From Desulfobacteraceae bacterium (GTDB lineage: Bacteria > Desulfobacterota > Desulfobacteria > Desulfobacterales > Desulfosalsimonadaceae): a DNA stretch of 64,000 nucleotides. Positions within the stretch are counted from its first letter, which is position 1; every line of letters starts with the position of its first letter. Below, in pieces: positions 1 to 64,000 of this stretch. A program made the translations under genes and the position numbers. The stretch spans positions 1 through 64,000 of the forward strand of contig JABZFM010000013.1 in NCBI GenBank assembly GCA_014237465.1, read 5' to 3'. The notes under the pieces were generated by a model that was not told the DNA's origin, made no database searches, and saw only the letters and a list, made by a program, of their open reading frames with translations.

Positions 1-113
1 AGGCCGCATGCCAGAAAATGATCAAACGGCCGGATGCAAACATGAAGCGGTTTGAAAAAGTGCTGAAAGAACATGTTTACTCGCTGATTGATGCGTATGA
101 AATGAATCCGTAG
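1..113 (+). CDS. C-terminal end of an unrecognised protein (partial)
   Basis: An open frame enters from the left edge and ends at TAG 111-113. The 36 visible residues are polar and probably helical, ending in DAYEMNP. They include one Cys (AACQK) and no motif I can assign. Codon use looks normal for the window. The family cannot be judged from so short a tail. A heptanucleotide repeat starts 7 bases after the stop, as it does after two other genes here. Confidence 0.5.
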   Translation, partial: AACQKMIKRPDANMKRFEKVLKEHVYSLIDAYEMNP

Positions 114-119
114 GGAATT

Positions 120-154
120 GAGGTAGAAGGTGAAAGGCTGGAGGTTGAAGGATA
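120..154 (+). repeat. Heptanucleotide repeat tract, about 5 degenerate units
   Basis: Five consecutive 7-base units: GAGGTAG, AAGGTGA, AAGGCTG, GAGGTTG, AAGGATA. They fit the consensus AAGGTNN seen in cleaner form at 48319-48360 and, on the other strand, at 25542-25618. The tract follows directly after a stop codon. Confidence 0.6.
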
Positions 155-310
155 GGAACATCGAACATCCAACGCGCAACTCCGAATTTTGAATTCGGAA
201 AGATATGATCGGTGTCCCACTGTTTTTTAACCTTCAGTCTTCAACCGTTTTACTGTTCTTTTTGATACTTGTAACAAAAAATAATTCTTCAGTTTCCTCT
301 AAAATATCAT

Positions 311-402
311 GTAGGGCGGATTAACAAAGCGTAATCCGCCATATATCTTAACCAGGCTCTCAAATCACATGTGGTGGATTGCGCTTCGCTAATCCACCCT
401 AC
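311..402. repeat. Pair of inverted palindromic repeats (REP-like)
   Basis: Two palindromes, GGCGGATTA...TAATCCGCC (315-340) and GGTGGATT...AATCCACC (373-398), lie in opposite orientation. The outer flanks are GTAGGG and CCCTAC. This is the layout of an intergenic REP/BIME-type repeat. Apart from this and the heptad tract I see nothing functional in 114-567. Confidence 0.6.
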
Positions 403-567
403 GCAACCTTTCTTCAGAATCATGCCTTTGCTTTATTATCCTTTTCTCAATCACCACTCGCTGTTCAACATTGGTTTTTTATTCATCATTCGATGTTTCT
501 CTTTTTTAGTAAGGGCGCTATGCTTCGCGCCCTTACAGTCATTTCGGCGCAAAAAATAACTTAACGA

Positions 568-2229
568 TTATTTTCCGCTCATCATGGCCTCGATGTCTTC
601 CGCAACCGTGCCGATTGGTTTGATATCAAATTTTTCCACCAAAACATTTACCACTGTCGGAGAAAGAAACGCCGGCAATGTCGGCCCCAAACGAATGCCC
701 TTAACACCCAGGTGAAGCAGCGCCAGAAGAACTGCAACAGCCTTTTGCTCATACCATGCGATGTCATAAGAAATTGGCAGGTCATTGATATCATCAAGAC
801 CAAAGACCTCTTTGAGTTTCAGAGCGATGACCACAAGAGAATAGCAATCATTGCACTGGCCCGCGTCAAGCACCCGGGGGATTCCGCCGATATCACCCAG
901 ATCGAGTTTGTTGTAGCGGTATTTCGCGCACCCGGCTGTCAGGATTACCGTATCTTTTGGCAGATTTTCAGCAACTTCAGTAAAATAGCTTCTTGTCTTA
1001 TGACGTCCGTCGCATCCGGCCATAACCACAAAGCGTTTGATCGCCCCTGACTTGACCGCATCCACAACCTTGTCTGCCAAAGCAAGAACCTGGTTGCGGG
1101 CAAACCCGGCGATTATCTTGCCGGTTTCAATTTCTGTTGGCGAAGCACATGTTTTGGCCAATTCGATAATCTTTGAAAAATCCTTGGCACCGCCTTCGGG
1201 CCTGTCCGGGATATGAACCACATCCGGATATCCGGTCATGCCCGTGGTGAAAATTCTGTCCTGGTAGTTCCCCTTTTTTATGGGGATAATACAGTTCGTG
1301 GTCATAAGGATGGGGCCGTTGAAAGATTCGAATTCCGTATTTTGATGAAACCATGAACTTCCGTAGTTTCCCACAAAATGATCATACTTTTTAAATGCCG
1401 GATAGCTATTCGCCGGGAGCATTTCACCATGGGTATACACATCCACGCCGGTGCCCTCGGTCTGTTTTAGCAATTCTTCCATGTCTTTTAAATCATGACC
1501 GCTGATCAGGATTCCGGGATTGCTTCCCACCCCGATATTAACTTCCGTGATTTCAGGATGGCCATAAGCCGTGGTATTGGCTCCATCCAAAGCGGCCATC
1601 GTTGTTACAGCAACTTCTCCGGCCTTCATGACCAGCCCGATCATTTCATCCACGGACAAATCTTTGGTAGTCGAAGCCAAAGCCTCCATTATAAAATTAT
1701 AGATCTCATCTTTTTCAACGCCAAGGATCGCGGCATGATCCGCATAAGCGGCAATACCCTTTAAACCGATAATCAACAATTCCCTAAGAGACCTGACATC
1801 TTCATTGTCCGTTGCAAGAACGCCAATTGATTTTGCTTTTTCTTCGAATTCAGACGGGTCATCTGAAAACCAGGTGGCAGAATGATGCAGGCTTTCATCA
1901 AAATCCTTACCGTTTTTTACTTTGTAGGCAGCCGCAACCTTGTCTTTAATCGCTTGTCTGCGTTTTAACGTCTCTTTGATAAGCGCTACAAACCGGTCAT
2001 TATCCCAGTTGGCATTGGTGATGGTGGTAAAAAGCGCCTGTGCCGCAAACAATCCGTTTTCCCTGTTTGAAATACCCAGTTCACCGGCCTTCTCTTCGTA
2101 TACAGCAAGCCCCCTTAATGCGTAGATTAAAAGATCCTGAAGATTTGCGGTGTCTTCCGGTTTTCCGCAAACACCCTTGACTGTACAGCCTGTGTTTTTC
2201 GCTGTTTCCTGACATTGAAAACAAAACAT
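568..2229 (-). CDS. hcp: Hybrid cluster protein (Hcp, prismane protein)
   Basis: A 553-residue protein with the full Hcp layout. The N-terminal Fe-S motif has C3, C6, C15 and C21, the spacing typical of the anaerobe class. The hybrid-cluster region carries [39 protein letters not shown] and [10 protein letters not shown]. Hcp was long called hydroxylamine reductase and is now mainly tied to NO reduction and nitrosative stress defence in the cytoplasm. The gene stands alone on the minus strand. A TTGAC-N4-ATCAA dyad lies about 160 bases upstream and could be an FNR/HcpR-type operator. The family is very secure, the in vivo substrate less so. Confidence 0.97.
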
Positions 2230-2388
2230 AATTTTTTCTCCTTTTGAGGTTTGTTAAATAGCGCTTGGACGAAAACCTCTGATTCTGAGTGTGATTGATG
2301 GACTTTCCGTTCAAATACTAAATACCATTACGTATTTGGTTCTTTTTAATTTTTGATTTCAATGTATCTTATGTGTTTTGCGATAGCC

Positions 2389-2402
2389 TTGACTTAAATC
2401 AA
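2389..2402 (-). promoter_or_regulatory. FNR/HcpR-like dyad upstream of hcp
   Basis: TTGACTTAAATCAA is a near-perfect TTGAY-N4-ATCAA dyad in the AT-rich spacer upstream of hcp. CRP/FNR-family regulators, including HcpR of sulfate reducers, bind this type of site and control hcp. Binding here is inferred from sequence and position only. Confidence 0.45.
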
Positions 2403-2467
2403 ATTTTATCATTATTTATAAAAAATTTTGCTTGAATATTTGCAATTTTCTAAATTATTAAATTATA

Positions 2468-3118
2468 TTAATCATCTATATGATTACCCATCTTTTTTTT
2501 AAACAGATAATATTCAACAGAGGCAATCCCGATAAAAAGATAACCCAGCAGTTCAAGTCCTTCTTCAGCGGCATTTTTAACGCATCTCATATAAACGTCC
2601 CCCATCACAGATTCCCATAAAATCCTGCTGCCAAACAGCCGTGAAAAAACAAACACCGTTAAAAAACCGCACAGCAAAATTCCGAATTCCGGCCGTTTAA
2701 TAAACTCGGCCGCATCGTGAATAAAATTATCCTTATGCCGGTAAACCAGATACCCGAAACTAAAAATCACCATCATGGCCGGTATTTTCCAGCATCCTTC
2801 AAATATACAGTTACAGAGAAAATCAAATTCCCGGCAAAGCGCCAGTGCGGCAAACCCGGACATCAATAAACCAAACGATCGTTTTGGATTAGTTCGAGTG
2901 CCGGTTATCCAGAATAAAAAGGCGGTCAGCAAAAGCAATATTTCCTGGTTAAATTCCGTATATGAGATTTCAAGAAATTTTTTTGTTTTTCCAGTCAATG
3001 ACCACTGGGCGTCAAAAAAAATCATCAGATAAATACCCGCAACAAGACCAGTATATAGAATAATTTTAACAATAGCCTCCCGAATAAGTGATTTTTCGGT
3101 TTGATTTGCCTGCATCAT
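2468..3118 (-). CDS. Polytopic membrane protein of unknown function
   Basis: A 216-residue hydrophobic protein with about five membrane segments (near residues 15-35, 55-72, 83-100, 112-126 and 145-165) and a short polar C-terminus (KKKMGNHIDD). Cysteines cluster in LCNCIFEGCW. I do not recognise the family. It begins 16 bases after the tetrahaem cytochrome stop and is probably cotranscribed with that gene and the CCG Fe-S protein. It could be a membrane partner of that redox set. The clear paired haem b histidines expected of a NarI-like cytochrome b are not evident. Confidence 0.6.
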   Translation of the reverse strand: MMQANQTEKSLIREAIVKIILYTGLVAGIYLMIFFDAQWSLTGKTKKFLEISYTEFNQEILLLLTAFLFWITGTRTNPKRSFGLLMSGFAALALCREFDFLCNCIFEGCWKIPAMMVIFSFGYLVYRHKDNFIHDAAEFIKRPEFGILLCGFLTVFVFSRLFGSRILWESVMGDVYMRCVKNAAEEGLELLGYLFIGIASVEYYLFKKKMGNHIDD

Positions 3119-3134
3119 CTTTTAAACCTTGTAT

Positions 3135-3656
3135 TTATTCATCCTTTGCCTTGCCTGCTTTTGGGTGAACCATGAAAACATGGGAGCTGTGGGGAAACTT
3201 TTTGTGAACCCTGATGTTGTCTCCTGTCGGCGGCAATTTTTTGTCTTTGACAAGAACAAAATCGTCGAACTCGTTCACCGGCATATGACATTCCCAGCAG
3301 TTTTTTTCTAAAGTTTCCGAATCCCTGTCAGTATGGCATTGCAGGCAGACCCCGTTCCCGGCGGTTTCAATCCATTTTTCGTGTCCTTCATAATACCCGA
3401 GACGGCAAAAACTGCGTTCATCTGCTTTATACTTGTCTTGCTGCGCCGAACCAGGCACATGGCATTCCAAACATGACATAGAGTCATGGGGTGACTGCGA
3501 GAGTTCATCATAGATTTTCGAGACATTATGACATTTTGCACAATCTTCAGGAGCAGGAAACGTCTCTGGTGCAGGGCCTTTTAGGATAGTATCCGCAAAA
3601 GCAAGGGAACTCCCGAAAAATATGACCATCAATGCAATAAAAAAAAATCTTTTCAT
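3135..3656 (-). CDS. Periplasmic tetrahaem c-type cytochrome
   Basis: The protein has 173 residues, a Sec signal peptide (MKRFFF..., cleavage likely after AFA, residue 21) and four CxxCH haem sites at residues 39-43, 62-66, 104-108 and 120-124. Several extra histidines (for example FPHSSH) can serve as sixth ligands. The start was set at the ATG at 3656 because an AGGAGG ribosome site lies just upstream and the signal peptide begins there; an in-frame codon at 3716 would add 20 unlikely residues. Electron carriage in the periplasm is a family inference. The neighbours (CCG Fe-S protein, Tat protein, membrane protein) suggest a trans-membrane redox chain like Tmc, Hmc or Dsr complexes. Confidence 0.88.
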   Translation of the reverse strand: MKRFFFIALMVIFFGSSLAFADTILKGPAPETFPAPEDCAKCHNVSKIYDELSQSPHDSMSCLECHVPGSAQQDKYKADERSFCRLGYYEGHEKWIETAGNGVCLQCHTDRDSETLEKNCWECHMPVNEFDDFVLVKDKKLPPTGDNIRVHKKFPHSSHVFMVHPKAGKAKDE

Positions 3657-3708
3657 TTTTTTCCTCCTTAAAATCAGGTTAAATAATAAATATCGTTGGG
3701 CGGGTTGA

Positions 3709-3996
3709 TCATCCAATATACTGTCGGTTGGTCAACCTACTGCTGAAAAAAGGATATTTGTGGGGATCAGCCGGGTCGCTTTGTATAATCGTCTTAAAAA
3801 ATATAATATCCACGTGGACAAAACAGTCCGTGAATAATCGATCGGCTTTTAAATTCAATCTGTTTAACGATGGGTTCAGCGGCGATCTGTCCGGCGGGGC
3901 CTTGGATTCCCAGGCACGGGCCTTACCTTTCACCGCCACAACCGAGGCACCTGTCGCCCCCAAAATTTTAAAAAAAACCCGACGATTCAACTCCAT
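3709..3996 (-). pseudogene. Truncated Tat-signal protein, probable remnant of a periplasmic Fe-S subunit
   Basis: The first about 35 residues form a Tat leader ([21 protein letters not shown], then [13 protein letters not shown]). After PPDR the sequence becomes compositionally odd ([15 protein letters not shown]) and carries none of the cysteine quartets expected of the ferredoxin subunits that usually follow such leaders. The 95-residue product runs almost into the cytochrome gene. It sits exactly where Dsr/Hmc-type operons keep a Tat-exported 4Fe-4S subunit (DsrO/HmcB-like). The likeliest reading is a deletion or frameshift remnant. A genuine small exported protein is possible. Confidence 0.45.
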
Positions 3997-4037
3997 AACA
4001 CCTCCATTTTTTGTAAAATTAAAAAATAGTTATCATT

Positions 4038-5279
4038 TTAAAATAATGCAGAAGGGATGATTCCGATCATATGTATAAAGCTGCTGAAATTAAATGACCT
4101 GCCGAGGATACCGCTTATGGGATATTTAATTTCATCGCCAAGCGCCCATAAAACCTTTTCCAGCAGAAAATGAGTGGTTCCCCCCTGGGACAGATGGGAT
4201 GTAAAATAGCAGCCATAACAATAGGCGAGAATATTTTCCTTATTGCTTTTTTTCAAATCCTTCTTCTTGACTCCCTTTACATTCATAATGTCCCAGAGAT
4301 TGCCTTGCCTGTAAACACCGCCCATGCCGCAGCATGCGTTATTTTCTCCATTGTGCACCAACTCCATACAATCAAAACCCACGGCCTGATACAACCGCTT
4401 AATACACGACAGGTAGTCTTTGCCGAATTTATACCCAAAACACGAATGGAATATGCAGGTATTTTCCTTTTCATCAACGGTGACCTGCCGTTTAATCTGG
4501 AAATTTCCGTTTTGAATCTGCTCGTCAAGGTATTGATAAACCGAGATCATCTCGAAGGGAAACTCCTGCCCGAAATACTCAGGCAGGGCCAATTGAAACA
4601 TATCCTGGCAGGACCCGCACATAACAACCAGTCTTTTGAACCGGCATTGAGAAAATCGGTCGATGAGATTGTTGGCAAGAAATCGACCAACATCGAAAAG
4701 GCCACTTCGAAATGCCGGAAGACCACAGCAATCGGATTTCCCGCCGAATTTCTGCAATCCGGACAGAACATGTGATTGCTCGATATCATAAGGGAAAACC
4801 CGGCTCGCGCAACTGCACCAGAGCAGGTCACCATCGTTGCAATCCTTTGGTTCGGACCATTTTGCAATTATTTCTTTTTCATCTTTATTGTGGTCCGTAT
4901 ATAGATCCTGAAACAGGTTATGCGTCCAGCCCTGGCTTTCCATGCCGTTGATTATATACTGAAGTGACGCGGGCACCCCCCTCTCCCTGTTCCTTCTTTC
5001 ATGCAGCCGCTCAAACATTAAAGCGGCCGGGTTTGCATTGACGGGGCAGCTATAGCTGCAGTTATAACAAAATACACATTGATCCAGCATCGCTTCGCAT
5101 ACTGCAACATCGCCTTGACGCATTTTACTGATATTTTCAATTGCCTGATCCTTTGTCAAATCCTTGTAAATGCACTCATACAAACATTCGCCGCATTCAG
5201 TACACTGGTCAAAATCATAGGCATCAATATAACTCTTGGGGCGCGCCATTGTTTCGGAGTTTTGATCAAGTCTGGCCAT
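4038..5279 (-). CDS. Cytoplasmic Fe-S oxidoreductase with two CCG domains (HdrD/DsrK/TmcB-like)
   Basis: The protein has 413 residues. Two 4Fe-4S motifs come first (C26, C29, C32, C36 and C68, C71, C74, C78). Two CCG domains follow: CSCAS...CCGLPA...CGSCQ, then HSCFGY...CCGMGG...CYGCYF. These ligate the non-cubane cluster that reduces disulfides or quinone-linked partners in HdrD, DsrK, HmcF and TmcB. The ATG at 5279 was chosen over upstream in-frame codons because AGGAGG lies 5 bases before it. It is the first gene of an operon with the Tat remnant, tetrahaem cytochrome and membrane protein. The family is secure; the physiological partner is unknown. Confidence 0.88.
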   Translation of the reverse strand: MARLDQNSETMARPKSYIDAYDFDQCTECGECLYECIYKDLTKDQAIENISKMRQGDVAVCEAMLDQCVFCYNCSYSCPVNANPAALMFERLHERRNRERGVPASLQYIINGMESQGWTHNLFQDLYTDHNKDEKEIIAKWSEPKDCNDGDLLWCSCASRVFPYDIEQSHVLSGLQKFGGKSDCCGLPAFRSGLFDVGRFLANNLIDRFSQCRFKRLVVMCGSCQDMFQLALPEYFGQEFPFEMISVYQYLDEQIQNGNFQIKRQVTVDEKENTCIFHSCFGYKFGKDYLSCIKRLYQAVGFDCMELVHNGENNACCGMGGVYRQGNLWDIMNVKGVKKKDLKKSNKENILAYCYGCYFTSHLSQGGTTHFLLEKVLWALGDEIKYPISGILGRSFNFSSFIHMIGIIPSALF

Positions 5280-5601
5280 CTCATCCTCCTTCAAATTGAG
5301 CCTTGGGGCGGTGCATCCGGCGGTCAATGTCAACGGTGCAACGGCCAGTGCCCCGGCAAAACCTTATGGGATGAACTTCCGTCTTGTAATTTTCATATCC
5401 ACAATTTATCAATAATCTCCAAATTTTCTTAACCACCATTTGTAATTATCTTTAATTTCACACATTGCCGCATATTCAGGCAGGCCCAGAATGTTTCAGG
5501 CCCAAACAATTTTATCATATGTATGTTCCGGTTTTCCATCAGAATTTTTACGGCCCATGGCCTGCCTTATAATAAAACTTGTCTCCGGTTACGCTGATTT
5601 T

Positions 5602-5642
5602 GCAGGTTGACCCCTGATAAATCGCCAGGGGGATCAACCTGC
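5602..5642. repeat. Strong hairpin in the 5280-5995 intergenic region
   Basis: The arms GCAGGTTGA and TCAACCTGC are perfectly complementary, and the stem extends inward through CCCC/GGGG. It lies directly beside the conserved hairpin at 5650-5685. On the minus strand both fall between the DUF1638 gene and the CCG Fe-S gene, so together they could end or attenuate transcription. Confidence 0.55.
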
Positions 5643-5649
5643 TTTAGAA

Positions 5650-5685
5650 AAGGAAGATGTGAAGGGAGGTACGCCAAGCTTCCTT
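5650..5685 (-). repeat. Conserved intercistronic hairpin, copy 1
   Basis: A 7-bp stem AAGGAAG/CTTCCTT closes a loop that on the minus strand begins CTTGGC and contains ACCTCC. A T-rich run follows on the minus strand. A second copy with the same stem and loop core lies at 6748-6789. Both follow a minus-strand gene. Confidence 0.55.
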
Positions 5686-5761
5686 AATCATTTTTTTAAT
5701 TTATATTGTTTGCATATCCGGTTCGGTTAAGTTGGTTAGAAAAATTGCACATCGCTGAAAG

Positions 5762-5831
5762 GTAGGGTGCATTCTATGCACCATATTCAGTGAAGTTTAA
5801 GCTTTCCCCCGGTGCGTAAAACGCACCCTAC
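5762..5831. repeat. Inverted repeat GTAGGGTGC / GCACCCTAC
   Basis: Outer arms 5762-5770 and 5823-5831 are exact complements, with inner palindromes (GCATTCTATGC and TGCGTAAAACGCA). It has the REP-like layout of the element at 311-402. Nothing else was recognised between 5280 and 5995. Confidence 0.5.
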
Positions 5832-5995
5832 TTGAGCGAAGTGGATAACCAGCAGGCCACCGTGCCTGCCGATGATTTTCTAAATTTTGGGACATTAAGC
5901 TCAACTTAACGAAAGCAGATAAGCAGGTTACATTATTTATTACGCACTTTTTTGCGGCTTAATCTACTAATTTCCCATAGTAAAAGCGTTGGAAG

Positions 5996-6649
5996 TTAAT
6001 CCGTTAATTTTTTTGCCTGCTCCGTAAGAAGAGATTTCAGTCTGTCTAAAGATGTGGAATACGCCTGCATGGGGATCCCCATCCAGTCACAGTAGTCTAA
6101 AAATGCTTCCGGATTTTCCGCCATATACTGGTCCAGGTATCCGATACCATCCAGGACGATGGCGCCGCCCGTATGACGGGGAAAATTTTCATTGGCAAGG
6201 CCTTTATCCCACCCCTTAAACACCAGCTTTCGAAAGCGAACCCAGCCGGGCGTCATCCACCAGACTTTTTCACCGCCGGCAAGTTCTGCCGCTATTTTTT
6301 CCTGCTCCGCGTCATCGGCAATCATGCCCATGCAATGGGTGGCGTCAATTCTCACAACTCCCGGCCCCTGTTCGTCAATAATGGTCTGCATGCTCCTTAA
6401 CGGATCGTCCGCGTTCACGTAACAGAACTTGCCCCCGTAGACCACAATGACCTTGTTGACATTTTCCCTGGCCTTATTTATCTTCTGAACCAGTTGCCGT
6501 TCCAATTCATGGATATCCTGATGCAGTCCGGGGGTTGTATAATAAATATATTCGGTATCCAGAAACCCCTCTTCCTGCAACTGGTTGAGCTCCATACGCA
6601 TGGTGCCGCAGGCAACGATTGCGATATCTGAAAAAGACGGATTTTCCAT
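5996..6649 (-). CDS. DUF1638 family protein
   Basis: The 217-residue soluble protein shows DUF1638 landmarks: an N-terminal IVACGTMRMEL, a central IVVYGGKFC, and VRIDATHCMGMI with conserved Cys/His. The function of the family is not established. It recurs beside corrinoid methyltransferases and their activators, which fits the RACE gene two genes upstream. The C-terminal half contains tryptophans (KVWWMTPGW). An intercistronic hairpin lies 100 bases upstream of its start. I am fairly sure of the family and make no claim on activity. Confidence 0.75.
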   Translation of the reverse strand: MENPSFSDIAIVACGTMRMELNQLQEEGFLDTEYIYYTTPGLHQDIHELERQLVQKINKARENVNKVIVVYGGKFCYVNADDPLRSMQTIIDEQGPGVVRIDATHCMGMIADDAEQEKIAAELAGGEKVWWMTPGWVRFRKLVFKGWDKGLANENFPRHTGGAIVLDGIGYLDQYMAENPEAFLDYCDWMGIPMQAYSTSLDRLKSLLTEQAKKLTD

Positions 6650-6747
6650 TATATGTCCTTTCGCTCAAATACTTGAACGTTAAATATAAATTTTGTTTAT
6701 TGCCGGCGAACCACGCGCTGCTGAAGACGCATGGCCCGCCGACAATT

Positions 6748-6789
6748 AAAAGGAAGATATATTAGCGGAGGTGTGCCAAGCTTCCTTTT
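6748..6789 (-). repeat. Conserved intercistronic hairpin, copy 2
   Basis: A 9-bp stem AAAAGGAAG/CTTCCTTTT has a loop sharing the CTTGGC-RY-ACCTCC core (minus strand) with the copy at 5650-5685. It lies between the flavin reductase stop and the DUF1638 start. The T tail on the minus strand could make it a terminator or attenuator. Confidence 0.55.
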
Positions 6790-6882
6790 GTGTACCTTAA
6801 AATGTTTAAATTAAATTATATAGTTATCCACTTAACTAAAGCTGGTTATTGTATTCGTAACCAACGAATACCGGATACTTAC

Positions 6883-8232
6883 TTAGTGCCGCCGTTTTTT
6901 GGCGATCATTTCAGCCGCCTTGATCAACGGATACGCAGTGGGCGGAGCGGTCAGAAGCGGATGCGTTCCGATCTGAGAGGTCAACAGGGCATCCACGGTC
7001 ATCCGGTTTTGAATCACAAATCCGATCATGTTTATCAGTTCTCCCGCTGATTTTCCGCCCATTACTTCGCCACCCAAAAGAATTCCGGATTCCCTTGAAA
7101 CAACTAATTTAACAATCTGTTTTTGCGTATCCGGCAGTGTGCCCGGATGCCGGTCAATCCCTTCAAACGTGGCAGTCAGAATGTCAAATCCCCGTTCTTT
7201 TGCCAGGTTCTCCGTCACACCCGCCGCGCCAAACGCATGATCGCCGATGGCTGTGCAGAAAATAGCAATCGTACCGCCAAACAGGCGGACCGTGGACAGC
7301 TTAAATAAGTTCATTGCCGCAATCCTTGCTTCCGCGCCGGACGTTGACGCCAGCATGATTGGCTTTACCGTTCGGGTAATAAAACTGTGTTTCTCGGCGC
7401 AGTCGCCAACAGCAAAGATATCCGGATTCTCCGTCCGCATGTATTCGTTGACCCGGATAAACCCCATATCATTAATTTTTAATCCGGCTTTTTCGGCAAG
7501 CACTGAGTTGGGACGATATCCCACAGACAGGATGACCGCATCCGTCTCAAGTGTCTCGTCATTATTCAGGGTTATCCCTGTTACCTTTTGGCTTCCGTTG
7601 ATTTCCCTGATCCCGCTGCCGGTTTTTAATGTTACACCTCTGGCTTCAAGGATTTCCTCCGCCTTAAGCGCAAGTTCCGCGTCAAAGGCCAGACTCAACA
7701 CATGGGGCATCATCTCCACCAGTGTCACGTCTTTTCCGGATTTTTTGAGTTCATCCGCCATTTCAACACCGATAAACCCGCCGCCGATGACCACTACTTT
7801 TTTAAAGCCATCAAGGCTGACTTTTAAATTGTCCAGGTATTCCTTGTCCTTGGGAATGGTATATACATTTTCCAGGTCCGCTCCTTTCAGCCATGCCGGC
7901 TTGACAGGCGTTGATCCGGTTGCCAGCACGAGTTTTTCAAATCCGATAGCCGTGCCGTCGGAGGTCTTGCAGGTTTTGTTTTCCGGGTCAATGGATATGG
8001 CTTCCGCTATTTTCAGCGTTACGCCGGCGTTCGACAGGGCAGCGTCAGGGACAAGGCCCTGGTCGCTGGATTCCAGGGTCCCAAAGATATACGGAATCCC
8101 GCAGGGAACCAGCACCTGTGTTTCTTTTCGGATAAGCATGACGGACTTGTCCGCATAAAATGATTTTGCGGTTGTTGCCGCAACAATTCCTGCAGCACTT
8201 CCACCGATGACCAATACATCTGTTTTTTCCAT
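6883..8232 (-). CDS. FAD-dependent pyridine nucleotide-disulfide oxidoreductase (CoA-disulfide reductase/NADH oxidase-like)
   Basis: The 449-residue protein has an N-terminal FAD-binding motif (GGSAAG, residues 10-15), the single redox cysteine of this subfamily at C44 (LVPCGIPY), an NAD(P) motif (VVIGGGFIGVEMAD) and an FAD closing motif (IFAVGDCAE). The C-terminal dimerisation domain follows. The class includes CoA-disulfide reductase, NADH oxidase and NADH-dependent sulfur reductases. ATG 8232 was preferred to a TTG three codons upstream because AAGGA is well placed only for the ATG. Its place 39 bases after the RACE gene stop suggests it could supply NADH electrons to that ferredoxin-ATPase, which is inference. 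Confidence 0.88.
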   Translation of the reverse strand: MEKTDVLVIGGSAAGIVAATTAKSFYADKSVMLIRKETQVLVPCGIPYIFGTLESSDQGLVPDAALSNAGVTLKIAEAISIDPENKTCKTSDGTAIGFEKLVLATGSTPVKPAWLKGADLENVYTIPKDKEYLDNLKVSLDGFKKVVVIGGGFIGVEMADELKKSGKDVTLVEMMPHVLSLAFDAELALKAEEILEARGVTLKTGSGIREINGSQKVTGITLNNDETLETDAVILSVGYRPNSVLAEKAGLKINDMGFIRVNEYMRTENPDIFAVGDCAEKHSFITRTVKPIMLASTSGAEARIAAMNLFKLSTVRLFGGTIAIFCTAIGDHAFGAAGVTENLAKERGFDILTATFEGIDRHPGTLPDTQKQIVKLVVSRESGILLGGEVMGGKSAGELINMIGFVIQNRMTVDALLTSQIGTHPLLTAPPTAYPLIKAAEMIAKKRRH

Positions 8233-8271
8233 TTTTTTCAATTCCTTATATATTTTTTAAAATTAATATTA

Positions 8272-10356
8272 TTAAAATTTTCCTTTCATACTGGGAAAAT
8301 CTTCCATGTTCGTATGGGGAAGAAACAGGGCGGAGGTAAATTCATCCATAAACTGATTATTACTTGAAAAATCGATATACGTCATCCGGTTTGAAATTTC
8401 GAGGGCCTCATTTCTATATTTTTCGGAAAGAAGCGCCATGTAGGCACCAGCAATGGAACTGTTACCGAGATACGTAAACTTATCCCGGTCGATATCCGGC
8501 AACAGGCCAATAGATACCGCTTTGTCCAGATCAAGGTATTGGCCGAAACCACCGGTAATAATCATCTGCTCAACCATGGAGAAATCAAATCCCGCCTGGT
8601 TCAGGAGAACCTTGAACCCTGCATACACCGCGCCCTTACTTCGGATAATATTATCAATATCTGACTCCATAAAAAGGATATCCTTATCAACGGACGTTTC
8701 ATTGGCAAATGCCAAAATATATGCTTTCTCATCTCCATCATGCGTCATTCTGGGATGACTTGCGTCTGCTTTAAACTTACCGTTTTGCTGAATAATCCCT
8801 GCTTTCAGCATTTCCGAAATCAAGTCGATCATGCCTGATCCGCAGATACCGCGAGGCAGCGAATCTCCAACGACCGACAGGCTGGGTATAAAAGTCTTCG
8901 GATCAATGACAATTTTCTCAATCGCACCTTCTTCGGCCCGCATTCCCCAGCGAACACCGCCGCCTTCAAAGGCCGGGCCGGCAGAACAGGATGCCGTCAT
9001 CAGCCAGTCTTTATTTCCCAGGACAATCTCGCCGTTGGTGCCCACATCGATAAACAGGGTCATGGGCGCTTCCCGGTGAAAACCGGTATAAATCAGACCG
9101 GCAACAATATCGCCCCCCACATAACTGGCCGGTCCGGGCATGACAAATACGGCCGCCCCTGGATTAACTTTCAAGCCGACATTGCCGGCCTTTAAAATGG
9201 GAAATGCCGAAACCGACGGAATATACGGTTCACGCCGGATGTTGCGCGGTTCAATCTGGAGCAGCAGATGCAGCATGGTCGTATTGCCAGAAAGCACCAC
9301 GTTGTCGATCCGGTCCCGTTTCACGTCCGCACTGTCAATGGCTTCATTGATCAGGCCGTTAATTGTGGCAAGCCCCATTCGGCTGAGTTTTTTGACACCG
9401 TCTTTTTCAGCGCAGACGATCCGGTTGATCACATCATCCCCGCAGGCTGCCTGACGATTATGAGCGGAAGTAGCAGCCAGAATGGACCCGTCCGCCATAT
9501 CCACCAGGTAAACCACAATGGATGTGGTTCCGATATCCACTGCCAGCCCCAGTGAACGCTCCTGTCCGTTACCCGGAACAACCCGGACGATTTCGGTTGA
9601 GCAGCTTTTCCGTGTCACGGAAGCGGTGACCTTCCAGTTTTCATCCCGCATAGCAACCGCCAGTTCCCGCATCACTTTAAGATCAATGCTCATTCGGCTG
9701 ACATCACAACCGCTTTTGGACAATCCCCGGGTCAACCGGTCCAGATCACTGATGGAATCATCAAGGGTCGGCGGCGTCAGCTCCAGAGAAATATTTTGAA
9801 GCATAGGCGAAATCTCTTGAACAAGCCCCTGCATTCGGGCCGTCACCTCTTTTCCCATACCGGCAATTTTCAGTTTCTTTGCAAGGGTTTCTTCAGGTAT
9901 GCTGACGGTAATATCACTGTGAACAGTCGTCTGGCAGGCCAGCACATAATTGTTTGCTTTTTCCTCACGGGTCAACAGCGGTGTATCCGCACTTTTTCCG
10001 GATCCGGATTCCAGGACCAGCTTGCATTTGCCGCAGGAACCTTTCCCGTTGCAGGACGCATTCAGCGGGACATCGGCAGCCAGTGCCGCATCAAGCAATG
10101 TCGCCCCCTCGGGAATACTGATTTCTTTATTGTCCGGTTTAAAAAGAATCTTGTATTCTATTTTCTTTTCAGCTGACGGTACTTCATCAATTCCTTTACC
10201 GCCCCGCTTTTCCATGAACCAGATGGGACAGGAAGAACGGAATTTGCAATGGATTTCAGGGTCCCGGCATTTAAGGCATTCTTCACACAAATAGATATTG
10301 TGCTTCATGCACATAAAACTGGTTTCTCTATCCGGATGGTTAATACATTTTCCCAT
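8272..10356 (-). CDS. RACE-type corrinoid reductive activator: Zn-finger-like, 2Fe-2S ferredoxin and ASKHA ATPase domains
   Basis: A 694-residue protein in three parts. Residues 1-45 hold a B-box-like Cys/His cluster (C4, H7, C16, H19, C24, C27, C30, C37, C43). Residues 66-155 are a plant-type 2Fe-2S domain (C102, C108, C111, C141). From about residue 265 an actin-like ASKHA ATPase begins (LGLAVDIGTTSIVVYLVD), with DVGTNGEI, SCSAGPAFEGGG and a late ITGGFGQYL. RACE proteins use ATP to re-reduce Co(II) corrinoids of methyltransferase systems to Co(I). The N-terminal finger is an extra often seen in environmental homologues. No corrinoid protein or methyltransferase lies in this window, so the target must be elsewhere or not a corrinoid. 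Confidence 0.85.
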   Translation of the reverse strand: MGKCINHPDRETSFMCMKHNIYLCEECLKCRDPEIHCKFRSSCPIWFMEKRGGKGIDEVPSAEKKIEYKILFKPDNKEISIPEGATLLDAALAADVPLNASCNGKGSCGKCKLVLESGSGKSADTPLLTREEKANNYVLACQTTVHSDITVSIPEETLAKKLKIAGMGKEVTARMQGLVQEISPMLQNISLELTPPTLDDSISDLDRLTRGLSKSGCDVSRMSIDLKVMRELAVAMRDENWKVTASVTRKSCSTEIVRVVPGNGQERSLGLAVDIGTTSIVVYLVDMADGSILAATSAHNRQAACGDDVINRIVCAEKDGVKKLSRMGLATINGLINEAIDSADVKRDRIDNVVLSGNTTMLHLLLQIEPRNIRREPYIPSVSAFPILKAGNVGLKVNPGAAVFVMPGPASYVGGDIVAGLIYTGFHREAPMTLFIDVGTNGEIVLGNKDWLMTASCSAGPAFEGGGVRWGMRAEEGAIEKIVIDPKTFIPSLSVVGDSLPRGICGSGMIDLISEMLKAGIIQQNGKFKADASHPRMTHDGDEKAYILAFANETSVDKDILFMESDIDNIIRSKGAVYAGFKVLLNQAGFDFSMVEQMIITGGFGQYLDLDKAVSIGLLPDIDRDKFTYLGNSSIAGAYMALLSEKYRNEALEISNRMTYIDFSSNNQFMDEFTSALFLPHTNMEDFPSMKGKF

Positions 10357-10374
10357 GATATATTCCTAATCAAA

Positions 10375-10689
10375 TTATTCTCTCAACGCGTTCTCCATGG
10401 CTTTGGATAACGTCTCTTCGGACTGGAGCCCAATCAACCGGCTGACTTCCTTTCCTTTCTTAAACAGCACCAATGTCGGAACGCTTTTTATCTGCATTTT
10501 ATTTGCCAGCCGACTGTTTTGATCCACATCCATTACCGCCACTGCCACCCGGCCTGAAAACCGCCGGGCAAGGGCATCAATAATTGTTTTCTGGACCCGG
10601 CAGGGCGCGCACCAGGCCACATCAAAGTCAATTAATGCAACCCCTTGGGCGATAATTGTTTTAAATTCGGCGAATGTTGGTTTTAACAT
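10375..10689 (-). CDS. Thioredoxin
   Basis: The 104-residue single thioredoxin domain has an active site WCAPC (C27, C30) where the usual Gly-Pro is Ala-Pro. The cis-proline motif is VPTLVLF and the C-terminal helix is canonical. It lacks a signal peptide, so it is cytoplasmic. It is the first gene of the minus-strand cluster ahead of RACE (18-base gap), suggesting thiol redox support for the activator or its client. The variant CAPC motif may shift its redox potential. Confidence 0.9.
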   Translation of the reverse strand: MLKPTFAEFKTIIAQGVALIDFDVAWCAPCRVQKTIIDALARRFSGRVAVAVMDVDQNSRLANKMQIKSVPTLVLFKKGKEVSRLIGLQSEETLSKAMENALRE

Positions 10690-10812
10690 TTCTCCTGTCC
10701 CATTAAAGACGAGATGACACTGCCGGTTTTCTTAAAATCATGAACCCAGACACATCACGCGTAACTGTTTCCAATATAACTTATGTTTATTCTTCTATCA
10801 CTATTACGCAAG

Positions 10813-10828
10813 GTGAATGAATATTCAC
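10813..10828. promoter_or_regulatory. Dyad GTGAAT-N4-ATTCAC in the divergent intergenic region
   Basis: A perfect 6-bp inverted repeat (10813-10818 and 10823-10828) lies about 125 bases upstream of the thioredoxin/RACE cluster and 250 bases upstream of the sigma-54 activator. It is a plausible regulator site for the minus-strand cluster. The rest of 10690-11081 is AT-rich spacer apart from the AGTAACG repeats at 11024-11049. Confidence 0.3.
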
Positions 10829-11023
10829 TTTCCATGCCAAATGTTTATACAACTCAGTAAAACGCATTGAACAATATTAAATTCTAATTTCGAACAATAT
10901 TTAAATATTTGTTTTTTATAATTATATTTTTTTCACATTGAGTTAAAGCGTAATTATTGAATACAGAAATATATTTATTTATTTAATATCATTGACGTGA
11001 GCACCGAACCGATGCTACTTAAA

Positions 11024-11049
11024 AGTAACGATAGTAACGTTAAGTAACG
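11024..11049 (+). promoter_or_regulatory. Three direct repeats AGTAACG with 9-10 bp period
   Basis: AGTAACG occurs at 11024, 11033 and 11043, close to one helical turn apart, ending 33 bases before the sigma-54 activator start. Such phased repeats are typical of operators for an autoregulating transcription factor. No bound protein can be named. Confidence 0.4.
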
Positions 11050-11081
11050 TTTATTTTTAAACTTTCAAACAAATAAACAAT

Positions 11082-12482
11082 ATGACCCAACCAAAAGAAA
11101 TATGGAATAATCGGTTTGCCAATCTTTTGCTTGATTCCATGGCAGAAGGGGTTTTTACCCTTAACGCAGACGGCATCATCCGCTCATGGAACCCATCAAT
11201 GGAAAAAATTTCCGGTTATACGGCCAAAGAATCCATCGGCCGGACCTGCAGAATGCTTAAATTTTCAAGCTGTTTTAACCGTTCATGCCCGGAAGATGCC
11301 AGGGAGTGCGGCATCTTTCAGAAAGGCGCGATGGACCCGACGGAATGCAAACTCATGCACAAAAAAGGTCATTTTGTATCGGTCATTAAAAATGCCCGAC
11401 TGGTCAAAGATGAAGACGGTTCCGTCATAGGGATCGTAGAAACCCTGACCGACCTGACCGACCTGACCCTGGCCCGGCAAAAAGTGGAGGAAGCCAGGCA
11501 GAAACTGCTGGAAATTCATCAGTTCGGGAACCTTATCGGAAAGAGCCATGTCATGCAGGAGGTTTTCAAGGCGATCAAGGCCGCGGCAAACAGTGATGCA
11601 ACGATACTGATCCAGGGAGAAAGCGGTACCGGCAAAGAACTTGTCGCCGGCGCCATTCACTATAACCATGACCGGTTCCAAAAACCCATGGTCGCCGTCA
11701 ACGGCAGCGCACTGTCCGAATCCTTACTTGAAAGTGAACTGTTCGGCCATGTGAAAGGCGCTTATACCGGGGCCCACAGGGACCGGAAAGGCCGGTTTGA
11801 GGAAGCGGACGGGGGAACCATCTTTCTTGATGAAATCGGAGATATCAGTCCGTTTATCCAGCTGAAGCTGCTCCGGGCAATCCAGGAAAAACAGATCGAG
11901 CGGGTGGGCGAATCCAGAAAACGGCATGTGGATATCCGGATTATCACGGCAACGCATGAAGACCTGTACAACCTAGTGGCCCAAGGTCTTTTTCGCGAGG
12001 ATCTGTATTACCGCCTGAAAGTGTTCCCGATTCACATCCCCCCGTTGAGAAAACGAAAAGAAGACATCCCGCTTCTGGTCCGGCATTTCATTAACCAATT
12101 CAACCAAAAAACCGGAAAGTCCATTAAAGGCGTAACGTCCGATGCGCTCCGGGTATTTATGGATTATCGATGGCCCGGCAATGTTCGGGAGCTTGAAAAT
12201 GCCATTGAGCATGCGTTTGTATTGTGCACCACCGATCAAATCAGCATCTTTGACCTGCCGGTGGAAATCCGGCAAATGGAATACCGGCCGGGTGCAAATG
12301 ACGCTCCCGAACTCTCCCCGACCCGCATCAAAAAAAAAATAACCAAATCCGGACTGCTTGAGTTGCTTTATGAATACGATTGGAATAAAGCGGAAGTTTC
12401 CCGACGCATCGGAAAAAGCAGAACTTCGGTATGGAAATATATGAAGAAATGGGGGATCCCTTTAGAAATGCCTGAAGGCTGA
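11082..12482 (+). CDS. PAS-domain sigma-54-dependent transcriptional activator
   Basis: The protein has 466 residues. An N-terminal PAS domain (about 12-125) carries a cysteine-rich insert (CRMLKFSSCFNRSC...C). The AAA+ domain (about 150-385) has Walker A GESGTGKE, a GAYTGA loop (variant of GAFTGA that contacts sigma-54), Walker B GGTIFLDEIGD and an R-finger region (FREDLYYRLKVF). A Fis-type helix-turn-helix closes it (WNKAEVSRRIGKSRTSVWKYM). The PAS cysteines could hold a redox or metal signal. It diverges from the thioredoxin/RACE cluster, its likely target, though I could not find a convincing -24/-12 promoter there. Confidence 0.93.
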   Translation: MTQPKEIWNNRFANLLLDSMAEGVFTLNADGIIRSWNPSMEKISGYTAKESIGRTCRMLKFSSCFNRSCPEDARECGIFQKGAMDPTECKLMHKKGHFVSVIKNARLVKDEDGSVIGIVETLTDLTDLTLARQKVEEARQKLLEIHQFGNLIGKSHVMQEVFKAIKAAANSDATILIQGESGTGKELVAGAIHYNHDRFQKPMVAVNGSALSESLLESELFGHVKGAYTGAHRDRKGRFEEADGGTIFLDEIGDISPFIQLKLLRAIQEKQIERVGESRKRHVDIRIITATHEDLYNLVAQGLFREDLYYRLKVFPIHIPPLRKRKEDIPLLVRHFINQFNQKTGKSIKGVTSDALRVFMDYRWPGNVRELENAIEHAFVLCTTDQISIFDLPVEIRQMEYRPGANDAPELSPTRIKKKITKSGLLELLYEYDWNKAEVSRRIGKSRTSVWKYMKKWGIPLEMPEG

Positions 12483-12526
12483 TGGCTTCGTAAAAAACAA
12501 ACACCCGTTGAATGAGGATAGAATTG

Positions 12527-13474
12527 ATGAAGGTTGCCGCCGTTCAAATGAAGGCCGTTCTGGCTGATGTGAAAACCAACATGGACAAGGCCCGGACATT
12601 GGCCGAAAAAGCGTTTCAAGCCGGGGCCGAATGGGTAATCCTGCCGGAATTTTTCACATCCGCCGTTGGGTTTAACCGCGAAATGAACCAGGCGGCCCTG
12701 GCCTTGGACGGACCTGCCATGGACCTGCTGAAATCCCTTGCCAGATCCCATGATGGTGTTGTGGGCGGATCGTACATCAGCTGGAAAAATGGTGACTGCT
12801 ACAACACATTTGTGCTGGCCATGCCCGACGGCACCACCCTTTTTCATGACAAGGACCTGCCCACCATGTGGGAAAACTGCTATTATGTGGGCGGCTCTGA
12901 TGATGGCGTGCTGGAAACCCCTTCGGCCCGGGTGGGAGTTGCCCTGTGCTGGGAATTTATACGCACACAAACTGCCCGGCGGCTGATCAACCGGGTGGAC
13001 CTGGTGATCGGCGGATCCTGCTGGTGGACTCTGCCCGAAAAACGACTGCCCGGTTTTCCCCCGCAGCTGCATGATAAAAACCTGGCTATCATGAAGGCGA
13101 CCATCCCCCGATTTGCCCGAATAATGGGGGTACCGGTGATCCATGCCGCCCATGCCGGAAAGTTAAACAGCGGCCTGCCGATGCTGCCCGGATTCCCTTA
13201 CCGGTCATATTTTCTGGGAGAAACACAGATTGTCGACGCTACCGGCAAACAACTGGCACGGATGGGTCATTCGGACGGAGAAGGATTTGTTACAGCGGAT
13301 CTGGATATCAAACAAAAAAATCTGTCATCTGAATCGATCCCGGACAGTTTCTGGATTCCCGACCTGCCAATACAGTTAAAAATGATATGGGCGTATCAGA
13401 ACTGGCACGGCAAACGATACTATCGAAAAAAAACCCGGCCAGTGATGCAAAAACGATTTAAAAAGATAAATTAA
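12527..13474 (+). CDS. Carbon-nitrogen hydrolase (nitrilase superfamily)
   Basis: The 315-residue protein has the catalytic Glu-Lys-Cys triad at E41 (LPEFF), K109 (FHDKDLP) and C141 (ALCWEF). The superfamily cleaves nitriles or amides in small molecules, such as carbamoylputrescine or omega-amides. The specific substrate is not evident; a Trp/Tyr-rich C-terminus is atypical of the best known branches. ATG 12527 was chosen over ATG 12512 because GAGGAT sits 7 bases before it. It follows the sigma-54 activator by 44 bases. Confidence 0.85.
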   Translation: MKVAAVQMKAVLADVKTNMDKARTLAEKAFQAGAEWVILPEFFTSAVGFNREMNQAALALDGPAMDLLKSLARSHDGVVGGSYISWKNGDCYNTFVLAMPDGTTLFHDKDLPTMWENCYYVGGSDDGVLETPSARVGVALCWEFIRTQTARRLINRVDLVIGGSCWWTLPEKRLPGFPPQLHDKNLAIMKATIPRFARIMGVPVIHAAHAGKLNSGLPMLPGFPYRSYFLGETQIVDATGKQLARMGHSDGEGFVTADLDIKQKNLSSESIPDSFWIPDLPIQLKMIWAYQNWHGKRYYRKKTRPVMQKRFKKIN

Positions 13475-13493
13475 CACCCAGCTATCTAAAACA

Positions 13494-13883
13494 ATGAACC
13501 GAATTAAAATCTATATTTATACAATTCTGACTTCAGCGGCTTTTATCTATGGTTCATTTTTATGTACACGTCACGGGGAATATCTGCATGATCTTTCAAA
13601 AGGGTCTTTAGTTCTTTTTTATACTGGATTTACTGTAATTATCACTGGTTTTATTGTGATCAACCGGTTAATGAAATCGACCCACCAGGACAGTACTTTT
13701 CTGCAAAGAATTACATTTTCAGTTTGTATCACGTTACTCATTTTTATGGGCACCCATCTGATTGCTTTAAAACCATACACGCATGGATATCATATTTTTT
13801 CTACCGGCAATATGGCATTCTATTTCGGCGTGTACCTGGTTCTTTTCGGCGTGTCTTTTCTTCATTTTTTACTAAAAAATTGA
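13494..13883 (+). CDS. Small four-helix membrane protein, unknown
   Basis: The protein has 129 residues and four hydrophobic segments (about 7-23, 38-57, 70-90 and 103-126) joined by short polar loops (TRHGEYLHDLSKG, KPYTHGYHIF). It has no recognised motif. It begins 19 bases after the nitrilase stop, so it may be cotranscribed. Composition favours a real gene, but no family is evident. Confidence 0.55.
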   Translation: MNRIKIYIYTILTSAAFIYGSFLCTRHGEYLHDLSKGSLVLFYTGFTVIITGFIVINRLMKSTHQDSTFLQRITFSVCITLLIFMGTHLIALKPYTHGYHIFSTGNMAFYFGVYLVLFGVSFLHFLLKN

Positions 13884-14070
13884 AAAACGAATGGATGAAA
13901 CAAAATGAACACCCGGCCATGGATGAGAACAGTTTAATCTTGTGTAAAGTTGAAAGAAATGCAATAATCTAAAACAACTACAGAATGAAAAATCTTCATA
14001 CAGCTGAGTGAATCGTGTAAATTTTAACCGTAATTCCGAATGCGGCCCTATCCGGCCAGGGGGGTATAGC

Positions 14071-14748
14071 ATGGACCAGGTTAAAAATAGCGGTTTTAAT
14101 AAAAGCTTTGAAGAATCCGGCAAGAATAGCCCCTATACACCGGAAGAAGACTTTGTCTCCCTGATTTATCATTCCGTGGATGAAACGGCCGGCCGGGAAC
14201 TTCTTCTCCTACACAACAAAAACAGCATCATCCCGACCTGTCAGCGCGGCTGTTATGAATGCTGCAAACAGCATATTCTGATCAACCGTGCAGAAGCGCA
14301 TGCATTAGGGCAATTTGTCCGGCGCAGATTTTCAGCAGACGAAACAGACGGACTCAGGTTACGTACACGGCAATGGCACAATTGGAATGATAATCGGCCG
14401 GGAAGATATCCATTGTCCGGCATCAAACTGCCGGAAGATTCTTCCGGCGACCGACCTTTCTGCCCGTTGCTGGTCGAAGGTTCATGCAGTGCATATCCCA
14501 TGAGGCCGATCACCTGCCGGACTCATTTTGTGTGTTCAGACCCGTCTTTCTGCCGTTTTTCAGGTAACCCTGCAGGTGCAAAATCCGAACCGATTGCGCT
14601 CACATCCGTGGTGACAGCGACAAACCGGTTTTCAAAGCGCTTAAGGGATAGTATCAAAAAAACCGGGCCGAATTTCTTGTGCGAAACCATGCTTCTCCCA
14701 CACTGGCTGGCAATTGAGATGGACTGGGATTTTGCCATATCCGTCTGA
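14071..14748 (+). CDS. YkgJ-family CxxxxCC cysteine-cluster protein
   Basis: The 225-residue protein has the family signature CQRGCYECC followed by CPLLVEGSCSAYPMRPITCRTH, the Cys pattern predicted to chelate Zn or Fe-S. Function is unknown for most members. ATG 14071 fits a strong GGGGGG ribosome-site-like run 6 bases upstream; an upstream GTG at 14008 would add 21 residues without support. It stands alone between the small membrane protein and the patatin gene. Confidence 0.8.
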   Translation: MDQVKNSGFNKSFEESGKNSPYTPEEDFVSLIYHSVDETAGRELLLLHNKNSIIPTCQRGCYECCKQHILINRAEAHALGQFVRRRFSADETDGLRLRTRQWHNWNDNRPGRYPLSGIKLPEDSSGDRPFCPLLVEGSCSAYPMRPITCRTHFVCSDPSFCRFSGNPAGAKSEPIALTSVVTATNRFSKRLRDSIKKTGPNFLCETMLLPHWLAIEMDWDFAISV

Positions 14749-14863
14749 CAGGATGCAAATTCATTTGGGATAATTCGGCTAATCGCCCAGATAGACGAAT
14801 AAATTATACTTGACTGACTTTTCCACTGGATCAAAAAAATTTGGCTAACAGAAAAATCCGTAT

Positions 14864-15709
14864 ATGAATAACAACAGAAAAACAGTTGGGCTTGCGCTGG
14901 GCAGCGGCGGCATCAAGGGACTGGCCCATGTCGGTGCGATCAAGGCATTGGCGCGTCACAATATACCGATTGATTATATTGCCGGGACCAGTATCGGGGC
15001 GTGGGTGGGCGCCCATTACGCGGTCTACAAGGATATTGAAAAGCTTGAGACCTATACGATTGGGAAAAAGAAGGAAAAACTTCATTCCATGTTTGAGCTG
15101 ACGCTGAAGGGTGGATTTATCAAGGGAAATAAAGTGCAGCATCTTTTTGAACAATGGCTGGGAGATGCTGAATTTCAAAGCGCCCAAATCCCTCTAAAAA
15201 TAATCGCCACGGAACTGATCAATGGCGGAGAAGTTGTTTTTTCAACAGGTAAAATTGCACCGGCGCTTCGCGCCAGCATGGGAGTCCCTTCCATTTTCGC
15301 ACCTTTTGAATATAATGGCATGATCCTGGTTGATGGGGGAATCTGCAATCCGGTTCCTGCGGATGTGGCCCGGGAAATGGGCGCCGATATCGTCATTTCA
15401 TTAAACCTTGACAATTACCGGCTTGAAAATTTGTTCAAAAAAAAAGATATAGATTCCATTTCCGGGGTATCCTCCCGAAGCATTAATCTGATACGGCATT
15501 ATCTGGCAAGGCATTGTATGAGATCCTCCGATGTGGTCATTGAACCAAAAAATTCCCATGAAGCGCTTTCCGCCTGGAAAAACTATTTTACCCATGATAT
15601 CGGCAATCAGCATGTTCAGCTCGGAGAAACAGCAACCAAGGAGAAAATCCCTCAAATCAAACGGTTGCTATACGGACCGGCAACGTCCAACCCGACTATC
15701 GCTGAATAA
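14864..15709 (+). CDS. Patatin-like phospholipase (RssA-like)
   Basis: The 281-residue protein has the patatin triad landmarks: oxyanion loop GSGGIKG (13-19), nucleophile S43 in GTSIGAW, and catalytic Asp in VDGGICNPVP. Patatins hydrolyse acyl groups of phospholipids; this short RssA-type form lacks an export signal and is likely cytoplasmic. The AT-rich upstream spacer shows no strong ribosome site. Substrate unknown. Confidence 0.9.
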   Translation: MNNNRKTVGLALGSGGIKGLAHVGAIKALARHNIPIDYIAGTSIGAWVGAHYAVYKDIEKLETYTIGKKKEKLHSMFELTLKGGFIKGNKVQHLFEQWLGDAEFQSAQIPLKIIATELINGGEVVFSTGKIAPALRASMGVPSIFAPFEYNGMILVDGGICNPVPADVAREMGADIVISLNLDNYRLENLFKKKDIDSISGVSSRSINLIRHYLARHCMRSSDVVIEPKNSHEALSAWKNYFTHDIGNQHVQLGETATKEKIPQIKRLLYGPATSNPTIAE

Positions 15710-15817
15710 AAAATCGGGACATGGCTCCCTTCAAAATTTTGTACTAATTATCTGACTTTAAAAAGGTTATAAGCAAAAAAATAAATTTAACCGTAAACTT
15801 TTCACAGGAGATGAAAA

Positions 15818-16711
15818 ATGATCATTGATATGCATTACCATCTGGATGAAAGAATGGAAACAATGGACCGTCTGCTGGCTCAAATGGATACGTTTCAGAT
15901 TGATAAGATCGCGCTGATCGCACCGATGGTTGATCCTTTTCATGTGGAAGGGGTTGCGGAAAAACTGGCCCACTTTGTCAGATCCCTGCTGACCGGATTC
16001 TGGCACCGCCTGGGACTGGTGGCCTATGAGAGCACGGTCACCAAAAGCGGTAAATTTTCAATCCTGGGCAAAACTTACAATATTGACCAGCTGCCTGACA
16101 ATGATCTGGTATCTAAAGCCATAAAAGCGCATCCGGATAAATTTTACGGGTGGTTTTTTATCAATCCAGCTGAAAAAAATTCTGTTGCGGAAATGGAAAC
16201 GTGTTTTGAAACAGCCGGATGGGTCGGTGTCAAATGCCATCCGTTCTGGCATCGTTATCCGGTCAGCCGGCTGGATGATGCAGCCGCTTTCTGCAGTGAA
16301 AAAGGGTTGCCGCTGCTGATTCATTTGGGCGGTAAAAAGGATAACGGTGATTACCGCTATCTTCCGGAACAGCATCCAAAACTTAAAATTATTTATGCCC
16401 ATGCCGGGGTCCCGCATTATCAGAAATTATGGGCATATGTCAAATCGAAAAAAAATGTTTATACCGACTTATCAAGTCCATATCTTGATGAACCCCTCCG
16501 CAGGGCTGCCATGAACGCAATGGGTCCTGAAAAATGCCTGTACGGAACGGACGGTCCGTTCGGTTATCCGGCAAATGACGGATTATATGACCATGGTGCA
16601 ATCATGGCGGAAATTGACCGGTTTCCCATTTCGACAAAACAAAAAGAAGGCATCATGGGAACAACCTTTGCCGGGCTTGCGTTAAGTAAAGATCAGATGT
16701 CAAAAATCTGA
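15818..16711 (+). CDS. Amidohydrolase family (amidohydrolase_2-type) metal-dependent hydrolase
   Basis: The 297-residue TIM-barrel protein begins with metal-binding DMHYH, then VGVKCHPFWHRY, IYAHAGVPHYQ and a late YGTDGPFG aspartate, the usual His/Asp set of amidohydrolase_2 enzymes. These act as hydrolases or decarboxylases on cyclic or aromatic acids. AGGAG lies 8 bases upstream of the ATG. Substrate is not predictable from context. Confidence 0.82.
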   Translation: MIIDMHYHLDERMETMDRLLAQMDTFQIDKIALIAPMVDPFHVEGVAEKLAHFVRSLLTGFWHRLGLVAYESTVTKSGKFSILGKTYNIDQLPDNDLVSKAIKAHPDKFYGWFFINPAEKNSVAEMETCFETAGWVGVKCHPFWHRYPVSRLDDAAAFCSEKGLPLLIHLGGKKDNGDYRYLPEQHPKLKIIYAHAGVPHYQKLWAYVKSKKNVYTDLSSPYLDEPLRRAAMNAMGPEKCLYGTDGPFGYPANDGLYDHGAIMAEIDRFPISTKQKEGIMGTTFAGLALSKDQMSKI

Positions 16712-16751
16712 CCTTGGGTAACGCCCATAAGGCATTTTTTATTGCCCAAGG
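16712..16751 (+). terminator. Inverted repeat after the amidohydrolase gene
   Basis: The arms CCTTGGGTAA and TTGCCCAAGG pair with one mismatch and enclose a small GCCCATAAGGC hairpin followed by six T. This could terminate the plus-strand amidohydrolase transcript. Confidence 0.45.
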
Positions 16752-16820
16752 CGACGGAAATATCCAGCGCGTGTACGCGCAACTGCAGTTTACATTCTAA
16801 CATATTAAAATAAATAAACT

Positions 16821-16881
16821 CCGGGTCAGCGCCCATGGACTGCTGTTCATAAAAGATTGCGTGGGGTGGGTGCTGACCCGG
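16821..16881 (-). terminator. 15-bp inverted repeat after the sulfotransferase gene
   Basis: The arms CCGGGTCAGCGCCCA (16821-16835) and TGGGTGCTGACCCGG (16867-16881) pair with a single mismatch, right after the sulfotransferase stop on the minus strand and before an AT-rich run. It is probably a terminator; a REP-like element is the alternative. Confidence 0.45.
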
Positions 16882-16895
16882 AAAAAAACTTAAAA

Positions 16896-18038
16896 TCAAA
16901 CGGATTCAAACCCGAATCGGTCAAAAATCGACTTAAAATCATTGACGACCTGCTCAGTGGTCAATCCATATTGATCCAGTGAATAACTGTGATTGCTTTG
17001 ATATTTTTTTGATTTTTCAGTCTCGCGATCAAGATACCGTTGATATTCTTCCGAGATTGTAAATCCGAAGCGGTCATAGATGCGTTTTACAAAAGCCCCC
17101 GGCTCAGAGACCAGATTGTCGTATGTTTCAATGATCCGACATACTTCCGGCCGTTTATCCAGCTGTTCCAAAGGATAGGTGTAAAAATGCGAAATCAGGG
17201 CCAGTATCTTTGCCGTCACAACCGCCTGATCCGCGGTGTTAAACTGCTTAAATCCGTAAGATACCCAGCTGATGGCCGAAGGCAGGGCCTCAAACGGCTG
17301 ACGGACCGTGCATATGATGCCGGCATCCGGAAAGGTTTCGTAAATGGAATTAATCTTACTGCTGGATGCCGGGTTTTTGGATAAAAAATGCTTTTCCGGC
17401 CCGAATACATATAAATGCCGCTGCACGCATTTTTTATAAAAATTCATGATTTTCTTTCGACGTCCGGGGGAAACATCCGTGTCAAACCGGCTGAACTGGT
17501 TCATTTCATCAAAAGGGAACATAAATGTCAGAAACAGGGAAGAAAAAATGTGAATGAGAATGATTTCATCTTCTTCGGCTTCAAAATGACTGATTTTATG
17601 CATGGACCGGGAACCGGCAAATATTTTGTTTTCCAGTGCAATGACCATTCTGTAAAGCGGTTTTCCCATCATTCGATCCAGCCTGCCGAGTTGCTGAAAA
17701 AATTTCTTCTGAATAATTGACGGCGCCAGAACGATCTCCCACATCTTTAATGAGGAAAACTGTCGATCATTGTCAATCACCCGGTGGAGGTATGTTGTCC
17801 CGCTTCTGGGAAACCCGGCGATAAAAACCGGTTTTTTAATATCAATTTTGCGATATCCCGGGAAAAAAATCTCATCCAGAAACAGGCAGATCCAGGTGGT
17901 GATTTCAAGAAACCCATACCAGACAGGAAAAGACAGTATCAATACCGTGCGTTTCAGAGTAAAACGGGCTCCGGTCTCATGGTAGGCGGTTATGGATTTA
18001 AAATACATGCGCAACATCAATTTAAAATCAAACGACAT
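16896..18038 (-). CDS. Sulfotransferase family protein
   Basis: The 380-residue protein has the PAPS 5'-phosphosulfate-binding loop FIAGFPRSGTTYLHR, here the P-loop-like GFPRSGTT, and a downstream 3'-phosphate region (FLSKNPASSSKINSIYETFPDAGIICTVRQPFEALPS). A hydrophobic stretch near residue 30-50 precedes the fold and may bind membrane. The family transfers sulfuryl groups from PAPS to lipids, glycans or small molecules. ATG 18038 was chosen because GAGG lies 5 bases before it. It follows the TauE/SafE permease by about 15 bases. Confidence 0.85.
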   Translation of the reverse strand: MSFDFKLMLRMYFKSITAYHETGARFTLKRTVLILSFPVWYGFLEITTWICLFLDEIFFPGYRKIDIKKPVFIAGFPRSGTTYLHRVIDNDRQFSSLKMWEIVLAPSIIQKKFFQQLGRLDRMMGKPLYRMVIALENKIFAGSRSMHKISHFEAEEDEIILIHIFSSLFLTFMFPFDEMNQFSRFDTDVSPGRRKKIMNFYKKCVQRHLYVFGPEKHFLSKNPASSSKINSIYETFPDAGIICTVRQPFEALPSAISWVSYGFKQFNTADQAVVTAKILALISHFYTYPLEQLDKRPEVCRIIETYDNLVSEPGAFVKRIYDRFGFTISEEYQRYLDRETEKSKKYQSNHSYSLDQYGLTTEQVVNDFKSIFDRFGFESV

Positions 18039-18053
18039 ATTCACCTCTTCATA

Positions 18054-18878
18054 TCAGAACATCAGTTGAATAATAAATTTTTGTGCGGAGGCCAGCAAAC
18101 CGGCAAAAATCACAACGCTCCCGATTAAAAAATTAATCTGACGGTCGGTCAGCGAATAAGCGATTTTCGCTCCCCCCGCGGTTCCTATCATGGACACTCC
18201 GACCATCATGGGAATCAGCAGTTGCGCGTCCGAGTCAACAAATGCGCTGTCCGGAATCAGGAAAAATATACCGCCAGCGGCAAACAGGGTGGAAAAGAAT
18301 GTCATCAGCATGGCCGTGCCGGTGGCTTTTAAAATCGGGTAGGATAAAAACAGCATCAGGAAAATGGCATATCCCATTCCGCCGCCGATTCCGAAAAATC
18401 CGATTTGAAATGCCATCATCGCAACGCCGCAATAAATCAGATAACGGCGGAATCCCCCATCCGCTTTATTCATGGCAGCCGGATTACTGTTTTTTTTCAC
18501 CGGTCCGGGATTGCGTCCCGTCGCGGTTTTATTTTTTACTCCTTTCAGGATAAATAAAATCCCGATAATGATCGTAATAATGCCTGCGGATCCCCTGAAA
18601 AAATCTTCATTGCCCGGAATAAATGCTTTTCCAAACGCAATGCCCCCGGCAATCCAGATAAGGGCAAAAACAGCCAGCAAGAGCCCACGCCGGATATCGA
18701 TCTGGCGATGCTTTGCAGCAATCAGCGTCATGACAAGGGAATTGCCGCAGTCTACCAGCAGACTGGAAAACAGGGTCAGGTACAGATCAAGACCACAAAG
18801 AATGAATAAAATCGGTACAATCAGCGGCCAGGCGGTAAAACCGATGGCGCTGGCTGCGACTCCGATAAACAAAGACAA
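18054..18878 (-). CDS. TauE/SafE family membrane permease (putative sulfite/organosulfonate exporter)
   Basis: At least 274 residues in about eight membrane helices in two repeats, with the family-type GFTAWPLIVPILF near the N-terminus and FGIGGGMGYAIFLMLFL in the second half. The codon at 18878 is TTG. The hydrophobic frame continues upstream (ILLLTLILIPLS) to an in-frame TGA near 18923 with no ATG, so translation probably starts at a non-ATG codon a little upstream. Adjacent to a sulfotransferase, it could export a sulfur oxyanion, though TauE/SafE substrates vary widely. Confidence 0.8.
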   Translation of the reverse strand: MSLFIGVAASAIGFTAWPLIVPILFILCGLDLYLTLFSSLLVDCGNSLVMTLIAAKHRQIDIRRGLLLAVFALIWIAGGIAFGKAFIPGNEDFFRGSAGIITIIIGILFILKGVKNKTATGRNPGPVKKNSNPAAMNKADGGFRRYLIYCGVAMMAFQIGFFGIGGGMGYAIFLMLFLSYPILKATGTAMLMTFFSTLFAAGGIFFLIPDSAFVDSDAQLLIPMMVGVSMIGTAGGAKIAYSLTDRQINFLIGSVVIFAGLLASAQKFIIQLMF

Positions 18879-19136
18879 GGGGATGAGTATAAGCGTTAAC
18901 AGTAGAATTTGATTTTCCTCTCACGTGATTTTTCAGTCATTCATCTCAAAATGTTAATTTTATCCTTTCAGTGTATAAAGCTGCAACCTGGATTTGAGTC
19001 TCCTTGAAAAAACAATACGGCAAAATGTTTAAATTTCTGCAAAATATAACCCGAAACTGAATAAAATAACAATTCAAAAATTTGCCCAACGCGAGAAAAA
19101 AAGGGGGCACCCATTTTAAAGGCGGGGTTTGACTTT

Positions 19137-20492
19137 TTATCGTTTTCCGGATTCACCGACCCGATTTAGCGCCATCTTAAACGTAATCGGACCGATAATC
19201 TGATTCACTGCAATAATGGCCAGCACAACAGTATTTAAATGATCGCCGATTTCCGGAAACTGTCTGGCCGCAAGCACCGCCAGGCCGATGGCCACACCTG
19301 CCTGGGTTAAATAAGACATCCATGCGTTTTGATTAAAAACAGGTGGATCATGACAGATCTTACCCGCAACCCAGGTTCCGCCAAATATCCCCGTCGCTCT
19401 GACCAGCACCAGAGTTAATGCAAGCGGCCAGCAAACTGCCAGAGACTCAAAACTTAATGATGCACCGGCAAGCGAAAAAAACAGGGCATAAATCAGCAAT
19501 GACATCCGCCTGAGACTGTCAACGAAATATGTGCCGAACCGACTGAAATTTTGGACAAAAAAACCGGCAGTCATACAGATTAACAGGGGCTCAAGATATA
19601 ATGACATTTTAAAGTGAACAATCATATAATCATTTAACCATAATGAGATCCGGGTCACACCAAAGGCGATGAACAACAGGAACAACAGGAAATCACGACC
19701 GACCCGATCCGTATAAATGGAAATAACCTTCCCGAGAATGGCGCCGATCAAAAACGTAATAAAAATCTCTCCCACCAAAACCACAATCAACCAGATATTG
19801 ATGACACCACCGGGAGTTACGATGATTCGTGAAATTGCCATTGCAAATGTAAAAAATATAATAATTAATACATCCATAACAATGGTCACACCGAGCACAG
19901 TGCTTGTAAATGGACCATCAGCCCGGACTTCATCTATAATTGCAATGGCTGATGACGGTGAACGGGCAATGCATATCACACCCAGTAAAATCGCAAAGAC
20001 GAGCAGATAAATCGGTTCGAGATTTGATGTCACATTAAAATGATTCCCTGCATAAAGCATGAGCAGAACGACCAGACTAAAAACACAAAAACTGATCAAA
20101 AGAATATTTAGAGCAATGGATTTACCCCGTAGTTTTAGGGATGATAAACGCAATTCAGCTCCTGCCATCAGCGCGATAAAACTTAATGCGAGATCATCAA
20201 TCAACCGGAGTCGTTCCACCATTTCAACTGTCAGGAATCCTGACACATAAGGACCTGCAAGAATACCGGCAATGATATAGCCGGTGATTAACGGAAGCTT
20301 CGCTATTTTCACAATCTGTGCGATCACATACGCGGAAAGCATCACAAATCCGAGCGAAAAAATTATCAACCCGGCCTGCTGCCTTCCGGTTTCAATTTCA
20401 ATCCCCTTGATCCAGAGGCCGAAAAGCCCCATGAATACAATGATCAAAAGATACGACAGCAAATGGTCTTTTTTTGCGATTGCCTGTGGCAT
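19137..20492 (-). CDS. Cation/proton antiporter (Kef/Na+-H+ exchanger type), membrane only
   Basis: The 451-residue protein has 12-13 predicted helices and the monovalent cation:proton antiporter-2 features LITGYIIAGILAGPYVSG and FIALMAGAELRLSSLKLRG. It has no TrkA-N nucleotide-binding tail. Its ATG overlaps the stop of the next-upstream antiporter gene (TAATG), so the two are translationally coupled and probably form a heteromeric or paired exchanger. Ion specificity is unknown. Confidence 0.85.
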   Translation of the reverse strand: MPQAIAKKDHLLSYLLIIVFMGLFGLWIKGIEIETGRQQAGLIIFSLGFVMLSAYVIAQIVKIAKLPLITGYIIAGILAGPYVSGFLTVEMVERLRLIDDLALSFIALMAGAELRLSSLKLRGKSIALNILLISFCVFSLVVLLMLYAGNHFNVTSNLEPIYLLVFAILLGVICIARSPSSAIAIIDEVRADGPFTSTVLGVTIVMDVLIIIFFTFAMAISRIIVTPGGVINIWLIVVLVGEIFITFLIGAILGKVISIYTDRVGRDFLLFLLFIAFGVTRISLWLNDYMIVHFKMSLYLEPLLICMTAGFFVQNFSRFGTYFVDSLRRMSLLIYALFFSLAGASLSFESLAVCWPLALTLVLVRATGIFGGTWVAGKICHDPPVFNQNAWMSYLTQAGVAIGLAVLAARQFPEIGDHLNTVVLAIIAVNQIIGPITFKMALNRVGESGKR

Positions 20493-21688
20493 TATTCACC
20501 TTTTTTCAAAAACCGTCCGATCAGATTCGGACTCATGACATCGCTGTAAATAATTGCTATTAGAGCAATACCAACAACAACGTCCGCAACTTCCAATTGA
20601 AACCCCTGCTGAAAGTCATATAAAATCGCAAGGGGCAGTCCGCCCTGGCCGATCAGCCCCAGGCCAAGTCCGGCGGGATATTCTTTCATTTTCAGACCCA
20701 GCAATGAAATTGAAAATCCGCCGATCATTTTTCCGGTAAACCGAATCACAAAGTATCCACCGGCAGCCGCAAGCGCCCAGAAGCTCTGAAGATGCCAGGC
20801 GCTCCCCAAAAAAACCAGCAACAGCAAATACACCGGCTTCTCAATGCTTACCAGGGTGGTAAAAATCTTTTCTTTTTCGCTGGTCAAATTTACCAGGCAC
20901 ACTCCCACAAAAAAATTAGAAAGCAACGGCGAAAAATTCATCACCGTGGAAAATCCGCTGATAAAAATAACCATTCCGATAATAATCAGAACAAGCTCAC
21001 TCTGCTCCCTGCGGTAAACCAGAAACAGATTGTACAGAATCAAAATAGCAGTAAATATTATCATGGCGATAAATATATCATATCCGAACAGAAACCGGGA
21101 CGCAGCGATATCTGTACTGCGTGGGAAAAAAACAAATACCGGCAGCATTGCCAGCATTGCAACCAGTCCGTCTATGCTGGATAAATACCTGAGGATTTTA
21201 ATCATTGATTGATTTTTGCCGATTTTGCTGCTCGAAAACATCGCCAGGCCTGTCTGGGCGGTACAGGCTGCGGCACTTGCCAGGACCACGGATATGACGG
21301 CCCTCATGGGTTCGGAAATTTTTAAAATAAACGGGAGAGTAAAATAGATGCCGCCAAAGACAACGATCAGCGTCAGAAAACTTTCTAAAAATCCTGCTAA
21401 AAAATAGACCCGGGGAAATCGTCTGAGTTTTGAAATTTCAAACTGAAAGCCGAACAGCATTCCGATCCATCCCAGCAGCAAGGCGGAAACGGGCGCCAGA
21501 GCGCCGCATGTCTCAACATCAAGAATATTAAGAAATTGAGGGCCCAGTAAAAGCCCAAGGAAAAGGAATTCAAGACCGGTCAGATAAAATGTACGCGCAA
21601 ACAGCGGTATCCCGAATTTTCGAAAGGACAGGTGATATCCGCTAAATACCAGAAAAATGATCAGCAGAAATGCAAAAAAAATTTTCAT
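20492..21688 (-). CDS. Cation/proton antiporter-like membrane protein, first of a coupled pair
   Basis: The 398-residue polytopic protein resembles Kef-type exchangers: LGLLLGPQFLNIL, a mid-protein SVVLASAAACTAQTGLAMF and LGLGLIGQGGLPLAILYDF. Its stop overlaps the start of the second antiporter by one base (TAATG). The two proteins are not recent copies. They may form an obligatory pair, which is inference from coupling. Confidence 0.8.
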   Translation of the reverse strand: MKIFFAFLLIIFLVFSGYHLSFRKFGIPLFARTFYLTGLEFLFLGLLLGPQFLNILDVETCGALAPVSALLLGWIGMLFGFQFEISKLRRFPRVYFLAGFLESFLTLIVVFGGIYFTLPFILKISEPMRAVISVVLASAAACTAQTGLAMFSSSKIGKNQSMIKILRYLSSIDGLVAMLAMLPVFVFFPRSTDIAASRFLFGYDIFIAMIIFTAILILYNLFLVYRREQSELVLIIIGMVIFISGFSTVMNFSPLLSNFFVGVCLVNLTSEKEKIFTTLVSIEKPVYLLLLVFLGSAWHLQSFWALAAAGGYFVIRFTGKMIGGFSISLLGLKMKEYPAGLGLGLIGQGGLPLAILYDFQQGFQLEVADVVVGIALIAIIYSDVMSPNLIGRFLKKGE

Positions 21689-21956
21689 ATCATTACTTTA
21701 GCGGGTTCACAGGCGAAAATCCAGAAAATAGTATTTCTGATTATTTTTATAGTTTGTAAGGATGATACCCATGTCAAAAGTCAGATTTCGATGGACAAAA
21801 AAAGCGCCGCCATTCTTATAGAAATTGGCAAGGCGCCCAAATTCTGTGAAATAATTCGTACTTATCGTACTATGAAAAAACGAAGAATGAAGCGAGTTGC
21901 TCCAGTTGGACTTCCAAATAACTTCTTAATTGATAATGAGATAAAATAAATTGTAG

Positions 21957-22018
21957 GTCGGGATTCCAATCCCGACAAATGGAAACGTCATGGCAATCGC
22001 CGGGTAAGAAACCCGGCC
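21957..22018. repeat. Two palindromic repeats in the 21689-22218 intergenic region
   Basis: GTCGGGATT-CC-AATCCCGAC (21957-21976) and CCGGGT..ACCCGG (about 22001-22018) are close palindromes of the kind dispersed between genes here. The remainder of 21689-22218 shows short unconvincing frames only. Confidence 0.5.
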
Positions 22019-22218
22019 GACCCCTGCAGAAGTTATTTGTTCTTACAGTGACGCAAAACGCCATCAATAAGATAGAAGGACTATTTTCCGAAACACCGAC
22101 TTTTTACGGAGACATTAAAGTTCAGTTATTAATCATTCTTTTCCGGTTTATCCGGGTTGGGTTACCAAATTAATAGAAGATGCACTTGATACAGCAGCGC
22201 ATGAAAAACACCTTAGCC

Positions 22219-22704
22219 TTAGCCGGAATCAATTTCCTTTAACCGCCGCAGAATCTCCCGGGGTGAATTCGATTGCGCGATCTTTAACATTTCATTCATC
22301 TTCTTTTCTTCGATTTTGTTCTTATTCATCACCCGTTTTTTATAGGCTTCCTTAAGCACTTCAAGCAGTTGATCAAGGTCGCAGGGTTTCTGCAGATAGG
22401 AATGCGCACCGATTTGGGTACAGTCCACCGCCGAATCGATGCTGCCATGTCCTGTCAGGATAACGATCTCCATCCAGGGATGTTCCTTTTTCAGTAATTT
22501 TAGTGTTTCTTCACCATCAATACCCGGCATTTTCAAGTCAACCAGTGCTATGTCAACCGGGTTGTTTCTCGCGGCTTCTATCGCTTTTTCGCCGCGATTA
22601 ACGGAAAGTACTTTAAATTCCCGGGCTTCCAGCCGCTTGCCCATTGATTCCAGAAATTGCTCTTCATCATCAACAAACAACAGGTTAATTTTATTTTTTT
22701 CCAT
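22219..22704 (-). CDS. Response regulator, single receiver domain plus helical tail
   Basis: The 161-residue CheY-like receiver has acid pocket FVDDEE, phosphoacceptor Asp in ALVDLKMPGIDG, conserved Thr in ILTGHG and Lys in LQKPCDL. A charged C-terminal helix (about 125-161) has no DNA-binding motif. AAGGAG precedes the ATG. It is one of four receiver-only proteins around the anion transporter. It is likely a phosphorelay intermediate or a protein-protein switch. Confidence 0.9.
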   Translation of the reverse strand: MEKNKINLLFVDDEEQFLESMGKRLEAREFKVLSVNRGEKAIEAARNNPVDIALVDLKMPGIDGEETLKLLKKEHPWMEIVILTGHGSIDSAVDCTQIGAHSYLQKPCDLDQLLEVLKEAYKKRVMNKNKIEEKKMNEMLKIAQSNSPREILRRLKEIDSG

Positions 22705-23068
22705 ATTATTGGCTCCTTAGTGCATCATGAGCATTGGGTTAATATAAATGCTCCTGTCATATGGTGATCCGCCGTTTTTTTATAAACTGAATGCTTTTCA
22801 ATAATTACTACTAACAGGGAATGCAACCTGCATGCCATGCGGAGACACGATACAAAACTATTTCAATAGATTGAAATTATTAAAAATTTAAATACTCATG
22901 AATCAAGCGGCATCTTTACATAAATTAAATTGTCAATTTTTTTTACAGATAGTCAGCGAACTTTACATTCGGCAAATTTAACTTCCGGGGGAATGACTGC
23001 GTCAATCCCCATGAACATCGAATAACAGCCTAAAACCAGGAAATCCCCATACGCCTCCCCATACGCCA

Positions 23069-23728
23069 TTGATCAATTGTGCCCCATCTTGTTTAAAATC
23101 CAACAAGATAGCTCTTGACTCCGGGTACTACGGAACATCGGGTACACCTCCCGCAAAGCTCACCAATGTTCTTGCCTCAAACGGTGATTATACAGATAAA
23201 GTCGTTATCGACTGGACACCCAACGGGGCATTGATTTATGAAGTGTTCCGGGCGGATATCCCGGCGTTTCTGGGGGGAAAATTAACAAGAATCGGCAGTT
23301 CAAGCCAGCGACCTTATGAAGACACCACGGCGGAAGCCGACAATCGCAACTATTACTGGATCAAGGCCAAAAATTCATGGGGTGCCAGCCGATACAGCCT
23401 GTTTAACACCGGATACGTGGTGGCTTCTCAATCACCACCGACTGCACCGGTCAATGTAGCGGCAACAGACGGCCTTGCCGGGAAAGTCACGATCACCTGG
23501 GATGAATCGGAAAATACGATCATCTATGAAATATGGCGGGCCACAAAGACGGTTGCCAAAGGCGGAAAGCCGGTAAGGATCGGCACTGCAGACAATACCA
23601 CGTTCTCTTTTGATGACACATCCCTGACCTGCGGTGTAACTTACTACTACTGGGTCAAGGCCCGTGACTCCTGGGGATCCAGCCCATACAGTGTATACAA
23701 TACCGGCTACTGCGGGATGGCCCCTTGA
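23069..23728 (+). pseudogene. Fragment with two fibronectin type III-like repeats
   Basis: About 219 residues containing two related modules of about 95 residues. Each has a VIDW/ITWDE strand, a IYEVFRA/IYEIWRA strand, and YYWIKAKNSWGASRYS or YYWVKARDSWGSSPYS near the end. This is the fibronectin III-like pattern of secreted or surface proteins. No ATG or ribosome site opens the frame (TTG at 23069, stop at about 23012) and no signal peptide is present, so it is probably the C-terminal remnant of a larger extracellular protein. The 22705-23068 spacer holds nothing else except a CCCCATACGCC direct repeat at 23045-23067. Confidence 0.5.
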
Positions 23729-23843
23729 TCATTTTTTTCTGAAATAATATTTCTTTTACCCAATCGAATATAAAACAGGCGACCGGTTGATTTTAAAATC
23801 ATCGGCCGCCTGTTTTTATTTTACAATCTTTTTTCAACCGCAA

Positions 23844-24284
23844 TCAGATATTGCCCCCCCGGCGCAACAGGGACTTCTGCTCGGCCATGCGGATCCGTTC
23901 TTCGTGTTCATCTTTTCTTTTTCGGGCGCCTTCCAGCTTTTTCGCCATTTCGGTGGCGTCCGCCGGTTTTAGGAGGTAGTCATAGGCCCCCAGTTTCATG
24001 CCCTCAACCGCAGTTTCGATAGCTCCATGCCCGGTCAGCAGAATAACCTCAACAATGGGATATCTTTTTTTAATCTCTTTTAAGGTTTCCACCCCATCCA
24101 TACCGGGCATTTTGATATCCAAGACAACCACATCAATACGTTCCTGTGCCAGTTTTTCCAAACATTCCTGTCCGCTGTGGGCGGTAAAAACTTTCTCACC
24201 GGTTTCTTTTAACCGCAGGGAAAACATTTCCACAAAATCCTTCTCATCATCCACAATCAAGACCTTTGCCGGGATTCTTATCAT
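23844..24284 (-). CDS. Response regulator, single receiver domain
   Basis: The 146-residue receiver has LIVDDEKDF, phosphoacceptor in VVLDIKMPGMDG, switch ILLTGHG and LLKPADA. The charged tail (RKRKDEHEERIRMAEQ) is helical with no output domain. Its start overlaps the stop of the receiver-kinase gene by 4 bases, so it is translated right after it and is the probable phosphate acceptor of that kinase. Confidence 0.9.
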   Translation of the reverse strand: MIRIPAKVLIVDDEKDFVEMFSLRLKETGEKVFTAHSGQECLEKLAQERIDVVVLDIKMPGMDGVETLKEIKKRYPIVEVILLTGHGAIETAVEGMKLGAYDYLLKPADATEMAKKLEGARKRKDEHEERIRMAEQKSLLRRGGNI

Positions 24285-25483
24285 TTCGCAGGATCTCCTT
24301 TAATCTTATTTAATATGTCAACACATATATCTTTATTATCGCCCATATCACCACAAGTCTCACGTGAGCGTGGCAGTGTCACCTGAAAACGGGTGCCCTT
24401 GCCCACCCGGCTGGCAATATCAATTTTACCCCCAAGCCTTTCGATAATTCCGCAAATTACATACAATCCAAGCCCGGTCCCCATTCCAGGGGGTTTTGTG
24501 GTAAAAAACGGTTCAAAAATTTTTTCCAGATTTTCCTTTGGAATCCCTTCACCGGTATCTTCAACAATGAGCATGGTACGCGAGTCGGTATCTTTTAATG
24601 ATACCGTGATGGTTCCATCCGACCCGATGGCGGCAATGGCATTGGTCAGCAGGTTGAATAATACCTGGCGAATCTCATACGGGTCACTCCAGATGATGCC
24701 GTTTACCCCTGCCATATCCTGAACAATTTGAATGCCTTTGTTCTCTGCCTCCTTGACGGCGAACTCAACTGTTTCCGCCACCAGAACTTTTAAATCCGTT
24801 TCTGCAAAAAAAGTCTCCGGCTTTCTGACAAATCCGAGCAACTGATGGGTAATTCGTTTTGCCCGTTCGATGGCGGTTTCAATTTTTCCAACGGCATTTT
24901 CAAAGTCGGATTTACGCGGCATATCCGCATGTTCTGCTTTACCCAGCAAAAGCCGCATGTATTCCGCGGATTCCTTGATAATTGCCAGCGGATTATCAAT
25001 TTCATGGGCAATCCCGGTGGACAGTGTTCCCAAGGAAGCAAGCCGCTCGGTGGAAATCATCTGCTGTTCCATCTTTGCCTTAAACGCCGCTTCCTGCTGC
25101 TTTTCCGCATCACGCCGGCTTTTTTCAACCGCCTGACCAATTTTCTGGACCAGGTGATCAAATTCCACCGGCTTTGTGAGATAATCAAAGGCCCCTTGCT
25201 TAATCCCTTCCACCCCGTCCGATGCGGACGAGTGACCGGTAAGCAGAATCACTTCCGTTTTCTGATGATTATCTTTGATCCATTCCAAAACCTCGATACC
25301 GCTCATTCCCGGCATCTTTACATCCAGCACAACAACATCAACCGGCGTATCTTCCATGACCGCCTGACATTCATCCCCGTTTCCGGCTTCCAGGATAGCA
25401 AATCCCCTTTTCTGCAACCGTTTTTTAAGCGGCGCCCTGAAATCGGTTTCATCATCCACTAAAAGCAGGCGTATATTATCCAT
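24281..25483 (-). CDS. Hybrid protein: N-terminal receiver, coiled coil and histidine kinase
   Basis: The protein has 400 residues. A receiver domain (1-120) carries phosphoacceptor D54 (VVLDVKMPGMSG). A charged coiled coil (120-145) leads to HisKA with H160 (GIAHEIDNPL) and a HATPase domain (N-box QVLFNLLTNAIAAI, G1 VEDTGEGIP, G2 GMGTGLGLYV). It has no membrane segment, so it is a soluble kinase driven by its receiver. ATG 25483 was chosen because GGAG is 9 bases away, while the ATG at 25492 has it almost touching. It acts in a relay with the neighbouring receiver proteins. Confidence 0.92.
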   Translation of the reverse strand: MDNIRLLLVDDETDFRAPLKKRLQKRGFAILEAGNGDECQAVMEDTPVDVVVLDVKMPGMSGIEVLEWIKDNHQKTEVILLTGHSSASDGVEGIKQGAFDYLTKPVEFDHLVQKIGQAVEKSRRDAEKQQEAAFKAKMEQQMISTERLASLGTLSTGIAHEIDNPLAIIKESAEYMRLLLGKAEHADMPRKSDFENAVGKIETAIERAKRITHQLLGFVRKPETFFAETDLKVLVAETVEFAVKEAENKGIQIVQDMAGVNGIIWSDPYEIRQVLFNLLTNAIAAIGSDGTITVSLKDTDSRTMLIVEDTGEGIPKENLEKIFEPFFTTKPPGMGTGLGLYVICGIIERLGGKIDIASRVGKGTRFQVTLPRSRETCGDMGDNKDICVDILNKIKGDPAK

Positions 25484-25541
25484 GATGCGCATCTCCGGTT
25501 CCGTTGTTGCAGGAATTTTTACAAAAAATCAACCACTCCCT

Positions 25542-25618
25542 CCAACTTCTATCTTCCACCTTAAACCTTCTACCTTAAACCTTAAACCTTCTACCTTAAA
25601 CCTTAAACCTTCTACCTT
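25542..25618 (-). repeat. Heptanucleotide repeat tract AAGGTNN, 11 units
   Basis: On the minus strand, nine in-phase heptads (AAGGTAG, AAGGTTT, AAGGTTT repeating as a 21-base triplet, then AAGGTGG) are followed by two degenerate units. The tract begins a few bases after the stop of the transporter gene and has the same orientation to that gene as the tracts at 120-154 and 48319-48360. Confidence 0.8.
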
Positions 25619-25623
25619 ATTCC

Positions 25624-27204
25624 TTATACCAGCCCGAGAAATTTCCACCAGACTGCGGCAACTACCACGAGAATCGTCAGCAACAACGGTGTTGCCACAA
25701 GGCCGACTCGGGTCAAATCCGAGGCCTTAAAATACCGATAGCTGTATGCAATGGCATTGGGTGGACAGCCGATCACCAGCAGAAGCGCAAATGATGTGGC
25801 CATGCCAAGTCCCAGCGCCAGAATCGTCGGATCAACGCCTTCCATCTGGGCCATGGGAATAACAATGGGCAGGATAAGTGCGGCGGCCGCGACGTTTGCC
25901 ATGGCATTGGTCACCAGGGCCCCAAAAACACCCATGCCGATAAACAGCACCAGCCAGCCTTTACCCTGGATCAACGGGAAAAAGAGGTTTGCAAAATAAT
26001 CTGCCGCCCCGGAATATCCCATGGCCAGCCCCAAAGAAATTCCACCGCCGAAAATAAACAGGGCCGTCCCCCATTCCAGGTTATCATTGATATGCTCCCA
26101 TTCCAGTACACCGAAAAGCACCAGCGCTGTAACGCCCAGCATACCGGTGATGGAGTAATCAATCCCGTGAAGGCCTTTGGTCAACCACAGGGAAAACGTC
26201 AGACCGATGATCACCAGGGTCTTGAGTTCCAGGGGTTTCAAGGGCCCGATTTCCTCATCAAATGTCGGCAGTTTATATTTGGGGTTGGGCCGGAAAACCA
26301 GATATACAATGCCCACCGCCGCCGGCACCGTCACTATCGCCGCGGGCATGGCATACAAAATCCATTCAAAAAAAGTAATTTCCAGGCCGGTATATTCCTT
26401 TAAAAAAGCGGCCGATACCATGCACCGCCCGCCGCCGATGAGCGTTCCCATGCCGCCGCAGGAACAGGCAAACGGCAATGACAGCATCATAAATTTAGCC
26501 GTTTTGGAACCCGGTTCAATACCCGCGGCCCGCATCATGGGGAGCATGGTGACAATGCCGATGGCGCATGCCGCAGCATCATGCATCACACCGGACGCCC
26601 ACCCCAGCCCGATGGAGATAATAAACGTAAACCGGGTCACATTGTTTCCGGCTTTTTTGATGATAAAATATCCCAGCCGTTTGGTCAGTCCGGCCTGGTC
26701 CAGTGCGATGGCAAATATCAGGCAGCACATGATGAAAATCACCACCGGATGCATATACGGCGCCCAGGCATTTTTGGGATCGGCAACCCCCATTACCACA
26801 AGAAAGACCCCGATACAGATGGCCGTAATTTCCAGGGGGATCGGCTCCACAACAAATAAAAAAATCAGGACCACCAGGATTGCCAGAAACCGTTTTGCCG
26901 TGGGGGACAATCCGTCAACATAATCAACGCTAATATTTTCAACCCCCAGATTTTCCGCCTGGTCATTTAAAAATTTTCCTGTGGTCTCGGGTGTTCCCGG
27001 GGTTTTGGCTTCCAGAATATATGATCCGTTTTTTTGAGGTTTTTCACTTACCAACTGATAATGGCTGTCTACAACCGCATACAAATTCTTATCAACATCG
27101 CCGGAGATTTTAAACTGTGTCCCTTCCGGTCTGGGCAGCATCATAACAATCACTCCCAATAAAATCCCGACACAGAGCTTGAATCCATTTGATTTAAAAA
27201 ACAT
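25624..27204 (-). CDS. SLC13/DASS-family sodium:anion symporter
   Basis: The 526-residue protein has one N-terminal helix, an about 75-residue extracytoplasmic segment, then about 12 helices of the divalent anion:Na+ symporter fold: ITAICIGVFLVVMG, ALDQAGLTKRLGYF, SCGGMGTLIGGGRCM, and a late GCPPNAIAYSYRYF. DASS members import C4-dicarboxylates, citrate or sulfate. Specificity is undecided. ATG 27204 is preferred over a GTG two codons upstream because AAGGAG lies 5 bases before it. The extra N-terminal ectodomain is uncommon. It is embedded among receiver proteins and two kinases, which suggests that signal transduction controls it. Confidence 0.88.
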   Translation of the reverse strand: MFFKSNGFKLCVGILLGVIVMMLPRPEGTQFKISGDVDKNLYAVVDSHYQLVSEKPQKNGSYILEAKTPGTPETTGKFLNDQAENLGVENISVDYVDGLSPTAKRFLAILVVLIFLFVVEPIPLEITAICIGVFLVVMGVADPKNAWAPYMHPVVIFIMCCLIFAIALDQAGLTKRLGYFIIKKAGNNVTRFTFIISIGLGWASGVMHDAAACAIGIVTMLPMMRAAGIEPGSKTAKFMMLSLPFACSCGGMGTLIGGGRCMVSAAFLKEYTGLEITFFEWILYAMPAAIVTVPAAVGIVYLVFRPNPKYKLPTFDEEIGPLKPLELKTLVIIGLTFSLWLTKGLHGIDYSITGMLGVTALVLFGVLEWEHINDNLEWGTALFIFGGGISLGLAMGYSGAADYFANLFFPLIQGKGWLVLFIGMGVFGALVTNAMANVAAAALILPIVIPMAQMEGVDPTILALGLGMATSFALLLVIGCPPNAIAYSYRYFKASDLTRVGLVATPLLLTILVVVAAVWWKFLGLV

Positions 27205-27389
27205 ATCCACTCCTTATTCAAAAAACCCAGAGGTTATATCATCAATAACCTGACAGTCGAATTGACTTCACATTTATTAAAGCATCTACGCCCGTATTCA
27301 GATCGACGAATCACCGGCATTTCTGTCTGGTTGATGGTCGAAATATCTGCTGAAAACCGATCATTTCATATGCCATCGGTCATATACCA

Positions 27390-27800
27390 CTACCGGCCTT
27401 TTGATCGTTTATCACAGGCCTCGTGAATCTTTTTGATCAGTTCATGAAGTTCACAGGGCTTGGTTAAATAATCAAACGCCCCGATGCGCAAACCCTCCCG
27501 TGCGGCCTCCTGGGAACCATGGCCGGTGAGCATGATAACTTCCATATCCAGCCCCATCTGATTAAATATTTTCAGGACTTCAATCCCGTCCATATCCTCC
27601 ATTTTCAGGTCCAGGATCGCGACATCAAAATCCTGCCCCCGCACCGCCTTGAGCGCATCCCGTCCACTGTAAGCCTTTGTCACATCAAAGCGCCTTTTCG
27701 CCAACCGGTTGGCCAGCACATTGACATATCCTTCTTCATCATCCACAAGAAGAAGCCGGATACGTCCTTTTTCAGGACAGGGATGTTCTCCTCCGTTCAT
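27390..27800 (-). CDS. Response regulator, single receiver domain
   Basis: The 136-residue receiver-only protein has LLVDDEEGY, phosphoacceptor in AILDLKMEDMDG (Glu-Asp replaces the usual Pro-Gly), MLTGHG and LTKPCEL. It ends with a short basic tail. It is 18 bases after another receiver gene, in line with the sensor kinase upstream. Confidence 0.9.
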   Translation of the reverse strand: MNGGEHPCPEKGRIRLLLVDDEEGYVNVLANRLAKRRFDVTKAYSGRDALKAVRGQDFDVAILDLKMEDMDGIEVLKIFNQMGLDMEVIMLTGHGSQEAAREGLRIGAFDYLTKPCELHELIKKIHEACDKRSKGR

Positions 27801-27818
27801 ACCAGTTTCCTTTTTTTA

Positions 27819-28253
27819 TTAATAACCGCGGGTCAACACAAGTTTATCAATCCTTGCCTTGTCAATCTTTGATTCATGTTCATGCTTTTTCTTGAACGCT
27901 TCTTGTACTTTTGACATCAGAATGTCGAGATCGCATGGCTTCATCAGATAATCAAAAGCTCCCAGCTTCATTCCTTCAATGGCGGTCTCCACTGTCGCGT
28001 GACCGGTCAGCATGATCACTTCCTTTATCGGATGCCGTTTTTTGATCTCCTGCAGTGTTTCAATGCCGTCCATTCCCGGCATTTTGACATCCAGAATGAT
28101 CACATCCACCTTGCTGTCCTGATCCAGTTTAACCAGCGCGTCATTTCCGCTGTCGGCTGCAATGACTTTCAGCCCTCTTTTGACCAAACGCTTTGACATG
28201 GTTTCCACAAACGGGACTTCATCATCAACCAGCATGATATAGGGTGTTGTCAT
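27819..28253 (-). CDS. Response regulator, single receiver domain
   Basis: The 144-residue receiver-only protein has MLVDDEVPF, phosphoacceptor in IILDVKMPGMDG, MLTGHA and LMKPCDL, plus a charged helical tail. It lies 65 bases after the sensor kinase gene, so it is its first candidate partner. No effector domain is present. Confidence 0.9.
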   Translation of the reverse strand: MTTPYIMLVDDEVPFVETMSKRLVKRGLKVIAADSGNDALVKLDQDSKVDVIILDVKMPGMDGIETLQEIKKRHPIKEVIMLTGHATVETAIEGMKLGAFDYLMKPCDLDILMSKVQEAFKKKHEHESKIDKARIDKLVLTRGY

Positions 28254-28318
28254 TGTTTGTCTCCTTTTTTGATATATTTTAAAATTAATTATAGTTTAAT
28301 ATTCATCCGCCCTGCCCG

Positions 28319-30007
28319 TTACTTTTGTATGGGTATCCAGATACGAAACCGCGTACCCTTTCCAATGGTGCTGTGAACATCAATTTTGCCGCCCATCTTG
28401 TTGATAATCCCGTAACAGATGGACAGGCCGAGGCCGGTTCCTTTTCCCACCGGTTTGGTGGTGAAAAACGGATCAAATATGCGTAAAAGATTTGCTTCCG
28501 GTATACCCGGCCCATCATCTTCGACAATAATAACGATATGCTCTGCTTCGACTTCACTGATTTTGGTGGAAACTTGAATCGTTCCGCCTGTTTTTTCCAT
28601 GGCATCGAGCGCATTATTAATCAGGTTCAACAGAACCTGCTGCATCTCGGATGGTGATATGGTGATATAGGGAAGGGTTTTTTGCAACTGGGTCTCAATG
28701 GACACTTTGTTATATTTTGCCATCTGTGCGGAAAGGCTGACAATTTCAGTCACAATATCATTCAACTGCACATCTTTAAGGGTTGCGTCCGTTTTTCTCG
28801 CAAAACTCAGCAGTTTGTGCGTAATCTCTTTGCATCGTTTTCCCTGGGTGTTGATCTGTTTTAATGCCCGGTTAAATTCCTCCAGGTTCTCGCCTTGGGC
28901 AAATTCCTCTTCCTCCAGCAGATCGCCGATCCACCCGGCTTCTTCCACCATGATGGCCACCGGATTATTGATTTCATGGGCAATGCCTGCCGCCAGCTCG
29001 CCGATGGATGCCATTTTTCCGGTTTCAATGATTTGCTCGTTCATGTTCTCCTTATCCTGATCCGCCCGGCGTATCCTTCTCACCATGCGCCTGGAGGTAT
29101 AAAATGCCATGACAACAATGCCAAGACCGCCGATCAGGAAAATGATGACTGCGATATTAAACATTCGCTTCAGGTCGGAAAAAGCATCGGCGGTCAGCTG
29201 TTTTACAATCAGGAGCCATTGCCCGTCCTTCAAACTTCCCACGGCATACAAATTTTCCATTCCAACGTCATCTTGCCATCGGGTAATAAGAATTTTATTT
29301 TTCGTCTTTTCCACCGCTGTCCAGAAAAATTCATACCCCCTGTGGCTGGGTTGATATTCCATGGCCGGATTGGTCTGAAATGCCCCTTCTCTATTTAAAA
29401 TAAACGCATATCCGGTTTTGCCGACCCTTAAATTCTGCACCAGCGAATTAAACGCCATAAAATCAATAGTGGCCCGCACCAGAAAATCCCGGCCTGCTTC
29501 GTTTTTCTTGACCGCGACAATAAAATGCGGATACCCCCGAAGCCCCAAAAACACATCGCTGATAAAAGAATCAATACGCCTGGCTTTTTTAAACCAGTCC
29601 GCATCGGAATATTCGGCGTTTTCAAGCCCATATGGGCCGGCATACGCCAACTGAACCCCTTTTTCATCAACAATGCCCAGATCCACAAACACATTGCCAT
29701 AATCCCTGCGCAGGGTTGACAGCTTCTCCTGTAAAAATTCATTATCATTGAGTGTCTCAAGACTGTTGTTGACTGCCAGAAATCGGATATTGGCCAGTTT
29801 TTCATTTAAAAACGAATCAATATTCTGCTTGTGTTTCTGGACCAGCTCGCTTAAATGGGCATAGGTCTTTTCGTGATAGGAGACCCGGAACTGCTGGAGC
29901 AGAATACAAATCACCAGCAGCATGGGGGTAAAGGAGACAATGATAGCAGTTAGAATCATATTCCGGGTCAATGACTGGTAATATTTTTTATGCTTGTCTT
30001 TGTTCAT
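28319..30007 (-). CDS. Membrane sensor histidine kinase with double-Cache-type ectodomain
   Basis: The 562-residue protein has TM1 (about 17-37), an extracytoplasmic dCache-like domain (40-280; [42 protein letters not shown]), TM2 (284-303), HisKA with H344 ([11 protein letters not shown]), and HATPase ([34 protein letters not shown]). It resembles DctB-like sensors of small organic ligands, fitting the nearby DASS transporter. It heads the row of receivers and the transporter on the minus strand. Confidence 0.93.
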
Positions 30008-30452
30008 CGCATCCTCAATTCCATTATCAAAATTATTTGAGCTGTTATGGATTGAATTATTCTATTTAAAATTTGAAAAAATATCAAAAATTGGGGAAAA
30101 AACAAGAATAATTGAAAAGAATAAACTACCCGCGACAACATCTGCCAAACAACATCCACCAGACGACATCAATTCCCTGCCCCTTTTCAATATTTTTATC
30201 ATTCGCCCTTTAAGTATAGGAAGTAAAATACATTCAGGATTCATGCCAAACATACGAATGAAACAGCACGGCTGAATTGTTATGAAACGAAAACTTTTCA
30301 GTAAAAAAACAGACAAATCCCCTGAAGCCGTTATAGTTATTTTTTACATATTGTAAAAAAATCCGGCACACATATCTCAATATATCCGTAATATAAATTT
30401 CCACAGGTCATGAATACATTATACAAAGAACATGACGCCTCTTTAACAAACC

Positions 30453-30468
30453 TGGCATATTTTTTGTA
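30453..30468 (+). promoter_or_regulatory. Candidate sigma-54 (-24/-12) promoter for the ech operon
   Basis: TGGCAT-N5-TTGTA matches the TGGCAC-N5-TTGCW consensus except for T at the last -24 position and T for C in the -12 GC pair. It lies 70 bases upstream of echA in the spacer 30008-30537, which otherwise shows no gene. The GT at -12 is a real weakness. Confidence 0.35.
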
Positions 30469-30537
30469 TATTAAATTTACAGCTGGGTAAATTCATTTAA
30501 TCACTGATTACAATGACCCAATGACCGGCGGTGCAAT

Positions 30538-32445
30538 ATGGCGGAACTTTCCTTTCTTTTAGTTGTTTTCCCTATGCTTGCGGCTTGCAGCTGCTTTCTG
30601 ATGCGACACAACACAATTTACTCCTTAATCGTTATAATTTCAGGTGGTTTGCTGATAGGAAGCGCTATTCTGCTTATCCCGCTGGTACCTTTCAGCTTCT
30701 CACCCAAATCTTTTTTGGGCATTAATATCCATGAAATTTTAACAGCAGCGGACTTTCTGCTGCTGTTTATCATTTTATATTTCGGCGTTAAGTATAAAAA
30801 CTGGTTGATTAACAGCCTCGCCATATTCCAGATCGTTCTTCTGGGTTATCTGGAATTTTTCCTGATCAATGGATCTGAAACGTATCCCATTATTTATTGC
30901 GACAACCTCAGCCTTATTATGGTTTTAATCATATGCGTCGTCGGTTCGATAATTTGCGTTCAGGCGCTCCCATACATGAAAAAACACGAAACGCACTTAA
31001 AAATCGGCGTTTCCCGGCAACCCCATTTCTTCTTTGTCATGATTCTGTTTTTAGGCGCTATGAACGGGGTAGTGCTGTCTAACGACATGATATTATTTTA
31101 TTTTTTCTTTGAATTGACCACTGTGTGTTCGTTTTTGTTGATCGGGCACGATAAAACCGAAAGAGCGACAAAAAACGCAGTCCGTGCATTATGGATGAAC
31201 AGCCTGGGCGGCGCTGCCTTTATCACCGCTTTGGTGTTTATCTATACCCGTCTCGGGACGCTTGACATGCAATATATCATCCATGCTGATTCCAAATCAC
31301 AATTAGTCATCCTTTCAATGGCGCTTCTTTGCTTTGCCGCCTTTACAAAATCCGCTCAATTTCCTTTCCAAAGCTGGCTGTTGGGGGCAATGATCGCGCC
31401 CACACCGGTTTCGGCATTGCTGCATTCAAGCACCATGGTCAAAGTGGGTGTATACCTGGCGCTCCGGCTCGCCCCGGCCATCGAAGGGCTTTTTCTCACA
31501 CAATGTGTGACCATTTTCGGCGCATTCACGTTTCTTTTTGCCGCTGCGCTGGCCGTGGGTCAAAGTAACGGCAAAAAAGTTTTGGCTTATTCCACCATCA
31601 GCAATCTCGGGCTCATTTTTGCGTGCGTTGGTTTAAATACGCCTGAATCGATTGCCGCGGCAATCATTCTCATCATCTTTCATGCCGTATCAAAAGCCCT
31701 GCTGTTTCTTTGTGTCGGAACCATTGAACAGCATATTGAGAGTCGTAACATAGAAGATATGCGCGGATTATATACAAAAATGCCGTTAACCGCACTCATA
31801 TCGGTTATGGGCGTTATTACGATGATCATGCCGCCATTTGGACTCCTTTTGGGAAAATGGATGGCCATGGAAGCAGCATCAAGCTTTTTATGCGGAATTG
31901 TCATGATCGCAATGGGAAGCGCTCTAACGGTTATGTATTGGGCCAGATGGGCGGGTATTTTAATGAGTGACCCGTTTGCCGGAAAATTCAAACTTGAAAA
32001 ACAACCTGTTTTAACCTGGGCAGCGTTGTTTTCCCTTTGTATCGGAGTCGGGGTACTTAGCCTGCTTTCTCCCTGGATTTACAGATGGTGCATTATTCCG
32101 ATCATGGGTTCTGATTATCTTGCCTCTTATTCTACTGATTACGGAATTTTCGAAAATGCTTTTGGTGTATTTGCCGTACTGCCATTGAGTTTGGTGGCTG
32201 TTGCCGGATTTATCATCGCCATCCTGGCTGTGAAAAGCGCAACCCATAGCCGCATCACCATGCCTTATTTAAGCGGACTCCAGACAGAAGAACCCAGAGT
32301 TTTTAAAGGGCCCATGAACCGGTTAATAACGGCCGAAGCGGGAAACTATTATCTCTCCTCCATATTCGGCGAAGATAAACTGACGCCCTGGATCAATCTC
32401 GGCGCAGTCATCTTGCTCACGCTGGTCATAGGAGGTGCCCTGTGA
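30538..32445 (+). CDS. echA: Ech hydrogenase subunit A (NuoL/M-like proton-pumping antiporter subunit)
   Basis: The 635-residue protein has about 15 helices. The NuoL/M core includes FFFELTTVCSFLLIGHD (proton-path Glu), KSAQFPFQSWLLGAMIAPTPVSALLHSSTMVK (conserved Lys and His) and KALLFLCVGTIE. In Ech and related group 4 [NiFe] hydrogenases this subunit moves H+ or Na+ coupled to ferredoxin:H+ electron transfer. It is first in the order A-B-C-D-E-F that matches echABCDEF of methanogens. Its stop overlaps the next start by 4 bases (GTGA). Confidence 0.93.
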   Translation: MAELSFLLVVFPMLAACSCFLMRHNTIYSLIVIISGGLLIGSAILLIPLVPFSFSPKSFLGINIHEILTAADFLLLFIILYFGVKYKNWLINSLAIFQIVLLGYLEFFLINGSETYPIIYCDNLSLIMVLIICVVGSIICVQALPYMKKHETHLKIGVSRQPHFFFVMILFLGAMNGVVLSNDMILFYFFFELTTVCSFLLIGHDKTERATKNAVRALWMNSLGGAAFITALVFIYTRLGTLDMQYIIHADSKSQLVILSMALLCFAAFTKSAQFPFQSWLLGAMIAPTPVSALLHSSTMVKVGVYLALRLAPAIEGLFLTQCVTIFGAFTFLFAAALAVGQSNGKKVLAYSTISNLGLIFACVGLNTPESIAAAIILIIFHAVSKALLFLCVGTIEQHIESRNIEDMRGLYTKMPLTALISVMGVITMIMPPFGLLLGKWMAMEAASSFLCGIVMIAMGSALTVMYWARWAGILMSDPFAGKFKLEKQPVLTWAALFSLCIGVGVLSLLSPWIYRWCIIPIMGSDYLASYSTDYGIFENAFGVFAVLPLSLVAVAGFIIAILAVKSATHSRITMPYLSGLQTEEPRVFKGPMNRLITAEAGNYYLSSIFGEDKLTPWINLGAVILLTLVIGGAL

Positions 32446-33293
32446 GAGAGACCCTTCTTGCGATATTCATTGGGTTATTTGCGACCCCACTGCTTGGCGG
32501 TCTCATCAACGGACTGGACAGGATCATTACCGCGCGCTTACAGGGTCGTATCGGTCCTCCGGTCTGGCAGCCGTTTTATGATGTGATCAAATTGCTGAGT
32601 AAAGAAAAAATGGTGGTGAATGTCTGGCAGGCATTCTGCGCATACGCCTATCTGTCGGCTGCCGCTATCTCAGTCGTTCTTTTTTTCTTAAAATCCGACC
32701 TGTTGTTGATTTTATTTATTCAGGCAGTCGGCGCTGTTTTTGTGGTCATCGGCGCCCTCTCCTCCACCTCGCCATTCAGCCAAGTCGGCGCCCACAGGGA
32801 ACTTTTACAGATCCTTTCTTACGAGCCTCTGCTGATTCTTGTGGTTGCCGGCATCTACCTTGAAATCGGCAGCTTTAAAATCGATGACATATATGCCTGG
32901 GGGCAGCCCCTTATTTTTAAACTGCCGTTTCTTTTTATCGCCCTTGGTTACGCCTTAACCATCAAGCTCAGGAAATCTCCTTTCGACTTATCCACATCGC
33001 ATCACGGGCACCAGGAAATCGTTAAAGGGGTACTGACCGATTATTCCGGCCCTTTTCTGGCGCTTATTGAAATCGGCCACTGGTACGATATCATACTCAT
33101 CCTCGGCTTATGCTCCCTGTTTTGGGCCACCGGCTGGATTGGAATGATTATTCTGGTTGCGATAACATATTTTATTGAAATTTTGATCGATAATGTAACG
33201 GCCCGCATGACCTGGCGATGGATGATCGGCTACGTCTGGGCCATGGGGCTTACGTTGTCAATCGTAAATCTCATATGGATCAACCTGGCATAA
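32442..33293 (+). CDS. echB: Ech hydrogenase subunit B (NuoH-like membrane subunit)
   Basis: The 283-residue protein has about eight helices. NuoH-type signatures include RLQGRIGPPVWQPFYD in the first cytoplasmic loop, SQVGAHRELLQILSYEPLL with the conserved Glu, and SPFDLSTSHHGHQEIVKG. It anchors the peripheral arm and forms part of the ion path. It starts at GTG overlapping the echA stop. The next subunit follows after 10 bases. Confidence 0.95.
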   Translation: MRETLLAIFIGLFATPLLGGLINGLDRIITARLQGRIGPPVWQPFYDVIKLLSKEKMVVNVWQAFCAYAYLSAAAISVVLFFLKSDLLLILFIQAVGAVFVVIGALSSTSPFSQVGAHRELLQILSYEPLLILVVAGIYLEIGSFKIDDIYAWGQPLIFKLPFLFIALGYALTIKLRKSPFDLSTSHHGHQEIVKGVLTDYSGPFLALIEIGHWYDIILILGLCSLFWATGWIGMIILVAITYFIEILIDNVTARMTWRWMIGYVWAMGLTLSIVNLIWINLA

Positions 33294-33303
33294 GAAAACC
33301 GCT

Positions 33304-33795
33304 ATGAACTGGATAAACAGGATCATAAATAAAACAAGGATAAAATCACCCTGGTTGCTGCACTTTGACTGCGGGAGCTGCAACGGATGTGATATTGAGA
33401 CACTGGCTTGCCTGACACCGGTTTATGATATTGAACGTTTCGGCGTTATCAATGTCGGCAATCCAATGCATGCCGATATCCTTCTGGTTACCGGAACGGT
33501 GAACCCCCGGAATAAAAAGGTGCTGGTCAATTTATATGATCAGATGCCGAATCCAAAAGTAGTAGTTGCCATCGGTTCCTGTGGGCTGAGTGGCGGCATA
33601 TTTAAAGACGCATACAACGTGCTGGGAGGCATTGATAAGGTTATACCCGTGGATGTCTATGTGCCGGGGTGTCCGGCAAAACCGGAAGCCATCATCGACG
33701 GCGTGGTCATGGCGCTGAAAAAATATGAGGTAATCAAAAAAAAACACTCGGATAGTGTCCCGTCAAGGATGAAATGGCGCAAGATTGCGCCGTAA
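33304..33795 (+). CDS. echC: Ech hydrogenase small subunit (NuoB-like), C-terminus supplied by an inserted repeat
   Basis: The 163-residue protein has the proximal 4Fe-4S ligands in DCGSCNGCDIE (C23, C26, with C29), IGSCGLSGGI and VPGCPAKPE. It passes electrons between the NiFe site of EchE and EchF. The last about 14 residues (from D150, reading SVPSRMKWRKIAP) are encoded inside the hairpin element 33753-33915, so the native tail was probably replaced. The conserved core ends well before this point, so function is likely kept. Confidence 0.93.
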   Translation: MNWINRIINKTRIKSPWLLHFDCGSCNGCDIETLACLTPVYDIERFGVINVGNPMHADILLVTGTVNPRNKKVLVNLYDQMPNPKVVVAIGSCGLSGGIFKDAYNVLGGIDKVIPVDVYVPGCPAKPEAIIDGVVMALKKYEVIKKKHSDSVPSRMKWRKIAP

Positions 33796-33915
33796 TTTTT
33801 TGTGCCTGCAAGGCGCGACTTGAGAAGCATAGTGGGCTACGCGACTCAAGTCGTAACGACACAGGCGCGAAAAAGGACAAGTAATATGCGTCAGTTCAGA
33901 GTTGACGGGACACTA
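33753..33915. mobile_element. 163-bp MITE-like hairpin element inserted at the 3' end of echC
   Basis: Perfect 14-bp terminal inverted repeats TAGTGTCCCGTCAA / TTGACGGGACACTA bound an almost fully self-complementary element whose inner arms (GTGCCTG..., GCGCGACTTGAG / CTCAAGTCG) also pair. It has no coding capacity of its own. It overlaps the last 43 bases of echC, gives it a new stop, and fills most of the gap to echD. No clear target duplication is visible. Confidence 0.75.
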
Positions 33916-33947
33916 GACTGACTTAAAAAAATCAGGAAAAATATATT

Positions 33948-34349
33948 ATGCTTGAAGAAGTGATTCCGGTTACCCCTGAAATTCTATCGGGCGAAACGGC
34001 AAAAATAAAATACGAGGGCTACAAATTCATTACGTTGTCTTGTGTGGAAATGGACGCAAACAATGTTGAAATTCTATACCATTTTGATCGCGATCTTCAA
34101 TTAAAACATTTCCGGCTGGCCGTGCCTAAAAAGACTATTATACCGAGCATTTCTCCGATATACATGGCAGCTTTTCTGGTTGAAAATGAAATACAGGATC
34201 TTTTTGCTATCCGTTTCAGCGGGCTGGTCATTGATTTCAATCGGACTTTATATCTTGAAGATGAAATCAAAAATACACCGTTCTGCAAATACACGGTTGT
34301 TGAGTCGGATTCACGGGAAATTTCTTCGCCCCCGGACTTCGATGAATGA
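33948..34349 (+). CDS. echD: Ech hydrogenase subunit D (NuoC-like)
   Basis: The 133-residue protein resembles the NuoC/30-kDa fold: YKFITLSCVEMDANNVEILYHFD near the middle and VPKKTIIPSISPIYMAAFLVENEIQDLFAI, where NuoC has its PSI...WEREI-DLFGI motif. It packs the small and large subunits together and carries no cofactor. The order within the operon supports the call more than the weak sequence conservation does. Confidence 0.88.
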   Translation: MLEEVIPVTPEILSGETAKIKYEGYKFITLSCVEMDANNVEILYHFDRDLQLKHFRLAVPKKTIIPSISPIYMAAFLVENEIQDLFAIRFSGLVIDFNRTLYLEDEIKNTPFCKYTVVESDSREISSPPDFDE

Positions 34350-34371
34350 TAGATAAATTTGGAGAATATGA

Positions 34372-35448
34372 ATGAAAAGAACAATTATCCCATTTGGCCC
34401 CCAGCATCCGGTACTCCCTGAACCGATACATCTGACACTCACCGTTGAAGATGAAATCATCACGGAAGCGGTTCCGGCATTGGGCTTTGTTCACAGGGGG
34501 CTTGAACAACTTGCCGACTTACGCGACTTTCGTCAAATGGTTCAGGTTGTTGAGCGGGTCTGCGGGATTTGCTCAATGATGCATGCCATGTGTTATGCGC
34601 AGGGCATCGAAGGGTTGATGGAAGTTGAGGTGCCGCCAAGAGCAAAATATTTGCGCGTGATCTGGTCTGAATTGCACCGAATGCACAGCCATCTTTTGTG
34701 GCTGGGGTTATTCGCCGACAGCTTTGGTTTTGAAAGCCTGTTTATGCAGTTCTGGAGAATCCGGGAAAAAATTTTAAACATCCAGGAAGCCACCACAGGC
34801 AACAGGATCATTGTTTCGGTAAACGTTATCGGCGGCGTGCGCAAGGATTTAAGCCCGGACCAAATACGCTGGATGCTCTCCGAACTGATTGAAGTGGAAC
34901 AGATGATCATGAATCTCGGGCCCACCCTATTTGATGATTATACCGTAAAAAAACGGACCGTCGACAAAGGCATTTTATCAGGCGAAAAAGCCATGGAACT
35001 GGGAACGGCCGGCCCAACGTTAAGAGGCAGCGGCGTTTCACAAGACATGCGCACTTTGGGATATGCCGCACTCAATGAACTGGATTTTACGCCTGTAACA
35101 GAAAAAAACGGCGATTGCTGGTCCCGGTGCAAAGTACGATTTCTTGAAACACTACAAAGTATTGATCTTGTTAGACAAGCCATCGCCAGAATACCCAATG
35201 GAGAGATAAATACAAAAGTCAAGGGCCGACCTGATGGCGAAATAATTGCAAGGGTTGAACAACCCAGAGGGGAAGTATTTTATTATATTAAAGCAAACGG
35301 AAAAAAGAATCTGGACAGGTTGCGCATCCGCACACCGACATTCGCCAATATTCCTGCGCTATTGACAATGCTCCCCGGAATGTGGCTGTCCGATGTTCCG
35401 GTGGTAGTCCTGTCCATCGACCCATGTATCAGTTGCACGGAAAGATAG
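34372..35448 (+). CDS. echE: Ech hydrogenase large catalytic subunit, [NiFe] group 4 (NuoD-like)
   Basis: The 358-residue protein carries all four NiFe cysteines: C64 and C67 (ERVCGICSMMHA) and C352 and C355 (DPCISCTER). The chain stops three residues after the last Cys, so there is no C-terminal peptide to remove, as known for Ech-type subunits. FGPQHPVLPEP at the start is the NuoD/EchE quinone-site-like motif. It reduces protons with ferredoxin electrons or the reverse. The hyp genes for its cofactor are at 57344-62148. Confidence 0.95.
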   Translation: MKRTIIPFGPQHPVLPEPIHLTLTVEDEIITEAVPALGFVHRGLEQLADLRDFRQMVQVVERVCGICSMMHAMCYAQGIEGLMEVEVPPRAKYLRVIWSELHRMHSHLLWLGLFADSFGFESLFMQFWRIREKILNIQEATTGNRIIVSVNVIGGVRKDLSPDQIRWMLSELIEVEQMIMNLGPTLFDDYTVKKRTVDKGILSGEKAMELGTAGPTLRGSGVSQDMRTLGYAALNELDFTPVTEKNGDCWSRCKVRFLETLQSIDLVRQAIARIPNGEINTKVKGRPDGEIIARVEQPRGEVFYYIKANGKKNLDRLRIRTPTFANIPALLTMLPGMWLSDVPVVVLSIDPCISCTER

Positions 35449-35460
35449 GAAAACAAAACC

Positions 35461-35832
35461 ATGTTCAAAATGACCCCGAATATACTGAAAAACTTTATCA
35501 CGGAAAAAGCAACCCGGCTCTATCCCTATGAGGTTAAAGAGCCATACGACATAAACCGTGGCGAACTGGTTAATGAAATTGAAAAATGCAACTTTTGCGG
35601 TATCTGTGCGGCCAAATGCCCGTCCCAGTGTATCACGGTCAATAAAAAAACCGCCACCTGGGAATGCGCCCTTTTCGTCTGTGTATACTGCGGCGTATGT
35701 GTGGAAACATGCCCCCAAAAATGTCTTCACCAAAAACAAACCTACAGGAAACCAGTCCGGGAAAAAGAAATTATTTTCATGCAGGGAGAGGTCAAAGCAA
35801 AAGACACCCCTGACGGTTCCGAAAGCAGCTGA
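35461..35832 (+). CDS. echF: Ech hydrogenase ferredoxin-like subunit F (two 4Fe-4S, NuoI-like)
   Basis: The 123-residue protein has two cysteine quartets: CNFCGICAAKCPSQC and CVYCGVCVETCPQKC, the latter keeping CxxCxxCxxxC with ferredoxin-type proline. It receives electrons from soluble ferredoxin and passes them to EchC. The polar C-terminal tail (about 85-123) is longer than minimal homologues. It completes echABCDEF. Confidence 0.94.
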   Translation: MFKMTPNILKNFITEKATRLYPYEVKEPYDINRGELVNEIEKCNFCGICAAKCPSQCITVNKKTATWECALFVCVYCGVCVETCPQKCLHQKQTYRKPVREKEIIFMQGEVKAKDTPDGSESS

Positions 35833-35881
35833 CCCTTCCCGGACACATTGTTTTTCATAAAATTTTTTAAGGACCACTTTC

Positions 35882-36586
35882 ATGAAAACATTTAAATTCA
35901 ACAATAAAACCTATGAAACCGATGATCAAAATTTTTTAATCGATCATGCAACCTGGGATGAAAATTTCGCTATCGGCATGGCTGCTGAACTCGGCATTTT
36001 CGGCGGTCTGACCGAACGGCATTGGAAAATAATTCATTTTATACAGGATACATTCGAAAAAACCGGGACCCGACCCTTAATATATAAAACATGTAAGACG
36101 ATGAAACTGCAATCCAAAACCCTGCGGCAGCTTTTCCCCACCGGATATCTTAGAGGCGCCTGCCTGCTTGCCGGTATCGGATATAAAGGCCCATGGGATA
36201 AAGCCCATGGATTTAAATTCCCCGAGCCCTATAGAGAAAGGCCTCCCCAAAAATCCGGATGCATAATGAAAGATAAAGTTTACAAAATCGACATATTCGG
36301 CTTTCTGGTTGATCCGGAGGACTGGGACGAGGAGTATGCCGTTATCAGGGCCTATGAAATGAAAATAAAAAACGGCTTAACGCCAAAACACTGGGAGGTT
36401 ATTTATTTCCTGCGTGACAGTTATAAACTGAACAGGCGTGTCCCGACAATTTATGATTGCTGTGAATTAAGTAAAATGGACGTCGAAGATATCGAGGAAC
36501 TTTTTCCTGACGGATACCATCGGTGCGCCGTAAAAATCGCTGGTTTGCCGTCCATCGGCGTGAATATAAAAAGAACAATTCTGTAA
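35882..36586 (+). CDS. Tandem DsrC/TusE-fold protein, copy 1
   Basis: The 234-residue protein has two DsrC-like domains (about 1-105 and 128-230). Each shows FLID/FLVD + W, DENFA or DEEYA, LTERHWKIIHFI / LTPKHWEVIYFL and the LFPTGYLRGACLLAG / LFPDGYHRCAVKIAGLPS end. Domain 1 keeps a Cys (C94) where DsrC has its inner CysB; neither domain has the terminal CysA. Domain 2 has a CC pair (C193, C194) and C215. DsrC proteins are sulfur carriers or redox partners. A double domain is unusual. It follows echF by 49 bases and precedes a paralogue by 46 bases. Confidence 0.82.
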   Translation: MKTFKFNNKTYETDDQNFLIDHATWDENFAIGMAAELGIFGGLTERHWKIIHFIQDTFEKTGTRPLIYKTCKTMKLQSKTLRQLFPTGYLRGACLLAGIGYKGPWDKAHGFKFPEPYRERPPQKSGCIMKDKVYKIDIFGFLVDPEDWDEEYAVIRAYEMKIKNGLTPKHWEVIYFLRDSYKLNRRVPTIYDCCELSKMDVEDIEELFPDGYHRCAVKIAGLPSIGVNIKRTIL

Positions 36587-36632
36587 TCGGATACAACCGC
36601 ATGAATCGTACCCCTAAAAGGTATTTTCAGAG

Positions 36633-37322
36633 ATGAAAACATTTTCATTCAACCATAAAACCTATGAAACCGATGATCAAAATTTTTTAATCGATCATGC
36701 AACCTGGGATGAAAATTTCGCTATTGGCATGGCGCACGAACTCGGCATGAACGACGGCCTGACCGAACGGCATTGGGAAGTGATTCATTTCATCAGAAAC
36801 AGATTTGCGGAAATCGGCGCTTGCCCGGTCGTTCATGAAACTACACAGGCGCTTGATCTGAACGCGAAATCATTGCAGCAGCTTTTTCCCACCGGATATC
36901 TCCGGGGGGCCTGCCTGCTTGCCGGCATCACATATAAATACGGCTGGGTCTATTATTCTGAAGAGCCTTACCCTGTCAGCCCGCTAATAAAACAAGATAA
37001 AGAGCCTCGGATTCAATTAAAGGATAAGGTTTACCGTGTAGATATTTTTGGATCTCTTGTTGACATTGATGGATGGGACGAGGATTTCGCGATTCGCAGG
37101 GCATATGAAATGGATATTAAAAGCGGATTAACAGATAAACACTGGGAGGTAATTTACTTTTTAAGAAAAAGCTTTATACGGGACAAAAAAATACCCACGG
37201 TTTACCAATGTTGTGAAGCAAACCAGATAGACATCGAAGACCTCGCTTCACTGTTTCCGGGTGGCTATCATCGCGGCGCTGTGAAAATTGCCGGATTACC
37301 GACTTTTGGAAAGGAATCATGA
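36633..37322 (+). CDS. Tandem DsrC/TusE-fold protein, copy 2
   Basis: The 229-residue paralogue of the previous gene has the same two-domain layout, with C94 in domain 1 (LRGACLLAG) and a CC pair at 193-194 in domain 2 (YQCCE). The domain 2 end reads HRGAVKIAGLPTFG, lacking any carrier Cys. Its first domain is identical to copy 1 over 70 bases (35904-35973 against 36655-36724), showing recent duplication or gene conversion. It precedes the formate dehydrogenase after a hairpin element. Confidence 0.82.
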   Translation: MKTFSFNHKTYETDDQNFLIDHATWDENFAIGMAHELGMNDGLTERHWEVIHFIRNRFAEIGACPVVHETTQALDLNAKSLQQLFPTGYLRGACLLAGITYKYGWVYYSEEPYPVSPLIKQDKEPRIQLKDKVYRVDIFGSLVDIDGWDEDFAIRRAYEMDIKSGLTDKHWEVIYFLRKSFIRDKKIPTVYQCCEANQIDIEDLASLFPGGYHRGAVKIAGLPTFGKES

Positions 37323-37358
37323 TGACATATGTATAACATTATGTTGCATAACAACAAT

Positions 37359-37483
37359 GATGGCTTCGTAAAAAGTCCAAATTCTGTGTTGCACTGCATT
37401 CTTCGTCACTGCGGAGTAGGCCAGCTACGCCTCATTTCTCAGAATTTGTGCGCCTTGAATTTGGAACTTTTTTCTTTGCCATC
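37359..37483. mobile_element. 125-bp hairpin MITE-like element upstream of fdhA
   Basis: The ends GATGGCTTCGTAAAAAGT... and ...CTTTGCCATC pair imperfectly over about 26 bases through CCAAATTC/GAATTTGG. A central GC-rich CTGCGGAGTAGGCC-GCTACGC core follows. A half-like copy (TGATGGCTTCGTAAAAA) occurs at 12480-12496 right after the sigma-54 activator. Non-coding; no gene lies in 37323-37535. Confidence 0.6.
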
Positions 37484-37535
37484 TGAATCTAATTTTTTAC
37501 AGGATCATCAACAATCTTAGATATGGGAGGAATGA

Positions 37536-40500
37536 ATGAAAACAATTACCAGAAGAGAGTTCATTCAAATTTCAGGGGGAACCCTCGCGGGATTCGCCTT
37601 GAGCGGGTGTTTGGGCGTTAACATGCGCCCCATTCAGGAAAGTGTGAATGGCCTTCGTATTCTTCATGCCAGGCAGACCACAACGATTTGTCCGTATTGC
37701 GCGGTTGGTTGCGGTATTATCGTGCATACCGTTAAAGGCAAGGTGATCAATACCGAAGGAGATCCGGACCACCCGATCAATGAAGGCAGCCTCTGCAGCA
37801 AGGGCATGGCAGTTTATCAAATCTCTCACAACAATCCCAACCGGCTCACCCAACCATTATACCGACCGCCTTACGGCACGGAATGGGAAGAGGTGTCATG
37901 GGATTTTGCTTTGGATAAAATCGCCCGACGCATCAAGGAAACCCGTGACAAGACATTTGAAACAACAAATGACAAAAACCGCATCGTCAATCGAACACTG
38001 GGGATGGCCTCACTCGGCAGCGCCGCGCTGGATAACGAAGAATGTTATATTTACCAGAAACTGCTAAGGGGATTAGGACTCGTATATGTTGAACATCAGG
38101 CCCGTATCTGACATTCGGCTACTGTAGCGGCTCTGGGAGAGTCGTTCGGACGCGGCGCAATGACGAACCATTGGATCGATCTTGCAAACAGTGATTGTAT
38201 TTTAGCCATGGGGAGCAATCCGGTTAAAAATCATCCGATTTCCTTTAAATGGATGACCAAAGCCATAGACAGGGGGGCGACACTCATCAGCGTTGACCCC
38301 CGTTTTACCCGTACATCAGGCAAAGCCCATATTTATGCCCCGCTTCGGTCAGGTACCGACATCGCATTTCTGGGCGGCATGATAAAGTATATTATCGACA
38401 ACAACCTCTTTTTTGAAGAATATGTGAAAGAATACACCAATGCCTCATTTCTGGTAAACCCGGATTTCAAACTTCCTGCAGATAACGAGGGTGTTTTTTC
38501 AGGATTAACGGGAATTAAAACCAACGAAGGGATTTTAGACGGCAAATACGATAAATCCACATGGGCCTTTCAAAAGGGTGATAATGGTACACCTAAAAAA
38601 GATCCGACACTGGCAGATCCCAACTGTGTGTTCCAACTCCTGAAAAAACACTTCTCCAGATATACGCCGGACTTGGTCTCACAAATTACCGGAACCCCTG
38701 AAGATAATCTATTGCAGGTTTATAAAGCCTACGGCAAAACCGGCAAGGCAAACAAAGCCGGCACCATCATGTATGCCATGGGATGGACCCAGCACACGGT
38801 GGGAACGCAGAACATCAGAACCATGGCGATTATCCAGCTGCTTCTGGGTAATATGGGAATGGCCGGGGGCGGCGTGAACGCGCTCCGGGGAGAATCCAAT
38901 GTACAGGGCTCTACCGATCATGCCCTCCTGTTCCATATACTCCCGGGCTACCTCAAGACCCCAAAAGCTTCCCAACAAAACTACCAAGACTATATCGCTG
39001 CCGTCACACCCAGGTCCGGTGATGCCATAAGCGCCAACTGGTGGCAGAATTATCCCAAATACTCAGCCAGCCTGCTGAAAGAATTTTACGGCAAGGATGT
39101 GTCGTTGGATGATGCCTATCATTATTTCCCAAAAATTGATGATACTGAAAATTATTCATGGCTGACCATATTTGATCAACTCTACCACAATAAATTTTCC
39201 GGTCTTCTGTCCTGGGGACAAAACCCGGCATGCAGTGGCGCAAACGCCAATAAAACCAGAAAAGCCTTAACAAATCTGGACTGGCTGGTGAATGTGAACC
39301 TGTTTGACAATGAAACCGGCTCCTTCTGGAAAGGTCCGGGAATGGACCCCGAAAAAATTAAAACTGAGGTATTCATGCTGCCCTGCGCCGCATCGTTTGA
39401 AAAAGAAGGCAGTATTACAAACAGCGGCCGATGGATGCAATGGAGATATAAAGCAACGGAACCATCCGGTCAATCCCGACCGGATGGGGATATCATCTGC
39501 GATCTCTTTAATCGTTTAAGACACTTGTATCAAACAAATGAAGGGGCCTTTGCTGCACCGATCCTAAAACTGAAATGGCATTATGGGCCAAAAGACCGTA
39601 AAGGCAATATCAAGCACATGGACCCGCATATGGTGGCCAGGGAAATTAACGGATATTTCCTGGAAGATAAAATCATCAAAGGAAAGCTTTATAATAAAGG
39701 GACCCTGGTGCCCAGTTTCGCTTACCTCCAGGATGACGGCTCCACATCCAGCGGGAACTGGCTGTATTGCAATTCATATACCAAAGAAGGCAATATGGCG
39801 GCCCGAAAAATCAAGGCTGATCCATCCGGAATTGGTCTTTATTCCGGATGGGCCTGGTGCTGGCCGGTAAACCGCCGCATCCTGTATAACCGCGCATCCG
39901 TGGATAAAATCGGCAAACCCTGGGCGCCTGAAAAACCGGTCATTGAATGGCATCGCAACGTATGGCGGGGAGATGTTCCGGACGGCGGGTGGCCGCCCCT
40001 TTCAAAAGGAACAAAATCCAGATACCCGTTTATCATGCTGCCTGAGGGACATGCGCATATTTTCGGGTCGGGCTGCACGGACGGACCATTTCCTGAGCAC
40101 TATGAACCGCTCGAAAGCCCGTTAAAAAGCCACCCTCTGTCTCCCCAGTTTGTTAATCCGGCTGTTAAGCGCTGGGATAGAGATGGCCAGGAAGGCCAAA
40201 TGAATGCAAGGGCAACCAATGATCCCAGATTTCCCATTGTGTGCACGACGTATCGACTGGGAGAACACTGGCAGACCGGGATTATGACACGCTGGCAGCC
40301 ATGGCTGGCCGAACTGGAACCGGGAATGTTTGTTGAAATCAGCGATGTTCTGGCAAAGGAATTAGGGATTAAAAAAGGCGAGATGGTCATTGTCGAATCA
40401 GCAAGAGGGGCATTGGAAGCGGTCGCCATTGTCACCATTCGCTGGCAGCCGTTTAACGTTATGGGGAAAACCATTCACCAGGTGGGGATTCCCTGGCATT

Positions 40501-40664
40501 ATGGCTGGGCAACTACGGCGGAAAGGAGCTATCACGCCACAGACAAAAAACCGGAAGTTTTTACGTTCGGGGATAGTGCAAACCTGGTGACGCCGAACAT
40601 CGGCGATGCCAATACCATGATACCGGAAAGCAAATGCTTTATGGTTAATGTCCGTAAAAAATAA
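37536..40664 (+). CDS. fdhA: Selenocysteine formate dehydrogenase catalytic subunit, Tat-exported
   Basis: One 1042-residue gene that conventional calling splits at an in-frame TGA (38109-38111), residue 192. The context is EHQARI-U-HSATVAALG...GRGAMTNHWIDL, the universal Sec site of formate dehydrogenases. The leader TRREFIQISGG directs Tat export; ALSGC near residue 25 looks like a lipobox. The 4Fe-4S motif CPYCAVGC...SLCSKG follows, then the molybdopterin domains, ending in the dinucleotide-binding region (VCTTYRLGEHWQTG). It oxidises formate to CO2 in the periplasm with W or Mo. fdhB follows after 14 bases. No FdhC cytochrome b is present, so electrons probably go to a soluble cytochrome c. 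Confidence 0.95.
38109..38143 (+). promoter_or_regulatory. Selenocysteine UGA and candidate SECIS hairpin
   Basis: UGA at 38109-38111, with a 6-bp stem GGCUCU-GGG-AGAGUC (38129-38143) centred about 25 bases downstream, the distance used by bacterial SECIS elements read by SelB. The downstream frame stays open and conserved, so read-through is required. No sel genes lie in this window. Confidence 0.75.
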
Positions 40665-40678
40665 ATGAGGTGGCATAA

Positions 40679-41305
40679 ATGAATAATATGGCAATTTTCA
40701 TTGATATATCAAAATGTACAGCCTGCCGGGCATGCCAGGTCGCGTGTAAAAACTGGAACCAGTTAAAGGCCGAACAAACGGAGAACCGGGGCTCTCATGA
40801 AAATCCGCCGGATTTGTCGGCCCATACATGGAATCGCATTCGATGGGTTGAAGAGCTTAAAAACAGGAAAATTTCATGGTCTTTTTTCAATGATCGCTGT
40901 CGGCACTGCGATCCCCCCGATTGCAAGGATGCTGCAGATGAATTTGTAAAGGGAGCGATTATCAAGGATAAAACCGGAGCGGTCATATTTACTGAAAAGA
41001 TAAAAGCGATTGACCCTGATGAAATTTTGTCCGCATGCCCTTACGATATTCCACGGTATGACCCTGAAACCCGGATGATATATAAATGCAATTTCTGTTT
41101 CGACAGAATAAATGCCGGGTTAACTCCCGCATGTGTCAAAGCCTGTTCTACCGGCGCATTACAATTCGGCGATAAAACAAAAATGCTTCATTTGGCCCAT
41201 GACCGAATATCGCAACTGGGAAAGAATGCAACACTGTATCCGGGAGAGGATTATAATATATTCTGGGCATTGCCTGACAAAGCGTTATTAAAACATATTG
41301 GATAA
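40679..41305 (+). CDS. fdhB: Formate dehydrogenase iron-sulfur subunit (four 4Fe-4S)
   Basis: The 208-residue protein has four cluster motifs: CTACRACQVACKNW, CRHCDPPDCKDA, CPYDIPRYD with its partner CNFCFDRINAG, and PACVKACSTGAL. It takes electrons from FdhA and passes them to a periplasmic cytochrome. It has no leader and is expected to be carried out by the Tat signal of FdhA. AGGTGG lies upstream of its ATG. The typical length of soluble FdhAB small subunits fits. Confidence 0.95.
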   Translation: MNNMAIFIDISKCTACRACQVACKNWNQLKAEQTENRGSHENPPDLSAHTWNRIRWVEELKNRKISWSFFNDRCRHCDPPDCKDAADEFVKGAIIKDKTGAVIFTEKIKAIDPDEILSACPYDIPRYDPETRMIYKCNFCFDRINAGLTPACVKACSTGALQFGDKTKMLHLAHDRISQLGKNATLYPGEDYNIFWALPDKALLKHIG

Positions 41306-41414
41306 TTGTATATGAATAGAATCTCTCCAAATTTTATTTTTCGGTCATCGAGGAAGGTACGACATCAAGCAATCTCATCAGAAAAGGGGGGCTGCTTTGT
41401 CACTTTCCCTCTCT

Positions 41415-41463
41415 GCCACGCCAAAAGTGTGGCTCGCAAAGACAAACCAAAACAACAGGTTTT
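41415..41463 (+). ncRNA. Possible structured leader (two adjacent hairpins)
   Basis: GCCAC-N9-GUGGC forms a hairpin at 41415-41433, followed by UCGCAAAGACAAACC and a second hairpin AAACC...GGUUU (41444-41463), ending about 40 bases before the cytidylate-kinase-like ATG. CGCAAAG after a hairpin resembles GEMM-type riboswitches, but the rest does not fit clearly. Low confidence. Confidence 0.2.
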
Positions 41464-41500
41464 CGTGCAACCAATTAGCAGTTAGGATACAGGAGGTTAT

Positions 41501-42286
41501 ATGGCCAATTCTAATTCATCAAAAGGTGGTGGCAAAGTGGGCAAAGACTACATTCCCGGAATGTACAAAAAAGAAAGGCCCACGGTTTATGAAACAGTTG
41601 AAAAAGCATTCCAGGAATGGGAAAAAAGTCGAGAAATCAGGGCGAAACAAACAAACAAAAATTTCCCGATCGTCTGTTTTTCACGTAAAATCGGGGTGGG
41701 TGCTTTGGAAATAGCTGATATTATTGGTAAAAAAATCGGCTACGCCGTTATAGATCGTGAAATACTAGAACATCTTTCCGGTCGCAGCCAGCTTGACGAT
41801 AAACTTTCCGCCTTTGTTAATGAACGATGTCCGGGTGAAATGGAAGATATTTTCGCCATGTTTTTTGGTGTAAAGGCATTTACGCAAAGCGAATATTCAC
41901 GTCTGTTATTCAGGACCATTTTTTCATTTGCGGAGATAGGGCCGTCAATTTTTGTCGGCAGGGGCGCCCATCTTATTTTACCAAGAGATCGTGTACTTTC
42001 CGTGAGACTTATTTGCAGTAATGAATACCGGGTCAAACGATTGGCTGACAATCTAAACATATCAACAACCGCGGCAAAATTGAAACTGAATCATTTTGAT
42101 GTCGAACAAAAAAACTTTTTCAGAAGAATTTATAATCTAAAAAAAGCTTCCCCCTATGAATTTGATATGGTCATCAACCGGGATTACATTCAGGATGCGC
42201 AGCAAGCTGCTGAAATTATAATAACAGCGTTAATACAAAAATTCGGAATGGTGAATTTGGGTGCTAATCCAACCTTACAAATATAA
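41501..42286 (+). CDS. Cytidylate kinase-like family protein, copy 1
   Basis: The 261-residue protein has an about 55-residue charged N-terminus (GMYKKERPTVYETVEKAF), then a P-loop-like SRKIGVGALEIADIIGKKIGY without the full GxxxxGK, VIDREILEHL, IFVGRGAHLILPRD and VRLICSNEYRVKR. This is the cytidylate-kinase-like family, common in anaerobes, whose activity is untested. Whether it binds nucleotide is open because the P-loop lysine is shifted. AGGAGG lies upstream. It sits after fdhAB and before fdhE. Confidence 0.75.
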   Translation: MANSNSSKGGGKVGKDYIPGMYKKERPTVYETVEKAFQEWEKSREIRAKQTNKNFPIVCFSRKIGVGALEIADIIGKKIGYAVIDREILEHLSGRSQLDDKLSAFVNERCPGEMEDIFAMFFGVKAFTQSEYSRLLFRTIFSFAEIGPSIFVGRGAHLILPRDRVLSVRLICSNEYRVKRLADNLNISTTAAKLKLNHFDVEQKNFFRRIYNLKKASPYEFDMVINRDYIQDAQQAAEIIITALIQKFGMVNLGANPTLQI

Positions 42287-42342
42287 ATAGAATTCTTTTT
42301 TTAAGTGCAAAAAATAAAAATCCTAAAAAAACGGGGTTTCTT

Positions 42343-43254
42343 ATGTCAAGTCACATTAAGACAGAAAACCATAAAAATACACCCCTTCAAAAGAAACTTG
42401 CGCGAATGCATCTTCTTCAGGACAACATGCCGCAATATAAAGACATGTTAAATCTTTTTGAACTGATTATAAAAGAAAGAGAAAAATATAAGGCCAAGTT
42501 GTCATCTGCGATAGATCTGCACGATATCCAAGATCCTGTTTATTATGATTTAAAATTACAAAAAGGCCTTCCGCTCCTGGTTAAAAACGACATCAAATTT
42601 GACAATGCGCTCATGACTGCGTATTTCACAGCGCTCTTAAGTATTGTTAAAACAAAATCCAATCACAGTGTTGAACATATTGAAGCTCTGATTAATCAGA
42701 AAGAAAAATTGAACTTTGAGACACTCTTTAATGAGTATTTACATAATGAATCATCCTTGCCGCGTAATACTTTATTGGAATTTCTGATTAATCAAACCCT
42801 AAACCTAGTTCTGGAAACCTATGCTGACCATTTAAAGCATCACATAAAATTTGACAAATGGGAGAATGGCTTTTGTCCGGTATGCGGTGAGCATCCTGCA
42901 ATGGCTGCGTTAAAGGTTGATACCGGGGAAAGAATATTAATCTGCCCGGCTTGCGCCAGCGAGTGGCATTTTCAGCGAACAAAATGCCCTTTTTGTAAAA
43001 ATCAGGATCAACAGCAGTTGTCATATCTTTTTGTTGAAAATGACGACAAATATCGAATCGAACTTTGTGACGAATGCCGGCAATATCTAAAGACAATCGA
43101 TCTGCGAAAAGTAACCCCAAACATAATCACTGATATCGATTATGAAATTGAAAATATAGTTACACTTCATCTAGACATTATTGCCCGGGATAAAGGATTT
43201 ATAAATAATCACCCTGACGATTCATCTTCGGCCGTCACTCAATTCGATAATTAA
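42343..43254 (+). CDS. fdhE: FdhE, formate dehydrogenase accessory protein
   Basis: The 303-residue protein has a helical N-terminal half, then the four zinc/iron CxxC knuckles of FdhE: CPVCGEHP, CPACASEWHF, CPFCKN and CDECRQYL. FdhE is required for assembly or activation of respiratory formate dehydrogenases and binds their catalytic subunit. It lies 1 kb after fdhB and between the two cytidylate-kinase-like genes, so its client is surely the Sec enzyme upstream. Confidence 0.93.
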   Translation: MSSHIKTENHKNTPLQKKLARMHLLQDNMPQYKDMLNLFELIIKEREKYKAKLSSAIDLHDIQDPVYYDLKLQKGLPLLVKNDIKFDNALMTAYFTALLSIVKTKSNHSVEHIEALINQKEKLNFETLFNEYLHNESSLPRNTLLEFLINQTLNLVLETYADHLKHHIKFDKWENGFCPVCGEHPAMAALKVDTGERILICPACASEWHFQRTKCPFCKNQDQQQLSYLFVENDDKYRIELCDECRQYLKTIDLRKVTPNIITDIDYEIENIVTLHLDIIARDKGFINNHPDDSSSAVTQFDN

Positions 43255-43276
43255 TCAATAGAATACAGGGGGTCAT

Positions 43277-44056
43277 ATGGCTAATTCTAAATCATCCAAA
43301 GGTGGTGGCAAAGCGGACAAAGGCTACATTCCCGGAATGTACAAAAAAGAAAGGCCCAAGGTTTATGAAACCGTTGAAAAAGCATTCCATGAATGGGAAA
43401 AAAGTCGAGAGATCAGGGCGAAACAACCGAAAAAGAAATTTCCGATGGTCTGTTTTTCACGTAAAATCGGGGCGGGAGCTTTAGAAATAGCTGATATTGT
43501 TGGTAAAAAAATCGGCTACCGTGTCATAGATCGTGAAATGCTGGAACATCTTACCGATCGCAAACATCAGAGCAGAATACTTGATGCTTTAGATAGCGAA
43601 CGATGTCCAGGTGCCATTGAGGACGTTATATCTATGATTTTTGGTCAAAAAACCTTTGCCCAAAGCGAATATTCTCACCTGTTATTTAAAACAATCTTTT
43701 CTATTGCTGATATAGGGCCGGCTATTTTTGTCGGCAGGGGTGCTCATCTTATTTTACCAAGAGACCGAGTATTTGCCGTGAGACTTATTTGCAGTAATGA
43801 ATTCCGAATTAAAAAAATAGCTGAAATGCTCAAAATATCCGAGAATACGGCATCGTTACGACTTAACCATCTTGATATTGATCAAAAAAATTTTTATAGT
43901 AGAATCTACGATCAAAAAGATGCGTCGCCATATGAATTTGATATGGTCATCAACCGGGATTACATTCAGGATGCGCATCAAATAGCTGAAATTATTAAGA
44001 CAGCGCTTATCCAAAAATTCGGAATGGTGAATTTGGGCGCTGGTTCAATGTCATAA
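43277..44056 (+). CDS. Cytidylate kinase-like family protein, copy 2
   Basis: The 259-residue paralogue of the gene at 41501 shares the leader (MANSKSSKGGGK, GMYKKERP) and the P-loop-like SRKIGAGALEIADIVGKK, GRGAHLILPRD and C-terminal IQKFGMVNLGA. Most difference lies in residues 88-115. The two copies flank fdhE, showing local duplication. Direct repeats AAACAGGTTACACC overlap and follow its stop. The 44057-44317 spacer otherwise holds only an unconvincing 75-codon frame. Confidence 0.75.
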   Translation: MANSKSSKGGGKADKGYIPGMYKKERPKVYETVEKAFHEWEKSREIRAKQPKKKFPMVCFSRKIGAGALEIADIVGKKIGYRVIDREMLEHLTDRKHQSRILDALDSERCPGAIEDVISMIFGQKTFAQSEYSHLLFKTIFSIADIGPAIFVGRGAHLILPRDRVFAVRLICSNEFRIKKIAEMLKISENTASLRLNHLDIDQKNFYSRIYDQKDASPYEFDMVINRDYIQDAHQIAEIIKTALIQKFGMVNLGAGSMS

Positions 44057-44317
44057 ACAGGTTACACCATGGAAACAAACAGGTTACACCTTATTTTCAC
44101 AAACAGGATTCAAATGCCACGGCATTTTCTTAAAAAATCCGCTTTTCCAATTGGTTATTCCAGTCAGCAGCCTTTTCCTTTTTGGGGCACGACTTTTGCA
44201 TATTTTATTTTAAAAAGGAAGCATGTATTGAAACGATCCAAAAATCTTTGCGGCAATTGTTTTGTTCATGATTTTTCATGGAGTTGCCTAACATAAATTG
44301 AGGAAGGATTTTTTAAA

Positions 44318-45355
44318 ATGCTTTTTAAAACAATAAAAAAACAGGATTTTTTTGACGTCTTTCTTCCGGATACTCAATGCATCGGGCCTAAAAAAGTCGG
44401 AACAAATACCAACGGCAAACCGATTTATCAATTTTTGCCCTTTTCATCATTTGATGAGATAGACCTTGATTACGATACAACCGAATATTCAGCCAAAACA
44501 TATTTCCTTCCGTATAAAGAGACCCTTTCTTCTTTTAGCTTTAAAGACAATGACTGGACACAGGAAATTAAATACCGCACCCGGCCCAGGGTGATCATCG
44601 GGTTGCATCCATGCGATATAAACGGGCTGATTAAGCTTGATAAAGTTTTTGAAAAAACCTTATTCCCGAACCCCTATTATATTACAAGACGGCAAAATAC
44701 ATTTGTCGTAGGGATTGATTGTAAAGAGCCTTGTGATGGCGGATTCTGCTCCTCGGTGGGTGCAAATACCGTGACCCATGGATTTGATTTATTCTTAACC
44801 GACATCGGGGACCGGTATTTCGTGAAAATCGGGTCGGATCGGGCGTTTAATGCCCTTCAAAAAATTAAAACCAGTGAAATTACCAAAAAGGACAACGAGA
44901 TTTATCTTCAAATAAGAAATAAATTCGAGGGTAGTTTTGAAAAAACCGTGCATGTGGAAAATCTCCCCAACCTGCTTGATATCGAATTTGAATCCGATGT
45001 TTGGAGAAAATGGGGAGAAAAGTGTCTGAGCTGCGGCGCCTGTGCCATGGTTTGTCCCACCTGTTATTGTTACGGTGTCACCGAACATATATCCATGGAC
45101 TTTAACAAAAGCGATAAAATCAAACAACTCTATTCATGCAATTTAAATGATTTTGCGCAAGTTGCCGGAGGACATAATTTCAGACCCGAACCTGCCACAC
45201 GCCTCAAATATCGTTATTATCATCAGCACCGCGGCTTTGTGGAATCATTCGGCCAGCCTATGTGCGTGGGGTGCAACCGGTGTGGTCGGGTATGCCTTGC
45301 CGGCATCAATCCCACCGATGTTATTTCCGATTTGCAAAGGGAGCAAAAACGATGA
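44318..45355 (+). CDS. Soluble [NiFe] hydrogenase beta subunit (4Fe-4S dicluster, HydB/AsrA-like)
   Basis: The 345-residue protein begins with the AsrA/HydB-type fold ([27 protein letters not shown]) and ends with two 4Fe-4S motifs, [18 protein letters not shown] and [17 protein letters not shown]. In group 3b (bifunctional sulfhydrogenase) enzymes the order beta-gamma-delta-alpha matches this operon. It relays electrons between the flavoprotein and the NiFe half. GAGGAAGG precedes the ATG. The next start overlaps its stop by 4 bases. Confidence 0.9.
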
Positions 45356-46260
45356 AAAAAATTATGCAGTCTTACGACATCAGGCATGAAACGGATATGG
45401 TGGAACCGCTTGATTTCAACCGGCGCAGCCGATTAAAGGACGTGGACAGATGTTTTAAAGCGGAAATAACCAATGTGATCCGCCTCACTGATATGGAAAA
45501 ACTGTTCCAGATAAGGATGGTAAACGATAAAGACTGGGAACGGTTTACGTTTCTTCCCGGACAATTTGTAATGCTTGAATTGCCCGGTTACGGTGAAATA
45601 CCCATCTCATTTTCAAGCTCCCCGTCTATTAGAAGCACCATTGAGCTGTGTATCCGAAAAGCCGGAAAAGTGACACAGGCGCTTCACAAAGCAAAGCGCG
45701 GCGCCATTGTCGGGCTTAGAGGCCCTTTTGGGACCTATTTTCCCATGGAACCGATGAAAGGGAACAATATCCTTCTCATTGCCGGCGGGCTGGGCCTGGC
45801 TCCTTTGCGGGCACCAATCAGCTTTGTGATTGAAAACCGGGCTGACTTCAAAGAAGTTCACATTCTGTATGGGGCCAAAGATCCGTCACAGCTTCTTTTT
45901 GACTACCAGTACGAAGAATGGCACCGCATTGATGATATCAACCTAGAGGTAATCGTGGAACAGCCCGATAAATCATGGATCGGGCCGGTGGGGTTAATCA
46001 CCAAACTTTTAGATGATATCCAAATCACTCCGGATGAAACTTATGCCATCGTCTGCGGACCGCCCATCATGTTTAAATTCGTATGTAAACGGCTAAGCGA
46101 GATGGGGGTTCCCATGCAGCGAATGTTTGTATCCCTTGAACGCAGAATGCACTGCGGTGTTGGAAAATGCTGCCGGTGCAATATCGGTTCCACTTATACC
46201 TGTTTAGACGGTCCGGTTTTCGATTTCTGGACGGTCATGAATTTAAAGGAAGCCATTTGA
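45352..46260 (+). CDS. Soluble hydrogenase gamma subunit (FAD/NAD(P)-binding, 2Fe-2S)
   Basis: The 302-residue ferredoxin-NADP reductase-type protein has [22 protein letters not shown] for [18 protein letters not shown] for NAD(P), and a C-terminal 2Fe-2S site CGVGKCCRC...[10 protein letters not shown]. It exchanges electrons with NAD(P)H. ATG 45352 overlaps the beta stop (ATGA); a longer frame upstream is a shadow of the beta gene. It pairs with AsrB/HydG homologues. Confidence 0.9.
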
Positions 46261-46275
46261 TGAAAGGAAACTGCC

Positions 46276-47034
46276 ATGAAATATCTGGGCATTGAACCCC
46301 AAAAACCAAAGATTGCGGTGTTTGATTTTACCGGATGCGAGGGATGCCAACTCCAATTGTTGAATAAGGAAGAGACCCTGGCTGATTTTCTGAGCGCGGT
46401 GGAGATCGTTTGTTTTCGCGAAGCCTCATCTTTATGTTCCGATGATTATGACATTGCTATCGTTGAAGGCGCGGTTTCCCGAAATGATGAGGTCAAGCGA
46501 CTTGAAAAAATTCGTGAAACCGCAAAAGTAGTGGTTGCACTGGGTAGTTGCGCATGCTTTGGCGGCGTGAACCGGTTAAAAAATGAATTTGATTTAAAAG
46601 CAGCGAACAAGGAAGTTTACGGCAAAGACCCAAAGGAGACCATCAATGTACGACCGGTAAAGGATATCATACCGGTGGATATTGAAATTCCCGGATGCCC
46701 GGTCTCAAAGGCCGAGGTGGAATCTCTCATTTGTCATGTGGTATGGGACAGCCCCTTTCAACTCCCTGTATACCCGGTTTGCGTTGAATGCAAACAGCGG
46801 TTTACAACCTGTTTGTTTGATATAGGGCAAATGTGTCTGGGGCCGATTACCAGAGCCGGCTGCAATGCCCCCTGCCCTGCAGGGGGGATTGGCTGCTGGG
46901 GATGCCGGGGGCCGGCTGTTGAACCGAACTACAAATCATTTTTTGCCATTGTTAAAGAAAAAGGATTTTCTGATATTGAACTAAAGGAACGATTGAACTT
47001 TTTCGGTGCATTTGGGGAGGTTAATGTATCATGA
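46276..47034 (+). CDS. Soluble [NiFe] hydrogenase small (delta) subunit
   Basis: The 252-residue protein begins FDFTGCEGCQLQLL, with the proximal cluster cysteines completed by LGSCACFGG and IPGCPVSKAEVE. Extra C-terminal motifs (CVECKQRFTTC, GCNAPCPAGGIGCWGCRGP) hold further 4Fe-4S clusters, typical of group 3 small subunits. Its stop overlaps the large-subunit start by 4 bases (ATGA). Confidence 0.93.
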   Translation: MKYLGIEPQKPKIAVFDFTGCEGCQLQLLNKEETLADFLSAVEIVCFREASSLCSDDYDIAIVEGAVSRNDEVKRLEKIRETAKVVVALGSCACFGGVNRLKNEFDLKAANKEVYGKDPKETINVRPVKDIIPVDIEIPGCPVSKAEVESLICHVVWDSPFQLPVYPVCVECKQRFTTCLFDIGQMCLGPITRAGCNAPCPAGGIGCWGCRGPAVEPNYKSFFAIVKEKGFSDIELKERLNFFGAFGEVNVS

Positions 47035-48308
47035 AAATAAATATAAATGTGGACGTCCACCACCTTACCCGAGTGGAAGGTCATGGAAACATTAAAATCC
47101 AGGTTAAAGACGGCGAAATCAAGGAAGCCAGATGGGATATCGTTGAGACACCCCGGTTTTTTGAAGTCATGTTCAAAAACAAACATTACACCACTATTGG
47201 TATTCTTGCGGCCCGAATCTGCGGCATCTGCTCCATCAGCCACTGCCTGTGCAGTATCCGGGCCACTGAAAACGCCTTTAAAGTGACGATTCCGGAAACA
47301 GCCGCTAAATTACGACTTCTGGCAAAACACGGTGAAACACTCCAAAGCCATTTACTGCATGTGCTTTTCCTGGCGGCACCGGATTTTTTCAATGAACCGA
47401 GCGTGCTCCCTTTGATTGAAAAAAAGCCTGAAGTAATCGCCATCGCTGCCCGGCTTAAAGGCCTTTCCAACCGGCTGTGCGATACTGTTGCCGGGAGAAC
47501 CACTCACCCCGTTGCCTTCCAGGTGGGCGGCGTGACGATGGTGCCGCAAAAAAGACATTTGCTTGGTTTGCGGGATGAACTAAAACGATCCCTTGATGAT
47601 TTGCAGATTGTGGCAGACCTGTTTTCCTCATTTACACTCCCTAATTTTATCAGGGAGACGGAATTTGTATCCCTTAAAGGAGAAAAAGAATACCCCTTTA
47701 TCGGCGGGTCATTGATATCCAGCGATGGTGTTGAACAAAAAGAACAGGATTACCGGCCCATGACCAATGAATATGTAGATAAAAACAACACATCCAAGTG
47801 GTCTAAACTGTCCCGGGAATCATATGCGGTCGGTGCGCTTGCCCGATTTAACAACAACGCCCAGCTTATTCATCCAAAAGCTGCCGAAGTTGCCGCTAAA
47901 CTTGGCTTAAAGCCTGTGTGCCATAATCCGTTTATGAACAATGTGGCCCAGCTTGTTGAATGTGTTCATGTGGTCCATGAAGCAATCCGTTTAATTGACG
48001 AACTGGTTGAATCCGATCCGGGGGAGACGATGGCGAAAGTGACGCCGAAAGCCGGCGAAGGGGTCGGCGCAGTGGAAGCCCCGCGCGGAATTTTGTTTCA
48101 TCACTATAAATACGACAAAACCGGGCGGATATTAAAAGCCAATTGCGTGGTACCCACGACCCAGAACAATGCAAACATCCACCATGATATGAAGAGCCTT
48201 GTCAACAAATTTGGATTAACTAAAGAAATGACCGACGAAAAACTCGAACTTTTATGCTCCATGCTGGTTCGATCCTATGATCCGTGTATTTCCTGTTCAG
48301 TGCATTAA
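47031..48308 (+). CDS. Soluble [NiFe] hydrogenase large (alpha) subunit, group 3b-type
   Basis: The 425-residue protein has NiFe ligands C64 and C67 (ARICGICSISHC) and C419 and C422 (DPCISCSVH). The gene ends exactly after the conserved His425, so there is no C-terminal extension for a maturation endopeptidase; group 3b relatives usually have one. LTRVEGHGN opens the chain. It forms a cytoplasmic heterotetramer with the three genes before it, coupling H2 to NAD(P)H. A heptad repeat tract starts 10 bases after the stop. Confidence 0.93.
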   Translation: MKININVDVHHLTRVEGHGNIKIQVKDGEIKEARWDIVETPRFFEVMFKNKHYTTIGILAARICGICSISHCLCSIRATENAFKVTIPETAAKLRLLAKHGETLQSHLLHVLFLAAPDFFNEPSVLPLIEKKPEVIAIAARLKGLSNRLCDTVAGRTTHPVAFQVGGVTMVPQKRHLLGLRDELKRSLDDLQIVADLFSSFTLPNFIRETEFVSLKGEKEYPFIGGSLISSDGVEQKEQDYRPMTNEYVDKNNTSKWSKLSRESYAVGALARFNNNAQLIHPKAAEVAAKLGLKPVCHNPFMNNVAQLVECVHVVHEAIRLIDELVESDPGETMAKVTPKAGEGVGAVEAPRGILFHHYKYDKTGRILKANCVVPTTQNNANIHHDMKSLVNKFGLTKEMTDEKLELLCSMLVRSYDPCISCSVH

Positions 48309-48318
48309 ATATAGGCTG

Positions 48319-48360
48319 AAGGTAGAAGGTGGAAGGTGGAAGGTAGAAGGTAGAAGGTAG
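48319..48360 (+). repeat. Heptanucleotide repeat tract AAGGTNN, 6 units
   Basis: Six perfect in-phase units (AAGGTAG, AAGGTGG, AAGGTGG, then AAGGTAG three times) follow the hydrogenase large-subunit stop. Same unit and same gene-relative orientation as the tracts at 120-154 and 25542-25618. Confidence 0.8.
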
Positions 48361-48387
48361 AAAACATTACAAGTGAATAAGCTCCCC

Positions 48388-48467
48388 CGTCATTCCGGCA
48401 GATGCCGGAATCCAGTAGTTTTTCAGGCTTCCAGCAGCTTGGATGCCGGATCAAGCCCGGCATGACG
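48388..48467. repeat. Palindromic REP-like element (CGTCATTCCGGC ... GCCCGGCATGACG)
   Basis: CGTCATTCCGGCAGATGCCGGAATCC opens and TGGATGCCGGATCAAG plus CCCGGCATGACG closes the element. Outer and inner arms pair. This is the widespread intergenic GTCATTCC-type palindrome. It lies in the 48309-49441 repeat-rich gap. Confidence 0.65.
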
Positions 48468-48525
48468 AGAGAACTTTGGACTCTCAAGTTCTTAAGCTGA
48501 AAAGGTATTAAACCGGAAAAGTTAA

Positions 48526-48656
48526 AAGTGATCTAAAGTTTGAAGTGATCTAAAGTTGTGGTTAATGCCTTCGGTATTGTCAATTTTATAATAAAAATGA
48601 TCGCGCGTTTCGCGCAGTCAACAACTTTAGGCAATTTAGCTCACTTTAGTCACTTC
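48526..48656. repeat. Direct and inverted repeats around AAGTGATCTAAAGTT
   Basis: AAGTGATCTAAAGTT occurs at 48526-48540 and 48543-48557. Near-inverse copies (CAACTTTAG..., CTCACTTTAGTCACTT) follow at 48620-48656, with a GCGCG-TTT-CGCGC hairpin at 48603-48615 between. Non-coding, of unknown role. From 48657 to 49035 no gene or further element was recognised. Confidence 0.5.
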
Positions 48657-49035
48657 ACACTTTTTGAGTTTTGAAATATTTTGCCATAAAATACAAAAAA
48701 CTTAGAAACTAATATATACATCAGAAAGTTGGAAATATGAACATACGCTTTTTTTTTTAAATCCCCTGCAAGGCTTTTGTCATCCCTCCTGTGGCTAATC
48801 GCCGCCCATTCCTTTTTTGTTGGAATTCTGCTCATTATTCAACCTGCAAATCTCATAAAATTTATGGGATTTGCTGAAATCCATGAATCTCATCCTCCGG
48901 ATTATGTGTAAGAAATAAAAAGAGTGGAATACCTGGCCAGCATTGACGCCATTAAGCGTATTGTGCGACAGCTTGAGGATGTTTGCGGAGATTTAAAGAC
49001 GTTTTAACATGTGGTGGGCCTTTCCTCGTTTTCCT

Positions 49036-49163
49036 CGTTCCCAGGCTCTGCCTGGGAACGCATACCGCAAGGCTCCGCCTTGATATGGCGGCGAAACGTT
49101 TTTTTGTAAAAAAAAGAGGCAGAGCCTCCTGCCAGGCATTCCAGGGCAGAGCCCTTGAACGAG
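49036..49163. repeat. BIME-like repeat module, copy 1
   Basis: CGTTCCCAGGCTCTGCCTGGGAACG palindrome, then CATACCGCAAGGCTCCGCCTT, a spacer with T run, then GAGGCAGAGCCTCCTG, GCATTCCAGGGCAGAGCCC. The same module order is found at 50402-50515 and 51126-51392 around the RAYT transposase. Confidence 0.75.
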
Positions 49164-49380
49164 AGGCAAAATTACAAATTGTTGTCAAAATATGTGGGTA
49201 ACCGCGAAGTCCGAAAACATTTTAAAAAATTGTTTTAAATTAAAAAAAGCGGGATTGCACCTTTTTTTGCGGAGATCGCCCGCCATATTGCGTTATATGA
49301 TGACCACTTCGTAAACAAAACGGCCGTTTTATAACACGACTCTTCGTACATATAATAATTGCCGATTCTATCAATTCGAA

Positions 49381-49434
49381 TTGACATTGCCCCTTCAAGA
49401 TATTACTATTACCAGTAATACTTATAACTGGAGG
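49381..49434 (+). promoter_or_regulatory. Promoter, operator dyad and ribosome site of the toxin-antitoxin operon
   Basis: TTGACA (49381-49386), 17 bases, TACTAT (49404-49409) form a good sigma-70-type promoter. The palindrome TATTAC-CA-GTAATA (49407-49420) overlaps the -10 and would suit autorepression by the AbrB-type antitoxin. GGAGG at 49430-49434 lies 7 bases before the ATG. Confidence 0.6.
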
Positions 49435-49441
49435 TCGAATT

Positions 49442-49666
49442 ATGAGAGTAACAACAAAAGGTCAGGTCACAATTCCCCAGCACATTCGTGAAAAATTGGG
49501 AATTACCCCGGCAACAGAAGTTGATTTTGTCGAGGAAGATGACCGCATTTTTTTAGTGAAAAGAAATGGGAAAGCAGCGACCCGAAAATTTGCAAAATTA
49601 CGCGGCGTCGCAACTGTCAAGATGACGACAGACGAAATTATGGCCTTAACAAGGACAGATAAATGA
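49442..49666 (+). CDS. AbrB/SpoVT-type antitoxin (VapB-like)
   Basis: The 74-residue protein begins MRVTTKGQVTIPQHIREKLG, a swapped-hairpin AbrB DNA-binding fold. It neutralises the PIN toxin downstream and probably represses its own promoter through the dyad at 49407-49420. The stop overlaps the toxin start (ATGA). GGAGG ribosome site present. Confidence 0.9.
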   Translation: MRVTTKGQVTIPQHIREKLGITPATEVDFVEEDDRIFLVKRNGKAATRKFAKLRGVATVKMTTDEIMALTRTDK

Positions 49667-50070
49667 GGGGGCTTCTTGTTGACTCAAATATAATTTTAGA
49701 TGTTTTCCTTGATGATCCCAATTGGGCTGATTGGTCTGAATCTGCATTGGCAAATTATAGCGTTCACACAACGCTCTATATTAACACGATAGTCTATACT
49801 GAAGTCTCCGTCGGTTTTGAAAAGATAGAGGAATTGGAGTCAGCCCTCCATAAAGGCGGATTCCAAATGTTGGAAATTCCAAAAGAAGCTCTGTTTCTAA
49901 CCGGCAAAGCGTATCTCAAGTATAGAAAAAGCAGAGGAACCAAGAAATCTCCTTTACCGGACTTCTATATTGGCGCACAAGCCGCTGTGCTTGACCTGGA
50001 CTTAATGACAAGAGACGTAAGCAGGTACCGAACATATTTCCCAACAGTCAGATTAATCTGCCCAGAGTGA
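49663..50070 (+). CDS. PIN-domain toxin (VapC-like ribonuclease)
   Basis: The 135-residue protein has the PIN acidic quartet D7 (LLVDSNIIL), E47 (VYTEVSVGF), D100 (PLPDFYIGA) and D118 (TRDVSRY), forming the Mg2+-dependent RNase site. VapC toxins cleave initiator tRNA or rRNA; the target is unknown here. It is coupled to the antitoxin gene by a 4-base overlap. Confidence 0.9.
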   Translation: MRGLLVDSNIILDVFLDDPNWADWSESALANYSVHTTLYINTIVYTEVSVGFEKIEELESALHKGGFQMLEIPKEALFLTGKAYLKYRKSRGTKKSPLPDFYIGAQAAVLDLDLMTRDVSRYRTYFPTVRLICPE

Positions 50071-50157
50071 ATATAAAGACACATCACCGAAAAGCCTTTG
50101 TACCCAGACTGGGTTTCGCTGCCGCTCATCTCAATGCCAAAATACTGGAGGTATAAT

Positions 50158-50376
50158 ATGCAGGTGTATACATATTCGGAAGCGCGCCAAAAACTTGCCG
50201 CAGTGCTTGAACAGGCCGAAAATACAGGAAAAGTTTTAATCAGAAAAAAAGATGGACGGACCTTTGCGTTGGTACCTGAAAAGATAGCTTCTTCGCCTTT
50301 AAATGTCCCGTCAATTAAAGCAAATATTACGACAAAAGAAATAGTGGACATTGTCCGTGAAGGACGAGAAAGGTAG
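50158..50376 (+). CDS. Phd/YefM-type antitoxin, no partner toxin visible
   Basis: The 72-residue protein MQVYTYSEARQKLAAVLEQAENTGKV is a Phd/YefM-like fold with a C-terminal stretch (TTKEIVDIVREG). GGAGG at 50147-50151 sets the ATG at 50158; a longer upstream frame lacks support. No toxin gene follows: a BIME repeat begins 26 bases after the stop. It is an orphan or a relic of a second TA pair. Confidence 0.7.
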   Translation: MQVYTYSEARQKLAAVLEQAENTGKVLIRKKDGRTFALVPEKIASSPLNVPSIKANITTKEIVDIVREGRER

Positions 50377-50401
50377 GCCGATTCGTTTTTTCTCATTTTC
50401 T

Positions 50402-50515
50402 CGTTCCCAGGCTCTCTGCCTGGGAACGCATATCGTAAGGCTCCGCCTTGAAGGGTACCGATATATAAAAAAGAGGCAGAGCCTCCTGACAGGCATTCCA
50501 GGGCAGAGCCCTGGA
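50402..50515. repeat. BIME-like repeat module, copy 2 (left of RAYT)
   Basis: CGTTCCCAGG...CTGGGAACG, then CGCATATCGTAAGGCTCCGCCTT, spacer GAAGGGTACCGATATATAAAA and GAGGCAGAGCCTCCTGACAG with a CCAGGGCAGAGCCCTGG palindrome. The spacer is identical to copy 3 for its last about 40 bases. Confidence 0.75.
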
Positions 50516-50561
50516 AGAAAGGTACGACAAAAAGTTACAATCAGCATAAACAGGATTATCT

Positions 50562-51098
50562 ATGGGGCGAAGCAGATATAAAACCTTTGAAAACGGGAAA
50601 ACATATTTTATCACAAGCAGTGCAATAAACTGGCTTCCCGTGTTTGCAATACCTCAATTGGCAGAAATTGTAACGGATTCACTGAATTTTCTTCATCACA
50701 ACCAGCGGATGAGAATCCATGCCTGGGTGCTCATGGAGACCCACTTGCATCTTGTCGCCACCTCATCCGATATGTCCGGTGAAATGAAAAAAGCAAAATC
50801 ATATACTGCACGATCAATTGTTGATTACCTGAAAGCCAACGGCCCGCAATTTTTACTGGATCAGATGGAATTTTATAAAAAAAAGCACAAACAGAATCAA
50901 ACCTACCAAGTCTGGCAGGAAGGATTTTATCCCAAGTTAATTACGGATGCAACGATGCTGATTCAAAAGATTGAATATATTCATTATAATCCGGTAAAAC
51001 GGGGATATATTGACAAACCGGAGCACTGGCGGTATTCCAGTGCCCGCGACTACACAGGACTGGACGGTATAGTCACTATTGAGCGTCTGAAGGTATGA
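50562..51098 (+). CDS. REP-associated tyrosine transposase (RAYT, Y1_Tnp)
   Basis: The 178-residue HUH protein has the HxH motif at H61-L-H63 (METHLHLV), a candidate catalytic Y81 (KSYTARSI), and the family hallmark YIHYNPVKRGYIDKPEHWRYSSA. It nicks single-stranded REP hairpins. The gene lies between BIME modules 2 and 3, whose palindromes are its probable substrates. The usual HVHxx proline-rich context (MPNHVH) is here METHLH, a known variation. Likely domesticated, with no IS ends. Confidence 0.88.
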   Translation: MGRSRYKTFENGKTYFITSSAINWLPVFAIPQLAEIVTDSLNFLHHNQRMRIHAWVLMETHLHLVATSSDMSGEMKKAKSYTARSIVDYLKANGPQFLLDQMEFYKKKHKQNQTYQVWQEGFYPKLITDATMLIQKIEYIHYNPVKRGYIDKPEHWRYSSARDYTGLDGIVTIERLKV

Positions 51099-51125
51099 TT
51101 GGGATTTTCTCGTTTTCTCATTCCT

Positions 51126-51392
51126 CGTTCCCAGGCTCCGCCTGGGAACGCATACCGCAAGGCTCCGCCTGGGAACGCATACCGCAAGGCTCCGCCTGGG
51201 AACGCATACCGCAAGGCTCCGCCTGGGAACGCATACCGCAAGGCTCCGCCTGGGAACGCATACCGCAAGGCTCCGCCTTGAAGGGTACCGATATATAAAA
51301 AAGAGGCAGAGCCTCCTAACAGGTGTTCCCAGGCAGAGCCTGGGAACACCTGTTAAGGAGACGAGAAAATGGCAGAGCCATGGAACGAGAGG
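51126..51392. repeat. BIME-like repeat module, copy 3 (right of RAYT), with 27-bp tandem array
   Basis: The CGTTCCCAGGCTCCGCCTGGGAACG palindrome is followed by five tandem 27-base units at 51134-51268 (GGCTCCGCC-TGGGAACGC-ATACCGCAA), each a complete palindrome half. Then come GAAGGGTACCGATATATAAAA, GAGGCAGAGCC, and a second CAGGTGTTCCC...GGGAACACCTG palindrome. Reading frames through it, on both strands, are repeat artefacts. Confidence 0.8.
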
Positions 51393-51419
51393 AACCCTAC
51401 AAAATCGGTAGACTAAAAC

Positions 51420-52067
51420 TTATATAACCCGAAGTCCCGAAATCTTTACCGCTCCCCGCTGATAACCGTCCGGAAAAAGCGCAGCCAGGTCGTCCATTTC
51501 AATGTTATTCTCTTCACAGCATTGAAAAACGGTTGGAACGCTTTTTGCCGCCCGATACCGATCTCTGAGATAATTAATTATTTTCCAGTGTTTTTCCGTC
51601 AACCCACCCGGCATTTTCATTTCCAGGGCCTTGTTAATAGCATATTGTTTATCCCATTCCAAAGGATTAACAAGAAAACCATTCTGATCAATCTGATAGA
51701 TTTTTTCTTCCTTACCTGACATATCCGGAACCGATTCCCCCAAACAGCTGACAATCCGATTCTTGTATGTTATTCCGGCAAGCAGACAGGCCCCTCTCAA
51801 ATACCCACTTGGGAAAAGATAACTTAATTCTGTCGATGTTAATTCATTGCTCTTGCAGGTTTGAAAAACAAACGGACACCTTCCGGTTTGCTGAAATGAT
51901 TCTCTGATAAAAAGTATAACCGCCCAATGCGCTGCTGAAAGTCCATTAGTGATTCCGAGTTTGGGCGCCATGCCGATGGCAAAATCTTCGTCCCACTCAT
52001 CCGGGTTAATCAAAAACCCCCATGCACCCAGATTATAGACTTTATCTTTAAACGAAAAGGTTTGCAT
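51420..52067 (-). CDS. Tandem DsrC/TusE-fold protein, copy 3
   Basis: The 215-residue protein is a third member of the double-DsrC group (others at 35882 and 36633). Domain 1 (1-105) retains C94 (LRGACLLAG) and FQTCK (C71). Domain 2 (118-215) has FQCCE (C183, C184) and LFPDGYQRGAVKISG with no carrier Cys. The last residues (GLRVI) end at the point where DsrC has its terminal CysA arm. It is the last gene of the kinase/receiver/FNT operon, beginning 3 bases after the FNT gene stop. This physical link supports a joint role. Confidence 0.82.
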   Translation of the reverse strand: MQTFSFKDKVYNLGAWGFLINPDEWDEDFAIGMAPKLGITNGLSAAHWAVILFIRESFQQTGRCPFVFQTCKSNELTSTELSYLFPSGYLRGACLLAGITYKNRIVSCLGESVPDMSGKEEKIYQIDQNGFLVNPLEWDKQYAINKALEMKMPGGLTEKHWKIINYLRDRYRAAKSVPTVFQCCEENNIEMDDLAALFPDGYQRGAVKISGLRVI

Positions 52068-52070
52068 GGG

Positions 52071-53351
52071 TTACGCCTTTCTTTGTTTATCTGATTTTGA
52101 CGGCTTCAGGTACGCCCCCCAATAGCTCATACCCACAAATGCACCGCCGCCGATGATATTGCCGATGGTTACCGGCAGAAGGTTTTTCCACAAAAAATTA
52201 ATCCAATTTAAAGAATCAGATGCCGCACCCTGTATTGCAGAGAGTTCCGCCCAATTTTGAATAAATATCCCTGCTGGAATAAAATACATGTTGGCCACGC
52301 AATGCTCAAATCCAATGGCAACAAAGCCCATGATGGGGAAAAAAATCGCAAATATTTTACCGATCGTCTGGCGGGCAGCCAGGGCCATCCAGACCGCCAG
52401 GCAAACCAGCCAGTTGCAGCCGATTCCCCGAAAAAGCGCCTCATTAAATCCCAGAGAGACTTTTTTCGCGGCAATATTGACCGCCGCAGCTCCCAGCGCC
52501 CCATCTCCAGTCTTCCATAAACCGGAAAAATAAAAAATTAAAACAAGAATAATCGAACCGATAAAATTAGCCACATAAACCAGGCCCCATCTTTTTAACA
52601 TATCGGTAAATGTTATTTCTCTGGACAGCACGCTGGAGACCATGAGATTGTTACCTGTAAATAATTCCGCTCCGGCAATCACAACCAGTATAAGGCCGAG
52701 GCTGAATGCCGATCCCGCCATAATTTTAGTAAAACCGATACCTGCAATTGCTGCCATGTCGAATGTTACGGTTGTTGAAAGCAGACCACCAAAACCGATA
52801 TAACAACCGGCAAGTACGCCCAAAACAGTTACCGTAAGCCAGGGCGAAGTCACCTTGCCGACACCGACGGTGGATGCAACGGTTTCCGCAATTGTTTTGG
52901 GCGTTTTATCTTCCATGCCCGGAACGGGAAACTGCAGAGAACCGATTATTTTCTCAAATCGCCCCAGGGCTTGCTTTTCTTCCACGATTTTGCGTTGAAT
53001 CGCTTTTTTAACTGTGCCCATAATCTCTTCCGGCGTAAACGGCTTGGCCACATAATCCATTGCGCCCCGTTTCATGGCTTCCGTTGCACGCCCGACGGAC
53101 GGGTACCCGCTGATCATCACCACAGCGGAATCCGGTGATCGGCGGTTAATCTCTTCAACCACATCCAGGCCGTCAAAACCGGGCATTTTCCAGTCACAAA
53201 GTATGACGTCATAGGCTGAATCCGAAGCCAGCCTGAGACCCTCCGCGGGACTTGATGTAATCACCACATTAAATCCTTCAGAAGAAAATATCTTCCGGCA
53301 TGAGTTTAATACGATTTCTTCGTCATCGATGATCAGCATGCTCTGGCTCAT
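52071..53351 (-). CDS. Response regulator receiver domain fused to a formate/nitrite-family (FNT) channel
   Basis: The protein has 426 residues. Receiver (1-125): LIIDDEEIVL, phosphoacceptor D53 (ILCDWKMPGFDG), MISGYPS and VAKPFT. A linker (125-165) leads to six membrane helices of the FNT fold (about 170-420): AGAELFTGNNLMV, central GFEHCVANMYFIPAG with the conserved pore His (H350), and GNIIGGGAFVGMSYWGAYL. FNT members carry formate, nitrite or hydrosulfide. ATG 53351 was chosen with GGGAG 8 bases before it. A channel gated or stabilised by phosphorylation is inferred. Substrate (formate likely, HS- possible) is open. Confidence 0.92.
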   Translation of the reverse strand: MSQSMLIIDDEEIVLNSCRKIFSSEGFNVVITSSPAEGLRLASDSAYDVILCDWKMPGFDGLDVVEEINRRSPDSAVVMISGYPSVGRATEAMKRGAMDYVAKPFTPEEIMGTVKKAIQRKIVEEKQALGRFEKIIGSLQFPVPGMEDKTPKTIAETVASTVGVGKVTSPWLTVTVLGVLAGCYIGFGGLLSTTVTFDMAAIAGIGFTKIMAGSAFSLGLILVVIAGAELFTGNNLMVSSVLSREITFTDMLKRWGLVYVANFIGSIILVLIFYFSGLWKTGDGALGAAAVNIAAKKVSLGFNEALFRGIGCNWLVCLAVWMALAARQTIGKIFAIFFPIMGFVAIGFEHCVANMYFIPAGIFIQNWAELSAIQGAASDSLNWINFLWKNLLPVTIGNIIGGGAFVGMSYWGAYLKPSKSDKQRKA

Positions 53352-53414
53352 TTTATTATCTCCCAACCCGGATAAACCGGAAAGTTACGAAAACGATTCT
53401 TAAAAGACTATGAT

Positions 53415-54029
53415 TTAACGTTTTTTGCCCTCAATCAACCATTGCTTGTGATCCGGCTGGATAATTCCGATCTGGTCCTCAATCCAGTCAATATCTGCGG
53501 TTATGAATGCGAGTTTTTCCTGGCTTGTCAGATCATAGTTTTCAAGTGCGTCCGCACCATCTGCAAACAGACGTTTTGCGAAATCCCGATCCGCGGCACC
53601 CTTTTTTAGAATTTTTAAAACTTCTTTTCTGTGAATAATTGTTTGATCCTCACATGATTCACCCGATGAATCTTCCATTGCGGATACGACTATCCGGATC
53701 AGTTCTTCAGGGGAAAACGGCTTCTCAATATAATTCGTAGCACCCAGTTTCATCGCCTGGACCGCGGAACTCACTGTTGCGTATCCTGTTATCATTACAA
53801 TGGGGACCGATGCCTTGGATTTTCTGATATCTCGAATTACCTGGAATCCATCAATGTCCGGCATGCGAATATCTGTCAAAATAACGTCATACGGCTCGTT
53901 GACGGCATAACGGATTCCTTCCGCACCGTTAAGCGTCGTTGCCACTTCAAAATCTTCTTCAGTCAGTATTTTAAAAATACTATCCAGGACGATCTGTTCA
54001 TCATCAATCACTAAAGCTCTTTTTTTCAT
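53415..54029 (-). CDS. Response regulator with receiver and small helical C-terminal domain
   Basis: The protein has 204 residues. Receiver (1-120): LVIDDEQIVL, VILTDIRMPDIDG, MITGYA and IEKPFS. A C-terminal domain (about 140-204) has LKKGAADRDFAKRLFADGADALENYDLTSQEKLAFITADIDWIEDQIG, an AA-D-x-F...AL..YDLT..E motif seen in LigA-like small domains and Nif11-type leaders, not a DNA-binding fold. A paralogue with the same layout precedes it. It lies upstream of the receiver-FNT gene. Start set by GAGGAG 7 bases upstream. Confidence 0.88.
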   Translation of the reverse strand: MKKRALVIDDEQIVLDSIFKILTEEDFEVATTLNGAEGIRYAVNEPYDVILTDIRMPDIDGFQVIRDIRKSKASVPIVMITGYATVSSAVQAMKLGATNYIEKPFSPEELIRIVVSAMEDSSGESCEDQTIIHRKEVLKILKKGAADRDFAKRLFADGADALENYDLTSQEKLAFITADIDWIEDQIGIIQPDHKQWLIEGKKR

Positions 54030-54102
54030 GACATGTCTCCTCATTTACGTCCCTCATCAATAAATCCCCGGGCATTCAAGGATGCAAATATACACAAATG
54101 GA

Positions 54103-54729
54103 TTACCAGATTTCCGCCCCCAAACGGGCTTCAAGCCATTTTTTTTGATTTTGAGAAAGCGGCCCGATCTGTTCTTCAATCCATCGGATATCGCCTGTTA
54201 TGATGGCAAGTTTTTCAGGGCCGGTTAAGTCATAGTCATCCAACGCATCCGCGCCGTTGTTGAGCAAATTATGCCGGAAAGAATCATCCGTTGCCGCCAT
54301 TTCAAGGACCCTGATCATTTCTTCCTTGTGAATGATTGCCTGTGCCTCCGGCTCCTGAATTTTCCCCAATTTAATGGCCGATGATATTGATGCAATAAGC
54401 ACATCCGGATCAAACGGCTTTTCAATGTAGTCGGCAGCGCCCAGTTTCATCGCCTGGACCGCGGACTGAATGCTGCCGTATCCCGTGATAATAATTACGG
54501 GCATGGCCGGCTTTGCCCGCTTAATGTCTCGAAGAACAATCAACCCCCCGATTTCCGGCATGCGAATATCGGTCAATACGATATCATAGGCATTCTTTAC
54601 AGCCATTTTAATACCCTTCTTGCTGCTCAATGTTACGTCGACATCATAACTTTCAGCATCAAGAATCTTTTTCACACTGTCCAATACAATCTGTTCATCA
54701 TCAATTACCAGTGCTTTTACCTGTTCCAT
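54103..54729 (-). CDS. Response regulator with receiver and small helical C-terminal domain, paralogue
   Basis: The protein has 208 residues. Receiver (1-120): LVIDDEQIVL, IVLTDIRMPEIGG, IITGYGS and IEKPFD. Its C-terminal domain (about 138-208) has LEMAATDDSFRHNLLNNGADALDDYDLTGPEKLAIITGDIRWIEEQIG, clearly paralogous to the neighbour. The conserved tail recurs in both and could bind a common partner, such as the FNT receptor or DsrC. GGAG is 6 bases before ATG 54729; the previous gene stops 3 bases upstream. Confidence 0.88.
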   Translation of the reverse strand: MEQVKALVIDDEQIVLDSVKKILDAESYDVDVTLSSKKGIKMAVKNAYDIVLTDIRMPEIGGLIVLRDIKRAKPAMPVIIITGYGSIQSAVQAMKLGAADYIEKPFDPDVLIASISSAIKLGKIQEPEAQAIIHKEEMIRVLEMAATDDSFRHNLLNNGADALDDYDLTGPEKLAIITGDIRWIEEQIGPLSQNQKKWLEARLGAEIW

Positions 54730-54732
54730 CAA

Positions 54733-55101
54733 TTATCTCCTTTCAAGAACCTGGCGAACTGTTTCAAGCAACTCATCCGGTGTGAATGGTTTTGGTAAAA
54801 ATCGACATGCCCCCATTATATCCGCTTCTTCTATTGTTTCTTTTGTACTGTAGCCGCTCATCACAATAGCCGGCGTGTCGATCTCACGTTTTTTTAATTC
54901 CTTCATTAAATATATACCATCGTGGATCGGCATTTTCAAATCTATTAAAAGAAGCGCAGGCCCTTTGTTCTCAATTGCCGCAAGCGCTTCATCAGCTGAT
55001 TTTACCAGTAACACCTCAAAACCTTCCGGTTCGAGCACCCGCCTGCAGCTCTCAAGAACAATTCCTTCATCATCCACGACTAAAATCTGCATTTTGCTCA
55101 C
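54733..55101 (-). CDS. Response regulator, single receiver domain
   Basis: The 122-residue CheY-like receiver has LVVDDEGIVL, phosphoacceptor in LLIDLKMPIHDG, VMSGYS and LPKPFT. Its start overlaps the end of the kinase gene by 32 bases, so it is tightly coupled and the likely first phosphate acceptor of it. Confidence 0.92.
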   Translation of the reverse strand: MSKMQILVVDDEGIVLESCRRVLEPEGFEVLLVKSADEALAAIENKGPALLLIDLKMPIHDGIYLMKELKKREIDTPAIVMSGYSTKETIEEADIMGACRFLPKPFTPDELLETVRQVLERR

Positions 55102-57070
55102 CCTGTTTATCTATTGGTTGATCTTTTGGTTTATCTATTGGTAACCACACAAAAAACTTCGTCCCTTTGCCTTCTTCGCTTTGGACCCTGATGTTCCCCC
55201 CATGTTCTTTAACGATTCCAAAGGAAACAGATAAACCAAGGCCGGTCCCTTTGCCGACCTCTTTGGTTGAAAAAAACGGCTCAAAAAGTTTATCAAGATT
55301 GTCGGAGGCTATGCCGCAACCTGAATCAGAGATGATAATCTCAACCCCTCTGTGCCCTGTATCGTTTGCAGATAAAGCAGCGATTGTAGTAATTTCAATC
55401 AAACCGGAGGGCTCTGTCGCATCAAGGGCATTTATCATGATATTTAACAGAACACTTTGAATCTGGCTTCGATCAAGAACAAACATGGGTAAATTTTCTC
55501 CCCGATTAAACTGAACACTTACACCTTTCACCAATGCCTGGTTTTCAATTAATTTAATGGTGGCATCCACCAGCCGGTTTATATCTGCTGTTTCCGGGTC
55601 TAATTTTGTCTGCCGGGAGAAATCGAGCAATCCTTTTACAATTTTTCTAACCCGATCCGTGGATTCAGCAACCACCTGAAGATCAGATCGAATATCATCG
55701 GTTATGTCTTTTCTTCTCAGCAGCATATGGGTATATGTGAGTACACCGGTAAGGGGGTTGTTGATCTCATGGGCAACCCCTGCCGCAAGCCGCCCCACAC
55801 TTGCCTGCTTTTCCGATTGAAGGATCTGGCTTTGGCTTGCCATGCGTCTGCGCTTCATGGATTCAACCATATCTTTAAACGTTTTTTGTAAGAGAGCGAT
55901 TTCCGGGTCTTTAGAAACAGGACCAATTTCAGGGTTCAAATACCCATCAGAAACCGCCTGGCTTGCCTTAACCAGGTGATGCACGGGAACCAGAATTCGA
56001 TAAACTAAAAGAAATCCCATGCCAATAGCGATCATTGTACCGATAAAGGTGGCCATGATGAAAAAGAGAATAAAATTGCGTTGAATGGTTGAATAATTGG
56101 ATTCTAAAATTGCAATGGAGGACATCCCGACCCTTTTTCCGAATATATCTTCAATCGGCTTATATGTTGCAATATAGCGGTCAGTCAGGCAAAACTCCCG
56201 TGTCGTCCATTGATTTCCCCGGACCAGAACCTGTTCTTTTACTTCACCTGAAACCTGTGTGCCAATCGCCCGATTACCATTCTCATCCAGCATGTTGGTT
56301 GCGACACGGAAGGTATCAAAAAATATGCTTGCCGTCGGCAGACTGGTTTCTTTTTGAATGCCGACAGGAAATACTGATTTCTGGACCAGATCAACGATAC
56401 CGGTACTCTGATTAAGGAGAATACCGCCATAAAGAATACCTATTAACTCACCATTTGTCCGTTGCGCAAATATCGGAATCGCAGCGGCAATTGCCAGACA
56501 TGCCTTTTTTTCATCGTCAGCTGTCGTGTCTTGAGCGATCGTGTCTTGATTGTTGTGCTCCATCGGATAGAATTGAATTCGACCGGAGAGCTCCGGATTT
56601 TCATGCGCCATAAATGTTTTGGAGAGAACAACCGTTCCGGCAGTCTTTAGTCGATGATTTATGGCATGCTGGGCAATGGGATTTTCAGGTTGAACATTAT
56701 CTCCCGGAATTGAATTTTCTCCGATCCGGCATAGCGTGCTTCCGCTGTTTGTGACAATTCCGGCAAAATCCAACTCTGAATGCACAGACATTCGTTCTAA
56801 CCGATCGATCAGATCTGGAATATCACGTTGAATCAGTGAAAAACGGAATCCTTCTCCCAAAATGGTAATTTCAAGCGCAACCTTCACATATTTAATTTGT
56901 GCATTGTAAATATTATCTGCGGCGTTTAAGGACAATCTGACCTGCTTGGCCGATTCCTGAACCATCGGGTGAAATAACAAGTAACCGCCAATAAATAAAA
57001 ATATCCCGCCCGCGAAAAACGGAACAATCAAAAAACCGGCAATCAGTCTGAATCGTTTTGAGTGAAACAT
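55070..57070 (-). CDS. Membrane sensor histidine kinase with Cache-like ectodomain and HAMP
   Basis: The protein has 666 residues. TM1 (about 9-33), an about 300-residue extracytoplasmic Cache-like region (DFAGIVTNSGSTLCRIG, KTFMAHENPELSGRIQF, GILYGGILLN), TM2 (333-357), HAMP (358-410), HisKA with H434 (AAGVAHEINNPL) and HATPase ([31 protein letters not shown]). It senses a periplasmic ligand and probably feeds the downstream receivers. It heads the operon ending in the FNT channel and the double DsrC protein. Confidence 0.93.
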   Translation of the reverse strand: MFHSKRFRLIAGFLIVPFFAGGIFLFIGGYLLFHPMVQESAKQVRLSLNAADNIYNAQIKYVKVALEITILGEGFRFSLIQRDIPDLIDRLERMSVHSELDFAGIVTNSGSTLCRIGENSIPGDNVQPENPIAQHAINHRLKTAGTVVLSKTFMAHENPELSGRIQFYPMEHNNQDTIAQDTTADDEKKACLAIAAAIPIFAQRTNGELIGILYGGILLNQSTGIVDLVQKSVFPVGIQKETSLPTASIFFDTFRVATNMLDENGNRAIGTQVSGEVKEQVLVRGNQWTTREFCLTDRYIATYKPIEDIFGKRVGMSSIAILESNYSTIQRNFILFFIMATFIGTMIAIGMGFLLVYRILVPVHHLVKASQAVSDGYLNPEIGPVSKDPEIALLQKTFKDMVESMKRRRMASQSQILQSEKQASVGRLAAGVAHEINNPLTGVLTYTHMLLRRKDITDDIRSDLQVVAESTDRVRKIVKGLLDFSRQTKLDPETADINRLVDATIKLIENQALVKGVSVQFNRGENLPMFVLDRSQIQSVLLNIMINALDATEPSGLIEITTIAALSANDTGHRGVEIIISDSGCGIASDNLDKLFEPFFSTKEVGKGTGLGLSVSFGIVKEHGGNIRVQSEEGKGTKFFVWLPIDKPKDQPIDKQGEQNADFSRG

Positions 57071-57343
57071 TTCATCCCTGCATATTTATTATGACCGTTA
57101 CGAACAAAACGCATGGTATTACAAAAGATATTTATCTTATTAGAATGCAATATGTCTGCCAGATAATGATCCGCATTTTACTATATAAAACCAATTGATA
57201 TTAAACGATTTACTAAAAATATAGGGTTGTTCTTAATCTATAATGCAAAAAGCAGGTAACAAAATATTTTTCAATATGTAAAAAAAACAGACATGAATAA
57301 GCGATCGTGAAAAAATATTATTCCCGTATTTCTTTCTTTTCAC

Positions 57344-58354
57344 CTAACAAATTCTGGGAAACGGATCATTAACGAGCATATCTATCATCCGCTCACCGCT
57401 GACGAGTGTCTTCAAGCAGACTTTACCAGGAAATTCTCCGGAAATATGTCCAATGAATGCTGCGTCTCTCCCCAAAGGCAAGGACTTTAAGGCGCTAACG
57501 ACTTCCTCTGCGGATTCTGCCGGCACCACCATCACCACCTTCCCTTCATTGGCCATGTAAAGCGGATCAAAGCCCAACATCTCGCATACTGCCATTACCG
57601 CTTCTTTCACCGGAATATTTTCTTCAACTATTTCAATGCCAAACGCCTGCTCCGACACAAATTCATTGAGTGTCGTGGCAAGGCCGCCGCGGGTCGGGTC
57701 CCGCATGATTCGAATGGAATCGCACACACCCATTGCCTTTTCCACGAGAGGCAAAATAATTGCACAGTCACTTTTCAAGGAATTTTTTAAAAGCAGATTC
57801 TCTCTTTTCGAATATATCGCCACCCCATGGTCCCCCAATGAACCGCTTAAAATAACCGCGTCCCCGACCTGAATGGATTTCATTCCCTTTGGCACCTTCT
57901 CAGACAGTAAACCGATTCCAGAGGTATTAATAAAAATACCGTCAGCCGCTCCCTTTTCTACAACTTTTGTATCCCCGGTAACGATATGCACACCGGCTTC
58001 TTTTGCCGTGACAGACATGGATTGAACAATTTTTCGCAAATCATCAACGCCGAATCCTTCCTCTATAATCAAGCCGCAGCTAAGATACATGGGTCTTGCC
58101 CCCATCACCGCAAGATCATTGACTGTGCCGGCCACCGCGAGCTTTCCGATATCCCCCCCCGGGAAAAAAATCGGGCTGATCACATGAGAATCCGTGGTAA
58201 ACGCGATTCTTTGTCCCCCCACAGAGACACAGGCAGCGTCCGCCAATTCCCTGAGTTCCGGATTGTTAAACGCCGGAACAAAAATAGAGGATATGGTCTC
58301 ATGGGTGAGCTTCCCGCCATTGCCGTGGGCCAGTGTTATTTTCTTTTCACTCAT
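57344..58354 (-). CDS. hypE: Hydrogenase maturation protein HypE
   Basis: The 336-residue protein has the PurM/AIR synthase-like fold: ITLAHGNGGKLTHE, AGTVNDLAVMGARP, VTGDTKVVEKG and MRDPTRGGLATTLNE. The C-terminal Cys of PRIC is carbamoylated by HypF and dehydrated by HypE to make the cyanide ligand of the NiFe site. ATG 58354 has GGAG 6 bases upstream; an ATG at 58372 overlaps the hypD stop without a ribosome site. Genes hypC, hypD and hypE run on one strand. Confidence 0.96.
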   Translation of the reverse strand: MSEKKITLAHGNGGKLTHETISSIFVPAFNNPELRELADAACVSVGGQRIAFTTDSHVISPIFFPGGDIGKLAVAGTVNDLAVMGARPMYLSCGLIIEEGFGVDDLRKIVQSMSVTAKEAGVHIVTGDTKVVEKGAADGIFINTSGIGLLSEKVPKGMKSIQVGDAVILSGSLGDHGVAIYSKRENLLLKNSLKSDCAIILPLVEKAMGVCDSIRIMRDPTRGGLATTLNEFVSEQAFGIEIVEENIPVKEAVMAVCEMLGFDPLYMANEGKVVMVVPAESAEEVVSALKSLPLGRDAAFIGHISGEFPGKVCLKTLVSGERMIDMLVNDPFPRIC

Positions 58355-58368
58355 TTGCCACTCCGTTA

Positions 58369-59457
58369 TCATGAAGCGTATTTATAATAAGTCGCACAAC
58401 TCCCTTCACTGCTGACCATGCACGCGCCGATAGGGGATTCCGGATTGCAGGCCTTTCCAAACAACGGACAATCTACAGGCGTTTTCAATCCCAGCATAAT
58501 ATCACCGCAAATGCAGGCCGGATTTTCACCCGAAGGGGCATCCATACGGACAGGAATTTCTTTTTCAGCATCAAACTGACTGTAAGTTTCACTGGGGACC
58601 AAACCGCTTTCAGGGATTATTCCGATTCCTCTCCAATCGGTTTCGCATGGCGTAAACACCTCATTTAATAGTTTTTGGGCAATGACATTGCCTTCCCATG
58701 TCACGGCACGGGAATATTGATTTTCTACATCAGCGCGGCCTTCACTGATTTGTTTTACAAGCATATAGATCGATTGCAGCATGTCAAGGGGCTCAAACCC
58801 GGAAACCACGCAGGGAATTTTATATTTTTGAGCAAGGAAATCATAAATTTTCATGCCGGTGATTGCAGAGACATGACCGGGGCATATAAATGCATCCAGG
58901 TTCAACGCCTTACCATCAACCAGCGTTTTCATGGCATTGGGCATGGTTTTGTGCGCGCTTAATATATAAAAATTAGAAACCCCTTTTGCCCGGGCATTCT
59001 TCATAGCGATGGCGACCGTCGGTGAAGTGGCTTCAAAACCGATGCCTAAAAAAACCACCCGGTTTTGGGGGGTGTTTGTTGCAATTTCCAGGGCTTCCAT
59101 CACGGAATAGCAGGGTCGAATATCTCTCCCTTGTGATTTTTCCTTTAGCAGGCTGGAAAACGAACCGGGAACCCGAATGAGATCTCCAAACGTGGCGATT
59201 GTGATATCCGGCATCCTGGAAAGTGCAATGGCATGGTCGATGAAACGGTTGGATGTCACGCACACAGGACATCCCGGGCCGCTGATCAGATGAATATTTT
59301 CCGGCAACAGGTTTTTTATGCCATATTTGAAAATTGTGATCGTATGGCCGCCGCAAACTTCCATAATCCTGATTTCTTTTTGTTGCGACAACTTCTTGAT
59401 TTTAATAGAAAATGCCTTTGCGATCCGCGCGTTTCTAAATTCAGACATGTACTTCAT
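58369..59457 (-). CDS. hypD: Hydrogenase maturation protein HypD
   Basis: The 362-residue protein has the HypD cysteine motifs: IMEVCGGHTITIFK, GPGCPVCVT, GFEATSPTVA and CPGHVSAITG, plus the C-terminal 4Fe-4S cysteines (CICGDIMLGLKTPVDCPLFGKAC). With HypC it scaffolds the Fe(CN)2CO group. The start overlaps the hypC stop by 4 bases (ATGA) and has GGAG 5 bases upstream. Confidence 0.96.
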   Translation of the reverse strand: MKYMSEFRNARIAKAFSIKIKKLSQQKEIRIMEVCGGHTITIFKYGIKNLLPENIHLISGPGCPVCVTSNRFIDHAIALSRMPDITIATFGDLIRVPGSFSSLLKEKSQGRDIRPCYSVMEALEIATNTPQNRVVFLGIGFEATSPTVAIAMKNARAKGVSNFYILSAHKTMPNAMKTLVDGKALNLDAFICPGHVSAITGMKIYDFLAQKYKIPCVVSGFEPLDMLQSIYMLVKQISEGRADVENQYSRAVTWEGNVIAQKLLNEVFTPCETDWRGIGIIPESGLVPSETYSQFDAEKEIPVRMDAPSGENPACICGDIMLGLKTPVDCPLFGKACNPESPIGACMVSSEGSCATYYKYAS

Positions 59458-59687
59458 TTTTTCTCCGACCCCATTAGACGAATCATTTCATCAAATAATG
59501 CCAAAGTCTTTAACGCTTCTTCGTCATTCATTGACTGAATTGCAAAACCCGCGTGAACAATCACATAGCCGCCTGGCTGAACAGGCCCGAGAAGGGAGAA
59601 ATCAACTGCTTTTCGTATCCCCCCGGCCTCCACAATTCCTTTGTTGTCATTGACCTCTATGACTTTCATTGGTATAGCTAAACACAT
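59454..59687 (-). CDS. hypC: Hydrogenase maturation chaperone HypC
   Basis: The 77-residue OB-fold chaperone begins MCLAIPMKVIEV with the essential Cys2, followed by GGIRKAVDFSLLG and GGYVIVHAGFAIQSM. It carries the iron group between HypD and the hydrogenase large subunit. It is first of the minus-strand hypCDE, divergent from hypF with about 70 bases between starts. Confidence 0.97.
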   Translation of the reverse strand: MCLAIPMKVIEVNDNKGIVEAGGIRKAVDFSLLGPVQPGGYVIVHAGFAIQSMNDEEALKTLALFDEMIRLMGSEKK

Positions 59688-59757
59688 AGTTTCCTCTGTG
59701 GAACCGACTCAAATAAATTACAATAAATGCTTTGCCGATTGTGGCTTATCTTCCTGC

Positions 59758-62148
59758 ATGATGATTAAAACCAATCATAACAAAAATCCGGGTAAACGTC
59801 TAAAAGTTATAATACAGGGCGCTGTGCAAGGCGTGGGATTCAGACCATTTGTCTATAAACTTGCCACATCACTGGAACTGACCGGCTGGGTCATTAATTC
59901 CGCACAGGGCGTTGTTGCTGAAATCGAAGGTCATATAGATCAACTGAACACATTTTTACTGTTAATTGAAAAAGAAAAACCGCCCCTTGCTTTTATTTCC
60001 AGTCTTGAATTTTCCTTTCTTGATCCTGTGGGTTATGCCTCTTTTGAAGTAAGAAAAAGCGATCCATCCGGCAATAAAACCGCACTGATTCTTCCGGACA
60101 TCAGTACATGCCCGGATTGCCTTGCCGAGATCTTTGATCCAGGCAATCGCCGCTATTTATATCCATTCACAAACTGTACCAATTGCGGCCCCAGGTTCAG
60201 TATTATTAAGAAATTACCCTATGATCGCCCGAATACCACCATGGCCGGTTTCATCATGTGTGACAACTGTCAGGCGGAATACAACAACCCCGCAGACCGC
60301 CGGTTTCAGGCCCAGCCCAATGCCTGTCCCCAATGCGGACCTCATTTAGAGTTATGGGATAGCTGTGGAGCAACGCTCGCATCACATCATCAGGCCCTGC
60401 TAAAAACGGTTGCCGCCATTCAGGATGGTTTCATTGTTGCCGTCAAAGGTATCGGCGGATTTCACCTGATGGTGGACGCCGGCAATGAAACCGCTGTTAT
60501 TCGTCTGCGTCAGAGAAAAAAAAGAGCGCATAAACCCCTGGCCATGATGTTTCCCTCCCTGGAAGATGTTCAAAAAAATTGCCATGTCGATGAACTTGAA
60601 AAACGATTATTATCTTCGCCCGAATCTCCCATTGTCTTGCTACGCGCCCGGAAGAACGGACCGACCGGCGAAAGGGATATCGCGGCGTCAATTGCGACAT
60701 CAGTTGCGAGATCAGTTGCGACATCAGTTGCGACATCAGTTGCGACATCTGTGGCACCCGGAAATCCGTACTTCGGCATTATGCTGCCGTACACCCCCTT
60801 GCATCACATTCTCATGAATGAACTGGGCATCGCCGTGATCGCCACCAGCGGGAATCTTTCAGAAGAACCGATTTGCATTGATGAACATGAAGCGCTCAAG
60901 CGTTTGAATAATATTGCCGACTTTTTCCTTGTGCATAACCGACCCATTGTCAGGCATGTGGATGATTCTATTGTCTGTATCAGACTGCAAAGGGAGCAAG
61001 TCCTTAGAAGGGCCCGAGGATACGCTCCGCTGCCCATCCGTCTCAATAAACCGTTGAAAACATGTATTGCTGTCGGCGCGCATTTAAAAAACACCATCGC
61101 TTTGCCGATTCAAAACACTGTGTTTATCAGTCAGCATATCGGCGATCTGGAATCCCCCAAAGCGTTTGATGCGTTTGAAAAAGTAATTGCAGACTTTCAA
61201 CACCTCTATGATGCGTCACCGGACGCCGTTGCCTGCGACCTCCACCCCAACTATCTTTCCACGCAATTTGCCCAACGCTCAGGACTCCCCGTCATTGCCG
61301 TCCAGCATCATTACGCGCATATTCTCTCCTGTATGGCTGAAAACCATTTGGACGCACCCGTTCTGGGCATTGCTTGGGACGGCACGGGTTACGGTCCGGA
61401 TGGCACGATCTGGGGGGGCGAATTTTTAAGAATCGCAAACACCTCCTTTAAACGTGTCGCCCACTGGCGGACATTTTCATTACCCGGCGGAGAAAAAGCC
61501 GTCAAAGAACCGAGACGCTCGGCCATCGGCCTTCTTTATGAAATATTTGGAGACAAACTGTTTTCTAATAAAACGCTTCGGCCGGTCATGGCTTTTTCCG
61601 ATCATGATCTTCAACTGTTACGAACCATATTGAAAAAACGTCTCAATACGTACATGACCTCAAGCATGGGAAGGATATTTGATGCTGTTGCCGCTATCTT
61701 AGATATCCGGCAATATACACAGTTTGAAGGTCAGGCTGCCATGGCTCTTGAATTTTTAACCCATAATATTACCGGTATTACCACTGCTGAATCATATCCA
61801 TTGGACGTCATCCCCCCGGCGAATACTGAAAAAAAATCTTCAGAACCACCCATCATTATCGACTGGGAACCGATGATCAAAAATATCCTGCAGGATATGT
61901 CCCGAAAAATTCCGGTTCCGGTCATATCGACAAAATTTCATAATACCCTGGCAGAAGCCGCTGTTCAGGTGGCCCGAAGCGTTGGCGAAAAACGGGTCGT
62001 TCTGAGCGGCGGATGTTTTCAAAATAGATACCTCACGGAACAAACCGTATCCCGGCTCCATGAAGAAGGATTTCAGGCTTACTGGCATCAACGCATCCCG
62101 CCGAATGACGGCGGCATATCCCTTGGACAGGCAATGGCTGTTTTATAA
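59758..62148 (+). CDS. hypF: Hydrogenase maturation carbamoyltransferase HypF
   Basis: The 796-residue protein has an acylphosphatase domain (IIQGAVQGVGFRPFVYKLA), two zinc fingers (CPDCLAEI...CTNCGPRF; CDNCQAEY...CPQCGP), a YrdC-like domain, and a Kae1/HypF-C domain (AVQHHYAHILSCMAENH, GIAWDGTGYGPDG, LSGGCFQNRYLTE). It makes carbamoyl-adenylate and transfers it to HypE. A 12-base tandem repeat at 60691-60750 inserts a run of ATSV/ARSV units in the YrdC part just before the APGNPYFG motif. ATG 59758/59761 chosen; no strong ribosome site. Convergent with the following gene, overlapping 6 bases. Confidence 0.95.
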   Translation: MMIKTNHNKNPGKRLKVIIQGAVQGVGFRPFVYKLATSLELTGWVINSAQGVVAEIEGHIDQLNTFLLLIEKEKPPLAFISSLEFSFLDPVGYASFEVRKSDPSGNKTALILPDISTCPDCLAEIFDPGNRRYLYPFTNCTNCGPRFSIIKKLPYDRPNTTMAGFIMCDNCQAEYNNPADRRFQAQPNACPQCGPHLELWDSCGATLASHHQALLKTVAAIQDGFIVAVKGIGGFHLMVDAGNETAVIRLRQRKKRAHKPLAMMFPSLEDVQKNCHVDELEKRLLSSPESPIVLLRARKNGPTGERDIAASIATSVARSVATSVATSVATSVAPGNPYFGIMLPYTPLHHILMNELGIAVIATSGNLSEEPICIDEHEALKRLNNIADFFLVHNRPIVRHVDDSIVCIRLQREQVLRRARGYAPLPIRLNKPLKTCIAVGAHLKNTIALPIQNTVFISQHIGDLESPKAFDAFEKVIADFQHLYDASPDAVACDLHPNYLSTQFAQRSGLPVIAVQHHYAHILSCMAENHLDAPVLGIAWDGTGYGPDGTIWGGEFLRIANTSFKRVAHWRTFSLPGGEKAVKEPRRSAIGLLYEIFGDKLFSNKTLRPVMAFSDHDLQLLRTILKKRLNTYMTSSMGRIFDAVAAILDIRQYTQFEGQAAMALEFLTHNITGITTAESYPLDVIPPANTEKKSSEPPIIIDWEPMIKNILQDMSRKIPVPVISTKFHNTLAEAAVQVARSVGEKRVVLSGGCFQNRYLTEQTVSRLHEEGFQAYWHQRIPPNDGGISLGQAMAVL
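60691..60750 (+). repeat. 12-bp in-frame tandem repeat within hypF (5 units)
   Basis: Five units of RTTGCGACATCA (unit 2 has GAG for GAC) encode a run of Ala-Thr-Ser-Val repeats between the YrdC fold and APGNPYFG. Typical HypF proteins lack this. Unit number could vary between strains without breaking the frame. Confidence 0.85.
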
Positions 62149-63042
62149 TATCACTTCAATATCGGCCAATGCTTCTTCCGACTTTTCTATGATAAGCTGA
62201 CACGCTATCCTGTTTTTGCCGTTTCGTTTAGCAAAATACATGAGCTTGTCAGCTATATGCAACATTTCATAAACCCTGACGTTACAATTTTGAAAGGTAA
62301 CTACTCCGATGCTAAAGGTAGTCGTCCAATGATGATGCCGCATCCGGTCCAGCAAGCGCTTCTGAATCTTTTCCGCCAAAGACCTTGCTCCCTCATCATT
62401 TGTTTTAGATAAAAAAATGCCAAATTCATCTCCACCAAACCGGGCGGCAATATCAATCGCTCGAATATTTTTTGTAATAGTTTCCGCGACCACTTTTAAA
62501 AGGTTATCTCCAATTTGATGGCCCAAATTATCGTTTACGATTTTAAAATCATCGATGTCCATATATATGATCGAAACGTTATCTTTAAATCGTTGCGCTT
62601 TTTTTAATTCAATTTCGACAAATTCAAAAAAAAACCGCCGGTTTGCTATTCCCGTCAACGGATCAGTCCTCGCGAGATTCTTTTGCGCTTCCAGAGCCGT
62701 TTTAACCCCCCACACCAAATACGTAACAAACAAAAAGACAATCAACCGAAAGGTTTCATTAATAAAGGGTATACGCGAATCTGAAAATTCCGACAGCAAA
62801 TATAAATCCGCAATCAGCCAGGCGATGATGCTGAGGATTGACATGATGATACCGGCCCCGCGCCCGACATACCATGTCGAAAGAACAATCGGAAAAAGAA
62901 AAAACAAAGATAAAGCATATTCCGTTCCGGTATTATAGCGGATTAAGCCGACCAGCAGAATAAGGCCGACACTCAATATCACCAGTGTTAACCGGCTGAA
63001 TTCAGAAAATAATTTATTTATTTGTGAAAAAAAATATTTCAT
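62143..63042 (-). CDS. Membrane diguanylate cyclase (GGDEF)
   Basis: The 299-residue protein has about five to six N-terminal helices (residues 15-120), then a GGDEF domain with the intact motif ARFGGDEFG and an I-site RAID five residues before it, so product inhibition by c-di-GMP is expected. DPLTGIANRRFF opens the domain. It converts GTP to c-di-GMP. It overlaps the hypF 3' end by 6 bases, convergent. Confidence 0.92.
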   Translation of the reverse strand: MKYFFSQINKLFSEFSRLTLVILSVGLILLVGLIRYNTGTEYALSLFFLFPIVLSTWYVGRGAGIIMSILSIIAWLIADLYLLSEFSDSRIPFINETFRLIVFLFVTYLVWGVKTALEAQKNLARTDPLTGIANRRFFFEFVEIELKKAQRFKDNVSIIYMDIDDFKIVNDNLGHQIGDNLLKVVAETITKNIRAIDIAARFGGDEFGIFLSKTNDEGARSLAEKIQKRLLDRMRHHHWTTTFSIGVVTFQNCNVRVYEMLHIADKLMYFAKRNGKNRIACQLIIEKSEEALADIEVIL

Positions 63043-63090
63043 CCGAAACTATCCATGTAAGCCTTTCACGTATAGCTTCATCACTGGTAT

Positions 63091-64000
63091 TCAGATCACC
63101 CAAACGGTATGATCCCGGGCGCCATGAATCACCTTATTTGACACACGCCCCATAAAGAATTCTTCGACGCGCGAAAGGCCTCTTCGCCCCATAACAATCG
63201 CCCCGTAACCACCTTCTTCAGCCTCCCTGACAATGGCGACGGCACGGCTGTATACCCCTTCGATAATTTTTTCAGATATTTTCTCCGGTTCAAATCCGGC
63301 TGAAACAAGTTTTTCTTTAAGATCGTGAAAAATAATCATCATTTCATTTTTGGCCACTTCAACACTATCAACAGGCATTATAAATTCAGGACCTCCAGGG
63401 AGCACAGTGCCGAACCCCCGGATCACATGAAACAGGCAAACCTCATATCCGGCGCCGCCTAAATAATCAGCTGCAAATTCAACTGCCTGTATCGATGGCG
63501 GAGAGCCATCCACTGCCAGTAAAATTTTCTTAACCGGCGCAAGCTGTCCGGCTATTATTACAGGTAAAAATGATAGTTTTGCGATCAACTTATTGGCGAC
63601 ACTGCCGACCACAATACCCTCTAATACGCCGACGCCTCGCCTGCGAAGTACAACCGCACTATATCCCCCTGCCGCTTCTTTTAAAATATCTCTGGCAACC
63701 CCGGTTTCTATTTGATTCATTTTAATTTCAACGGACGCTTTCGAAAAACCTTTAACTAAAAGCAGTTGTTTGGCCTGTTCCATATATGTATCAATTTTCT
63801 TTTTTTGCGCCACCTCCCAAGCCTTAAGCTGGCTGATCGCGCTTTTATAAGGAGGTTCTCTTCCTATGTCCCAGTAGCATTCCGGCACACCGCTGAAAAC
63901 ATGAAACAGCACAACCTGCATATCGCCGGGGGGAATAAATTTTCCCACATACTGGACCGTTTGCATGGAACGCTCAGAGCCATCAAGCAATACCAATATT
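63091..64000 (-). CDS. Universal stress protein, tandem UspA domains (5' end outside window)
   Basis: At least 303 residues in two UspA folds: VLLDGSERSMQTV...VLRRRGVGVLEGIVVGSVANKL and LAVDGSPPSIQAV...VMGRRGLSRVEEFFMGRVSNKV. Both have the GxxG...S/TN nucleotide-binding pattern. The frame continues to the window edge, where MKKI-type residues would start, so the start lies beyond 64000. Role in stress tolerance is a family inference. Confidence 0.9.
   Translation of the reverse strand, partial: ILVLLDGSERSMQTVQYVGKFIPPGDMQVVLFHVFSGVPECYWDIGREPPYKSAISQLKAWEVAQKKKIDTYMEQAKQLLLVKGFSKASVEIKMNQIETGVARDILKEAAGGYSAVVLRRRGVGVLEGIVVGSVANKLIAKLSFLPVIIAGQLAPVKKILLAVDGSPPSIQAVEFAADYLGGAGYEVCLFHVIRGFGTVLPGGPEFIMPVDSVEVAKNEMMIIFHDLKEKLVSAGFEPEKISEKIIEGVYSRAVAIVREAEEGGYGAIVMGRRGLSRVEEFFMGRVSNKVIHGARDHTVWVI

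Follow-up and report, generated by a model that had tools for sequence, protein, structure and literature searches.

A receiver domain fused to a FocA-like FNT channel in Desulfobacterota, a candidate response regulator with a channel as its output

The 64,000-nucleotide stretch of Desulfobacteraceae DNA analysed here (the window) carries on its minus strand, at 52071..53351, a single ORF for a 426-residue protein that joins a receiver domain (Pfam PF00072) to a channel domain of the FNT family (PF01226). We regard this fusion as no chance join because the catalytic residues of the receiver are invariant among the fusions recovered, their channel domains form one clade, the gene is under purifying selection and it is linked to a sensor kinase gene. 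From sequence comparisons, we propose with a probability of about 0.63 that phosphorylation of D53 directly controls the activity of the channel, most likely for formate. A previous sequence-only reading of the window had suggested that a phosphorelay gates the channel; the receiver residues, the full channel, the conservation of the family, the kinase linkage and the position of the receiver all speak for this, and the gating step itself is what we infer from them.

The fusion ORF reads without interruption from an ATG at 53351 down to 52071, and is preceded by GGGAG at 53360..53364 (minus strand), which resembles a ribosome-binding site and may act as one. The coordinates agree with those of the sequence-only reading; the gene runs on the minus strand, since stops interrupt the frame on the other one. 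The receiver (aa 1-120, 52992..53351, minus strand) matches Response_reg at aa 6-114 (E 3.1e-27; 95.4 bits for a cut-off of 30.2) and indeed contains D53 (codon 53195-53193). The channel domain (aa 159-418, 52098..52877, minus strand) matches Form_Nir_trans at aa 160-411 (E 3.5e-81; 272.6 bits for a cut-off of 34.6) over profile positions 7-239 of 240, in agreement with the claim of a full channel, and the histidine of GFEHCVANM that had been proposed as the pore histidine is H350, aligned with H209 of FocA. Neither HisKA nor HATPase_c was found on the fusion protein with Pfam. When the protein was searched against its own genome, 75 matches were obtained; the single FNT match was the fusion gene, and the other 74 were confined to the receiver part or extended barely beyond it.

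Our searches yielded 36 ORFs with both parts, which were reduced to 32 distinct proteins, window included, by removing three duplicates and one split copy. Receivers operate with an acid pocket, a phosphoacceptor aspartate, a switch hydroxyl (Ser/Thr) and a lysine. This set of the receiver superfamily, whose pocket comprises two acidic residues, was complete in all 32 intact fusions, in which D9, D10, D53, S81 and K103 were invariant; we take D9 and D10 to form the acid pocket, D53 to be the phosphoacceptor, S81 the switch hydroxyl and K103 the lysine. Between the two domains, a coupling segment (aa 121-158, 52878..52991, minus strand) continues beyond the last receiver helix and, in the alignment to FocA, passes into the part that corresponds to the N-terminal helix of that channel; this part includes the motif IAETVA (aa 154-159), also invariant among the 32 fusions. 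For the receiver, aa 121-158 and the FNT domain, the mean frequency of the commonest residue was 0.75, 0.72 and 0.79, respectively.

As the sequence-only reading had stated, a kinase gene and three receiver genes precede the fusion, all on the minus strand and assigned with Pfam. The sensor histidine kinase, our proposed phosphodonor (55070..57070), comprises sCache_3_3, HAMP, HisKA and HATPase_c domains; its sensor domain had one match among solved structures, at E 0.04, too weak to point to a ligand. RRa (54733..55101) is a single-domain receiver of 122 aa whose gene starts before the kinase gene ends. RRb (54103..54732) consists of a receiver and a C-terminal domain of ~80 aa (RRbC), and RRc (53415..54044) is a paralogue of RRb with the same architecture. 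A gene for a two-repeat DsrC-like protein (51420..52067, minus strand; PF04358 in two stretches) starts 3 bases past the fusion stop and is probably cotranscribed with the fusion; no match to this protein was found at the other fusion loci compared. Further downstream of the row, an ORF at 51050-51349 (minus strand) contains five repeats of the 9-aa unit GGALRYAFP and is presumably a non-coding tandem repeat.

The linkage to the kinase recurs across the family. A kinase of the window family lies upstream on the same strand within 4.5 kb at 29 of 32 loci (the window itself, and 28 of the 31 other loci, one of the 28 being truncated at a contig end). It is missing at L018 and L121, where 676 bases and ~1.3 kb, respectively, separate the fusion from the contig end, and at L019, where neither such a kinase nor a separate receiver was found in the 6.4 kb upstream. 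A separate upstream receiver is present at 29/32 loci, the exceptions being L019, L121 and L139. RRbC-type regulators occur at 14 of the 32 loci, window included, and the remaining 18 have none in the upstream row. By our reading of the loci, the upstream row is minimal at 14/32 of them (L022, L023, L111, L113, L114, L120, L122, L123, L125, L126, L127, L138, L140 and L143), where the fusion is accompanied just by the kinase and by a single separate receiver, 115-166 aa long. As a control, we considered 69 loci of unfused FNT genes, 49 of them with 3 kb on either side; in five, the surrounding 3 kb held some match to RRa, RRbC or the kinase of the window, at no more than 31% identity. Receiver-like or sigma-54-regulator-like ORFs adjoin some rows (L113:7780-8490, L115:2758-4161, L126:156-1115), and DNA-binding outputs may exist at fusion loci.

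The channel domain was compared with E. coli FocA and NirC. It passed the NCBIfam subfamily model TIGR00790 fnt (244.3 bits for a cut-off of 232.3), and missed both the FocA equivalog TIGR04060 (235.4 for 290.1) and the NirC model PRK11562 (108.2 for 293); among PDB sequences, the channel part matched formate transporters best, E. coli FocA being one of them. We therefore describe it as a FocA-like FNT, without filing it as FocA. The residues at the positions aligned with F75, F90, T91, K156, F202, F207 and H209 of FocA are all identical in the fusion, where T91, K156 and H209 correspond to T232, K297 and H350; T232 and H350 are the central pore threonine and histidine expected of the FNT family, and K156 presumably has a role in the FocA pore. 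K26 and T28 of FocA are also kept, as K166 and T168, whereas Y25 and K29 are not.

These positions have known functions in FocA. In the available part of PMC12559229, T91, H209 and the phenylalanine gate are functional pore positions, and Y25, K26, T28 and K29 are crucial and fall within regions crosslinked to the enzyme PflB. According to the accessible sections of PMC11841067, PflB is bound in E. coli by the N-terminal helix of FocA, which is cytoplasmic, and this contact presumably gates the channel; transport is severely impaired once the helix is removed, and FNT-family pores are not simple open-or-closed channels. FNT proteins have a cytoplasmic N-terminus and form pentamers (PMC5572259, PMC9380403, available portions). 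The alignment to E. coli FocA places the end of the receiver and its extension directly ahead of the segment matching the N-terminal helix of FocA, and the receiver would therefore occupy the site at which a separate enzyme acts on FocA.

The sequence-only reading had left formate, nitrite and hydrosulfide as candidate substrates. We favour formate, because the channel scores closer to the FocA than to the NirC models, formate-dehydrogenase-like genes are present in the window, within a molybdopterin/FdhE/hydrogenase island, and RRbC domains are encoded near formate dehydrogenase genes elsewhere (see below); we found nothing in favour of nitrite or hydrosulfide. The same regulated channel could nevertheless carry acetate, hydrosulfide or nitrite, a reading compatible with control through D53 that we consider unlikely while still giving it some weight. 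Members of the FNT family do differ in substrate (PMC5525234, in its available text), the FocA equivalog cut-off was missed, and an ORF cluster resembling acetyl-CoA synthetase by eye lies near three fusion loci. Against it stand the 235 bits obtained with the FocA model versus 108 with that of NirC, a comparison between these two models, as well as the formate-dehydrogenase-like genes of the window and those near RRbC in three other genomes.

Several features of the window deserve a mention in this metabolic context. The formate-dehydrogenase-like molybdopterin protein at 37536-40664 (plus strand) has an in-frame TGA at 38109-38111 that probably encodes selenocysteine. Two paralogous cytidylate-kinase-like proteins (PF13189; 41501-42286 and 43277-44056, plus strand) flank the FdhE-like gene of the formate dehydrogenase/hydrogenase island, and a HypF-like protein (TIGR00143; 59641-62148, plus strand) contains an internal short repeat of the ATSVA type. 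The DsrC-like protein that follows the fusion belongs to a set of three two-repeat proteins, with those at 35882-36586 and 36633-37322 (both plus strand), none of which has a cysteine in its last 15 residues; the first two match PF04358 and the third (36633-37322) was judged by eye. Metabolic neighbours vary among the fusion loci, and a common metabolic neighbourhood was rejected: beyond the kinase/receiver row, clustering of the neighbours recovered just four small clusters of 3 loci each, among 29 of 34 loci (L025 and L128 included; L020, L114, L116, L121 and L143 left out), many of which reach contig ends.

The RRbC domain may offer a second connection with formate. Its profile matches were weak and limited to PF14407 and nitrile hydratase, with no recognised DNA-binding domain among them, giving no support to RRbC as a known DNA-binding domain. 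In the order, an RRbC match at E 0.01 was present in 43 of 291 genomes, four of them marginally, and we inspected nine RRbC regions, one of which (L215) belongs to genome G306. In this genome, a different FNT (L174:511-1824, minus strand) bears an RRbC-like domain at its C-terminus (aa 376-441 of a frame of 444 aa; E 7.5e-8 in a search of 11,854 ORFs); a second RRbC copy (E 3.3e-14) is encoded by the ORF immediately upstream (L174 1886-2215, minus strand). In 3 of the 8 regions inspected outside G306 (L208, L209 and L210), a protein combining a receiver with RRbC is encoded within ~3-5 kb of a gene for formate dehydrogenase alpha, a count that covers RRbC regulators only. Fdh-alpha was the best NCBIfam model in all three, over the cut-off in L210 (704.8 versus 666.25), the other two being fragments; the neighbours in L207, L211 and L214 look similar. 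We take the RRbC-FNT fusion of G306 and the presence of RRbC near formate dehydrogenase genes as added support for control of a formate channel, and RRbC may mark further formate-linked signalling. We also observed that the three regulators (L208:5128-5826, minus; L209:4724-5413, plus; L210:5282-6013, minus) are accompanied by a kinase and a receiver protein of ~475 aa, and are followed by a Pyr_redox_2/Fer4 protein (tested in L208, by look in L209) or a NuoF-like protein (L210), then by the formate dehydrogenase genes.

This distribution of RRbC bears on another explanation, according to which the receiver serves for docking or as a scaffold: upon phosphorylation, it would recruit the kinase, RRb/RRc or formate dehydrogenase to the channel without any gating of its own, in the manner of PflB on FocA. 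FocA does operate with a docked partner enzyme (PMC12559229, PMC11841067, as far as their available parts go), and RRbC domains occur joined to an FNT as well as in the vicinity of formate dehydrogenase genes. However, the coupling segment is only slightly less conserved than the receiver and leads straight into the counterpart of the N-terminal helix, and 18 of the 32 loci lack an RRbC protein in the upstream row. We find docking without gating rather improbable.

A third possibility reverses the direction of control: the channel would report formate flux or occupancy to its receiver, altering the drain of phosphate from the kinase and thereby tuning RRa, RRb and RRc. One kinase is indeed common to several receivers, and transport-signalling fusions are known as sensors, for instance the Amt-kinase of Kuenenia (PMC5764959, in the part available). 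In addition, the row is also found without the channel: two genomes (G160 and G185; L212 and L213) have a kinase-RRa-RRb row and yielded no FNT match, the row of L213 being followed by a carboxypeptidase-like gene, and the signalling row is therefore not everywhere dedicated to a channel. On the other hand, at 14 of the 32 loci the upstream row offers no output besides the fusion other than a single separate receiver, and the Kuenenia sensor bears a kinase, not a receiver. We hold such a transceptor to be very unlikely.

Returning to the control of the channel through D53, we examined the spread and descent of the fusion. It is rare. In the family, full-length copies were present in 6 of 36 genomes, own included; the order has 17 of 291, namely 16 with a full-length fusion (own included) and a 17th, G089, whose truncated copy matches aa 198-420 only; in the phylum, it was found in 10 of 395 genomes, 7 of them outside the order. 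A scan of GTDB contigs, from which the best 80 loci were kept, included nine intact fusions and one draft copy, of D. cetonica (L025), split over two frames. Presence outside the phylum has as its sole basis the labels of L018 (Latescibacterota) and L019 (Acidobacteria), two MAGs that may be misbinned. In G089 (L128:8106-9361), the FNT of the fused clade is cut to aa ~203-426 and comes directly after RRa, whose gene is read in another frame; there is an N gap of 100 bases ~0.6 kb upstream, away from the junction, and this short copy may be a deletion or an assembly error. The fusion occurs on the complete chromosome of Desulfosediminicola flagellatus (L022) and in the one-contig assemblies G104, G045 and G322.

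Phylogenetic analysis was performed on 108 FNT domains, comprising the 32 fused ones, that of G089, FocA and NirC of E. coli, and unfused relatives from the best 80 contig matches. All 32 fused domains were recovered on one branch of 33 rows, the 33rd being G089, with a support of 100/100. The simplest reading is that the fusion arose once. In nine hand-picked pairs, several with dS >1 so that the values are rough, dN/dS ranged from 0.017 to 0.121 in the receiver and from 0.006 to 0.147 in aa 121-158 (6 pairs of 9 with unsaturated dS in both cases), and from 0.041 to 0.156 in the channel (7 of 9). Receiver, linker and channel are thus all under purifying selection in the tested pairs. The fusion also seems to stand alone in its hosts: at E 1e-10, exactly one FNT match was obtained in each of 25 other fusion genomes and G089 (26/26), and a search of the 26 intact-fusion genomes checked, own included, revealed no FNT besides the fusion in any of them, in assemblies 61-100% complete. 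Across the order, 57 of 291 genomes had an FNT match at E 1e-20.

That the receiver is a passenger or relic attached to a constitutive channel, or the fusion a sequencing artefact, is hardly credible: the truncated G089 copy, devoid of a receiver, and the split copy of D. cetonica could be invoked, but the catalytic residues are invariant in 32/32 and dN/dS is low, and the presence of the fusion in complete and one-contig genomes contradicts the artefact. A frameshift or assembly error joining two genes, which the sequence-only reading had named as a possible refutation, can be dismissed as the source of the architecture, because the fusion recurs at 64-86% identity in other genomes; an artefact or a chance join is ruled out by this recurrence and by the invariant catalytic residues.

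Other candidates for fusions were rejected among the FNT loci. An independent receiver-FNT fusion in Lachnospiraceae (L073; 32% identity over aa 5-416) proved to be an FNT ORF without a receiver, and the N-terminal extensions of L038, L043, L049, L058, L066, L067, L068, L070, L087 and L088 looked by eye like overhang of the stop-to-stop reading. We also observed tandem pairs of FNT genes in records of Brocadia and other planctomycetes (L071, L080, L089 and L094), the two copies falling in separate clades.

The preferred reading, control of the channel by phosphorylation of D53, can be spelled out as follows, phosphotransfer, flux control, the pentamer, the formate substrate and the roles of RRa, RRb and RRc being what we infer. 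The fusion would be a response regulator with a FocA-type channel as its output domain. The membrane kinase of the same gene row would use its Cache domain to detect a small molecule outside the cell, and would phosphorylate D53 of the receiver. The altered receiver would then act, via the following helix and the conserved IAETVA helix, on the N-terminal element of each FNT protomer, whose shift would set the pore of that protomer for formate or formic acid; five receivers would ring the cytoplasmic mouth of one pentamer. RRa is probably a phosphate sink or relay. At loci that have them, RRb and RRc probably use RRbC to act either on this channel or on enzymes of formate metabolism. Whether phosphorylation opens or closes the channel is a guess, leaning only slightly towards opening.

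More tentatively, and with odds we place a little below even, this two-component branch would need no gene regulation: aspartyl phosphorylation would gate an anion channel, with five receivers per pentamer, within a wider network of formate control, with RRbC as the link from receivers to both FNT channels and formate dehydrogenases. If so, a sensor kinase would control the channel itself rather than the channel gene, and bacteria could steer the flow of ions and acids by the logic of the phosphorelay, without a transcription step. For FocA-type channels, a built-in phospho-switch ahead of the N-terminal helix would provide a means of trapping both states. Where anaerobes trade formate with partners, switching the sole FNT channel could control interspecies electron transfer.

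What appears to be new is a response regulator with a new class of output, a channel, an architecture that domain databases may already list. The main text of the FNT family survey (PMC5525234) never uses the words fusion, fused, receiver or response regulator, and the text of an archaeal census (PMC5847659) does not contain the word transporter. The sequence-only reading knew of no described example, and this is consistent with our searches of the open-access literature: among the papers listed, judged by titles and abstract starts, none described a receiver-FNT protein.

The outputs of response regulators are usually DNA-binding, enzymatic or protein-binding. The fusion shares with these regulators a full catalytic receiver, an upstream kinase gene and a C-terminal output domain, and differs from them in that the output is an integral-membrane channel. 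Compared with FocA of E. coli, to which it is 40% identical, it has the whole FNT domain, the pore Thr, Lys, His and Phe positions, the counterpart of the N-terminal helix and the C-terminal Y-L-K/R, whereas FocA has no receiver and its N-terminus is partnered by PflB. Two FNT proteins from our searches, each a single case, are also joined to signalling domains. In a Nitrospirae MAG, an FNT (L082:7962-9224, plus strand) is fused to an intracellular signal-receiving domain, PilZ (PF07238, E 2.6e-9, over the cut-off), which suggests a possible control of that channel by c-di-GMP; unlike the receiver of the fusion, this PilZ domain is C-terminal and of the c-di-GMP type, and its FNT belongs to another branch. 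The FNT-RRbC protein of G306 is likewise linked to a domain of the same signalling row, but it has no receiver and a different FNT sequence. Finally, in Ks-Amt5 (PMC5764959, in its available part), a transport fold is also covalently joined to a two-component part; there, the transporter domain sits on a kinase as a sensor, whereas in the fusion the receiver stands ahead of the channel, which would therefore imply the opposite direction of control.
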